Shown one piece after another: positions 1-64,000 of a DNA stretch of 64,000 nucleotides. The stretch's first letter is position 1. Each line of letters opens with the position of its first letter. The notes beneath the pieces are model-generated. The model ran no database searches, was not told the origin of the DNA, and saw only the letters and a list, made by a program, of their open reading frames with translations. The stretch is from Mesodorylaimus sp. YZB2_4 (Eukaryota; Nematoda; Enoplea; Dorylaimida; Dorylaimidae), in contig JASANH010000850.1 in the NCBI GenBank assembly GCA_030248295.1, positions 1,054,001 to 1,118,000 on the forward strand, written 5' to 3'. The translations under genes were made by a program, and so were the position numbers.

Positions 1-47
1 TCAAGGAATTTTTGGTGTTGAGAGAAGTTATCATGGGCTTCGTTTAG

Positions 48-1043
48 TTGAAAAATCCGAAAATGGTGGATGCATTGATTTTGGTCAATTGTACATCTGG
101 CGCAGCTGGTTGGGTTGAATGGGGATATCAAAAAGTAAGAAAATTTATTGTTGGTTGCGTTTTCTAATTATCTATCCTTCAGGCTAATGTTTATTATCTG
201 CGCAATCGCGGTATGACAAATCTGACGGTTGATTACTTGATGTGGCATAATTTTGGTCGTAATTTGGACGAATGCAGCCCCGATTTGATTCAATCTTACA
301 AGCAATACTTCGCTAAATTACCCAATCCCAAGAATTTGGCTCTTTTTGTGGAGTCTTATGTGAGGTGAGGGAAGACGAGTCTTGTATCGAATGGGGAATA
401 TGTCATTGTGAATTTCAGGCGAACTGATCTGGGACTTCGAAGGGAAGGTCCAACTTTGCTGTAAGTTTTATCTTAAGACTGTCTGGCAGTACACTAGGAG
501 TAGTTTTTTGTTGGTGTTGAGTCGAGTCGAGGTTGGGAAATCCTGTTTAGACCACCGGTTTTGTCAATCGTTGGTATCGGGTCGGCACATATTAACGAAA
601 GCGTTGAAATGAACAGCAAGTTGGATCCGACTCGCTCCAATTGGATGAAGGTAAGATTGCGGTATAGAGGGGCGGGGATGGTTATCATTGGGCTCCACAT
701 TATAGATATCGGACAGCAGTGGCTTGGTGTTGGAAGAGAAACCGGATAAAGTAACGGAAGCGGTATTGTTGTTTTTGCAAGGCCAAGGCCACTGTGAGTT
801 GGTTGATTTTGTTGAACTTGCCCCGAGTGTAAGGCATGTTTGCTCTTTGCAGTTCCAACTATGAGTCACTTGAAGTGGCGTCAGTCGCGCTCTGGATCGA
901 TTTGCTCGGTCCGTTCGAATTCAATTTGCGTTCCGGAAGCAGCATCCGTGGTCCAAGAGCAAGAATCGGCTTGCGGGATCAGGGAGACGAAATCGGAGGA
1001 GAAGGTATGCGACGTGGCCGCTACTGCCACCCCGGTCAGTTAA
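48..1043 (+). CDS. NDRG: NDRG family protein, 3' part (six exons visible)
   Basis: The window opens inside an intron; coding exons are about 48-134, 183-364, 419-460, 551-650, 706-793 and 853-1043, all joining in frame. NDRG proteins have an alpha/beta-hydrolase fold but lack a working catalytic triad; they act in the cytoplasm in stress response, trafficking and differentiation. Seen here: a segment like L-x-N-P-x-M-V-x-x-L-I-L-V-N, then the block N-S-K-L-D-P-T, which matches the NDRG1-4 signature E-C-N-S-K-L-D-P-T, then the last fold helix ending in F-L-Q-G-Q-G-H, then a Ser/Arg-rich tail (S-R-S-G-S-I-C-S) like the phosphorylated tail of vertebrate NDRGs. The N-terminal half lies upstream of the window. 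Which paralogue it represents cannot be told; invertebrates often have only one or two. Identification is strong, exon borders good. Confidence 0.9.
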
Positions 1044-1522
1044 GCAAGCTGAGAAATCGGCGAGTGAATTCACTCTGCCCAGTTTATATTCCATTGTTGT
1101 GCTGTATGCGTTGTACACAAACATAGTTGGCCTGTTCATGTTCTGCAAGTCATATACCTACCTAATGAGGCAGTTTGTATAATGCAAAGTATTAACCTTA
1201 TCGCAAGTCACTCTTTTGCTTGTGGCTCCCGTTGTGTTAGTTGTTAGGGCTCATGTGTCGGACAGGTACGCTTGGACTGATGTGATAGAGTGGAGTGGAA
1301 ATGATTATTTGATTCTGGTTTGAGGCAGCTGACGATGACATGTGAGGAGGGTGATGTCAGGAAACAATGTATTATTTGTACCTACCTGTCGGGCGAGTAA
1401 ACTATGCTTATGCTCTGTGGTGGGATTACATATGCGCTGGTTGAGGTAGCTGAGGCGGGCCTGCTATTTTGCTGTGCAATCTGGAAGTGTAACTGTACGA
1501 GCTTGTACTCGATACAGGAGAA
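1044..1522. other. Intergenic gap NDRG to INTS8
   Basis: About 480 bases with no coding exon I can support. The only clear signal is an acceptor-like sequence ending in ACAG five bases before the INTS8 start codon, which could be a 5'UTR or spliced-leader acceptor. Confidence 0.5.
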
Positions 1523-4500
1523 ATGGACGCGTTGAATTTCCTGTTCCAACAACCGACCTTGAACTGGCTGGACTTTTATTTGGAACCGACGAAATTGATT
1601 CCGCATTTGGAACAGAAAAAGCCAGGTGAGCGGGTGGACTCGGGCAAATAAGGAAATAATAACAGGGGTGGACTACAGGCACGCCGGTAATCTGGAAGTG
1701 GAAATGCACGATTCTTTTTCAGAACCGAATGCGGACTTGTTGATTGCTCAGTTCTGCGAACAAGCGAAACTGGAAGATCTGCAGGCAATGGCACCGGACT
1801 TGACAGTCGGTAAGTGGGTTCTGTACATTATTGGTAATAGTCATCGCAGTAGTTTTCGTGCAGAAGACGAAGAGTATCATCGGAAAAAGTCGAAAAAATT
1901 GTGGTGTCTGGCATTGAAAGTGTGTTCGTATCTGAAATGGAATCTGAAGGCCTTGAGGAAGGTGTAAGTACGCTTGAGTGGTGACTGGTGCTGGTGCTCA
2001 TGCCAATGGAATGCAGGTAGAGTCTACAAGATGAAGGATATGTAGTGCAGTATTCACTGGGAATACTAGAGCAGATTATAACCTGTGGAGATAGATGGGA
2101 AACCATAGGGGCACTAGACTGGCAGGAAACACTCACAGACACATCTCTGAATGGATTTTTTTACAGATGCCACATCGTGAATATGAAACTTCTGATGCAA
2201 GAATTGAGTAGGATAATGGGCGCGAATGACCTGGTGTCACTGCTTCGTGGGCACGAGGGTGCAGAACCACCGAATCTGGACTCGCCTGCGGCATTGAGGA
2301 TGTCGATAAGGATCTTATGCGCTCGTTGGTGAGAATAGCTGACGGTCTTGATGATTGTGTCTTATTAGCCCCTTTTTTTAGGATCTTGGACTCGATCCGA
2401 CACGATTCATTTCCAAAACCGCCACCGAAGATAACTGTGTCGAATCCGTAAGACTTCTTTCAGTTTTGAATTCTTGGGTGAAAAAGTTTTGTTTTAGATC
2501 AGCACAAATCGACCCCAGTTTGCCATTGCTAGAAGCGAAAACAGCTGCGATTCAAGAAGTAAGCCCTGGGCGGTTGTGGATCGAGTTATGCCAGGTGTGT
2601 TTTGCGTTTTTAGCTGAAATCGATGACCGATCTTGCCGTGGAAGCCTTAAAATCAGTTAGCAATGGCGGTACGTATTTGGTGGTGACACCGGACTGTTTC
2701 GTAATCCCTGATGAAGGCGGGCGAGACGTACACGAGATCGCAGAATTCGAATGGAGCAAGGCGCAGGATGTCTCGCCGAAGATGGCCTACCTGCAGGTAT
2801 TATTAGTTGGGTACGGGTGACTAGGGCAAGTATATGGTGCCTCGTTTTAGTGCACTTTCGATCTCGGCGAGCATTATTTTTTCACCCGGCAATATAAGTC
2901 TGCTCGAGACTGCATCAAGGCAGTGTGTATTGGTTTCCCCGGAGTACGTTTGCTGGCGGAGGGATGAGGTCCAAGCGGCACAATTTTAGCTTTTTTAGGT
3001 TTCTGCATTTCACGATCACTTTTCGTTGGACCAAGTTTCCATCACGGGTTATAGTCGCGCGTTGAAGATCGACGTGGAGGAGGCGGTAAGAGTGCTTCTG
3101 TTTGATGCAGTGCTGTCTGACCTTGTCTTCTATAGCCGACTAGAGAGGGCGATGGTGGAGAGCTGCAGCAATCGTTAGTTCAGAAGTACATGGAGGAAGA
3201 GGATATCATTAACCAAAAGTGAGTATTTGCAACCCTGGATATTTGGACTTTTACCCTGGTTAGTCGGCACTTTAGGTCTCTCGCACGATATGCGCAAGTT
3301 CATTCGACGAATTTGCTGTCGGCAATCAATGGTTTGTTTGCTGTGACTGAACGAGACGTTCAGTTCCTTCGGAGACCAGAAAACGCTTCTACATTCTGTT
3401 TGGTATGTGCACGAGGTTGTCCTTAGCTGCGTCGCAATGGAAAGGGCTTTCCTTTCTAGCATTTGAAAGATTATAAGCCTTCAACGGTATCATGGACCAT
3501 TATCGAATCTTACTTACGGTAAGGGGGGAGGACTTGGTGGCTCAGGTTTGGTAAAATCTTCTTTTAGATTCTTGTGTTCATGCCACCCCGGACTACTGGA
3601 AACGTTGAAAGGATGCGGCGTGTTCGAAAGTTTGCGATGGTCGGAATCAACAGTGAAGAAGTTTACAAATGCGTTGCCGAAAACGAATGAATCCATACCA
3701 GATCTGTGTAAGTCGAGGAAACTATTGTAATTATAGATCGATCGAGGGGCAATGGGTGGGAAGGGGTCCTCTTCCGCTTAGCTCATGCCTGTGTCGCACC
3801 CTCCCAAATCTAAGTTTCCTGTTTATGTCCTTGGATAGGGCATAAGTTGAGTGTACTTTCTAGCCTTGTTGTCAAAATTGGAGCCACCTTGGCGAGTTCT
3901 TCATACGTTCGACAGTGTTGAGCTGAAAACGTACGCCCAGCGAACCGAGCCGAATCGGGTTTCCTCGCATGTAAGTTGGCTAGTGTTCTTGGATTATTCA
4001 GTGGCTGAGTTTTTGTTTCTGTTTTAGTTTATTGTCCCAGCTTCTGTCCAACCGTTACTGTTGAAATTACCGACCAGCATTTACCAAGATTTAGTGGCGT
4101 TGGCGGCTTGCAAAGCGCAGCAGCTGACTCAGATCGGGGTAAGCTTATTGGAAGAGACTCACATTTAACTTGTGACTGGAGGTCCTTTTTTGAAGACCAC
4201 GGCGGCGGTGCCTGCCCTGTTGGAATTGGCTAGCCACGAGGCTCGGTCTGGATCCGGCGAAACGGCACCAGAATTAGCGTGGGAACTGATTCGTCTTGAT
4301 CTGGTGCGTTGGCACAATCTATTGCATCGGTGTGCTGACGTTCAGAAGATGGGTCAAATGACGATGGAACTGGCGGGCAAGGTGAAAAGTTTCATTGCCT
4401 CGTGTGGTCAAAGAGGGACTTGTAAGTTGGCTTTTTGCGGGGTAGCTTTCCTGAGCCTATGTATATGTATATGGAACCTCTTGGTCTTAGCTTCGAATGC

Positions 4501-6004
4501 AAATTGGGAGTTGTACATGTTGGCCACATCATTCCTGTTGAACACGTGCGATTGGGAATATATCATTTTACACTGTCCGTCGTTTCATCGTTTTGCGAAC
4601 GTAAGTGCCGACTGCCGATACAATATTCCCCCGTGCTCGACGGATGTTTGCGTTCTAGTTTGGAAAAGTGCTGGCTAGTTTGTGCTATGAAGTGTCTAAA
4701 GGGGGCGTGAACGTGAGGAATGTGGCCCGAGAATTCTTCGATATCATGCTCCCGACCATGGTCGATTCCATGCAGTACAGACGAGGCGCGGGCGGTCCTC
4801 AGGCATCAGTGGTTAGGGAAGCCCCTGTGCAGTTATTGAGTCGGGCATACTTCACTGCTATCGTAAAGAATCTGAAGGTGAGTGCTGGTCTCTTGAAGGT
4901 GGTGTGCTATTGGAGGATCCGTTACAGGAACCGTGCGCCGTCTCGCTTCTGGTGTCATTCTTTGTGAAGCTGTACAATGGCTTGAAAGGCGGCCTTATCG
5001 AAATATTCGCCGAGCACGTGTCAATGTGGCCAACCACGTTCGTTGAGTGAGTTGTCTTGGTTCCTGCGGATGTGTGGGTTTAGTTGATTAGAGTCATTGT
5101 AGTGCCTCGGGTGTCAACGAAGGATACCTAAAGGACATCTTTTTGATCACTTTGGAGAACGCGTTATTGGTGAACCCGAACAATGCATTTTGGTTACGGG
5201 CCAGAGGCGACTTCGAGATCGGTACGTGGTGGGGTTAATGCAGCATTTTAGTGACTTTGCAGAGTAAGGTGATCTTTTAGTGAATGATCGGTTGGAGTCG
5301 GCACTGCAGTACTATCTTCAATGCTTGCTGTCGTGCAGTGACGGGTTTACCAAGCCGCTGCCGGATAATGTGGTGGATGACAAGGTAAGGCTGTGTATGT
5401 GGAGGGACTACTACATTTAATGTATGATATCTGTGTAGCTTGTTCTGAATATGGTCAAATGTTGTGGCCGTATGGAATGCCACACTTTGGAGGCGTTGTT
5501 GTGCCAGCTGCTTCGAGAACCAAACTACGGCCTGGCAGTGAAGGCGTTGCAAGAGACTTCTAACTATGACGGTATCGATGCATATTATGGCATGATCTGG
5601 GATCCGGCGTTACTGGAACTCTTGATTTGTAAGATCAAGACCCCTTTGATTGGGAAAGGATAATCGCTCTCTTTTTCAGATGCCTTGGAGAAATCGAATC
5701 AGCAACAAGCACGAATGGAAACTGCTGTGAGTACCTTGGATTATGAATATTTGAGGGGTCATTGCATACAGAGTATGCTTGTGCTGTAACGAGGGCCTCG
5801 ACACTTTCGAGCTGTCATTCCTACCATTCCTGTCCCTACTGCTAATAGGTCACGCATGAGTCCCTGAAGGTGATTGTTGTCTTTTAGATGCGGATATATT
5901 CACAGCAAGACAATAATATACATAACGAGGAGAACGTTCTGAGCACAGTCGCTGATAAACGTCGTAAAGCGTTTCTTACTGCAATGTGTCGTTTGTTCCT
6001 GTAG
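1523..6004 (+). CDS. INTS8: Integrator complex subunit 8
   Basis: About twenty short exons separated by introns of roughly 45-110 nt. INTS8 is a TPR/HEAT-like helical subunit of the nuclear Integrator complex; it helps bring PP2A to paused RNA polymerase II, and the complex cleaves snRNA and other nascent transcripts. The N-terminus (M-D-A-L-N-F-L-F-Q-Q, then W-L-D-F-Y-L-E) matches the start of animal INTS8 (W-F-E-F-L-L-E), followed by the conserved L-I-A-Q-F-C-E-Q-A and L-A-L-K-V-C-S-Y-L-K-W-N-L. Near the C-terminus the C-C-G-R-M-E-C-H-T block and the D-A-Y-Y-G-M-I-W-D block align with human C-C-S-L-L-N-C-H-T and D-S-Y-Y-D-Y-I-W-D, and the protein ends in R-R-K-A-F-L-T-A-M-C-R-L-F-L like the human R-R-K-K-K-F-L-Q-A-M. 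The ATG at 1523 follows an acceptor-like ACAG. Some middle exon borders are uncertain. Confidence 0.9.
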
Positions 6005-6366
6005 ATTTATGTATTGTTCTTGGTGTGAGTAAATTTTGCAAGTGTGACTATGGTTTGTGAGACAACGAACGTTTTATCGTCCATGTAGTCCTTTGCTGTG
6101 GTGGGTTCGAAAGACGCGCTGTTGTGCTCTTTACGCCAGTAGGAACTGAATTTGTGGATTCAGCTCCGAATGTGGGTGAGGTTGTTCGGGCACATTTGCA
6201 TATATGGGCGTGTGTACAGTTGTGTTGGCTCGGCTTATCTTTGCGCGTTGACGAGAATGTGGAGAGGTTTGATTGAGTGCGAGAGTTGTGTGCCAACAGT
6301 ACAGTGCTATATATTTTTAGAGCAGAGGACGAAAGGAGGTTGGAGGCGGCGCGAAGTAGTAGCAAG
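6005..6366. other. Intergenic gap INTS8 to LARP6
   Basis: About 360 bases. No coding exon is supported. A TTTTTAG acceptor near 6318, 48 bases before the LARP6 start codon, could mark a 5'UTR intron or a trans-splice acceptor. Confidence 0.4.
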
Positions 6367-8289
6367 ATGGACGAGTCGGCGCCCTCCGCTCAGGCAACCG
6401 AGCGATCGAAGCCAGTCGACGTTGTCCAAACGTCGATGGCCCAAGGAGTTGGCGATACACCATCGCTGACCGAAGACCAAATGGGAAAGGCGGGAGCGCC
6501 ACGAGGAGTCGAAGAACAACAGGTTAGTAGGGGTGGACTCAGTGAGTGCCAGCTGTGGACTGGACTGATTGCAGGGAGACGATGAAGTCGACGACGAGTG
6601 CGACCCCTTGGATTTGGAGACATACAAACCCGTCTCCGGAGAGATCCTTTCCAAATTATTGGCTCAAGCGGAATTCTACTTTTCCGATTCAAATGTCTTG
6701 AAAGACAAGTTTTTGATGAAGAACATTCAGAAGAATAAGGGCGGCTTTGTCAGGTAAAGGTGCCGATGCTGCGAGGCTGGGGTTCCTACGCGCTTCCATT
6801 TTCAGCGTGAAACTGCTGTCTTCGTTTCGACGTATGCAAGCCATTTCGAAAGACTGGCGCGATCTGGCTTACTCTCTGCGACGATCGGAGAAACTGGAAG
6901 TGAATGCGGCTGGAAACAAGGTGCGACGGAAAGATCCATTGCCTCAGTGGGACGACAGTGTGTTCGATCGAACTGTGATCGCTATCAACCTGCAGTAAGC
7001 ATGTCGGGGTCTGGAGGGACTACTGTATTTTGGATGTGTGCCCTTGGGAGGGATGTCCTCTTTGGAGCACGGTCCTGTGCTGTACAGGAATCCCGTAGAT
7101 TGGTCTAGAACTTCGATAAAAAGTATTCTTGAAACTGCGGATACGAGCAAGACTGTGATGGCTTCTTTCCAGAATCCCCGAGGTGTCTGTGAACGCGGTG
7201 AAACAGATATTCGGCAAGTGCGGTTCGGTGACGCTTGTTCGTGTTCTGCAACCCGGAAAGGTGCTGCCTGACGACTTGAAGCAGTTTTCTCCCAAGCACC
7301 CGGAATTGAGCACGAGGGTGTGTGCGGTTGTGGAGTTCTCCAAACAAGAGGAGGCTCAGAAAGCGCTCAACGACCTCGGCGGGAAGGGTGATTGGAGAGG
7401 AATGCAGGTGAGGGGGGAGGGCACGTGAAGGCTGTCTAGGGCTGGGGGTTGGCTAATGGATAAATTCAGCGGTAGATTAGACTTGCGCCAGAAGTAGGAT
7501 GGTGACAGATCACTCGCCATGGGCACTCACTTTCAGGTACTGTCGCTACGGGGGCCAGGATTGCCACCAGACCAAGCAGTCGAACCTGGAATGGATGTGC
7601 TGTTGGAAAAGGGCGATGGTGTCAAAATTGTCAGACCCGGGCAAAAAGGGAAAGAAAACATCGCTACGAAGACTGTGGTGACCATCGACTCCTCGCCTTC
7701 CTCGTCGCCATCAAGTAGACGTAAGAAAACAATATCACGTAGCGGTGCTGGCGGGGGCAGTGCTGGTATTCCGATCCCTGACAAGCACAAACTGGATGCG
7801 TTTGGTGGTCGTGGTTCGCCAGGTCGGTCGCCGGGTGCTGGTCGACGTAGTCCCAAACCGTCCTCATATGTTGGTTCGGGTGATGAAACTGGTGCAGATC
7901 GTTTCGAAGCTCGGACCACTCCGAAGCCCATACCGGGCAGGATGCAGCAACATCGGGGTACCCCGATCGGGAGTCCTGATGTAAGGCCTGTGCTTCTGTC
8001 TTACTCCTCAAAGTCTAATCCCCTGGTTGATTAGGTGAGAGCCCGAGGCGCTGAAGAATCGCCGCTAAGCTGCAGTCCAGGCAGTCTGGGCACAAGCCCT
8101 TGGATCAGGCGCAGGTAAGCCGACCAGCGCTTACCTTTGAGTGGCTCATACAATGCAACTTTGTTCAGGGCTCTGATGGAACAAGCCGATCCGTCATCGT
8201 CGCCTGGTCGCAATTTGATCACAGTCATTCGCCAACCTCGTGGACCGAATGGAAGCAAAGGATTTTCGGGTTTACGACCGTCTAAATAA
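6367..8289 (+). CDS. LARP6: La-related protein 6
   Basis: RNA-binding protein; in vertebrates LARP6 binds a 5' stem-loop of collagen mRNAs and links them to translation and the cytoskeleton. Order of domains: an acidic, disordered start; a La motif (L-L-A-Q-A-E-F-Y-F-S-D-S-N, K-D-K-F-L-M-K-N-I, then F-R-R-M-Q-A-I-S-K-D) from about residue 70; an RRM-like domain (P-E-V-S-V-N-A-V-K-Q-I-F-G-K-C-G and R-V-C-A-V-V-E-F); a Ser/Gly/Pro/Arg-rich linker; and at the extreme C-terminus R-Q-P-R-G-P-N-G-S-K-G-F, the SUZ-C (LSA) motif that separates LARP6 from other La proteins. The stop is TAA at 8287-8289. Short introns of about 55-150 nt. BOLA3 follows 220 bases downstream on the same strand. Family assignment is firm; the exact splicing of the linker is less certain. 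Confidence 0.9.
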
Positions 8290-8511
8290 TCACTGGATCA
8301 TTAGGACTCTAATCATGTGCCTTTCAGATTTTATGGGATTTTTTATAAGTTTTCTTCAAAACAGGTTGAGGGTCCGGTGGTAGTAAAAGTGAATTTTTGT
8401 ACTTGCCAGATTTTTACGCTTGGGATAATTCCTGGATATTGTGATTGGTCGAGTAAACACCTTGGACTGGTTCCCGTCTCCAAGAGTCCGTAGGGTCCAG
8501 TGCTCGAAAAG

Positions 8512-8904
8512 ATGTTTTTACGAGTTTGGGCTGGTGTTCCGAGGCGTTGGTTCAGTAGCGAAGTGGCCGAAGGAGAACGACGATTGGTCAATTTACTGAA
8601 AACGCATTTTCCGAAAGCGTCCGAAGTTTTAGTAGAGGACACATCAGGTAAGGCGAGAGGAAGCCAACCATGGATCGTTGCCAATCTTTTCTTTTGCAGG
8701 TGGTTGCGGCGCTTTCTATCGAATTCTAATCGTTTCGCCGGAATTCAAGGGCAAGTCCTTGTTAGAGCAGCATAAAATGGTCAATCAAGTAAGAGGTTCT
8801 AGCTGCCTTGCAAACTCGTGACTAAAACACATCCATTTTAGGCGTTGGGAGAGGAAGTCAAGAAGTTACATGGCGTAAATATTCAAACGGTCGCGCAGAA
8901 GTGA
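8512..8904 (+). CDS. BOLA3: BolA-like protein 3, mitochondrial
   Basis: Small three-exon gene (about 8512-8646, 8700-8788, 8842-8904). BOLA3 acts with GLRX5 and NFU1 in the mitochondrial matrix to deliver [4Fe-4S] clusters to lipoate synthase and respiratory complex proteins. The start [16 protein letters not shown] looks like an amphipathic arginine-rich mitochondrial presequence. The BolA fold follows: L-L-K-T-H-F-P-K-A, then S-G-G-C-G-A-F-Y with the cluster-binding Cys, then [16 protein letters not shown] with the conserved His. Length of about 95 residues is normal for the family. It lies close behind LARP6 on the same strand, so joint transcription is possible but unproven. Confidence 0.92.
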
Positions 8905-9097
8905 TGACAGTTTTTGTAGCATTCGCTAGATTTAGAATAAGGTTTATATTGGTCGTGATACACTCGTAGTACGCCAGTAGACCAGACAATAATTATTTTA
9001 AACAGAAAAATCTGGCGTTTAGGTCAAAGGGTGCGTACTGGATATAATCTACCTACTGTACATGCCAGTTTGAGGGATCATCAGTTCATCCATAGCA

Positions 9098-10012
9098 TCA
9101 ATCCATCAATTCGCGCCTGCGACTGTGAATAGTTTGGCTGGCCAAGTTGACCAAGCTGTCGACCGTGGCACCCGTCAATTGGCAACCCATACTTATTCGA
9201 ACTTCCTCAAATAATTCTCGCTTTTGCCTCCTGGTGTAGGAAGACGATTCATAAATGAAGAGACGTGATACAACAACTTACATAGACAAAAAGGCGAAAC
9301 GCTTGCCCATCTCCAAGAAAAAGTCGGTCATCATAGCTGCCTCAGCCATCGGAGAGATCGGAGTAGTGATCGGTGGAGATGAATCGGGCTAAGAAAAGAT
9401 TTGCGGAGTCAAATGCTAGGGCCTAGGTACCAAAGAACTACAAACAACCTACCACGGGTGGGTTTTCCGCAACATTTTTCCCCACACCCGAATTGTCTTT
9501 GCTGCGTACAGAGGGCTGCGGGACTGGAACGCGACTATTCAACGATGCTCGTTTCTGCTTCTGTAGTTTCTCAGCAAATTTTTGCGGGTTCAGTGTATCC
9601 TGAAATAAAGATGGCGTATTGATGTCTGCCTTGTTTAAAAGATAAAGCTTGACGCGCCGTGGTCATGGCAGGCGGGAACACTTGACTCGGAGCTATGCGA
9701 CCGCGTCCGCGTCCCGGCTGTGGTACTCGAAAACCAGCGGAGTGTTGCATTACTGGACTCTAAAAAGAAATTACTTATAAAAACAAATGCATATGCCGAC
9801 AGAATCGAGAATGACCTGTGCTATGAGGTAACAGGTGTCTGCAGTAAGCTTACCGAAATTCCGACTTTAACAAAGTGATGACCCACCTGAACACGCGGCG
9901 CCAATTCGCCAAAGCTGCGAAATAGACTACGCTGACGGTTCTTTTGCTGAGCCAAGTAGGTGGCGTATTGTTGTGGATTAATCTGCTGAAAATGCATCGT
10001 ATGCTGCAACAT
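9098..10012 (-). CDS. Unrecognised Gln/Arg-rich protein with C-terminal helical motif
   Basis: Five or six exons on the minus strand join in one frame from an ATG at 10012 to a TGA at 9098-9100. I do not recognise the family. The N-terminus is Gln-rich (M-L-Q-H-T-M-H-F-Q-Q-I-N-P-Q-Q), followed by an R-V-P-Q-P-G-R-G-R-G-R-G-R-like basic stretch (exact form P-G-R-G-R-G-R), a block L-N-P-Q-K-F-A-E-K-L-Q, a Ser/Pro-rich stretch, and a C-terminal helical block M-T-D-F-F-L-E-M-G-K-R-F-A-F-L then R-Q-K-R-E-L-F-E-E-V. That last block loosely resembles the BESS protein-interaction motif of insect MADF-BESS regulators, but no DNA-binding domain is visible. A small nuclear or RNA-associated adaptor is one possibility. 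The consistent splicing makes a real gene likely. Confidence 0.55.
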
Positions 10013-10490
10013 AGTTCATTTGCAATATCCGTTTCGATGAGCAACATGGCCATACCGGACTCATTTTAGCCCCATAAACGTGCCCTGGCCAATAGCTAAT
10101 GCTCGGAGGAGCCGAAAATTGAAAGCCCAGACCATTCGACCTAAAACAGGATCGACCGATTTACCGAAATTTTAGCTAAACGTAGGTCTACCCGTCTCTG
10201 GCGTCATAATAAACAGGAACACCGGTCATTGTTTTACGGACAGACTTTTTGGACAGATTCACTGCAATCTATCTAGATAATAACTTATGCCTGACACGTC
10301 TGCATGCACAACAGATACGGAATAGAACGACCGAGGAAGTGTAAAGACCACTTCGACTTCAAAATCGGGTGGTGTCTGCTATTGGAGTAAGGCTTCCGTA
10401 GGGAGCCTGAACATCAATTAGCGTACTGTAGTCCAACTAAAGTGTGCGCGCACGAGTTCACGAGGGGTGGCAAGGGGCCGTCCTCGTGCG
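10013..10490. other. Divergent gap before RANBP9/10
   Basis: About 480 bases between two divergent genes, so promoters for both probably lie here. No TATA box or other certain element is visible. Confidence 0.35.
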
Positions 10491-13400
10491 ATGTTCAGTG
10501 GTGCAGTGGAAAGATCTGTGAAGTTGTTGCTGCAGTCGTGTCATCACAGGTGATCGTTTACCGGCGTGTCTAGTCAGCTTTTCTGGTTTCATATATTCGT
10601 CAGGTCGAATCTGACTAAAGAAGTTATCCCTGGCAATAGTACGCTGTGAAACGAGATTTTGTTCCAGAATTTACAACCAACGGTGCCTTTCCGCTGGGAA
10701 AGAGTTTGTAAGTTCTCGACTGCGTTTTGTGCTTTTTCAGTTTGACAATTAGCCTACAATTATTATAGGCTTGCCATTTCAAAGTGTTGGCTTCTTTGAT
10801 TGAAGCTTTATATTTGCCGCTCTCAAAGTAGATTTGATCAGGGCCAACTGAATGGGTGAGTCAACGATTTTGCGTACCTACTCGAACCTTTGGTCCTAAG
10901 ATCGGTGTGAGGTCGCTTGGCGAGGTTAAAGTCTGTTAATGGACGAGAGCAAGGGCATACTGTCTGGAAAGATGGTTGGTGACAGCCTACGCCAACACGT
11001 TTTTCGTTGAAATACAGGTGTGCTCCTTCTGTGTAGGGTTCGTATTTGCAGTTTCTGGTTCCGGTTTGACTAACCGACAGCAATACCACAATTCGATCTG
11101 CTTTCCGTAAAATCACTTGTAATCCTCGCTCTTTTTTAGATGCCGATGGTATTGAACGTCTGAAAAAACTTTATCCGTTCGTTGACCAAACGAAAACTCC
11201 GTTGCCGTCATGCTGGAGCGCTAAAGACAAGTTCCAGTACCTCGGCCTCACGCAGAATAATTTACGCGTCCATTATAAAGGTTAGTGCAGATCTTAAATA
11301 TTGATCTGTCCTAGTGAGGGTGTCCAGAGTCGTTTTTAGGGCAAGGTAAAACACACAAGGATGCGGCTGCGGTTCGATCAGATCACCCGATTCCGTCTTC
11401 ATGCGGGCTGTATTACTTCGAAGTCCGTATCGTCAGCAAAGGCAGAGATGGGTCCGTAACTGATGTCCTAAAATAAGTTCATTCTGAAAACTTGCTTATT
11501 CAGGTTCATGGGTATTGGCTTATCACAACAAAGCGTCAGCCTGAATCGATTGCCAGGTATTCAGCTGTTTATCCGTATATTATAATAATTCATAACTTAC
11601 AATGCTTTGGGTTTTTAAGGCTGGGACAGATCTTCGTATGGCTATCACGGTGATGACGGGAATTCGTTTTGTTCTTCTGGATCCGGTTTACCATATGGGC
11701 CAACTTTCACGACCGATGACGTGATTGGATGCGGAGTCAATTTTATTGATAACACTTGTTTCTATACGAAGAATGGCCATAATATAGGTAAGATTTTGCA
11801 TGGGTTGTCCTCTAATGAATTGAAAGCAATCTGATCTCTGTTTTTAGGTGTCGCTTTCACGGATTTACCGGTATGCAGGCAGGCTATTTATTATAAACTA
11901 AATCAATTCTGTAATTATGATTTCTAGGGCGGCCTTTATCCGACGGTCGGTTTGCAAACCCCCGGCGAAATAGTTGATGCTAATTTTGGTCTTATGCCAT
12001 TCGTCTATGACATCACAGAGGATCTAAAGGTAATGGCGTCATGCTTGCGCCAGGCTCACTAAGTACTTGTCTTGCCTTTGCAGGAAGCACAATTGCGCGT
12101 TCGCACTTCTATCGAACGATTTGCATTATCTCCTGCGAGATCCGAGTGGTTCAATAAGTAAAGGACCCTTGTTCTTCTGAGCGAGCGTGAACATGGCTTC
12201 TTTCAGATTGATTTCCGGTTACCTTGTGCATCACGGTTTCTGCGCTACAGCGGAAGCATTCGGTTTTGATGGAGGACATGCGGCGGTAGAAGATGTGGTT
12301 TCGATGAAACATCGTCAAAGTAAGCAAATTAGGTTCAAGTTTTGTCTTTGTTTAGCAGTTGATCAAAGATATATGAGATATATCTTAGATATATGCAAGT
12401 TGATTAAGTCTGGCCGTATAAGCGAGGCAATTCGTCAAGTGCAGCTCCTGTACCCGACCTTGTTTGAACAGAAGCCGGATTTGCTATTTTTGCTGAAATG
12501 TCGCCAGTTCGTTGAAATGCGAGCTGGAAATGACAACGAGGTAAGGATTTAAAATGCGGCATTGACCCAATTATTTTTAATGGTTTTATGTGTTTCTTAG
12601 ATACGTCGGCCTTCGCCAAGAAGTTCGCATTCGGCTTCGCCCGCTTGTTCGCCACCTCAATATAAGCTTTCGTCTCATATGCCTTCGAAGATGCGCCCGT
12701 CGCCGCTTCATTCTCCCAAAGGTCATTCAGCCATCCGAGCTAGCAAATTTTTCATCATTATTATCTGTTTCAGATTCTCCAAGAAGCTCACCGCGACGAA
12801 TAAAATCGCCTAGGCCTCGTAGTTCGATAACGCCGTCCTCCGAAATGGATCATACTCATGAGAGAGTATCTTCTCGAAACGGCTGTGAAACTCATAAAAA
12901 GTAAAGTGCTGACTATGAAATTTTATTGGTCAGCTACAGTGTAACTTGTTTTCAGTTTCATGGAATCGGGAGACGCTTCCGTAGGAAACGGAAAGAATGC
13001 TGACAATGGCAATTTTGAGAATGGAGTACACGCCAGTGATACAAGCGCTCCACCAGCACCGTCCGCTGTCGCAGACGATGTCATAACAGGTGGCTCGTAT
13101 CACGATGGCCCCTCGTCGTCTTCAGCGAGGAATGGCGCCGGGCATGTTGAGGGTGTGGACAAAGTTGATGAAGGTAAGTGCTGCGAAGGGGGGGCAATGA
13201 CTTAAAACAGGGGACTCACGATCAGATTCACCAACATGAAATATTTTAACCGAACTAGTTTCGTTGTAGAAATGGATGGTGACTTCTCAATGGCCATTGA
13301 TGGTATACCGCCGAGCCAGACAAATCGGGCGGCGGGTGAAGGAGTTGGCAACCGTGCGGAGCAAGTTGAGCAACAAGTTGTATTTGGTCGCGAGTTGAAT

Positions 13401-13809
13401 CAGTTGTACAATCAACTGAAGCAGCAGAATGTTCTGTCACTGAAGAGCCAACGTTTGTTGCAAGACGCGTTTAGTTTGATGGCTTACACGGACCCATGGA
13501 GCAGTCCAGTCAGTTATCAGTTACACGCTGAACAACGTGAGCCTGTGGCTGCAGCTTTGAACAGCGCTATATTAGGTGCGTGCGCCCGGTCGCGGGTTGT
13601 ATCTGCATCTGTGCCTGTCTCTGACAGTTACACTGGCTTTGCTTTCAGAATTGCAAGGTTATCCTCCAAAGCCGGCCTTGGAGATTATCAATGCACACGC
13701 TTGTCGATTGAGAGAAGAGATGGCAAGTCAGAATTTGGGCGCTGCCGTGTTCGCTGATCCGAGTCATTGCTTCGATACGTTGTCGTCCAGATGGACGCAA
13801 ATGTCTTGA
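10491..13809 (+). CDS. RANBP9: Ran-binding protein 9/10 (RanBPM), GID/CTLH complex scaffold
   Basis: RanBPM is a scaffold subunit of the CTLH (GID) E3 ubiquitin ligase and binds many receptors. Domains in order: SPRY (from about 11140: [57 protein letters not shown]); LisH ([13 protein letters not shown]); CTLH (S-M-K-H-R-Q, then [14 protein letters not shown]); a Ser/Gly-rich spacer at about 12700-13250; and the C-terminal CRA domain ([15 protein letters not shown]). The core from 11140 onward is secure. The first coding exons are a guess: an exon at 10668-10707 fits in phase, and the ATG at 10491 with a donor soon after would join it in frame. RANBP9 and RANBP10 cannot be told apart because invertebrates usually have one copy. 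Confidence 0.9.
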
Positions 13810-17477
<3,668 letters not shown>

Positions 17478-17514
17478 AAACTTGGGAATGTTTAAATTTG
17501 TATTCGTTTTTATG

Positions 17515-17520
17515 AATAAA
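17515..17520 (+). terminator. AATAAA polyadenylation signal of DUS2
   Basis: A canonical AATAAA lies 38 bases after the DUS2 stop codon, at the position expected for 3' end formation. Confidence 0.7.
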
Positions 17521-17661
17521 GTTTTGATCTATGAGTCATTGGTTATTTTGGGTTGATGTTAAAACATGCGCTAATTTTGAATTGCCGCCGAAAGTAGTGG
17601 TCATGTACATAGCATTTAGTTGGGCGAGGCGGGCGGATGATTCCGATCATCTTCCAGTCAA

Positions 17662-17708
17662 TCGATTGATTGCTTATTGGCTTATCGCTTGATTGATTGA
17701 TTGATTGA
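17662..17708. repeat. Imperfect GATT-type tetranucleotide repeat
   Basis: Repeated GATT units, clearest at 17690-17708, between DUS2 and the helicase gene. A likely length-variable microsatellite. Confidence 0.8.
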
Positions 17709-17759
17709 CAACTAGTCGGTGTGAGATCCAGGCTATTTTTTATAAAACTTTCATTTGAG

Positions 17760-20700
17760 ATGGCGGTCAACGAACAGCGAAAGATTCAAATACAAGCAAC
17801 TTTGAAAGAATTCTTGGAGAAGAGAGATCGGACGGGTGAGGAGGAATCATTTATTTCATTTGCTTTTGACTATTGAGCTTGGTCGAATTTTATAGTTACA
17901 TTTTTATCTCAAAGTTCGCGAAATGTTGTGATTGTTTTTCAGAATTTGAATTTCCGTCTAATCTAACCAATTTGGAACGTGCCTTCATTCACAAACAATG
18001 CCAGTTGATGGGCCTGCGTTCAAAAAGTCGAGGGTAAGCTTGCTAACTTTTTGAACGCGATAATTAAACAAAATATTTGTTTTAGCGGGGGTGATAATCG
18101 ATATTTGACGGTGTACAAAGAACGTCGAGTGAACGTGGTCGGTGGCACTTGCAATAGCAATGACGTGTCATCGATTCCAGAAGTCCGTTGTAACGAAAAG
18201 ACTGCTGAAAAAGTCAGTGAATTCTTGGAACGCTATCCGTTGACGGAATGTGGTCGTCTTCTTCTAAAGTCTCTCGGTCTTTGCGAGCAAGATTTGAGTA
18301 AGATCGATGTTTGTCTGCGTTTTAGTGATTCCCATAATTCAATTTTTTCTTAGATCGCCCGCCAGCTTCGAACTCTTTTAAAAATGAGCCTGGCGTGCCA
18401 CCAGCGCCTAAATGGTCCAAGGTATCGCCTGATGTTCATAAAGTGAAACAAGGACTGCCAGTGCAGAATAGCCGAGAGGAATTTCACAGCAAGGTTGAGC
18501 AAAATCAAGTTTTGCTAGTTATCGGCGAAACTGGCAGCGGGAAGAGCACCCAGGTTAGTCATACGATTCTACCTTTTGCTCTAGACAGATATCAGATGTT
18601 TATTTTAGATACCCCAATTTATTTTGGAACAAGCTTCGACGACGTCAACGCCTTGTCGAATTGTGGTTGCCGAGCCAAGACGCATAGCTGCAATTACATT
18701 GGCCGAAAGAGTCGCAGTTGAAAGGGGAGAGCATGTTGGCGACGTCATCGGATATCAGATTCGGCTCGATTCGAGGTAATAATTCCAGATTATTCCGAAT
18801 TTATTTCTTACGGATTTACGTTTCAGGACATCGCACAGAACGTTGCTGACTTATTGCACGAACGGCGTATTGTTAAAAACGATCATTGGCGAACCAACTT
18901 TTTTCAAGTCGGTGACGCATATCATTATCGTTAAGTGACTCATTTTGTGGTATTCTATCACATAATGACTTGCTTTACTTTTGCAGGACGAGATCCACGA
19001 ACGTGACAAATTCACTGATTTTCTGCTTATCGTATTACGAGACATTCTACCCTCGTATCCCCATTTGAAATTGATTCTCATGTCAGCCTCCTTGGAAAAA
19101 GATCTTTTAGGAAAGTATTTTTCCAGTTCCGGTTTGCTCGAGGGTAAGATCCAAAGCTGCCGTAATTATTACATGTTTTCCAAATATTTGTGCCAAATAT
19201 TTTCAGTGCCAGGAAGGTCATTTTCTGTAAAAACGTATTTCTTGGAGGATGTGCTATTTATGTGAGTAAGGTACTTGTGTGGATGGTTCGTAGTCTTGGA
19301 TGAACGTACGTTCTGTTGCTTTAGCACCAATTACGTGTATGCGACGTTGAAGAAAATGCGTTATGACAAGCCATGTAAGTTCCATAGGATGATTTGCCAT
19401 CGGCTTCTTATCACACTCCCTCTGCTTCCCTGGGCTACAGAGTAGCCACGCGGATATTGGACGTGGTGTGGGATACTCTGTCGACTTGTTTCTCCCTCAT
19501 CGTCATTGTTTGAACACAGCGGAGGGGGATGGGCCTCGGTCGCACTGAGAACTAACTGCACATTTCTTTTTAGTGGCACTTATTGCACCAGTGCCTGCTA
19601 GCAGCAAAGTTTCGGCCATCCTCGATGTGTCGCAAGAGCAGACGACAGTTGGAGGTTTGGTACGCGACTGCTGTTTTTAGAAGTCGTTGTGTAAACAACA
19701 CCAAATGCTATAGGCCACCGAAGCATGCGGCTCATTAGACGATCGATTGGAACAAATTTGGAAATCTGTAAATTTTTCGAAACGGCAGCTGTTTTCGGCG
19801 GTTATTAAACAGATCTCGAATGGAGAATTCCCTGGTCAGTCGTAAGTGAGGATTCAGGGATACTTCGCTGGATTTTATTTTTTTAGTGAATTACCAACAT
19901 CGGCGAAGCGGCGCAACTTTATTGATGGTAGCGGCCGGCTTAGGCTTGCACGACATAGTTGAAACGTTATTGACGCATGGAGCGGATCCAGCATTGACTT
20001 CGACCAATGGGTGGCAGGCTTTGCATTGGGCAATGGCGTTTGGCAGCAAAGAGTAAGTGCGCGTTTAAACTCGCCAAAAATCGTTTTAATTCGTTGCCGT
20101 TTAGATGCGCGACTTTGTTGAGCGACCGAACGACATATCAGCCAGTACTCGATATTTATCATTCTCTGGTGGACGATGACCAAGTCGACATTCGACTCAT
20201 TTTGGATGTATTGGTCTACATCAACGACAATATGCCAGCAGGTAGAGAAGGCATATCTAGGGACAGCTCACAGCAGCCCTTCGTGAGTAATTTTGTGTCT
20301 GTTGCAGGCGCTGTGCTTATATTTTTGCCAGGATACGAGGATATTCTGCAAGTGAAAGAAGCCATTCGTGTGGATCGACGTTTACCCTGTTCGAGGTAAG
20401 ACTAACTGATAAAGTCTTGTTCTGGTGTGGTGTGGTATGGCAGGTGTCTTGGTTTTAAGGTTATTTTTGTGCATGCTGCACTCGCAAATTCGCGGAAACG
20501 AGCAACATCGAGCGTTTGATCCAGTCTCCGATGGGAAGAGGCGAATAGTACGCGTACGTAGATTGTAGGAGGCGTCTCATTTAATTTCCTTTCCGATAGG
20601 TTCTGGCGACGAATGTGGCCGAAGTTAGTATTACGCTCGAAGATGTTTGTTACGTCATCGATACAGGCAAAATGAAGCAGGTAACACTTGGTCCGGGTCA

Positions 20701-22741
20701 GTTATTACCAGGCTTCTTTAAATTCCTTTTTAGCGCTGTTACGACTCCGTCAATGATGTCAGTGCGATATCGACCATGTGGATTTCTAAGACGAATGTCG
20801 TCCAACGGACTGGCCGGTATGTATGAGTTAATTTATTCCTACAGCGTCCTCGGGCGTTCAGCCATGGGTAGTCCAGAAGAGAGCAATTGTTCATTGGTGG
20901 TTGTGATATTCTGCATTTGTAGGGCGGGACGTTGTCGAGACGGGTTTTGTTTTTGCCTCTACAGTAGCAGGCGTTTTGCAACCATGCCAGAGAAACCTGT
21001 TCCCGAAATCCTTCGGGTCCCGATCCATGTAAGCGCGAATGCGTTTCTTTTGACACGAGAGAGATTGGTATACATAAATATGCCTTACTGCAGGAGCTTT
21101 GTTTGCAAACGAAATTGATCAAGTCCGATTTGACTTCAGTGGCCGACTTTTTGAAAAAGGCTCCTGAACCGCCCTCGGACGAGCTCGTTAGCAGCTCGAT
21201 TCGCTTATTGAAGGTGAGAGCCTATATGTGCTGGTGTTTCATTTTATGGGTTTATGGTGTTGCCTACTTTTTAGGCGATTGGCGCTTTTGATTCAGGGGA
21301 GAAATTGGTTAGCTTGGGTCGATGTCTAATCGAATTGCCTGCCGATCCGCAGATCGGAAAAATGCTGTTATTTGGAGTAGTTCTGCGTTGTTTGGAACCG
21401 GTCCTCATTATTGCTGCGTCGTTGTCGTACGGGGATCCTTGTAAGTCTTGGCATAACCCTCCGATAATATACGAACAGTAGTGCCTGAGTGATTGTCGGA
21501 TTTTTAGTCATTTTGCCGCGAGAGCGATTTATGGCGGATACAGCGTGGCATAGGCGGTATCAATTGGGTCATCAGAGTTCGCCATTTTCGGATCACGGTG
21601 TATTATTGAACGCATTTTATGGTTGGCAAGCGGCGCGAGCGTGCCGGAATGAAGTAAAATTCGCCGCGGAAAAATTCTTGTCAAACTCTGCTATGGATGT
21701 AATCGATGGAATTCGGTAGGGAATACGTTTTGTGTGTAGCTTGTTTATAGTAAGATATTTTTAGAGGATTATTGCTGCGGAGTGTACAATCTCTTGGATT
21801 TGGAGCTGGACTGTCGACGGATGAGTTTTACCAATATTACAACGCCAATAGCGGTCAGTGGCCTGTAGTGAAAGCCGCTCTGACTGCTGGCTTATACCCG
21901 AATATTGCACTTATCGAGCGTGTGAGCGGAAAGTTAATGACCAAGTAGGTAGCTTTGATAAAGCTGAATTCTCTCTCATTGGACTGGAATGTGCGTTTTT
22001 TGTAGAACGGAGTTGGCTTTTTTGAATCCGTCCTCGGTACTTCTGTGTTCAAGTGATGGAAAACGAGCGGCAAAGGAGGCAAGAAATCGGGCATTAGATG
22101 CGGTTCCTACGGAATGGGTGGTCTATAACGATATTTGTCGTCAGAACTATAAAATGCAGGTACATATTAAGTGGATAAGTGTGTAACTGGGCGTTAGAGC
22201 CTACAGTCATTGGTTATAATAGATAAAATGTGGGACGGCCATCAGTTCGTTCACACTGGCTCTTTTTGCTGGATTGTGCGATTTGTCGTCGAAAAACGTA
22301 GCTCGTAAGTGAACAAGTAGTTTATCTCTGAAGCAGTTTGGTCACGTCGCTTTGGTCTAGGGGGACGTATAGTTGATAGTGGCAACGAATGTTGGGACTC
22401 GGAGGAAAATGACGGAGTCGTGGTGCGAGAAGTATCGGTTTTGAACATCGATGACTGGTTGAGTGTGCGAATGGAAAATAAGGTCAGAATGTTGTGGATG
22501 CTTACGTAGATCATAAGATGCTGATTGTACTGATTTTCTTGCAGGTTGCGGAGGCATTGATCGAGCTTCGTCAAAAGCTGCACGTGTCGTTTCTGAGGCA
22601 ATTATCGAATCCTCATGCTAGAATCTCGCTGGAAGATGAGGTAAGAAATTCGTTGCCTAACGAGGATTTGAATTTACTTCGCACCCATCCTTGCAGGGGA
22701 CGCTCAAATGGACTGTTGATTTGTTATGCAATGGGGAATGA
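17760..22741 (+). CDS. YTHDC2/Bgcn-like R3H-DEAH RNA helicase without YTH domain
   Basis: Superfamily 2 3'-5' RNA helicase. The relatives YTHDC2 and fly Bgcn control mRNA fate at the mitosis-to-meiosis or stem-cell transition. Visible order: R3H domain (N-L-E-R-A-F-I-H-K-Q-C); motif I G-E-T-G-S-G-K-S-T near 18523; motif Ia P-R-R-I-A-A; motif II D-E-I-H-E-R-D (YTHDC2 has D-E-V-H-E-R-D); motif III M-S-A-S; two ankyrin repeats inside the second RecA domain (L-L-M-V-A-A-G-L-G-L-H-D ... G-A-D-P-A-L-T-S-T-N-G-W-Q-A-L-H-W-A), an insertion typical of YTHDC2; motif VI Q-R-T-G-R; then HA2 and OB-fold regions. The last exon follows an acceptor at 22696 and reads D-E-G-T-L-K-W-T-V-D-L-L-C-N-G-E-stop, matching the point just before the long linker and YTH domain of human YTHDC2. 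So this protein lacks YTH, as fly Bgcn does. Motifs I, II and VI look intact. Confidence 0.88.
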
Positions 22742-22922
22742 ATGGGAAGTGATACATAATTTTGCGCCTGATGCATGGTCTGTTTATTTTCTACGGGCGA
22801 GCTGGTGAACTAATTTTTGTTTGGTTTTTTCACAAGGGAACCGTATGTGCCCATTCACGCGGGTAGCATGTGGTCTATCTACATTGCTTTAGAGCAGACG
22901 AAGGAAATATCTACATCAGGTG
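22742..22922. other. Convergent gap between helicase and SK channel
   Basis: About 180 bases between two stop codons on opposite strands. Both 3' ends must form here or overlap; no clear AATAAA was found on either strand. Confidence 0.4.
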
Positions 22923-25900
22923 TCACTCTGGGGTTGAATAACCGCTTCCGTTGTGGGCGTCGGTGGATTGGGCTGCCGAGGGTGGGTGACTGTCGTAGAG
23001 CGAGGTGGCTTGCGAGCTGGGCTTGAACGCCATGGCAGATGCCGCCGATGATGAAGGTTGAAGTTTCCGAGCCACCAATTCAGGCAGCACGCGTATGGAA
23101 ATTTGCAGCTGCCGCATATATGCTTCGACATTAGCGCAACGTTGATCCATTCCAGCGATCTTTTCTTCCATTTCGTTCTGCCACGTTCTCATGTCGGCTA
23201 TGATTTCGTACATCATGAGCGTAGTCTGAAATGAACCGGGGTGGCAACGAGGGATGAGTTTTTATGCGGTCGTAAAAAGAGGGGAGAGCCCTTTGGTTTA
23301 TATGCGGTGGGTGTGCCCTCGTGGAAGAGTAGACACTAACAACTCACCTTCGCCATATCAGCTACTGATACGGAGTTCTCCTTCAGCTTCCTCTCCCCAC
23401 GCTTCACTTTTCGCATCCTAGATACAAATGAGCTGTTACCCCTATCGAAAAATTGTGGCTAGATGTGGTTACTGGTATATGGCTATAAGGAATTTCCTTT
23501 GATGGTATCGAATCTTGGAGGCATCCACCTTGTCGACAAGTTTCCTATGCTTGTAAATGAGCCATGTTTCCCGAAGCACATTGGCAGCTGCATTTTTCAG
23601 CTAAAATCGTACCAATGATGGATGCCATTATGCGCTGCATGCCGATGTGGAAAAGCGTACTTTCTTAGTGAGCATAGAATCCATCATGAAATTATGAACA
23701 TGCTTTTCTGCACGCGATAATTCCAGCTTCTTAGCTACCACGGCGACGACCAGCGACGATGTGCCAGCACCCTGAAAACGAAAAAGGTCCCCTAAGAGTC
23801 GACGATAAATAAGTATGCGGGAAGCCGAGCTTGAGATGTCGATCTTGAGGCTTGGCATAATAGGCTGGGCACTTACCATGATGCCACAGATGACCGAGAC
23901 GGCCCTACCGCAGTACGTATTAGGTACGATATCGCCATAGCCAATCGTTAGGGATGTTATCGCGACGAGCCAAAGCGAGTTCAGATAGTTCTGGAACGTA
24001 ATAGATTGTACGGTATACTGTATTTGTAGAGAGACAACGTACTTGATGCTTGATGGCTTCGTAATGCATAATAGTCTTGTTCGAGTCGATGGCAGCCCCG
24101 GGGGCTCCGCTGTATGAGAATCCGTGATGCCTATGCCAAGAAAATCCTCACTCGACTTCGTGATGAGGTCTAGCGTCGACTTACCGCTCGCACAAGAGCA
24201 TAATCCATGCAGCTGTCATCCAAAACGAAGCTGTGAATGTCAATAGTACTGTGCCTGGGGACATGGTCATCAATGTCTTCAGAACGAATCTTGCAGTGAA
24301 GTTGACTCGATTCATGGCACCGATGCTCCTGCTAGGCGCGTCCGTAAACAATTTACTGTGCAATAGCATGAGCCGACAAAGGAGATAGAGCCGAAGGAAC
24401 ATTGGAATGGATAAGAGGACGTCGACTGGAACTCGTGCCGATGTGACCGTCTTGCCGTCGTGATGCACCGTGTGCCAAGTGAAATGATAGTCACCGGGAA
24501 CGGGGCAAATTGAGCACGCTAGTAACTCCAAAGAAATTTGTACAGCGCGCTTAGGATTGATCAGAATTCGCCAGTCGTAGCAACCAAGATCGACCATGCT
24601 CAACTGAAAAGCAAGGAGCCCTCTGCATCATGCTCGAGTAGTTTTACTTTGTGCCCGTCAAAATCCCAATTTCAAAATGTTGTGTCCTCCTCTCTGCGTA
24701 TCTTCTTTTCCGTCTGCTGCTCTTCACTGTTAGTTGTTGGATTGAGACGGCTCGTGGTCGATATAGATTTAGAGAACACATCCATAAAAAGGACTATTGA
24801 ATTTGAATTTTCGCACTAATCAGGTAAATGCATCGAATCACGATCCTCACGGGGTACGCTTATACATTTATGATTGATAAATAGCCTGCTGGTCAATCTA
24901 CAGTATCCCTCCACTCTGACTCAATAGGGTCCTCTCAAATGCAAACGATATGTGACGCGCAGCTCGTTTTATCCACCTGCCCAGAGTTAGAATAACTTAT
25001 TCATGGCGCATTCCAAGGGCCGAAACGAGGGGTCCCAGTTGGTGGGGCCCTACAGGGTGTGAGCACACGCTTGGATGGTCTCACGTAGTCATAGGCATGT
25101 TCGATTTGGATTTGCGCACTTGTCACGGATAGCTCCGTAAGCAAGCTTGGCAGGCGTAGGAGGAAGGTGGCCGACCTAAGTCAGTAGGGCAAGTCTTGCG
25201 ACTATACCTATGGCTGAAACATCAACCCGAGGGGTTGACGTCTCCCAGCGGGAGAGTATAGATTACTCTCTCCAAATCGCCAGGGCCTACCAGGCGCGAG
25301 AATTACAGCTCCAATGAATGTCATGCACTTACTTGTAGCTCCAGTGCGTGGTAGGCGAGTATCAGCATCAATAGAACCAAAGTTGATAACACAATCAACG
25401 ACTTCAAGCCGTACGAATATGGAGAACTCTGAAAAGCATGATATCGCTGCCCTAAGCTTCTCTGGAAGATTCTTATTTAACTCCAGTCAGGCGCATTTCC
25501 GAGTGCGCGACTGAGAAAATCTCTCTTACCTTGGTATAGACTCCCGCAGCGGTCAGTTCATTTTCTATGATCATCAGTACGATCCCCAGAATAGCAAATA
25601 TGCACGAATAATCGCAGGCTTTGCGTCTTTGATCAAACAGCTGATGCCGTTGTCCAACCCTGCACACCGGTAGCTTAAACGCATCGACTGTGGCTTCGGC
25701 CGTTGCTGCGGCATCGGCTCCCATACTACCGCCTGCACCTCCGTTCGAACCGGACATAGAGACGGGTGCTTTAGGATAGTCGCCATCCACCGAAGTCAAG
25801 GTCGTTGAAATGTACTTGGCATCATCCAATGACCCGCGGAGGGGATTAGCGCTGGCATTGTTGTGATTCCTGGTCGCTGTTATCAAAGCGGCCGTGCTCG

Positions 25901-26715
25901 AGTCGTCTTTCTCTTTCAAGGCCACTTCTTTGTCCTTCTCTTTGCTGTGCTGCTTGTTGAGCACTTTGGATAGCAGGGTCGGACTTTTATCCGGTGCTGC
26001 CAAAATTCGCTGAAAAGATCTGATATGAGTCAGGGCACATCCCACCTGAAAATACGCAACATACTCGAAATTGTTGGACAGCTCCATTAGCGCGCATATA
26101 GCCAGCACTGATTTGGGCAATTTCTGATTGCTGCAGAAAGTTTCGCCGGGGTCCTTGACGATATACAGCACACACGCGCCGGGGAGGAGTATTTTGACCA
26201 CCACCCGCACTGCTAAGACTTCCATAGCGTTGATAGCGGCGAACATTGTCCGACGATTGTGATAATGGCATACTCATGGCCAGTTGTTGCGACCGACTGT
26301 TCTCGGGCTCCACATCGAAGCTGATGTGCAAGGATGGCGGCAATAAGGAAAGGTGACATTTTTGACGAGTTGAAGGGACCAGAGTCGACGGAGCTTCCAA
26401 AGTGGACATAAAACTTGATCCAGCTTCGAATAGTGGCTTTGTAGTTTCCATTTGACCGCAGCTGCCGTTCAGTGCAGCTCTCTCATCTCCCACATCGTCA
26501 ACCTCCACGACGAAAGGTGCCGAAACAGGCATGACCGGGTTGGAGGCAGTTTCGTGCACGTCTTCTTTGGGGGCTGATGCCACACGATTATACTTGACCG
26601 AACCGTATTTCTGGCTCGAAGGAGCCCCGCAGCTGCTGCGACTCGCTCGATTAGGCTGCGCCCCCGGGGCGGACGTGGTCGATGAAGCGCTCGTAAATAT
26701 GGATGACCGAGGCAT
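22923..26715 (-). CDS. KCNN: Small-conductance calcium-activated potassium channel (SK/KCNN)
   Basis: Plasma-membrane K+ channel opened by Ca2+ through bound calmodulin. Nine coding exons on the minus strand: about 26715-26065, 26009-25530, 25428-25333, 24603-24185, 24130-24044, 23993-23879, about 23775-23660, about 23600-23470, and short exons ending in 23216-22923. Seen: long Ser/Ala-rich N-terminus; S1 ([17 protein letters not shown]); S2 ([16 protein letters not shown]); [12 protein letters not shown] and [11 protein letters not shown] in S4; [13 protein letters not shown] in S5; selectivity filter T-I-G-Y-G-D; S6 leading to [12 protein letters not shown]; calmodulin-binding domain ([20 protein letters not shown]); and a C-terminal coiled coil. 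The start ATG at 26715 lies 15 bases after an acceptor TTTTTACAG, so a further upstream exon or spliced leader is likely. Identification is firm. Confidence 0.93.
24613..25332 (-). other. Long SK-channel intron with a run of small hairpins
   Basis: This intron of about 720 bases stands out among introns that are mostly 50-120 bases. At 25222-25297 it carries several short perfect inverted repeats in a row: TCAACCC/GGGTTGA, CTCCC/GGGAG, GAGAGT/ACTCTC and GCCT/AGGC. No coding exon is supported inside it. Confidence 0.6.
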
Positions 26716-29700
26716 ACTCCCTTTCTTCACTGTAAAAACAAAGAGCTTTCCTTAGCTACGTCATGAAAACCATGTGAGAACGCGTCGGGCCAATGGAACG
26801 GAAGCTTATTTTGAGAGAACTACCAGATGAATGGGTGCTTTCTGATTGGTGGGCCTAGGCACGCTAACCGCGCGGATAGAGGCAAGGAGCAAAACATGTC
26901 TGTACAGGGCAGCAACCGGAAACGGTTTTGCAAGTAAACAAGAATCCTCTCTGCAGCTATGCTAGAAGTCCTGCGCCTAAAACAAGTCTAAAACAAATCA
27001 GGCATTAGGGCGTGCTGTGACCGAGACCACCGTCCAAACTCGACTACTTGGCATAAGACAAAGTGGTGAGAGGGCGTTCTGAAGTGCCTATTGTCTTTGA
27101 GCACGTCTGAGCAATGTTTTCTCAAAGTTGTCTCAAAAGCTCTTCTCCTGTCAAGAACACCCATTTCGTGATGCGAAGGCTCTAGGGACGTGGCCTCTGC
27201 ATAGTCCGGCCACTGTGGTGTTAAGTGAATTTTTTCGCGGACTTGGAAAACCGTTTCGAGTCGTCCGTTGAGGAAGTCTTCCATTTCCTTGAGGAGAGAA
27301 AATTGATCCTGACACCAGGCGATGGCAAGACACAGCTCACTTCTATTCATCGATCATATCAGCTGTACTCAAGGGCGGACACAAAATTACATTTGAGATC
27401 GAGGCGTTATGGAAGGCGCCTCGTAGAATCAAAGGCGCAAACGCGCGTCATCGAATGGACAGCTGGTCGCACAAAACCGCAAACAACAAGAAACCAAGAT
27501 CATGAACGTAAACAAACAGGGAAGCTGGACCCCTAATCGCAGGGGTCCAGCTACAGCTAAAAACAAGGGGTTTAGGCCAAATCGTTCTGTTGATCGATGG
27601 TCATGAGCTGCATTTTAATTGGGCGCCTAGCGGTGTGCTCATTAGAACTATTTACTTCAGACCAGCTCAGCCAAGTGCTGCTGTAGTAGTTAATAAAGAG
27701 TTCACATAAAGGGTCGCCATTACAGGAATGACGCGCAATCAGTCCGACTTGGGTCTGTTTCGCAGCATGCGCCCTAAAAGCAGCGGAACGAGGCTTCAAA
27801 CTCGAACACACTAGCTTAAAAGCTAGCTAGTTCTTTTTTGGGTGCGATAAAAGCAATGAGGAAGAGCCTTGAGGTAAAAAGTAGTCGATAAGCATTTTTT
27901 TCAGGAAGCCGTGGCAGAGGCGGCTGACTCGGTCCGTAAAAAGTTCGGGCCAGCAAGTACGCTGTAAATTGTCGACTCCGACTCGCCATTATAACTCCAA
28001 ACTAGGACGTATCCAAGTAACCAAACTTATTCGGCACCCACTCGCTTCGAAATTCCCTCGTGAGACTTCAATCCCGACTTGGCTAAAGTCTGATCGATAA
28101 AATTATGAAAATGCAAATCCTATTTACGACGAATGGTTGCGTGTACACACCTAATAAAGCCCACCCTCTTGTGACAACGTAGTCTAAAACTCTTCGTCCC
28201 TCATAAACGGGAGCGAAATGAGCAAAATCGGTCTTGCTATGCTGCTGGTTATTATCGTGAGCAAACCAGCCAGCAAGATAAATCAAACATAGACTTCTAT
28301 AGAGGATTTGCGTGTCCAACAGGTGCCGCACACAGCCGACACCACTCACCCAAACTAGAGACTCGCGAGCGGCCGATATTCGCCTAGCAACCAGACCGAT
28401 ATATTGATCTTAGTGAGTAATACGGAAATGATATCCCTATTCCGAACACGGTCCACAAAAAATTAATCATTCTAGTCCGGGTAACGAAGCTGGGGCTGTG
28501 TCCATTATCTATTCGTTAAATAAAATAGTACCCAACCCAACATAAGCACAATATAAGCGTGCAAGGACCTGCTAGTCTTTCAGCTCTTGTGAACAAAGTG
28601 CAACGAGACGGCAAGCTCCCATAAAGAATTCCTTCGGAAAGCTGGAGCTGACGCGCAATGAACACGTTATTCGATAGCTTCATCTGTAGACAGCAAAAGC
28701 CATTCTGGGAGCCGGCCAAGACATGGCTCAGCTTCTATTCATGTCTGGAAATGAGGCTGAGAACAAAGGGTCTGGAAAAACAGAGCACAAACTAATTGCC
28801 GAAGATATCGTTCTACCAGCATTTTGGTTTTTTGTGGCCGAATAAACCCTTATCGTTCTTTTCTTGGTCCAGTTACACTTTCACAACAACCTTGAGCAGC
28901 TGGATTAGTGCAGAGTGACATACGCCCGTCAGGCGAGCGGGCGGTGACTATGAGTGACCAACCTCATTTAGCTATGTAATGGGTTAGTCTGTCGAGACCA
29001 GCCCACAAAAAGACTGCCAGCCTTACCAATACACCCGTGTACATCAAAGGTTGTCAAAAAATTTATTCACGTCGATGCAACGAGCCATATTGTGCAAGAC
29101 GGATGAGAGCATCTTGTTTACGGCAGAGTGACGCCAAGAGTGCAGTGCGACTCACGCGAGTTGAGCCCCTCCGCACTGTCTTCACTACTCTAGTAATCAT
29201 AAATTTGATTTCAGCCTCTCATGGTCATTCTCTCGCTTATTGTTAGACACGTAACTCCTCTGCAAGGCTAGTCCGACAACATTGATGAGATTTTTTTGCG
29301 AAAACGAAAGGCAAAAACGTTTGCGCCGCGTCTCAGGAGTCTGGATAAACCTTCAGGGCGCTCAGTTCATTGGAGAATTCTCGCCTCATTAGGCGGCTGA
29401 AACGATTCCAATTCGCTAAAACTATCTCCTTTTCTCAAGTGACTACCAGTCCCAGAAAGAGCGCCGCCATTATTATGTTTACACGTAGAGCAATATTTAG
29501 CTTTACACCCATGGCCATATTCTAAATGGGGCTGCGTGGGGAGACTATACTGTAAGTAATGAAGGGAATTAAAACAGCTGTCGAAGGCGGCCAGATCGTG
29601 TACGAATAGCCACTAACATGGTTCCGCGAGACATAGGCAGTCAACACCCAGTGTGAGAACATTGTTGCAAACTTTAAAAAAGAAGACATGTGCTAATGAT

Positions 29701-30089
29701 TGAATGAGGGGAAGCCAAGGACTGCTTCCAAGTAATTATATAAAACTTGTTCGATGTGAATTCTCGCCAGCATATGCAGATGCAGTATAGAACATGTAAA
29801 AGAAGCAAGGTGCCGCTTTGTCAGTTAGAGGCATTGATTGAATCTTTCTGAGACCGCAGTGTAAAAGAATATCTGAAATTGAAAGGCGTTACACGACTAT
29901 TTCTCACGATCAGCCTTCATAGGATAAGCTGCTGAAAAAGGCGGATTGGAAAATGAGGCAGTTTTTCGATAGGCACTTGCCATATCGAAGAATCAAAATG
30001 GCAATCAAACGCCATGGCAAAACTAAGACGCTTTATATCCACAGTTATAAAATGCTGTATCCTTTTATTCGAGATCCTTCTTGGAAGAG

Positions 30090-30515
30090 AGAGGAATACA
30101 CACATTTTTTGGCCCGTTTTGCGTTTAGCCAGCCAGCAATCAAATTTTCTAAGCAAGCCGGTGCGGGGGCCGCCAGCACACACAGCAGCGTTCCTCTGCG
30201 TGTCACGGAGCACCTCCAAACGAGGGCCTCCTCGACTCGACACCGACTTCCTTGGACAATAGCGGGTGAGCTTTGAACCCTGTCGGTGTTCGACAGCTGA
30301 GACTGTCTACTCGTTTGGCTTCCGTCTCTCCGCTCGGAGCACCTCTACGGTACCGGGTGAGTCACCCATTGCCTAGCGTGCAAGGTGAGCGAGAATTTAT
30401 TTTTTAAACCTACCTCCTTCACCGGGAATTGGACCCAGGACGAGACCAGCCGCTAGCTACTAAGCAGTGCGGGTAGACGAACGCCAACCCATAGGAAATC
30501 AACCTACCCTGAAAA
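30090..30515 (-). mobile_element. Second copy of the tRNA-derived SINE (reversed)
   Basis: On the reverse strand this matches the element at 16067-16495 along its length: a tRNA-like head with the B-box variant GGGTCCAATTCCCGGTGAAG, the shared GGAGACGGAAGCC-type body segment (written here as GAGACGGAAGCCAAACGAGT), AGGGTTCAAAGCTCAC, and a shared end CTGGCTGGCTA close to an A/T-rich tail. The B box is damaged compared with the 16-kb copy, so this copy is probably older. Borders are approximate and I could not see a target-site duplication. Confidence 0.75.
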
Positions 30516-30770
30516 AGCGCAGTGCGGATAATCGAAAGGTTTATGCCCTCATAGTGAAATTTTAGAAAGAAAGTTGTAGGTATTTTAACGAAATTAATGT
30601 GGTCATAAGACATTACTGTATTTTCTGGGCTGATAGGAGCAGGAGGGAACATTCTAAATCATCAGCGGTAAAAAGTGTACACGGTTCGTGTATCTTCCGT
30701 TTTTCCCTCGTTTGTATGGCCATAGTTGTATCCACGTACAGGGGACAGGGTCAACTTGACCAAGGGAGTT

Positions 30771-30826
30771 ATGGGGTATATTGGGAGTTAGACGTGGCTA
30801 GACGTCTAACTCCCAGTATACCCCAT
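30771..30826. repeat. 25-bp inverted repeat with 6-base loop
   Basis: The left arm (30771-30795) and right arm (30802-30826) are reverse complements with a single difference that would be a G-U pair in RNA; the loop is GGCTAG. ACGTGGCTAG occurs at 30792-30801, 30828-30837 and 30841-30850, so the hairpin is followed by short direct repeats. Confidence 0.85.
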
Positions 30827-33189
30827 TACGTGGCTAGACGACGTGGCTAGATAGGGAGCCCTGGGTCTCGATGCTGCATCGCACAACGGTCCTGAGGTAG
30901 GAGACAGATATACAATGCATATGGACCAAAGTGTGAAATACTGTACTGTTTGCAGAGGACTCACAGCCGTGACTGCAAGATATTTCTTCGCATTGAGGAA
31001 ATGAAATGCCCTGCCAAAAGAGAAGAGAATAAAATATTCTGTGTTGCTGCATGTGTCAGGACTGGGAAGTTTATATTTACAATTTGTCAGGAGTGCGATT
31101 CGTGTGCTTTCTGGCATATCAAAACTTTTCTATACTACTCATGATGCTACTCCACTCTCTCTGCTACTCATACAACTACATTCCTTAGCACGCATGAAAA
31201 TCTGCACAACAAAGAAACAAGTTTCGAAAAGATGCGGGGTCAATGCGGCCTCAGATTACAAGTGTCTTACACCCATGGGGAAAGTGTGCCACACACTCAT
31301 GCCATCGTTCCATGCATTCCAAACAACGAAGGCTACTGTAAGAGGATTCCCTACAGGAAATACGATTCCTCGTGCACCTGTAGACAGAGACCAGACATGA
31401 GCCTACAATACGTATCGTCTGCGTCGCACCTACATATGCAAAAACAAGGCCTCTCTTCATTTTAGTGCTGTGTCGAGGTTTTTATGCTGTTAGCTCAGTG
31501 TTTTGTCTTTGTTGGCACAATGTCTCGAAATATATTTTATAAGTTTCGTGCACAAACGTCAGATTTCTGGCTTGTTGTGTTTTTCAAAGCAAGGTTCATT
31601 TCTAATACGTAATTTGACATTGTGCAAAACCGACTCGAAAGATGAGAAGCCAACAAGTCAACCATGTCTACTTGCTTACAGACCGTACAGTAATGCAGGG
31701 ACAGCACTCACACCGTGGCGAATTTTGCTTAATATATTGTCATTCTCTGACTAGTTGCTTCTGTCGGCTGCAGAGGTGAACAGATACTGTTGAATTTTTA
31801 GAGAAGCTGGCAGTGAGAATACGTTGGGGATCTCGCAGGGCCCCAGGATAGCTAACTATACGGTCCACGTTTTGTCTTCTGAAGACAGTATTAGGCTATC
31901 TTTAGACGCTCCCTATCATCAATGCCGTCAAAACATAAATTACCCATGAGATCAGATCCTAAAAAGCTTTGTCAAGCAGAATAAAAACTAGTCATTAGCT
32001 TTAGGTGCCTGGATGCCTCACTAATGATGTATCGTCTTATTCATTTTATTTTCGACATTATCATTGACAATACCTGGAAGGGAGCACTAAAAGGAAACAG
32101 GGGCCCTCTTGACTGGACAGTGATAAAAATGACTTCATCAATCCTTAATTCTCTTTATTCGCGGCTCACTGCTTCTACAAATGGTGTCTGTACTCAGGCT
32201 AACTCGTATCCTGCCATTTTCTAAACCCTATTGATTTAGGCCTACGACAGTCTTCGGTACACGTTTGATTGGTCTTACGTTACTTCCTACCTGATATCCT
32301 ATTCCTTCATTGCAGTGGCAGATCGCACTGAAGGCAGAGCATGTGACACCTGGGGTTTAGGTCGTCAAATAAGAAGAGCCAAGCAATTTTTTTCTATATT
32401 AAGCTTTTAGACTGATATGAGTATAAAATAAGTATTTTGTCTTAGTCATGGCTTAAGCCTACTCCCCTTTACAGGAAATTATTTCAGAGAAAAATACTGT
32501 ATCTGTCGGTGCTTTCTTTGAATATGTTCATTCAGCGTGGTCCCGAGACCCTCCCGCGAGTATTGGGCATAATTTACAGCCACTTCCCGACCCTGAAGTA
32601 AATGGCAGTGGTGTGCCCCGCGGTCTCGAGGTAGCTCTCTCAGAACGCTCGCGAATTGTTCTCTTAGATGTCACTTAGCGACCCCAGTGATTTCAGCGAT
32701 TTTTCTTATCTTTAGACCCTCCTCCTTGATTTTATTATTTTAGACGTATGTAATACAAAATCGAAGTCTTCTTTTGACTAACGGAATCGAGGAAACAGAT
32801 TTCAAGGGCGCCTGAACGTGACAAGAAAAAACCCTCGTTAATTTCAAATGTTCTTATGGTCTGTGCCTGGAACAGACGACCCTCCTGAACAGGGCGAGCA
32901 GTAATTGTTCCAAGCTAAAAAACTTTTATGATGTAAAAAAGAACGACATCTACACGCTCTTGATTATCTCGTCAGAAAGGACATTCTTTTTTCAACTTTG
33001 TGGTCCGGCTCCGTGCCACCATAGTTCACCCACATCATTTCCCAGTCGTTTTGCCAAATTCCAGCCAGATTCATGATGATAGCGAGGCCGTGAGGCGATC
33101 AACTCACACGGCAGCCCCTCTAACGTCTCCACTGGAACATCTACAACGAGGGCGCCAGCGTCCCAGTATCATATAATAGGGAGAAGGGA

Positions 33190-33310
33190 GGGGCCTCCCC
33201 GACTGGTGTTAGATTACCATTTCCTGATTTCTATGTATTCGCTTGGCACCCGCCCCTCGAAGGTACCGTGTCAGTCGCCCCGAGCCAATGGTGCACGGTC
33301 AGAGAAGGAT
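33190..33310 (-). mobile_element. Degraded SINE-like remnant
   Basis: The stretch TCGCTTGGCACCCGCCCCTC followed by GAAGGTACCGTGTCAGTCGC resembles the body of the reversed SINE copy (CGTTTGGCTTCCGTCTCTCC, then CTACGGTACCGGGTGAGTCA near 30310-30365). Similarity is patchy, so the call is tentative. Confidence 0.4.
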
Positions 33311-34364
33311 AGTCTTAGGATCGGTTATAGAGTAGCAAAGGCCATTATGAGCTTCACTCTTTCCAGTATGCTGATGGATGAGTGGACGGGGTGTTTCGGC
33401 AATAACTTATGGATGGGTGAAAAGTCATGCACGAAATTCTTTGAGCGCTTTGGACAACCTAAGCATCTTTGTGCCCAGTTCTGGAGCTGGGTGCTGGCAA
33501 GCTTTTTCCATGCCTAAGTTCTGTTAGCTATTAGGACGTATTGGATTTTCCTTGGAAACTTGGTGGCCTGAGTGTCCACGATAACAGACACCCGTGGATC
33601 GAAGAGTAACGAAGGCCAATTCAACAGCTAGCAGGGGGACGACAATGTGGTATGGCCGGGCAGCCGATTATGCGATTGTTATCTGTTCACGGGTGACTAA
33701 AAAACGCAAAGGTTTCAAGTTCTGTTGCCTCATGCATTCATGAGTCCTATTTGGGCCAGCTATAACAAGCCTTACTGCGTTCCTGTCACTGATGGAGATG
33801 GTGGCGACGAAGTGAGGCCAAAGAGGCTTTTCATTCGCTAACTTTGAAGCCCGCTAGGCGGGAGGCAGGAACTGATCGTGAGCAGGAGGTAGGCGGCGCG
33901 GGCAGGACAGAAAGAGCTCTTTCTAGGTGGCACACATGCGGCGGATGTCGAAGCCGCGAACGGGCGGTTCTGGAGCAAAGGTTCAAGGCCATTGTCAACA
34001 ACGAGCATCGTCGTCGTCAGTAGTCAGCTTTCCTTGGACAAAAAGAGATCCAATTACAAAACTGATGGTTGAGGCGAAGTAGGCGTGATTGCTTTCGTCG
34101 AGCTCTGCTAACCAGCTTCATCTTTGCTCGCTCGAAGACCTACGCCCTAAGTTGCCCCTTGTGTGATAGCAGTCGGGACCGTGAGAGCTACTAGACTCAA
34201 CGGCGTGCAATAAATCTTGGCGCAAATCCTCTCACTTTCATTCAACTTGTGAAAATGGAGTGAGTTAGCTGCAGCTTCTTTTCTTCTTTCCGTTACAGAT
34301 TATCACGCATGGTGGGAACATAAATTTGATTAAAACCTCTTTGCTCGATATCGTGTCTTCAGAA

Positions 34365-35759
34365 ATGTCCTGTTGGGGTCCTTCCGACGGCGGTGCGGAC
34401 GGCCCGATGTCCAACCAGACTTTTGCTTTTTACCAAGCTTTGGAACGGTTTAACGCCGTTTACAAGGAAGCCCATCCTTATCTGAGCATATTTATTTGCG
34501 TCTGTGGTGTCTTTCTGAACGCAGCAAATATCATTGTTCTGACAAGACCGGCCATGGCTTCGAATCCTATCAATGCTCTGCTGACAGTCATAGCCCTATC
34601 GGATGTTGCTGTCATGATTTCTTACGTCCCATTCGCCGTCTGGAGCAGCCGAGATTGGAGCTATTGCGCTATTCATTGGCAGACGATGGCTTGGGCCTAC
34701 TTTGTACTGTTCAATTCCTGTCTTACGGTCATTTGTCACGCTGTTAGCATCTGGCTGACAGTGGCCATGGCTCTGATCAGAGCTATCACCGTTCGTCGCA
34801 AAGGCTTCTCAACATTGTGGAAGAACAAGAACTCCTACGGACTCTCCTTATTCACTTTCCTCTGTATTCTAGTCTTGTACATACCAGGCCTGGTCTCGTA
34901 CAAAGTTACAGCGCGTCTCTTCGATGTCGACTTCTGCCGAAACTCGAATTTCGATCGAAGCAGACTGTACGACAACCTGGGCAATGAAAGCTATGTCTAC
35001 ATCACAACAGTATCCGAACTGGGATACGGCAATCGGTGTTTGTTACTCAAGTCAGCATTCTGGATCAATGGAGTCATTTTCAAGATGATCCCGTGTTTGC
35101 TACTGACCGTCTTCATCGGAGTCCTCTTGCACATTCTGACAGAAGTGAAACAAAGGAAGACAAGATTACGCCAAGGCTCGGCTTCTGATGCGGCCAATGG
35201 TGCCGGTGGAAGGCGCACATCTGATCAAGCTAATAAGACGGATCGGACGACGCTGATGTTGGTTGTATTGCTAGCTGTGTTCCTGGTAGCAGAACTGCCT
35301 CAAGGCTTGCTTTTGATTAGCACGGGTCTGGCAAGTTCCGAGTTTCGCACTCGAGTTTTTATGAACTTGGGTACGCTAACCGATTTATTATCACTCTTGA
35401 ATTCTTGCGTCAATTTCGTTATTTATTGCGCCATGAGTCAAAAATTTCGCGAGGTCTTTTGTCAAACCATTTTGCCATCCTCGCTTCATTATCGCTATTT
35501 CTGCGACGGAGACGCGTCGACAATGTTCGCGACCAACGGAAATTCTGTAGCTTTACGCAGTCGCGTCTCCTTCAACCCATTTCGTCGTAGCAGTGCAGCT
35601 AATAAGGAGGAAAATAGCATCGCAGCGTACTCGACTCTCCAAAACGGCGCAAGAGGATCCCTCAGCGTCCCTGGAGTCAGGCGTAAGAACAGGACCGACT
35701 CGGATGCTTCCACGACCTTGCTGCGGACACCGACGATCAAGAAGCGTCCAAGCACTTGA
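34365..35759 (+). CDS. DMSR/myosuppressin-type neuropeptide GPCR, intronless
   Basis: A single uninterrupted frame of 464 codons with seven hydrophobic helices. Protostome DMSR-type receptors respond to myosuppressin or other FMRFamide-like peptides and signal at the plasma membrane, usually via Gi/o. Features: an N-glycosylation site S-N-Q-T in the N-terminus; TM1 N-A-A-N-I-I-V-L-T-R-P; TM2 with N-P-I-N-A-L-L; TM3 ending in A-M-A-L-I-R-A-I-T-V instead of the usual D-R-Y; TM6 preceded by D-R-T-T-L-M-L-V-V and containing A-E-L-P-Q-G-L-L; TM7 L-L-N-S-C-V-N-F-V-I-Y-C instead of N-P-x-x-Y. The T-E/A-E-x-P-Q-G and N-S-x-x-N-F-x-x-Y-C patterns are typical of this family. A Ser/Thr-rich tail follows. 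The ATG at 34365 lies two bases after an acceptor-like CTTCAG. The ligand is not known. Confidence 0.88.
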   Translation: MSCWGPSDGGADGPMSNQTFAFYQALERFNAVYKEAHPYLSIFICVCGVFLNAANIIVLTRPAMASNPINALLTVIALSDVAVMISYVPFAVWSSRDWSYCAIHWQTMAWAYFVLFNSCLTVICHAVSIWLTVAMALIRAITVRRKGFSTLWKNKNSYGLSLFTFLCILVLYIPGLVSYKVTARLFDVDFCRNSNFDRSRLYDNLGNESYVYITTVSELGYGNRCLLLKSAFWINGVIFKMIPCLLLTVFIGVLLHILTEVKQRKTRLRQGSASDAANGAGGRRTSDQANKTDRTTLMLVVLLAVFLVAELPQGLLLISTGLASSEFRTRVFMNLGTLTDLLSLLNSCVNFVIYCAMSQKFREVFCQTILPSSLHYRYFCDGDASTMFATNGNSVALRSRVSFNPFRRSSAANKEENSIAAYSTLQNGARGSLSVPGVRRKNRTDSDASTTLLRTPTIKKRPST

Positions 35760-35762
35760 ACA

Positions 35763-35768
35763 AATAAA
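35763..35768 (+). terminator. AATAAA polyadenylation signal of the GPCR
   Basis: The canonical hexamer begins four bases after the stop codon, giving a very short 3'UTR. Confidence 0.6.
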
Positions 35769-38370
35769 ACACGCTGGTGCGTGAGTTCGGCAGTTGAAAT
35801 TTGGACAGAGCTGCTGTGTTCTAAATACGTTTTCAATGCTTTATTTATGATACATTGATCGACGAGTTGGTACTTTGCCGCATTGTGGTCAAGCCCATTG
35901 TGTTACATTTACAATTAGCTGTAACTGTTTTTAATCTGCACTCTTTGCATGGGAGGAGGCGATGGGACTATGAGCACTGACCAACGTGACAATACGCAAT
36001 ATTCTTTAGACAGTTATAGTTGGCTCGTGTGGTGAGAAACAGTTGGATCGCATGGTAAATCTGTACTCCGAAAGTAAGGAGTGGGTGTGGGAAATGTAAG
36101 TAGCATTTGAAACATACTGCAATTTTCTCCCTTAGGTTGACCGTTTTTAGCCATGGTCAATAGACGGAACTACTTGGCAGCAGGAATCCGTGATCGAACT
36201 GCGGAACGCCATGGGACTAGTTGTAAGAAGTCTGAGAAAGTAATTAGGAGGCGCCCCGTTGGGGAAGTGCCTCCAGAGGACGATTGCGCGTCAACATGAA
36301 CTTATTTAGATCGTGAAGTTAGAATATTGTTGTTTATGCGGGCATTGCGAGGACAACCTGCACCAAAGCGAGTAACCCCCAGAGCCTGCCTGATCAGACA
36401 TAGTATGTGGAATACGTAAAATGCTTTGAGAATGGGATTACGGATAAATATTGGATGTGTCTGCCTGTGCCATTGCGAAACTTCGAAAGTAGCTTTCAAT
36501 TTTTTATCTTACTCGCAATATGTGTGATAGAATGAAGGTGAAACCATACTTGTGAGCTAGGCATCCGCCCAGCGAATGATTTATTCTGAGCGTCATATCC
36601 ATGTACGGTCTTCGATTTACTTTGGGAGGCCTAGATTTTCTATTTCCTATAAACCATACTTTTTCTATGTCTGGCTGTCAAGGACAATTAATAATAGTGC
36701 TAAGTAAAAAACCTGAAGCGAAATGCGTTATTCATGCATAAAAGCCAGGTCTAGACCCTTTAAACTGTACATGTGCAAAAAAGACCCAAGCAAACAAAAT
36801 GCCGAGAGGAGTGCCTAAGACCCCGAGGACATGTGTATTACATTTGGCGAACGGAAATTGCGTGCTTGAAGCCATGGCCGCAGTCTGCGCCACAATTAGC
36901 GAGTTGTGTATCAGAAAGGACTCGTGGGGAGCCTGTTACAGAATACTCTAAACATGGACGCGTGCTGCGTCTACCTACAACCATAGAACCAAATTGAGAG
37001 CAGCTTCAGCAGAGTAAACGAGATAATTTTATAAGTCAAACTCTTTTTGTAATGCGTGTTTCTTTGTCTAACTTTCGCAACTCTTGTCTTCGAGCACAGT
37101 CGGCAGTTTACGAGAGATACGCACTAGACTGGCACGGAAACAGAAAACTGCCCGCCATCTGGGTCTAATCAAACACTCTTGTCCCTCTAGAAAGTTTCAT
37201 TTTACATCGGTCAAGTGACTGAATTGATGAATGTGTACCAAAAATTATGCGCAGCGAGGTCCCAAGTTTCATGTTCTGTCCAACAAGTCAATATGTAAAT
37301 TGCAACAGAGCGACCAAGTATGCTAGCAAATTAATTCTGGCCAATAAAAAGGACGATTTCTGCCAATTTCGATCAGGCGTGTCTAATTACGTCGAGAAAA
37401 ACACAGTCGGCCCGTCACTTAAATATGTTTTGACCATACCCGTCTTCCCTTGTGTGTCCTAACCCTAAACATCGCCTCGTGCTTGCTCAACAATAGTCCC
37501 TTTGGGAGGCCGTAACTAACGGCAATCCTCTCCAAGCCAGCGTAAATCCGCGCCAACTTTGTCAGCTAGCCTGCTTTTAAGTGGCAGCACTTGCTCGAGT
37601 AAAAATGGACGTCGCTTTTAGCATCAAAAGTATTGTAGGTGCCGAGGGACTAAATAAGTCATGCCGACGCACCTATTGGGCTTTTAGGGCTTCCAGCTGT
37701 TCATTCTATGAATTGGTAGAAAAAATTAAAAACACCCATTCTTCCTGGGGTGTCTTGCGCAAACACTTTGCAGTGAAAATGATCAATCCGCCATGCATTC
37801 CAAATTGTCGACCCTTAGCGCAAAAAACTTTCATGCCATCTCAGTTGAATCTCCCAATCGATCATCGCTGCGATGACCTTGCTTCCGGCAAAGCTAGGTT
37901 GTAGGCACGAAAGAAAGAACTAGGCATCACAAGCCATCCGTCTCTCGATACCTATTATCGTTTTTACGAGAGTCATATAAGCTGTCTCACACTATCTCAT
38001 ATTCCCCTGCTATTGTCAGCTGCCTAACGAACCGTCCTTTCTCATTTTAGATTCAATTATTCGACCTGTGCTTGAAGTTCATAGGTTGTATAAGCCATGC
38101 GTCGTCACTAAGTCAATGCCTCCGCCCCGGCTTCGACTCCGCAGTTCTACAGCCCAGCATTTTATAACAAAATATATCTTCTAGCAACCTAAATTATCCC
38201 AAGCACTCCTATAAAGCCTTTCTGCCTGCATACACTGAAAGAAGCCTGAAGCAGACCCTTTTGAAAATAAATAATCTGTGTGCGGTACGATACAAGGAAT
38301 ACCCAAAAATAATGGAAGCACGTATAACCCATAATTCATTTTCCCCATTCTTTCTTCTTTCCAAGCCTTT
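35769..38370. other. Intergenic interval GPCR to MROH1
   Basis: About 2.6 kb. I see no exon chain, RNA gene or clear mobile element. Open frames such as 37581-37904 lack family similarity and splice signals. Confidence 0.4.
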
Positions 38371-41300
38371 TCAATAGCTATGCAGATACGAAATCGCATC
38401 AGCGGCCGCTAAACGAACTTCGATCTCAGGTTCTTTGAGCAGCAACGTCAAGCCTGAAAATAAAAATACTGAATGAGCGCACCAAGACCAAAACATAAGC
38501 CTCGAAAATTGATTAACGCTACCATTAAATATCAAATCCTTGGAAATTGTGGAACGAGCGTCAGCGGCGGCGGCACCGAGCAAATAGCCTAAAACCAAAC
38601 TACCGATTATGTGCAATAATATTAAGACAAACCTCTCACCCGTAAAGAGAGCGGCGTTAGCTCGTATACGAGACGAGGCGCTTTTGAAATAGTTTGCACA
38701 ACACAAAGCGTAAAAATTCAAACGATCTCCAAAAGATGCTGCCTGCAATAAAATCGCAATGAAGGTCGTATGTACAAACTAGCAAGTCCATAACTTACCA
38801 AGCCTTTGGCAACGTCCCTCAAAAAGTCAGTGTAACTGCGGTTCTTTCCATCTGCGTGGTGCCGCTTCAGTGCATCTCCAACAGCATCACTTTTGATAAG
38901 AGAAGCGATAGCTGATAAGGCATACGAGCACGCCTGCAAAATTCAAGATTCAACTCGTTTAAGATATCCTCCGCACTAAGATCTCAATCAAGAGTATTTA
39001 CGTACCTCAGAGACTTCGGCCACTTCATCATTCGCATGCAATAGCAGAGCGACAATGTTGCTGTGAATTTGTTCCATATACACATCGCAGTCACCAAATC
39101 GCGCCAAATGACCGAACAGGGTAAAAGCGACTGCCCGCACAGCCCCACTTTCCTAAAAACATAAAACGATTCATTCTTATGCAAAAAAATCTTCCTCTCC
39201 TTCACCTTACCTTCTCAAAGCAGGGCCGAACGCGTAACAGAATGTTTACAAATATACGGTCGATGTATTCCCTGGGAACGCGGGCCACCAACTTGCCAAG
39301 CCCCTGCATGGCTTCCAAAGCTACTTCATCTGAAACCAAAAACCCTTAATTAGAACCAAAAATAAAAATGAAAGACCTCACCTTTGTGATCCAGATTATC
39401 TTCCAAACCAGCGATCATGGCGGACAATACAGATGGAATGTACTTGGTCAGAACCGTATCTGTACAATGCGCCACATTGCCCATTCCACGTACGCTCAAC
39501 TTAAAATCAGCAACTGCATAATTCATAGAAACACAAACAAGGGAACCACCTACCTTTCTAACGATGATGTTTGCATCCGCTAATCCGCCCATCAATGTTT
39601 CCACCATGCTATCAATCAAATCCTCGCTTTGAGTTTGGCAATGTTTCAGAAATGCCGCAAACATGCTCGCCATGACGATTCGTGCGCCATCAATCTTGTG
39701 CGTATGGTGTGGACCAAGAAGTTCCACGAGCACTTTTAGCAAATGTGGGCAATGGGCCGCAGTTGCCTTTCCAAGTTCGGCTACCTGCAAGAACATACAC
39801 TCATAGATGCCCACAGCCCAGGCTATCAAAGCTTACTGCATCGGAGTAGTGAAAGGAGTCTTCAAAATCTGGCCATGAATTATGTTCATTCAAAGCCAAT
39901 AATATAGCCTCGGAGCGTGTACGGTGTAAAAGTACTCGTAACGCATTGCTGATCAGCGACGAAGGCTTGTTGTTGCGATAAAAATCTATTGCGATTTTCG
40001 ACGATCGAGGAAATAGTGAGTCGGCATATATGCCGATTTGGACTAGCAAACCGACTAGAAGGCGTGGAAAGAATTCAATTACGGTTTCTTCGGGTTCGCC
40101 GCTCTGCAAAGTAAAAACTTAATCATGACCACCAATCGTGCATATCAAACAATTGCTTACTCGAACTACTTCAGACACAGCAGCAATGACGGCCAAGGGT
40201 TGAAACCGCGCGAACTTTTGTTGACACCCATCCAACATTTCGTATGGACTCTCAGTGCGCAAACTTTCCAATAGGTAATTCAGAAGTTGCGGCAGCATAG
40301 CCCGATCACGTCCGATTGTCTGCCAGCAATCACACACGGATCTGAAAAGGAGAGATCAATTCAACTCGTGTACATTGTGCATGTGGTCATCCTTACTGGG
40401 AATATGGTAACTGCTGTCCGAGAAGACATGAAGTCACGAGATAAAGATGATGTCGACTGAATACTTGCAAGCTTTGCAGGCACTCAGCATATGTTTGCAC
40501 GCTAACCAACTCCGTCAAACGAGCCAATATCATCGTAACGACTTTCTCTCCCTAAAAGACTTACAATAGACAACGCTAAAAAAGAACTCATCAACCACTC
40601 AGTCCCTCCTTCACTCACTTCTGCCACCAATGTCGACCCTTTCGAAGCCAAGGCGTGTCTTAGGAGCACAGATGCTGCTGTAGAAACGCTGGGCTGCTTG
40701 TCCAAAATCAGGTCGAACAAAACTGTTAAATAATTTTGGATTTGATTAGCGGGAAGTTTCTCATCTACAATCTAAAACAAATCGGATTATTTCCTTCGTC
40801 GAGGGGCACACAATAAAAATTACCCTAGCAAGATGATCCACCACGAGCAAATGTGACTGCAAATCCGGCCTTTCTAGATCCTTTGAGAGATCAAGGACTC
40901 CGCGCGATGCACTATCACCATATGTTTTGTTCAGGCCTACAACGAACCGATTTCGCCAATGCCCCTGGACATCCAAACTTGTGTATTCTTACCCGCGTGA
41001 GCGTTCGCAACGGCCAACAGCCAATGCACGCAGTCCAACGCTTTCAGACGAATTGAAACCAACGAGTCGCAACATCGTGGACAAAATCGACCGAATAGTC
41101 CGCCCAAATAAGGAAAATCAACGACTTTCTGCAAAATCTCAAATTATGATGGCGAACAACTACAAATAATAACTGCGTACTCCCGGGATATGTTTCATGA
41201 TATTGAAATAAGTTTTCAACAACTTCAACGCCGAATCGACTGATCGCTCGCGTTCAGCTGCATTATCGGACGAAAACCACGGATATAGAAGCTAAAACAT

Positions 41301-44300
41301 GAGCTACACTGGAACAAAGTCCGATCAAGCTTCATCATACTAACCTTCATCAATACGCCCAGTCGATCCAGAGACTGATCTTGGATCAGGATTTCCTCGA
41401 ACATAATGTTCAGTGCCGTCACAGCAGCGTCCAAGAAATACTAAAAACAGCCTCCGCCTAGCACAAAAAGAAATTTCTAAAAAGAACCGATGAACCTTAC
41501 CTCCCCGTCGCCATTCTCCTCTTTGCTACTACGCAAACTATACGTTGACAAGGCGCAGACTGTACCCAACGACCAAACATCATTTTCGGAAATAGGTGGC
41601 GACAGCTTTCTAAACAAGATCGTAAAGAATAAAAACGGGGCTGTACTAGATGTACAGTATGATGCTCCCAAAAATACTCACGCCAAGTTAGCGGCAGCCG
41701 TCATCGCCAAAATTCTAACGTTAGATGTCAGGAGTTCGACATTTTCCGCTTTCACGTAATCCTACAAAGTAAATACATACACAAAGGCTACATACAGTCC
41801 AAAAAATCTTACTTTTATAAAATTTAATAATTGCGGTCGATAAGCGAAATTGTACTCCTTGTTCAAATGGGACGGATGCACAGCCCGCGCGATCAAATTT
41901 GCTGTTTGTAGAAGACTTTGTTTTACGACAATTTCCTGCAAAATAGCTCGATCAGACAAGAACTTTTTCTTTGCGATATGCAGTCTAACTTCGTCTATTG
42001 ACTGAGTGAACCACCTTTTGCCCCGAGTCAGCCTGTATCCACCGTTATGAGCAAGGTCATGGGGGTGTCAGCGCAACAGTATCCTTATGCATACCCACGC
42101 CGATGAATCCTGAACCAGATACTTATGCCTTTGGTTAATGTAGGATGCAGCACGAAACCTACCCTTGCTTTACAATCCAGCTGGCTACTCTTTTAGCTCA
42201 CCACCCCGAGCACACATGGGTGTCACCCAAGTTCCCAGACATCTCCATCGCAGGATCCTTGATCCTTGGTGTCCATGGTATATAACCACTGCATTACCTG
42301 GCCCTATCGCAACAGACCCTCACCTTTGCACTTTCGTAATACGGAATAAGAAAACGCATAACAGTCGCTTCAAGTTTCTGAGTCAATTCCGCCGGAGGGC
42401 AAGCAATAGCGACGAAACCGTACGCTAGCAACACGGTTGCTTTCATGTGAATTATCTCGATATCACTTTCGGATTTCACTGGAATATTATCCTAAAATAT
42501 CAAAGTTTCTTGCCGTCACCAAGTTTCTTGTGTACGGCCCATTCTACAGCCGTCACCAAAGTCGCATTTTCGTACCTTGATAAAGCCAAAAAATCCACCG
42601 GAACCTTTCTTCTGGTATTCCAGTTTCGCCGTGTTTTCCAATTTTGTAAGCACGATATCTGTATGTGACCGAGAGCATAATCCGAGTCCTTGAGCAAAAC
42701 CCTAAACCAGTACAATGCAGCAATGACCCACGCTTCAACCACAACTTACGTTTCTCTCCAACGCGTTACTGTGATTTACCGACTTTAACTTCAAATCCAA
42801 ATGATCTACCACAAACTGCAAGTTTCTAATATGAGCCAAGACTTCTCCGAGGGCCATAAATAAGAATCGCTAAAACAGAACTTGCAATTCGTTCTTCGTA
42901 ACCAGTTGAGTTACAAGGGATATCTTACCTTCTCTTCCAGAAAATTGTTGCAAAGCAAAAGTTGTTTGCCTAAAGCAGCGGCTAAAGCGCAAGTCCAGTC
43001 TTCATCGTCCACCGTGTCGATGGTTTTAGACAAGAACTAAAACACAGAAGGCGTCAGACCACAGCATTAGAAACGAAGGTATGTATTTCACCTGAATAAC
43101 CGAGCCCTCCCAATTTGACTCAGCTTCTCGTTTGCATTCTGCAGATTGAAGAGACCGTTATACGTGGCCTAAACAGAAGATCCCAGGAGCAACTTACCAT
43201 CAAAAGTGTTCAAAAGCGAGACCACTTCGAACAACCACAGGTCGCGTAAATTTGGGAAGAAAAACGACGCCATTTCTTTCATCAATTGAAGAACATAGGA
43301 GGCACGTTGGGCCTTGCTACCGGCCACTCCGGCAAACGTGATCAGCCGAGCCAGAATCTGATGAGATCCCGGCAATCGTTCTAAAACAGCCAAAATGTTC
43401 GTCAGAAAGTCACGTCAGGGCATGACCCGAAATTACCATTTGGAGTGCCATAAACAATGGTCAAACGGCTCCCACTGTTCATTCGTTGAGCAATCGGCAC
43501 TAGACAGCGACACAAGTCACCCATAGCACTGGTATACGATTCCACGCAAAAGAATTCGAACAAATACGGCCACAAAACCTGAAACGACGACTGTGTATTC
43601 CATAGAATCAACCACTCTTGGGTTCCCTCACATGCTCGGCCTGCTGAACATTCGTTGCCAAAGTGTACAAAGCTTGAGCACATTGGTGCCTCAATGATGC
43701 ATTTGTGACAACGTCCACTTCTGTCGGTTTTCGAGCCTACAATCATGACACGATTGTTAAAAGAGAAGGCAACAGGCACACTCAAAATTACGGGGTCGTC
43801 CGGTAATGACAACTGCTTGACCAAGAACTCAATCAACAAATTGCCTCCGTCAGCGCTCAAGTAGCCGTGATCTCCCAGCGCCAGCGTTAACTGACACAGA
43901 TACTTCTTGATCTGAAAAACCCAGGAACAAACTTATGAATTATCGACTTCGCATATTTCAAACGCTTACCCGATTACTGCTGTCGTTTAATATCGGTTTT
44001 AGCGCAATCATGATCAAAGATTTTTTATCATCGACGTAGGGACCTAAAGATAAACGGAACTGATGATCAATCAAACACGAAACAACACGAATTACTTGAT
44101 GAATTGATTAAGTGCCGCAGGACCAATAAAGCTGTTATCCGAGTTTTCTCTGTGGTCGACTGAAGTTTTTGAAGCAGATAATAGAACAGTTTGTCCGCGT
44201 AGCCGGCGACTAAATAAAAGAAAGAGCCAAGTGCAAGGATCAGCAAATGCAGGATAACATGCCCGAAAACACTGACCTGTAACCTGATAGCAACGAAGCG

Positions 44301-47300
44301 CTTCGGTTTGATTCTTGATAGCAGACGGTTTGGTGACGTCGATCTGCTGGTCTGAGTAAATCTAAAGCATGCGCATGGCAGAACATTGGATACCGCAAGT
44401 CCTCTAAAGAATATGCCCTCAAATATAACCCCCTCCTAGGATCAGATTAATAGATTGTAGCATATCGTTGACCACATTGACCCTGCACTTCAGGTGGAAT
44501 GTTACACATTCATACTGCGTCTACCTTCTGTGCGTACTGTTAAGTAGTGCTAATAACTCCATGCTTTTACGGGACCAGCATGTCTTGCACAGGGATCAAA
44601 ACAGTCCCACCCAAAACCCAGTTGAAGCTAGAGCGCCCGCGCAGTTTTTAGTGGACATCTCACTTACCTGTGGAAATAGAGCAACCCACACGTCTTCGAG
44701 GAAGGGATCCAACGGACTCGTTTCATCTGCGACTGCAACTTCCAGCACACGACAAAGCCCCTGCATGAAACACCGCTCTAGTCTGGAACGGGGAACCAAA
44801 CATATTCACTCACCAAAGTCACAGCCAATGGGTCCGACTGTTTCTTAAACATCCCAATAATAGTTGGTAGCAATCGTTTCACTTCTTCGCGCATTTTATC
44901 CACCGATAGGCAGTGACACAATGTACCAAGGCATTCGATCACGGCTCCTCGAGTCTAAGCAGAAGCAGAGAAAATTTTAGGAAATTACTGAAAATATATA
45001 TCCTCACGTCCCTTCTCCGAACAAGGCCAAAAACTCACTTTTTGATCACGAACAAGCAACCATTGCGTAAATAGCACATCGTAGACAGCTGAAAATTGTG
45101 AAGCGTATATTTCTTTCTTCACGTTCGGATCCGGCGCTTGATCGATATTGTCCACATAGTGGCATAAGCTTTCTCCGTATCGTTTTACAGCTGAAAGCGT
45201 CAAATTGATGTAACAGTAAAAAAAACGACAGGGGTTCATTATAGTTTACCCAGGGTAAACGACAGCTTTAACTGATCTGTCTTCACATTCTGTAATGTCG
45301 GCACGGTTCGGCTCAAGATGTCATTCAAAAATGGAACGAAGCCAAATGCTAGAAAGCGTAACAAAATGGTTTTTTTCAAAGCATGACCAACAAGATACAC
45401 TTACAATTAGCAGTGGCCAAATCGCCCAACGTATTAAGTACGTAGCAATGGGGATTGAAACCGGGCTGGAACTTTTGAAGCAATGACTCCATGACGTCAT
45501 TGCAATTCTCACGGCCAAGAGTAACCAACAAGGAACTCGCAGAGCTTTGCCATTCATCCTGTATGTCCTTAGATAATGTCATTTCTTGGGTGGCCAAGTT
45601 GATTATCAGAGCAATTAAACTTGGAGATAATTGCTTCAGACTCGTCTCGCAAATCTTTTCCATAACTGACAGTACGTAACCACGGTGCACCGGATTAAGC
45701 TAAAACCAAAAGTCTATCGATCCCAGCCTATCCTTCAGAAAATGGGATCCAGACTGGAATTGATTCCAACCGCCAACGGATCGTATTGGAGGGGTGGACA
45801 AAAGTTCAGGTCGGATTAGATTTTATCAAAATCGCATTAAATCAGAACTGGTTGTTTCACACAGACTACGGATATATGTAAGCCTGCCTGATTCTAATAG
45901 TTCCTTGCATATTTTTCGCTGTGATTATGACTCATCGTCAGCTATTAAGTGTGACCAAATGACCATCGGACAAGTGGAATTAATGGAAGCAAAAAACCCG
46001 ACTCTGACGCGAGCGCTAGTCTACTTTAGCAAGCAACAGAAAATTTTCGATTTATCTGTGAATATTGACTTCTCCCACGAAATGCGAGGAGCTTCCGCAC
46101 CTCTGCTGCTGCAACTAGCCTTCACACTTGCCGATAAGAGTCTAAACAGTCTTCAGCCTTTAAGTCGCTCTTTCTATTGCAAATTATGTCATTTCCATTT
46201 TTTGGCAGTTCAAAGACTGAGCTCTAGAATCGATGTCGGAATACTGAAAAAGAGCATGATATTCAGATTCAGCACCAACGCATGGCATGGCCAAAATTTT
46301 GGACCGCTATCTCAGTTATCTAAGAAGTCGAAATCTTCATTTCCCAATGGTCCTCCCTTTGCAGTCGAGAATTTCGACTCTTTTTGCATAGGTGCCGGAG
46401 GTCCAGAATTTGGCTACCCCCTATAATACGTCGGTGCTGAATCTGAATATCATATTCTTTTTCAATATTCCGAAATTGATTTTAGCGTGTAATTCGTTTT
46501 CAAAGGTGTTTTGCAAAAAATCTCGCATGATCACTGAATTGAAAACATTACTTATTTGTTTAGCACACCAAACGTCACAAATAGCCCGACCCTGAGTTTA
46601 GGCATCGGGACTCTGCATAAATAATGAGGCAAAACATGCTAGACTGGAAGGTATTATTTGATTCATCATGGCCAGCAGCAGCGATTCTTAGGGGTGAGCT
46701 GGCATGGCTTATCTATGTTCGTAGTTTCTTTCGTATAGCGTTCGTTCGGGATCACTTTTTTCGGGATCGGGATTTTTAGAGTGTTATTTTTTCACTTTTA
46801 ATTCGATGTAGGTAACCTACAACCCGCCCCAAGTAGCCAGCAAATATAGAGCTAAAAACTATTATGCGCAGTATTCATCATACCATTCAAAATCATGCAA
46901 GCAAGAAGACCTAGAATTAGTCACCAATTAGCAAACAAATCCCTCACTTCCTCTTCACCAGTTCAATCAGCCACCAAAGTTTTTCCAGCTTACCCTTCTG
47001 GAACACTCCCTTCCCGATCCCTTCCTCTCCCTTCCCCTTCTTCACACATCTCCACAGAATTCAATCCCGACCATTTTTATCGGGATCGGGATCGGGTTCG
47101 GGAGGGGCGATCCCGACCGGGCCGGGATCGGGATCCCGAACGAACGCTACTTTCGAAGTGTCATTTTTTAGAATTTTCAAAAAAGCTGTATTACTATTGT
47201 GTGCTTCAGTGAAAAAAAGCCCATACGAAAAAAGAAAAATAAAAAAACTCCTGATCCAAAAAAGTGATGCCTGCCTATCGCTAGTTACAAGCCAACTGCG

Positions 47301-47880
47301 CGTCCTGTATGTTTTTTCTGTGCGAAAACAAGGCGCTGCAAGAACCCATGAGTGAGAGACTGAAATATCTTGCAGAAAAGAGCTACAACTAAATTGACAG
47401 TGCAATATTTTTGTCCTCTCTTCCTCCAGTGGATGACCCAACCGACCAGCAGCTGGTGCTTTGAGAGCATAAAATTGCAGCTTTTCTTTTACTATTGGTG
47501 ATCACCCACAGAACCACACTCCGCATACGATCGATAGGTATAGGCCTACTGGAGATGCATGGCATGCAATAAATTTTGTCATGTGCTGTACTATCCAGTA
47601 AAAGTTTAGGATATGTCCGATCGATCGTGCATCGCAGACCGCATCATCAAAAACTTTACCTTGGAATGCCGCGCCAAAAACATATGCGCTGTTGTCAAAA
47701 GCACTTCGGGCTGATGCAGACCAAGTGTTCGGAGAGAAGTGAAAACAGTTTCGCGAACAGAATCTTCCCGATCGCCGAGGCTTTCCAACAATGCGAACGT
47801 GACATCTATAAAAGGTCCGATTATGTCATTTCCCTCATTTTGACTGTAACCTGCTTACTTTCCATAAGCGTTGGCGCCAT
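38371..47880 (-). CDS. MROH1: Maestro heat-like repeat-containing protein 1
   Basis: A very large HEAT-repeat protein on the minus strand with about thirty exons of 70-250 nt and introns of about 50 nt. MROH1 is a poorly understood cytoplasmic protein, linked in recent work to lysosomes. The start ATG at 47880 is two bases after an acceptor-like CTTCAG; exon 2 (47805-47660) gives L-L-E-S-L-G-D-R-E-D-S-V-R-E-T-V, then after a 1.96-kb intron L-N-P-V-H-R-G-Y-V-L. Next come L-N-T-L-G-D-L-A-T-A-N-C and, near 45170, Y-V-D-N-I-D-Q-A-P-D-P-N-V-K-K, matching human Y-L-A-N-L-D-R-A-P-D-P-T-V-R-K. The C-terminal part matches too: P-S-V-L-S-A-M-I-A-G-L-E-D, A-L-E-A-M-Q-G-L-G-K-L-V, T-L-F-G-H-L-A-R-F-G-D-C-D, A-A-L-F-T-G and E-V-R-L-A-A-A-D-A-I. 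The stop is at 38371-38373. Family call is firm; internal exon borders are approximate. Confidence 0.88.
46736..47149. mobile_element. MITE-like element with 18-bp terminal inverted repeats in MROH1 intron 2
   Basis: TAGCGTTCGTTCGGGATC at 46736-46753 is the exact reverse complement of 47132-47149. If the outer TA at each end is the target duplication, the element is about 410 bp and would fit a Tc1/mariner-like TA target. The ends are rich in CGGGAT units (for example CGGGATCGGGAT near 46760 and 47080). No transposase frame is inside, so any movement depended on an enzyme encoded elsewhere. It explains about a fifth of the 1.96-kb intron. Confidence 0.8.
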
Positions 47881-49708
47881 CGCTGAAGGACTAGAAAGCG
47901 TCGAAACACAAGTCAACAACTATGCAGCTCGATGTTTCTAATGTAACGTAATTTCCGCTTACAAATAGTGAGACTTTATTAATTCGACGTTTGTTTTTTT
48001 TTGCCAAACATCGGCCAGCCATATGACCAGCTGTCACAAAGAATAGAATACTGTAACGCTGCTTATGACAGAGCACCCTGAAAAGAATGAAAATGTAGCT
48101 GTTTCCGCGGGAATATAAACTGTTTTCGGTCGGAAGGTCTCGGAAAATCCTAGCTAAAAGATTTTTAAAAAGTGTTCTGGATTGTAAAGCAGTTATTTGT
48201 CTATAGTCGGTCAGCAGTCAAATCAAGGCCTCGTGGGGACCAGACACACCAAGGCTTCGTTCTGTGTGTCTCCACTTGACTTGGGGCACCTGAACACGAG
48301 TGCATCCTCGGCAGGACAGCAGAATGCTGACGATGCACACTCGAGAAATACTATATATATCAGTGCAATGCTGATTTTGACATGAAAGGTAGAGCTGCTG
48401 CTCTACAGCGCCTTGCGATTCTGGGGCTGGAAAGGGGTCTCCGAGCACCACTGTAGTGGCTGGGAGGGGCCCGGGTCGCTTGGTGCAGTGCTGGGAAGAG
48501 ATATTCTGTGAGCATTAAGGCGGCGGTTTGGGTTTGTATAATAGGGCTGTTTTAGTGTTTCAAAAGCCAAGCGTCCAAAGCTTTGCTGAAGTCTCAATAA
48601 GCGAGCCTCCCGATGACGCGTTCTCAGCTGATCATTCGGTGGCGAGACCCCAACAGCCCTTAGTTCCGAAGAATCGATCATCGGAATTTTAAAAAATTTT
48701 AAATTAAAAAGGAGATTTATGATGTCATAGTTAGCGATGTATCATGTCTGATGAGTCTTGTGAGTGTGGACAGCCTGTAGGCAGCTTACACTATGGCAAT
48801 TTTAGCACTTACAATTACACCCACTTTTGAGCACCGCTCTACTGCTCCGAGATGATTCTCCTTCACTGGAGAAGCTATCAGAACATAGGATGTCGACTGG
48901 TTCAACCAGTGGTCCTTATCAGCTGAATTGTATGAATTGTTTTCCCACTCACTTGTTGTCATGCTGAGGCAAGTTGGCTAAAAAAGCTTTAAGCTAGCCA
49001 GGCTTTACCAGTTATTGGGCTTCCTGATCTAACTAACAAGTAAGACAGGCCACATCGAACGAACAGGCCCTTTCGAACGATCGCGCCAAATGTGTCCAAA
49101 GCTCCATCCCAGCCCCATATCAGGTGTGCCATAAAGAATGACGCTTTGTTTTTTGGTCTAGCTAGCTTAATTTTAGTTAGCCAGAAAAACCACAAATCAT
49201 TTTATTCAGGATTCAATTCTGAATCAGCTTGATTCGTTCTATTTGCCAATTTACTCGCCGTTTGGTTTTAAAAACGTTGTATAAAGGATAATGCCGAAAT
49301 TTAATGATGAATCCAGTGATGTCAGTGTTAGGCGACACAGACTCCTGGCTCCGCGGAAAACTGCGCCCTTCAGAGAGTACTGTATCATTATGGCAAACCC
49401 GATACAATGGTGGCTCGGAGACCATCCCAGACTGCGAATGTACTGAACAGTTTGTTGTGCTGGAAACAGTGGGTAACGTACGTACTGTGCGTTGAGATTC
49501 AGCCGTCCACGTCCACTAATTCAGGCTTCCGTGTGCAGTTAGAGGGGCGTGACGCGTGTGTCAAGCAAGCAGCGTAAAGTCCGGAGGAAATAAAGGGGAT
49601 AACCTGGGTAGTATTTGCTATTTCCCTTGTTGCTGCCGGCGCGTCGAGTCAGTTCGGGATCGGGGTCAACCCACGAGTCAAAGGGGAATCGATCGTTGAT
49701 CGACAAGC
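47881..49708. other. Intergenic interval MROH1 to lysine-rich gene
   Basis: About 1.8 kb. A 92-codon minus-strand frame at 48403-48681 is open but has no recognised similarity or splice context. A small inverted repeat AGACACAC/GTGTGTCT lies near 48240-48272. Nothing else can be supported. Confidence 0.4.
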
Positions 49709-50068
49709 ATGGCGAAAGCGCCTGCAGCTCCGGTTAAAGCTCCAGCTGCTGCCGCTGCTGCGGCTACGTCGTCTGGCGTGCCACCGTTGGTAATCGTGAT
49801 CGGCGTTGTGGCGTTGCTGGTCGCCTGCTTGATCATCATGAAGATGAGTGGCGGCGGAGGCGGCGAAGGGGGCGAGGCTGAAGCGCCGAAAAAGAAAAAG
49901 GGCAAGTCCAAGCGAGGCAAGTCCAAGAAGTCGAAAAAGGGCGGTGACACGGCGGGTGCCAGCGAGACCGAAGGGACCGAAGGTGGAGGCGGCAAGAAGA
50001 AAGGAAAGAGCAAGAAGTCCAAAAAGTCGAAAAAGTCAAAGAAGTCCAAGAAATCCAAGAAGAAATGA
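49709..50068 (+). CDS. Small single-pass membrane protein with repetitive lysine-rich tail
   Basis: An intronless frame of 119 codons. It has an Ala/Pro-rich start (M-A-K-A-P-A-A-P), one strong membrane helix (V-I-V-I-G-V-V-A-L-L-V-A-C-L-I-I) at about residues 31-46, a Gly/Glu-rich stretch, and a highly basic C-terminus made of K-S-K-K-S-K-K units. By the positive-inside rule the basic tail should face the cytosol. I recognise no family. The first base composition shift, GC-rich with AAG-TCC repeats, makes length variation by repeat slippage likely. A second small lysine-rich membrane protein lies 1.7 kb away on the other strand. Function unknown. Confidence 0.7.
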   Translation: MAKAPAAPVKAPAAAAAAATSSGVPPLVIVIGVVALLVACLIIMKMSGGGGGEGGEAEAPKKKKGKSKRGKSKKSKKGGDTAGASETEGTEGGGGKKKGKSKKSKKSKKSKKSKKSKKK

Positions 50069-50405
50069 ATGACCGCTCTGTGAATCCGGTGATCAAATCA
50101 TGTTGCCTCGCGTCGCTTGTACGCCAGTGATCTTGTTCGTGAGCCGTGACTGATCGAAAGCGATACCCTTGCGTGCTCCTTGTAGTACCGTAGGGTGAGG
50201 TATTGACGGACGGCATCTGTCGGGCTAGGTGGCTGTTTGGTTCCAGACACGACTGACTGACAGAATAGCATGGGCCCATTAGCTGTACCTTCGCAGGCAG
50301 GAAATCACACACGGATCATCTTTCATTAATCGAGCCATCCACTTCATCAAGCGCAGAGTCTACGGGGCCTTTCCAAGGAATTACTAATCCAGAGCACTGT
50401 TTCGA
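50069..50405. other. Convergent gap
   Basis: About 340 bases between the lysine-rich gene and the end of a minus-strand gene. No element can be named. Confidence 0.35.
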
Positions 50406-51459
50406 TTACTCATCGTCGTGGTTGCAAGCCAACATAAAAAACACTGGTCCGCTCTGGCACAAACGCGTCAAGTCCCCTTTGACTGACTTGGCGTTCCTTC
50501 TACAATTTTTTTTTTGAGCAACGCAGCCCAAGACCAACAAGCACGCATTGGTCTGGGCCACTTGTTCCAAGTCTAATCCGCCTCCAATGGTGCTGGGCTC
50601 ATCGTCAGTGTGTAGTTCCCCATCTATCTCGACTACCGCAAGGACACGAGCAAGCGGACTAGCTAGAAATGACAAACTCGATGGTTCGATGGCAAAGAAT
50701 TTCTTGCCCAATTGGGACAGTAGCCGACGTTGGCGACTCGAGAAGTCCAGACACGCGCAATATGGTTCACTTGCCGCGAACCAGAAGCAGTTGTCGATCG
50801 TGATAAGTTATGCCGTTTTTATTTCGCTGCTCATTTGCGTTCAGGTCTATGAAATTGAAAGGGTTACCGCCATGCACGGCACACTCACGTATCTGTGCCC
50901 TGTAGTTTCTCCTTTGGAGACAGCTTTCAATATCAAATTTTGAATATCAACTCGGTTCTCTTCCAAGATGCCGGTTTCGTTCGGAGTATCAGCCTGAACA
51001 AATCGAAATTGCAACACCACAAATTATGCAATTTAATAAGGAAGGATAAAGCGTGTCCCTCGTCAGCATTATATTCCTCGATGTTTGCCTCCTGGTTTTC
51101 TGTCGCGTCACCACTTAATGGAGTAATTGATCACCTGTCTGCCGAAGTGCATTCCGAACCAGTGTTCGCCACCAGTCATATCAACGGTCTAATGCAAGGT
51201 CGACGAGGAGTTATGGCTTCCAAACCGATATCCGTCGCCCGATATTGACCCGATATCTACGATGTACTCGCAAGTCCCCTCGAATATGCCACCTCTGAAA
51301 CAATTGAAATTTCATCTTGCCCAGGAGATTGCCAAGTAAACACGGTAGCTCTGAACTTACTGGCCCACTATCTCATCTGTATTGGTCTGCCGGGGGAACA
51401 CTGTAGTTCTGGTTTCAGAGAACACGTACCCTACTTTGAGCCACACCTGTTGTCCCAGC
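50406..51459 (-). CDS. Unrecognised six-exon gene, 5' end not found
   Basis: Six minus-strand exons join in one frame: 51459-51361, 51294-51261, 51188-51135, 50993-50889, 50826-50775 and 50662-50406. They give about 200 residues, including L-G-Q-Q-V-W-L-K-V-G-Y, G-G-E-H-W-F-G-M-H-F-G, E-E-N-R-V-D-I-Q-N-L-I-L, and a last exon with L-A-V-V-E-I-D-G-E-L-H and L-V-L-G-C-V-A-Q. The fifth intron would use a GC donor (GCAAGT), the usual non-canonical donor sequence. The alternating hydrophobic pattern suggests a beta-rich fold, but I do not recognise it and name no function. The beginning must lie in 51460-51740. Exon chaining supports a real gene, but borders are tentative. Confidence 0.45.
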
Positions 51460-51743
51460 CTGAAGGAGACAAGCTTTATGTGTAGCTGTCCTCTTGCCTG
51501 TTCTTTGTCAAATGTGCGTTAACCGCGCATTGCTATTGGTATGAACTCCGTTACAGGACTTGTAGTTAAAACTGATCCCAAACGACGCAGCCATAATCTA
51601 GCCTTGATCACTCACACGCTTCGCACGCCTTGGTCACCATACAGAGGCACAAACATAGTCAGCCATCAAAACCAGGGCAGTGGAAATGCTAGAGCATCAT
51701 GTAATATCGCAGTACGAGCCAAAGCAAATCATCAGATCGTCCA

Positions 51744-52558
51744 TCACTTGGCCGTGTTCAGTTGAGATGCACCGATGGCCGTTTTCATCATGGTTGGGTC
51801 CGCACCGACCTGCGTTTTGCCTACTTCAGACTTCGGACATGATTTGGCCGATTTTGGTGCAGCTTGCGTCGCTTCAAACTTGGAAGTGGCCAACAACGTT
51901 TGGTAGGCTGGATTAGCTCCAGCGACGGTCGACACTTTCGACAGCTTGCTATCGGGAATCGGCGACATTGGCGGTGGTGGCAGGCCAGTATGCGACATGC
52001 CCTTCGCTTGAGTCGCTTCGAATTTGGACGCAGCCAACAGCGTTTGATAGTTTGGGTTCGACTCATCGATGCCTTTCTTCTCCGGTGCTATCCGTTTCTT
52101 GTCCTCAATACCTGAAAGCCCTCGAAATATGGTTGCACGAGACGTTAAAGCGGTACAGTATAAGCACTCACTGACCAGGACGAGAGCCTGGAGACCCCGA
52201 AGAGCCTGGAGAGCCTGTCTTCTTATCTCCTGCTTTCCTAAAAATAAGGAGTCGAAAAAAACACATGAAAAGGAAACAGTTTATACCCTCCGAGTCCCGC
52301 TTTCTTTTCTCCTTGTTTCTCTCCGTTCTAAAAAAGAGATTAGGGATTTGAGCAGTTGACGAGTTTGACCGAGGCGGGCTTAGCGCGGCTACCGAAGCCA
52401 CCCAGAAACCTCTCCGACTGCAATTTGTCCTCGCTTACCTCACCACCACAGGCGCAGATCAAAGCGGCTAACACGATTACCGCGATAGCCGCTACCAGAA
52501 GCAGAACAGCCATCTCGAGATTGATTTCTTTTGGTAGTGTGTCGCCTAACGGTGCCAT
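51744..52558 (-). CDS. Small single-pass membrane protein with NPxY-containing repeats
   Basis: Four exons on the minus strand, starting at 52558. After M-A-P-L-G-D-T-L-P-K comes one strong membrane helix (M-A-V-L-L-L-V-A-A-I-A-V-I-V-L-A-A-L-I) at about residues 16-35, then a Lys/Gly-rich, low-complexity stretch (K-K-T-G-S-P-G-S-S-G-S-P-G). The last exon carries two near-identical repeats, N-P-N-Y-Q-T-L-L-A-A-S-K-F-E-A-T-Q-A and N-P-A-Y-Q-T-L-L-A-T-S-K-F-E-A-T-Q-A, and a decayed third (D-P-T-M-M-K-T-A-I-G-A-S-Q) just before the stop. N-P-x-Y is the classic signal bound by PTB-domain and clathrin adaptors, so with a cytosolic tail these could be endocytic or adaptor docking sites. That role is inference. 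No family is recognised. Confidence 0.65.
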
Positions 52559-55500
52559 GTCTCGATCTCAGCAATCTCTTCGATAGTAGACCAACAAAAC
52601 GACCGCTCAGAATGCGGACAACTATCGATGGTGGCACCCCCCTCCTTCCAATCAATAACGCTAGAGGCAATGTACAGTAGGTAGAGTAAACTCTACTTTG
52701 TGCACCAAAGGCTCCTCTAGCGATTGCACGATTGCCCTTGTGAGGCTCGGAAAACCAACGTCAGTAGACTTACGATTAGAGCTAATTGATAAAACGGGCT
52801 CCTTTCAAGAGTGGAGAAGCCATGTGACTGCAAGGATATAAAAGCCAATAAGTTTTGCCGACTGTTTGTAATTGCCAAGTGACTGGCTAGCGACACTGCC
52901 TCGTTCCGCCACAAGGCGTAAATTTACGAGTGACAAGTGACAAAGTCTTGTCAAACTGTCCTGAGTTCTACCAAAAACATACTTGCCAGTTTGACACGCA
53001 CGATCAGTCCAAGGGGGAACAACTTACGATTAGCGATATCGGACGAATCAGTCATTGTTGAGCAGATTCAAATGGGATGTTTACACGAGTTCAACATGGC
53101 ATTGGCATGGTTGTTATCGAAATTGACGTATTACTCCAACGGACGTGGTGCGGTCGAGCGTTGTGTGATACTACTTACGTGTCTGGATCCGTATCACTAT
53201 AGTGATCTGTGGGGTTTTCCCGCCGCGTCTAAAACCCGGGGCAGCCACCCAGCGAACCAAGTCTTCCGACCAAGTCACAGGTTGATTTTTGGACCTCTGC
53301 CCCACCGACCTACTCTTCGCACCAAGTCTTGAGTTTTGTCAAGACTTTGTGGACGTGTATGGACTCCTTGACACTATCCCTCAACAAGTTTAGTTGTTGG
53401 GTAACAGATCGAGAAAAGCTCAGATTTTGCATTCGATGAATGCAGAATTCGAGCTTATCAGTAGGTTTTATCGTGCTATGCCAGTCGAATGGGTGGTACG
53501 GTCTGTGCCACAGGAAACCATAGCACGAGCAAGATTGCAAAGCAGGACGCACAGTGTACAACTCTAACACTCCAACTTGCACCCCTCTACGCATTCAATA
53601 GTTTGTGCTGGCCGACTTTGCAAAATTAACGTGCTTGCAGCAAATTTTACGCAGTTAGGATTGTCCAGGGTAAATAGAAGCTACCGAATCACTGAATTTG
53701 AAAGGGGTAGGCCGCAAAAATCTATCGATTCTGTTCCGTTCAGGAAGCAAATTCTTGAATATTGTATTGGAAGTATTTGCATATAGGGTTCGTGGTCTGA
53801 CCCCAACAGAATTCTTTGCTCGAAGGAAAACGCAAAACGCCGAAGGGCAAAGTATGCAAATCACCATAGTAGCCATTCACCGATAGTGAGTCCCTGCTTC
53901 TGAGTCAGCTTCATCGAATCACGGCGGGGGCCGCCCTGTGCGCCAATCTCGTGATAATACTGTGCTTCCAGAATCATCGTTGATCGTTGAGTTAGACTGA
54001 ACTTGCTGGCGCAGGTGAAATGTTTGATAAGCATGTTGTCATTTCAGTAAACATGGAGTATTCCACACCTGCGTCCACAGTTCTTTATGGCTGCTCGTGC
54101 CATGCTTCAAGTGGGAGCGGATGCTCGCATAAGCAGCAAGCAGCGGGATGGTGGGGGCAGGTCACTCTTGTTTCTAACGTTACCTGATGCCTGCCTTATG
54201 AGTCAAGACAAGGTTACGCGAACACGGCTTTTCCCCACGGCATAGTTTACCTGCCAAGGAAACCTTATTTTTCGATAGTGTCAGACACATTCTGCGTTTT
54301 TGAGTATGCGCTTTTTTCTTGTTGGAGCGTGATGAAAGAGGCTTCAATATATCATTGTGTGCTGGCGAATGGCACGCCTCGGTCTCGATAGCGAATGTAG
54401 GTGTTGTTATTTGGTTAGCTAGGAGAGTAGGCATTTTCTGGGCGAGTATGCCTAGCACAAGCGGCAGTTGTCGAACATTTATTTTGTAGCGGTCTTGCGC
54501 CCATTGCTCGTTTACTCCACTTCATCTTCCATCGATGATGCGTTTTTGAGTTTGTGCAAGTTGGGTGCCCGACCCATGTTTATCTTTGAAACCGAATGCC
54601 GTAACACCCTCCCCTCTCCACCTACGGGAATCATTCCGCGGTCTGCTTGCTCTCGAAAGCTAGTATCGACAAGTTAGCGTGGGCCCCATTAAATAGGACC
54701 AGCGTCAGTAATTTTTCTATCCTTTGAGAAATTCCGGTTTGGCCGAGTTAAGTGGAAAATGTTGTTGGCGCCAGCACGTGTGGATCCATTTTTGGTGTGC
54801 GGCTAGTGAAGGCTGATACGACGAGGCTAACCGTGTTGTCCATCTGACATGGCTACACAGTCGGAGTTGGCCAATCGACTTACGCCTGAATGACATTTGG
54901 TGCGGCTGAAGTGTTTGATGGGCCTGATTTATCGGGTCATCTCCTGCTCTCGTGCTTTCTCCCCGGGGGCCATAGTCCGTCTGTAAAAAGATAATTGCCT
55001 AAAGATGACCAGGATCTGATAAAGCTTGTCGCTCTCTACATCGACCCATCCTTGCCGGAGAGGCGAGGCGAGGGTGGGGTCACTTTTTGCCCGCCCTATT
55101 CTCGTTTGTGTATTCTCTGCGAGTAAATAGTGCTTGGACTGACCATTTGGGTATTTGAGCAAAGACCAGATTTCCTCTTTTCGTTCGTCCTTGATGCACT
55201 TTGTGTTTGACGTAGCCGTTGGTGTCCTGGACGTGCGGCTCTTGTTTTAGTGTTGCGGTCATTCTTCCCCGATCTGCTCGCCACGTCTGCTCTGGCGATG
55301 GGTTTGATTGATGTCATTTTTGTTTTACTGGTTAGAACATCAAAAGAACCAGTTCGTCCTTCGCACTGAGGTGTCAAACATCGAAAATGCGTTCAGCAGG
55401 TTCATGGCGGGCCATGTTAAGTCTGCAACCCCAAAGGCCCCAGCAGAGCCCTGTAGCGCGGTCCGTGGTGCACGTCCGATTTCTCCATTAGTGAAAAACG

Positions 55501-55864
55501 TTTTTACGCTTGATCAATTCGTTCTCGCTTTTTGCATTCCTTATCAAATGCGTGGCGCATTGCCCTTTGCCAGCCGGGGTGGGTCCGGAAGACCTATTAT
55601 GGCGCTGTTACTTTTTGAGACGCGTGCTTTGACGTCATGTTAGGACTAGTCCTGTCATCGATCACGTCCTCCCAGTTTCAGCCCGGTCCGTTGAACATGC
55701 TGGTTTATTTTGGTTACCGTGCGCCCTGATGTGCATTCGTGCCATTTTGTTTTTCCCGTTTGTCATGTGTCGAATACCTAAAGTCTAAATTTAGCCCTGA
55801 ACCATTCCAGTGCATGTCAACGATTTCATTTTTTCAGATTTCGTTGGCCAAGCAAAGTTGGAAG
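52559..55864. other. Intergenic interval before the thioester gene
   Basis: About 3.3 kb. Several open frames of 70-131 codons exist (for example 52937-53332 plus strand), but none has splice support, repeats or similarity. A pyrimidine-rich TTTTTTCAG at 55829-55837 lies 27 bases before the thioester gene start and probably serves a 5'UTR intron or spliced leader. Confidence 0.4.
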
Positions 55865-58800
55865 ATGATTTCGATTATCAGCCGAGTGCTGATTGTGTTC
55901 CTTATCGGGACATTGATATCGTTTGGGAGGACTCAGGAGCAAAAGAATTAGTAAGTGTGCCTGTGTTAGGGCGACTGGACATGGCCTCTCTTTGTGGGGC
56001 AAATCCCCGTAGGGGCTGGGTGGTCTACCGTGTGCTTCGCTCAGTTCTCAAAGCCATTTCACCAGTTTGTGTATCCTGTTGGTTTTTTAGTACGGGAAGC
56101 TACCTGATCGTGGCACCGAGGACGATTCGTCCTGGCTTACCCTATTCCGTCAGTGTAAACATACTCGAAGTACGCGAGCCGATTGTGGTCAACATTCGTA
56201 TTCTCGATGACCAGAACAACACTGTGGCACAGTCCTGGGCTCGAGATTTGAAAGCAGGTAGCTATTCCGTGGTGGAACTTGAAGCTGTCAGAGTCAAATT
56301 TACATTTCCCTCTCCTTCTAGGGCAACCGCAAACGGCCGTATTTGAAGCAGTAAGTGGGTAACAGTGCGTGGCCGACGGCTTACCTCCGTATGTGCCTTT
56401 TTTAGCTACCGAACACGATGACATCTGCGAACACGTATCGTCTGTATGCCAAGGGTCAAGATGCATCGACCAGCCGTGTCCTTTTTGAGCAAACGCAAGC
56501 GCTGACTCTGAATGAGAAGGCTCGCTCGACATTTATCCAGACGGACAAAGCGATCTATAAACCGGGAGCGACAAGTAATACAAAATTGCCTCTTTTCATG
56601 CCTGGCGCGTGTATGCAAAAATGGAGCACTTTAGCGGCTCAGTTGGCCCTGTACCCTATCATTTTCTATCGTGTACACTCGGATAGCCACTGTATGAATG
56701 CCCTTGCTTCCTGTGCGCACGCGGCCTCGACCCGTTTGGTCTGGAGAGTACCATTTAGTGACGCACATGTTATTGCGGTTGACGGAAATTTAGGGCTCTT
56801 TGATACTCGTCCATTATGGACACCATTATGACCGCGTGTGGCGCGGTTCATTCAATGGCTTCCGGCTTCCCATTGTCTCTGCAGGGGCCGTCCAAAAAAG
56901 TCCATGCTGTATTTGGGATTGGTGGGGTGTGGGGTGTGAAATGCATGCACTGTACTGCACATGACATTTTCGAAGCAACCCCTAGGACCGAGGGTTCAAC
57001 CATCCCCCTAGGATTCATGAACACAAGGGCGAGCACACGAGCGCCTAATTGAACAAGCATTCTATTGTCGTTTGTCATTTCAGTTCACTTTCGGGTCGTT
57101 GTCGTGACTCCCGACTTGAAACCGTACAGAGGCAAGGCTGACATCAAAGTCACGGTATGTACCCGATTCCGCGCGTGTACTCGTTGAAATTGCTTTAGTC
57201 ACATGCGTTCCAAAGCTAGTTTTCCACGTCTCTATTCTTTTGCAGGACCCAAACCAGAATGTCATTAAGCAATATTTGGCACAAGATATTGAGGGCGGTA
57301 AGTGCACCGGAAAAAACGTGACTGATTATGTCGGGGTTGTTGCTACAGGTTCTAGGCTGTGAGATGGGTGTTGTGTCATGTATGGTCAAACACGTGCACT
57401 CGAGGGACAGGAGTGATAAGTGAAGTTATTGCAGGCGTGCTGGGCAAAGACGACAAGTTGTCCCTGCAGCTGTCAGAAGAACCACCACTGGGCGAGTGGA
57501 AAATCACTGTGGAAGTGGATGGACAAAAGACAGTCAAGTCATTCACAGTGGACAAATACGTTCTGCCCAAGTTCGAGGTCACTGTCAAGCCTCCCCCTTT
57601 CATTACGACCACTGACGATGCAACCGTTTTCGTGTCGGCCAAGTAAGCAGCTGAATTTTTGGTTGAGGTCGTGGTGATTGAACATGTTTCTTGACCAGGT
57701 ACACGTACGGAAAGGGCGTTGTTGGAACAGCCACGGTATGGAAAACCTACTCTTTCCAGTTTCCTCCCCTTTCCAGTCTTTGCATCAGTTCGGTTTTAGG
57801 TGTTGGCCGAGTTCCCGTGGCGTTTCTGGGGTCCACCAGAAGAAAAGATGACACCATTGGCAAAAACTGTCGAAGTACGCCAATGTTCAATTGTCGTGCT
57901 CACTCGTGCAGCCTCTCTTGTTTTAGTTAAACAACATGGGCGAAGCTACTGTTCGATTTTTGAATTCCGAATTGAAGCAACGAAAGCTGGTAAATGAATA
58001 TGGCTACAATCAAATACGATTTACGGCCACAGTTACTGAAAGCTTGACTGGTATGTTGTCTGACCAAAAGGCTGTTTATTTTTCGAGCACGAACGTGAGC
58101 TATGTTTAGGCACGCAACGAAATGGCACTGGTGACGTCATCGCACATAAATATGGGCAGAAAGTGCGAATCGAAAAGCCGACTGACACGTTCAAACCAGG
58201 GTTGGATTATCGCGTCACGGTATGCAGCCACTGTGTGAACATGACTAGCGACTTAGCATGTGCAGAAGCTAAAAATAGATTTTGATAATCTGGCTGTTCA
58301 GTGCCTTGGAAACACGAATTTTGTGTTTTTAGATATCCGTTGTCACTCAAGATGACAAGCCCCTTTCATCGAACGCTGGTCGAGATTTGTATTTAACCGT
58401 CTACTACTATTACCCATACGTTCCACCACCACCAGAGCCGTTGCCTGCTGGAGGTACCAACGACACTGTGGCCCTCAACATCCCTCAACCGTTCATTCCT
58501 CAACGCCAAGAAGAGACGCAGGTGAAACAGAAGTTGACACTGGGATCGGACGGGACCTTCGTGATCACATTGAACCCGCCATCGAACGCTAGCAGCCTGA
58601 GGATCGAGGTAAGTGTGCCTAGTCCCTGTGTGCTTCAAGGGATTCACACCTTTGTTTAGGCTCGATATGGAGGAGAGGCGGCCGAGGTGTACGCAGTGGA
58701 GTATGTGGATGCCAGCAAGTCCCCCACTCACAGCTTCTTGCAGTTGTTGGCAAAGTCGCCGTCGGTCAAAGCGGGTGACGAGGCAGTGTTTGCTTTGCGA

Positions 58801-61800
58801 GCTACCGAAGGTATCGACGTCGTAACTGTGCAAGTAAGCGGACATCGTTTATGTCCTTCTCGGATGCCTAAGGCCTTCGTTTCAGGTGATGACCAAAGGC
58901 TATATCGTACTTAGTCAGCAAGTGAAAATGTCTGGTCAAACGGGTGAAGTGAAGTTCGCCACGACCACTGAGATGGCTCCGAAGTCCCGCATTATCGCCT
59001 ACGGGGTACGACCTGATAACAAGGAGATCCTGGTCGATGCGATGGATTTCGAAGTTCAAGGATTCTTTAAAAATAATGTGAGGCTGTTTCAAATCGAACT
59101 TGCCCATCACACCTGCCACACCATCACATCACTTTCAGGTGTCAATAGAGGTCAATCCAAACCGAGCTGAGCCGAACCAAACTGTTACGTTTACAGTGAA
59201 GGCTGCTCCGTCGTCTTACATTGGCTTGTTGGCAGTTGACCAGAGTGTACTGCTGCTGAAGTCTGGAAATGACATAACTGATGAGACAGTAAGTCCTGAC
59301 CTGTCAGACCCCACCGGTATGTAGCCAATACTGTCTAGGTGCGAAGTGACATCGCTCAATACGACACGACCGGATTCAGCGGATGGCGTCCTTGGGGACC
59401 TATTGAACGTCGACGCAAAAGGTCTCTTTGTCGATACTGTTGGTGGAATATCGGAGGAAAAGACGCTGCGACCATTTTTGATGTAAGCTCTTGTCAAACT
59501 GTGAAAAACTGTCTTACATGGGACCAATGTGTTTTAGAATTCTGGAGTGGTCGTGTTGACTGATGCATATTTGCATCGAGAGCCGATCCCGCCGAGTAAG
59601 TAGCTTATTCTGGTCACTTGCCTAATATTGCGGTGTGCCATTTCCCCGTCCAAACATTTTTTCATGTGGATAGAAAACGCTACCGCTTATACTCTGGGAT
59701 ATCTGCAGAAGGGTTGGGCTTACTACTTGTGAGCGAGCATGCAGTAGTGTCTTTTAAAAGACATTCTGCCAATATAATTCTTCTAACTCGGTGTGGGGTG
59801 TGTTTGCTCGCCTTAGTATATGAACTGGACTATGATGATGGAGTGGCGTTCCTTGCCAATGACGCGATTATGGTCAATGCTGTCCATCACAATCAGGAAT
59901 TAACAGCTGCCGCCAAAACTGAACCGGCATCACAACCGACTGTGACAGTGACAGTCAGGAAACGCTTTCCCGAAACTTGGATTTGGGGCGATGTCAGCTC
60001 AGAGTAATGAGGCTGGTAACGCTTGGTGCCTTTTGCATTCCGCTGTGCTTGCTGTCTTGCTTAGGACTAGACTAATAGGAGCTGTGTGGTCCGAAAATGC
60101 GTGGATCGGAGTTCTATTTGCTACTATAGATCTGGCTCTGGGGACGGATATGATTTAGACGAGGCCAGTCTTTGAGGGGTGTCGGTCATAACTTTTACGT
60201 TTTTTGAGTCCACCCTTCGGAGGACGTGTCTTTTATTTTGCTAAAGATAGTGTCGATCGATTCGAAGCAATCAATTCTTAGACTAACTATGCGACTGGGG
60301 TTTACCAAATCTTAAAATTTGAATGGTTGGACGACAAGTGATCTGGTTGTGGCTACTACTAGACTATTGTGTCACGTGTCAATTGAATCGTCCAAATGAA
60401 ATAATGCGGAGAAACTACTAATTATAGCTTACGGGGTTGTCGGCCGTTCAGAAACATGGATGTTCCTCGATTCGTCGTCGTAGATTAAGACACTTATCTA
60501 TCTGACCGCTTGGGTTTACTTACAACATTTTTAAGGCAATTGTGGCGATAGTGGGACTAGCGTGGTAATTTTCGTTGCCGTTTAGTGTGTGGCAGTCACA
60601 AGCTTACGATTAGATTGGTAGAGTCCTTTTTTGTCTTCGTTCAGCATGTATTTATTGCTATTAATCGTCAGACTCGTCTGCCCTCACCGCCTTGGTATCC
60701 TAGTCTCCTCATTGGCAGGCCTCCTTCAGGTCATCTTATTCGAGTTGCGGCCAGAGGACGTGGTCGACTAATGAGTGGCAGAATGCTACCGAGATTCATG
60801 AGTGGCGAAATTCCGTACAGGCCTTCTGCTCATACGGCTTACGCCCCTTTCCGGATTCGAATGCTTTTTCCTGAAATCTGGATCTTTGCTGATTCAGTGT
60901 CAGGGTAAGGTTGCAGGTAGAGCATAGAGTAGAAATCACGTTGTGACACTGAGGCAACGAGATTCATTTTCTGTTTATCATTTTGCACGGTAGCGTTTTC
61001 TACTCTTTTATGATTTCCTGGTTTGGAACAAGCAGAAGCTGCAGCATGGACAGTCTGACTAATATTCCACATTCATTCAGGACCAATCTTGTTCGCTCGT
61101 GGTGGTGCAGGCCTGCCTGGAGTAGTCGCATTTGCAGCAGCGAGAAGACCGGACGCGGAATCGGTGTCTTCCGTCATTTCTGGAAGACCGGTGGAACCAC
61201 CAAAAGTGCGAACGAAATTCCCAGAAACGTGGTTGTGGGTCGACGCCGTATCTTCGTGAGTCTCTGGTCATTTTATTTTGCCATCGGCTCGTTGCTTTGA
61301 TTGCTCGGACACGGGTCATCAGAGTGATGCACTGCCTGGAGTACTAACCATTTTCACTATCCGTCTCCGTCGCATGACAGGGGCGGTGTGGTCGTAGCTT
61401 GCATGGTTTTATTAGTTTCGTTTGCGACTGGCTTGTGTCTTGTATTTGTGTTGTTTTACTGGTCCCACACCACCACATTTTCCCGTCCAAGTTTCGAGCT
61501 TAATGGCCTGAAACACCAATAGGCCGAGAATGGGGTCGTATTCCAGTGGGTTCAGATGAGTTCGACTCCTATTAGCATACAACTATGTTGGCTCTGTGTG
61601 TTCGAGTGCTCGCATCCGCATATGTTCGGATGAACCGTGTAGTTTGGGGTTCAATGATCTTCCTCATGTCAATGCACAGTTCATTCGCAGGTCTGCGCGG
61701 CCGATGGGTTTAACCTTGTACAGGTCACCCGGAAGCTGTCTTATACCTTCTACTGTTTATTGGCACACCGCGAGTGAGGATGGGCTTTATTGATTTGTCG

Positions 61801-64000
61801 CTTTTCATAGCTTATTTTTTGACTATCGCTCGAAAATTTGCTCCTGCTCCTCCGTCAGAAATTTCAATTGGATCTGGTCTTTCTACTCCAGCAGTAAAAG
61901 TTAGGAGTAATTTTCCTGAAACTTGGATATGGGCGGATCTGAGTAACGAGTAAGTTCGTGCATCGAGTGTTATTTAGCCAGCGATCGGCATGATCAGGTT
62001 GTGTTGCTATTGATCTGCATGTTGCATTGACTCCAGTCATCAGCTGTCATTGGCGTCGGCGTTTGTGTTTGGGTCGCGCCTGGAACAAGGAAAGCAGCAG
62101 GGCGGGTTACTGGCACACCGCAATGCCATACTGCTTGGCCGTCATGGTCTGACAAGTCGGTTTTATAACCCTTTGCAGTGGTCATGGAATCATCCGGGGA
62201 TCGGTTGTTCGCGATGCCTGCAACTGCAGTAGATATGGAGGCAGCTGGTGCGGGTGCAGCGGGCGGGCTGATACAAGTTAGGACTAAGTTCCCGGAGACT
62301 TGGATCTGGGCTGATCTTCGTTCGAAGTAAGTATGGAGGTCTCAAAGCGCATGATCGTTTATCACTTTAGAGGCTCTGACCGCCTGCACCGGTTCCACTA
62401 TTTCTTTTCGACGTTGCGCTCTAAGTATCTTTATCGCACTGGTCCTGTAACCTGTTTGCACGATTTCGATGAGTGATTGACATTGTGCATGGGCGTCTCG
62501 ATTGCATGAGTTTGCCTGTTCGTTTGCACTTACTGCAGGACGGATTGCGCGGTCGGAGGTCTTTGCTTCTAGCACTGCAGCCGAAGGGTCTCCGCTCTGA
62601 AACAACTTCTCACTTCCGTTCCTCTTCTTTCTTTTTAGGAATGCAGGCACACTTTTTTTTGTTGTTGTGGTGGTGGCATCTATGTGATGTATATTTTGCA
62701 CAGGATACGAAATGGCGGAATATAAAGTAATTTCCGTCCGAACTATCGGCGCCAGTGATCGTGTTAGTGTTCGTAAAAACTTCCCTGAAACGTGGATCTG
62801 GGTGGACACGGTGTTGGAGCATGTACTGTAGTGTAGTTGCATGTCCCTGCGGGTGCATGTGCCTTGTTTGTTCGCTGGCTATGTTGGTGCCGTGGGTCAA
62901 ACTATGGGAGGCAAGTCGAGCTGACTGTGTTTCAGATCTGATGGAACAGCTACATATCAGGCAACTGTGCCCGACACGATTACCTCGTGGATTACGAGCG
63001 CTTTTGCCATCAGCGATGTGGACGGGCTCGGTGTCGCTCCTGAACCAACCAAGGTAGGAGACTGGTAATGGTTGCATGTAATGGTGGTCGGGATCTATTC
63101 TTCTCTAGTTGCAAGTATTCCGACCATTTTTCATTCGACTGGACTTGCCTTATTCGGTCAAGCGCGGTGAAAAGTTGGCCTTGCAAGTGCTGGCCTTCAA
63201 TTATATGGAGAACGATCAGAAGGTGAGTAAAGCTTTCGAATAGGGGCATGGTCTGCAAGTTTTGACTTTTTCGTGCAGGTGGTCATCACGTTGGAGCACA
63301 ACGCTAACTCTGGTTTCGACTTCATTGAGAAGCCTGGTGTCACGAAGGAAAAGTCTACTAAGCAACTGAACGTCCGATACGTTACTGTAAGCTTTTACGG
63401 GTACAAGGAATCCATATATCTTCACCAGGCTGTCTTATCGATAGGTACCTGGTAACGGCGGTTCGGCAGCTACGTTCTTTCCAATCGTTCCAACAATGGT
63501 TGGCGAAGTGAAATTTTTGATCAAGGCTATAGGAGGAAGCGCTACGGACGCTATCGAAATGCCGTTGTTGGTTGAGGTATAACTGACGAAGGTGGTCCGT
63601 TACAACTGATGACTAGACTATCTTATTCAGGCGGAGGGTTTCCCAATGTACCGGAACAACCCCATGGTTATGGACCTGACGCAGACCAACTCGCAGAAAA
63701 GGTCCATCCAACTGGACATACCTGCTGATGCCGTGCCTGGATCGTCGCGCGCCGAAGTGTCAGTGACTGGTAGGGACTGGTGCTGTCCTCGCGGGCCTTG
63801 GTCTGACCGTCTCTTGGTTTAGGCGACATTATGGGGCCAGTGCTGAACAACATCGAGAAGTTGGTCCAGATGCCTTACGGCTGTGGAGAACAGAACATGT
63901 TGAACTTTGTGCCCAACATTGTGGTCATGAAGTACTTGCAAGTGACTCAGCGTTTAACACCGACCATAGAAAGCAAGGCAAAAAAGTACATGGAAGCTGG
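55865..64000 (+). CDS. Secreted thioester protein (TEP/CD109/alpha-2-macroglobulin family), 3' end beyond window
   Basis: These proteins trap proteases or tag microbes: a protease cuts the bait, the fold changes, and a thioester bonds to the target. About 25 exons are visible. The start [16 protein letters not shown] is a signal peptide. Next come macroglobulin domains ([48 protein letters not shown]), a dibasic site R-R-R-K-R-S (59408-59425) that could be cut by furin, six alternative bait exons (59817-62818), then constant exons 62936-63053, 63109-63222, 63279-63386, 63445-63576, 63631-63769 and 63823 onward. The thioester motif G-C-G-E-Q is at 63879-63893. The catalytic His-region, receptor-binding or GPI-anchor end lies outside. 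The bait plus CD109-like sequence points to the TEP/CD109 branch rather than C3. The R-R-R-K-R site before the bait recalls C3 chain processing. Confidence 0.93.
59627..59640 (+). promoter_or_regulatory. Candidate RNA docking site for bait-exon choice
   Basis: ATTGCGGTGTGCCA lies 32 bases into the intron that follows the last constant exon before the array (donor at 59596). It is perfectly complementary over 14 bases to 62111-62124, and partly to sites before bait exons 4, 6 and 2. One shared site pairing with one of several downstream sites is the design known from Dscam exon 6 in arthropods. The pairing is seen; the role is inferred. Confidence 0.6.
59817..60003 (+). other. Alternative bait exon 1
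   Basis: 187 nt, starts with two bases of a split codon and ends with two bases of the next, like all six. The bait is acidic and His/Ala-rich ([18 protein letters not shown]) and ends F-P-E-T-W-I-W-G-D. Donor GTAATG. Confidence 0.85.
60685..60690 (+). promoter_or_regulatory. Weak selector candidate before bait exon 2
   Basis: CACCGC, complementary to GCGGTG of the docking site (59630-59635), 40 bases before bait exon 2. Six pairs alone can arise by chance; its matching position is the main support. Confidence 0.25.
60730..60904 (+). other. Alternative bait exon 2
   Basis: 175 nt. The bait is strongly basic and Met/Gly-rich ([14 protein letters not shown]) and ends F-P-E-I-W-I-F-A-D, the most diverged of the six end motifs. 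An upstream acceptor at 60585 is also in phase and would make a longer form. Confidence 0.75.
61081..61255 (+). other. Alternative bait exon 3
   Basis: 175 nt, same phases. The bait is Gly/Ala-rich with basic spots ([20 protein letters not shown]) and ends [10 protein letters not shown]. Donor GTGAGT. Confidence 0.85.
61761..61771 (+). promoter_or_regulatory. Candidate selector before bait exon 4
   Basis: TGGCACACCGC is exactly complementary to 59630-59640 (11 bases, extendable by one G-U and one A-U pair) and lies 40 bases before bait exon 4. Confidence 0.55.
61811..61949 (+). other. Alternative bait exon 4
   Basis: 139 nt, same phases. The bait is Ser/Pro/Ala-rich ([11 protein letters not shown]) and ends [10 protein letters not shown]. 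Donor GTAAGT. Confidence 0.85.
62111..62124 (+). promoter_or_regulatory. Candidate selector before bait exon 5
   Basis: TGGCACACCGCAAT is the exact reverse complement of the docking site over all 14 bases, with one more G-U pair possible. It lies 55 bases before bait exon 5 and is the strongest pairing in the set. Confidence 0.6.
62179..62326 (+). other. Alternative bait exon 5
   Basis: 148 nt, same phases. The bait is Ala/Gly/Met-rich ([15 protein letters not shown]) and ends [10 protein letters not shown]. Donor GTAAGT. Confidence 0.85.
62646..62653 (+). promoter_or_regulatory. Candidate selector before bait exon 6
   Basis: GGCACACT pairs with docking bases 59632-59639 over eight positions, the last a G-U pair, 51 bases before bait exon 6. 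Confidence 0.35.
62704..62818 (+). other. Alternative bait exon 6, likely GC donor
   Basis: 115 nt, the shortest. The bait ([18 protein letters not shown]) ends [10 protein letters not shown]. The phase shared by the other five requires the donor GCATGT at 62819, a GC rather than GT site; a GT six bases further on (62822-62823 region) would break the phase. Confidence 0.75.

Follow-up and report, generated by a model that had tools for sequence, protein, structure and literature searches.

The window analysed here, a 64,000-nucleotide stretch (C3:1054001-1118000, forward strand) of an assembly of 145.1 Mb in 1067 contigs, carries towards its right-hand end a thioester-protein (TEP) gene. The gene starts at 55865 and runs beyond the window end, to about 66138 in one reading of the adjoining sequence, in which the last exon is uncertain. 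It was modelled with 33 constant exons and a median constitutive intron of 55 nt, and an array of six bait exons is inserted between two of the constant exons (Table 1). Pieces of three further genes recognized in the window by domain search are listed in the same table.

Table 1. Features of the window and of its thioester-protein gene, with positions counted from the first nucleotide of the window.
Feature	Position	Strand	Basis or remark
RRM gene piece	7159-7425		domain search
LisH/CTLH gene piece	12181-12549		domain search
SK potassium channel gene piece	24184-24627		domain search
First coding exon	55865..55950	+	open frame joined to 56091 via GT donor; signal-peptide-like hydrophobic N terminus (by eye)
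16 constant exons (MG2, MG3, MG4, A2M_BRD parts)	56091..59595	+	GT-AG junctions, uninterrupted reading, Pfam
RRRKR, presumed furin-like motif, shortly upstream of bait	59408..59422	+	translation
Last constant exon before array	59538-59595	+	splice-junction model
Docking site A (TATTGCGGTGTGCCA)	59626..59640	+	intron after constant exon; pairs upstream of exons 4 and 5; 14/15 nt conserved in C39
Docking site B (TAGAAAACGCTACCG)	59671..59685	+	complementary 15/15 to 60988-61002
Bait exon 1, 187 nt, acidic	59817..60003	+	open single-exon isoform
Bait exon 2, 175 nt, Arg-rich	60730..60904	+	open single-exon isoform
Selector, bait exon 3	60988..61002	+	pairs docking site B; score -27.8; equalled by 2/494 sense and 2/494 antisense windows
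Bait exon 3, 175 nt, Gly/Ala/Arg	61081..61255	+	open single-exon isoform
Selector, bait exon 4 (TGGCACACCGCGA)	61761..61773	+	pairs docking site A; score -29.2; 1/494 sense, 2/494 antisense
Bait exon 4, 139 nt, Pro/Ser	61811..61949	+	open single-exon isoform
Selector, bait exon 5 (TGGCACACCGCAATG)	62111..62125	+	pairs docking site A; score -31.6; 0/494 sense, 1/494 antisense
Bait exon 5, 148 nt, Ala/Met/Gly	62179..62326	+	open single-exon isoform
Weak candidate selector, bait exon 6 (GGCACACT)	62646..62653	+	score -17.4 with core; 55/495 windows as good
Bait exon 6, 115 nt, Val/Ile	62704..62818	+	open single-exon isoform; GC donor at 62819
First constant exon after array	62936-63053	+	splice-junction model
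Thioester motif GCGEQ	63879..63893	+	translation; within TED_complement

The preliminary description took this gene to encode a thioester protein, which is borne out by its Pfam domains and the GCGEQ motif. The part inside the window encodes MG2, MG3, MG4, A2M_BRD, A2M and TED, and the part past the window end encodes TED and A2M_recep. All the hallmarks of the A2M/thioester family (macroglobulin domains, bait domain, TED, receptor domain and CGEQ) were found, and by this domain content the predicted protein is an A2M-family thioester protein. Its TED contains VHHKAMQGG, a histidine of which may be equivalent to the catalytic His of C3, a residue of the complement/TEP type that is absent in A2M proper. 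The closest match of solved structure by sequence was human CD109 (8s3o, 9fx2; E 3.9e-131), in a structure library holding few invertebrate TEPs.

RRRKR, which we take to be a furin-like motif, stands directly upstream of a CxxCWWNIGG stretch and before the bait. RSKR occupies the matching position in a paralog on contig C39 and is followed by the same stretch, and two-chain processing of the TEP at these sites is possible. At its 3' end, read unspliced, the window gene encodes a hydrophobic tail, and a donor-like GCAG/GTATTC found there resembles CCAG/GTATGA of a gene on contig C707.

The six bait exons lie within 3.3 kb and are separated by introns of 176-726 nt. All run from phase 1 to phase 2 with lengths of 1 modulo 3, and FPE(T/I)W(I/L)(W/F) was found near the 3' end of 6/6, each exon ending at the matching position beyond the motif. 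The preliminary description had reported six successive exons with this ending and with the lengths and phases given here, all of which was confirmed by the motif and the junction coordinates; the differences in bait character that it listed (acidic, Arg-rich, Gly/Ala, Pro/Ser, Ala/Met and Val/Ile) agree with the translations as read by eye. It had also stated that the frame would shift with two baits or none, and this proved exact: each one-bait isoform is open, whereas the zero-bait junction and 15/15 exon pairs lead to stops. Two runs of four exons, a number of lengths that keeps the downstream frame, both hit stops as well. Given how often stops occur locally, six open frames (311 codons) would arise by chance with a probability of roughly 3e-6. 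A common phase is also expected from the duplication of one phase 1-2 exon, and alone is not evidence of design.

Among the bait exons the seven-codon shared motif has a pS of 0.87, which is saturated, against a pN of 0.096. Directly beside the motif pN rises to 0.44 in the five codons after it and 0.42 in the five before, and further upstream the bait sequences diverge freely. The motif at the bait end is under purifying selection and the six exons are paralogs of one another, exons 4 and 5 being close duplicates. The array has the make-up of a mutually exclusive cluster, that is, tandem homologous exons of the same phase whose frame is lost when none or several are joined.

Exon 6 is a doubtful member of the array and may be little used. 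The preliminary description had treated it as an equal sixth member, which holds for its frame, length and motif but not for its donor: GT donors are present in 5/6 window bait exons, and exon 6 has GC at the homologous position (GA/GCATGT). The GT at 62823 would not preserve the phase; the only in-phase, stop-free GT is at 62828, 9 nt on, and gives an exon of 124 nt, also 1 modulo 3. All six exons of this gene may be in use. It is a real, although the less likely, possibility that only part of them are used and that exon 6 especially is decaying, a reading compatible with the main explanation given below for exons 1-5. The GC donor, set against GT in 13/13 bait exons of the C39 paralog, and a weak selector candidate would fit such decay, yet frame, acceptor and FPETWIW are all intact and an in-phase GT lies close downstream. 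GC donors, moreover, can be functional.

The C39 paralog was found by an A2M_BRD search of the assembly and was read in the stretch C39:737001-752928, to which local positions below refer. At least 13 bait exons make up its array; with the chosen acceptors they measure 133-217 nt, and all 13 run from phase 1 to 2; twelve were found by the bait-motif pattern and the 13th has FFETW. Introns between them measure 83-771 nt. The contig ends 23 bases past the last bait exon, and the end of C707 (minus strand; C707:20001-26548) carries the C-terminal part of a TEP paralog with a Pro/Lys-rich tail, cut by the contig end. The two parts probably belong to one gene split by an assembly gap, and the C39 array may therefore be longer than 13 exons.

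A strict FPETW(I/L)W DNA pattern matched 16 times in 145 Mb, five times in the window array and 11 times in that of C39, the rest of the genome and the reverse strand giving no match. A broad bait pattern gave 139 matches; among the 100 matches listed, 19 fell in the two arrays and many others were one repeated word. This word, TTCTCAGAGAACTGGCTGTGG, occurs on about two dozen contigs among the broad-pattern matches listed and constitutes a repeat family. A third A2M-family gene, found on contig C54 (482001-492000) by a PF00207 search, has one FPEVW segment and no bait array in the frames examined, and tblastn of the window protein against it returned nothing at E up to 1. A viral contig collection was scanned for relatives and none were found.

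A plain repeat search revealed long-range inverted repeats between the first intron, which follows the last constant exon before the array, and the introns preceding later bait exons. Pairing was scored with our own stacking-only scorer (gapless, nearest-neighbour stacks, G-U allowed, +1.5 per mismatch), the whole first intron being set against the 120 nt upstream of each 3' splice site, and 494 windows of equal size from the 64 kb served as the null. The first intron holds docking elements complementary to selectors before exons 3, 4 and 5, the first of which pairs with docking site B and the other two with docking site A (Table 1). In this scoring exon 2 (224 of 494 windows as good), exon 6 (82) and the constant exon (101) were unremarkable. 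Of 60 dinucleotide shuffles of the whole introns, 0, 1 and 1 equalled the scores of exons 3, 4 and 5, as against 42 for exon 2, 11 for exon 6 and 21 for the constant exon. No selector was found upstream of exons 1 and 2 in the pairing scans, and the exon 6 candidate is not significant given the number of null windows that match its score.

The 15-mer shared by docking site B and the exon 3 selector has three copies in 145 Mb, two of which are these elements themselves, and the exon 5 14-mer has two copies, namely selector and docking site. The selectors of exons 4 and 5 are not independent because the two exons are close duplicates. The word TGGCAC was found upstream of 2/6 window bait exons (P 0.014). 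In a blind scan of the first intron the result was modest, the best three of 33 segments, around 59614-59651, matching 2/5 exons. The search for a downstream docking site in the intron 62819-62935, against the 120 nt downstream of bait exons 1-5, gave 0 hits in 16 segments. The left intron matched at most 1/5 of the downstream flanks of exons 1-5 per segment, and its match to the flank of exon 2 arises because the exon 3 selector lies within 120 nt downstream. ViennaRNA duplexfold on whole introns produced large-loop duplexes and was uninformative.

The pairing layout is stronger in the 13-exon C39 paralog than in the window gene. A docking core of 26 nt (C39:745871-745896), chosen after looking, was first spotted by eye and later recovered by a blind scan; null windows for C39 were taken from the same 64 kb window. 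When the whole 477-nt first intron was scanned, the same segment (local 8870-8897) was chosen by 9/13 exons, these being 3, 4, 5, 7, 8, 9, 11, 12 and 13. With whole-intron scoring only exons 4, 7, 8 and 9 came near the 1% level (5, 0, 5 and 5 of 495), the counts for exons 3, 5, 11, 12 and 13 being 23, 13, 23, 40 and 135 of 495. The 26-nt core scored better than all 495 null windows for 8/13 exons, with 2/495 for exon 13 and 25/495 for exon 6; no selector for the core was found at exons 1, 2 and 10. The ten C39 selectors lie 36-63 nt upstream of the 3' splice site. TGGCAC was present upstream of 9/13 C39 exons against 3% expected for each (P 2e-11, before correction for word choice).

The blind scan of C39 covered 76 segments of 26 nt and exons 2-13. 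Its best segment matched 9/12 exons at about the 1% null level, overlapping segments matched 8, 5 and 4, and 62/76 segments matched none. At the 1% level the core pairs with 9/13 upstream regions in C39, while the reversed core gave 0/13, its reverse complement 1/13 and the exons as target 0/13. Downstream flanks gave 2/13 (exons 8 and 12), in both of which the selector of the following exon falls inside the 120 nt.

Within the first intron the docking elements fall between nt 26 and nt 46, spanning positions 32-46 in one intron and 26-40 in the other. Comparison of the first introns of the paralogs yielded only one block with E below 1, ATTGC(G/A)GTGTGCCAT, which is identical at 14/15 positions (E 0.019). 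For an alignment anchored on TGGCA, ten C39 selectors were used and exons 1, 2 and 10 omitted. Mean identity over columns -5 to +9 was 0.63, falling to 0.45 without the five anchor columns, compared with 0.26 in the flanks. When each selector was scored against the core of its own gene and that of the paralog, its own was better for 11 selectors, equal for two and worse for none; among six upstream regions without a selector for the core, three favoured the own core and three the foreign one.

Taken with the frame test, these elements make it highly probable that the window carries a TEP/CD109-type gene with an array of six alternative baits, one per mRNA, chosen by docking-selector pairing. 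The view in the preliminary description that the gene works with exactly one bait gains support from both the frame rule and the predicted pairing. Docking-selector pairing in the pre-mRNA would bring one bait 3' splice site near the constant 5' splice site, and with a single selector paired at a time one bait would be joined and the rest skipped. Mis-joined messages would lose the frame and probably be destroyed. The chosen bait would in turn set which proteases cut the protein and fire the thioester. Exons without a selector, mostly at the 5' end in both arrays, might be taken when the docking site is free, which is speculation. The pairing model does not explain what blocks a chosen bait from joining the next one, although the frame rule would discard such errors.

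A simpler account would hold that the baits are alternative and filtered by frame, that splice-site strength, proteins and nonsense-mediated decay suffice to set the choice, and that the complementarity reflects chance or relics of duplication. Tandem duplication does copy intron ends along with exons, 3/6 window exons are without a significant selector, and most wrong messages would already be eliminated by the frame rule. Relics would nevertheless hardly leave selector columns beside the anchor more alike than their flanks, a docking core as the sole block with E below 1 between the first introns, one main docking region in the blind scan of C39 and 0/13 matches with the reversed core. Exon 3, furthermore, pairs through a different 15-mer that is perfectly complementary. 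This account is accordingly judged improbable.

TGGCAC is nearly constant, being present in 9/10 of the C39 selectors aligned with TGGCA as anchor, and might on that ground be bound by a splicing protein instead of serving as an arm of an RNA pairing. The docking intron, however, has the reverse complement of the word and not the word itself. Where selector positions 5-7 deviate from the Watson-Crick complement, a G-U pair remains possible in 8/8 cases, with T in place of C opposite G or G in place of A opposite U. Between the paralogs, docking and selector bases also co-vary at position 8, where the window gene has a docking G facing C in both strong selectors and C39 a docking A facing T in 6/10 selectors, the other 4/10 being unpaired. 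The pairing sequence of exon 3, in addition, is unrelated to TGGCAC, and a protein site is very unlikely to be the explanation. Steric hindrance, the classic mechanism of mutual exclusion in other genes, in which introns are too short for bait-bait splicing, was ruled out as next to impossible by the bait-bait introns of both arrays, which are longer than the window gene's median constitutive intron of 55 nt.

Returning to selection by pairing, it seems likely that TEPs own a system resembling that of Dscam exon 6. The conserved docking core would predate the split of the paralogs, selectors before most of the 19 bait exons would compete for it, and pairing would set exon choice and hence protease specificity; the bait arrays of snail, scallop and fly TEPs may rest on this code as well. 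In Dscam1 exon 6 the docking site likewise lies just past the constant exon and the selectors before the variable exons compete (PMC6071210; PMC11802352, in the passages on this cluster). A layout of one docking site and competing selectors was found here, with 9/13 exons in C39, and with 2/6 window exons at the 1% level for docking site A and exon 3 for docking site B. A selector before every variable exon, as in Dscam exon 6, was not found: it is missing at window exons 1 and 2 and at C39 exons 1, 2 and 10, and that of exon 6 is weak in both genes. The TEP arrays are therefore likened to the Dscam exon 6 system and not called a proven full member of it. Dscam1 also differs in being an Ig-domain receptor with 48 exons in the cluster, the pairing in TEPs being an inferred one.

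The relevant part of PMC6071210 names competing pairing for Dscam, 14-3-3zeta, Mhc and MRP1; Dscam exon 6 is the one cluster among these whose docking site does not lie downstream. If the proposal is true, the TEP arrays would be a further example of an upstream docking site. The same paper ascribes the block on joining adjacent variable Dscam exons to an unknown mechanism, likely a repressor (PMC6071210).

Bait arrays as such have been described before, as the preliminary description had pointed out for insect Tep2 and a scallop TEP and as the TEP passages of PMC7016707 and PMC5489563 agree. Known bait variation in these passages includes 12 mutually exclusive exons in BgTEP2 and six in CfTEP (PMC7016707), five Drosophila Tep2 isoforms and six shrimp A2M variants (PMC7016707; PMC5489563), and a possible bait-exon array is indicated for Daphnia TEP2 (PMC2685406, in part). 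BgTEP2 of Biomphalaria glabrata resembles the window gene in carrying, within the bait/highly variable region, a tandem series of mutually exclusive exons each with a conserved C-terminal part, with 12 transcript variants, whereas its array extends over 30 kb and the passages on it describe no docking/selector pairing (PMC7016707). CfTEP of Chlamys farreri equals the window gene in having six mutually exclusive bait exons, and the discussion of it in PMC7016707 gives no mechanism of exclusion. Drosophila Tep2/TepII has five alternative exons in the hypervariable/bait region (PMC5489563; PMC6071210), and PMC6071210 counts it among the mutually exclusive clusters, with 5 exons and no docking site given in that listing.

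The bait array itself is thus a further case of a known arrangement, and its combination with docking/selector elements is new as far as our literature search shows. Among the papers that this search listed, on RNA pairing and other topics, there was no docking/selector pairing in any TEP and no published answer on how TEP arrays choose one exon. Two paralogs with a common docking core in otherwise unalignable first introns make exon choice testable, and the docking/selector layout offers a sequence signature to seek in other TEP genes. If true, the proposal would link an immune repertoire with the kind of RNA-pairing logic seen in Dscam and allow one protein to respond to many proteases.

Different baits may answer to different proteases. 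In the alignment with human CD109 (E about 1e-131) the bait exon falls, as read by eye, on the CD109 segment cut by meprin beta, and FPETWIW follows the bait in both. CD109 has a single bait in chains 8s3o and 9fx2, in contrast to the array of six bait exons in the window gene, and is GPI anchored; in the window gene the hydrophobic tail of the unspliced reading would be a candidate GPI signal. The second entry, 9fx2, has ENLYFQG in the aligned bait stretch, which is presumably a TEV protease site. Cuts by meprin beta in CD109 are placed at M665/E666, E667/N668, N668/E669 and H676/D677 in the cited part of PMC7960916, and in the related A2ML1 a TEV site put into the bait brought about a response to TEV protease (PMC9156758, in part).

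Two selector-like elements in the C39 stretch, at local 14781 and 15076, are followed by no recognisable bait exon. The former pairs more strongly than any other element of the C39 set (-37.1) and precedes a 255-nt, nearly T-free stretch of 77% GC, where an assembly fault may conceal an exon. Elsewhere in the window, a 477-aa intronless open frame at 34326-35756 encodes an Srw-type GPCR (E 2.7e-40), the TEP gene of the same genome having more than 30 exons. The segments 16000-16540 and 29920-30340 have, by eye, similar translations on both strands (FDCW..., GSQTSRQS...) and are likely copies of a dispersed repeat.
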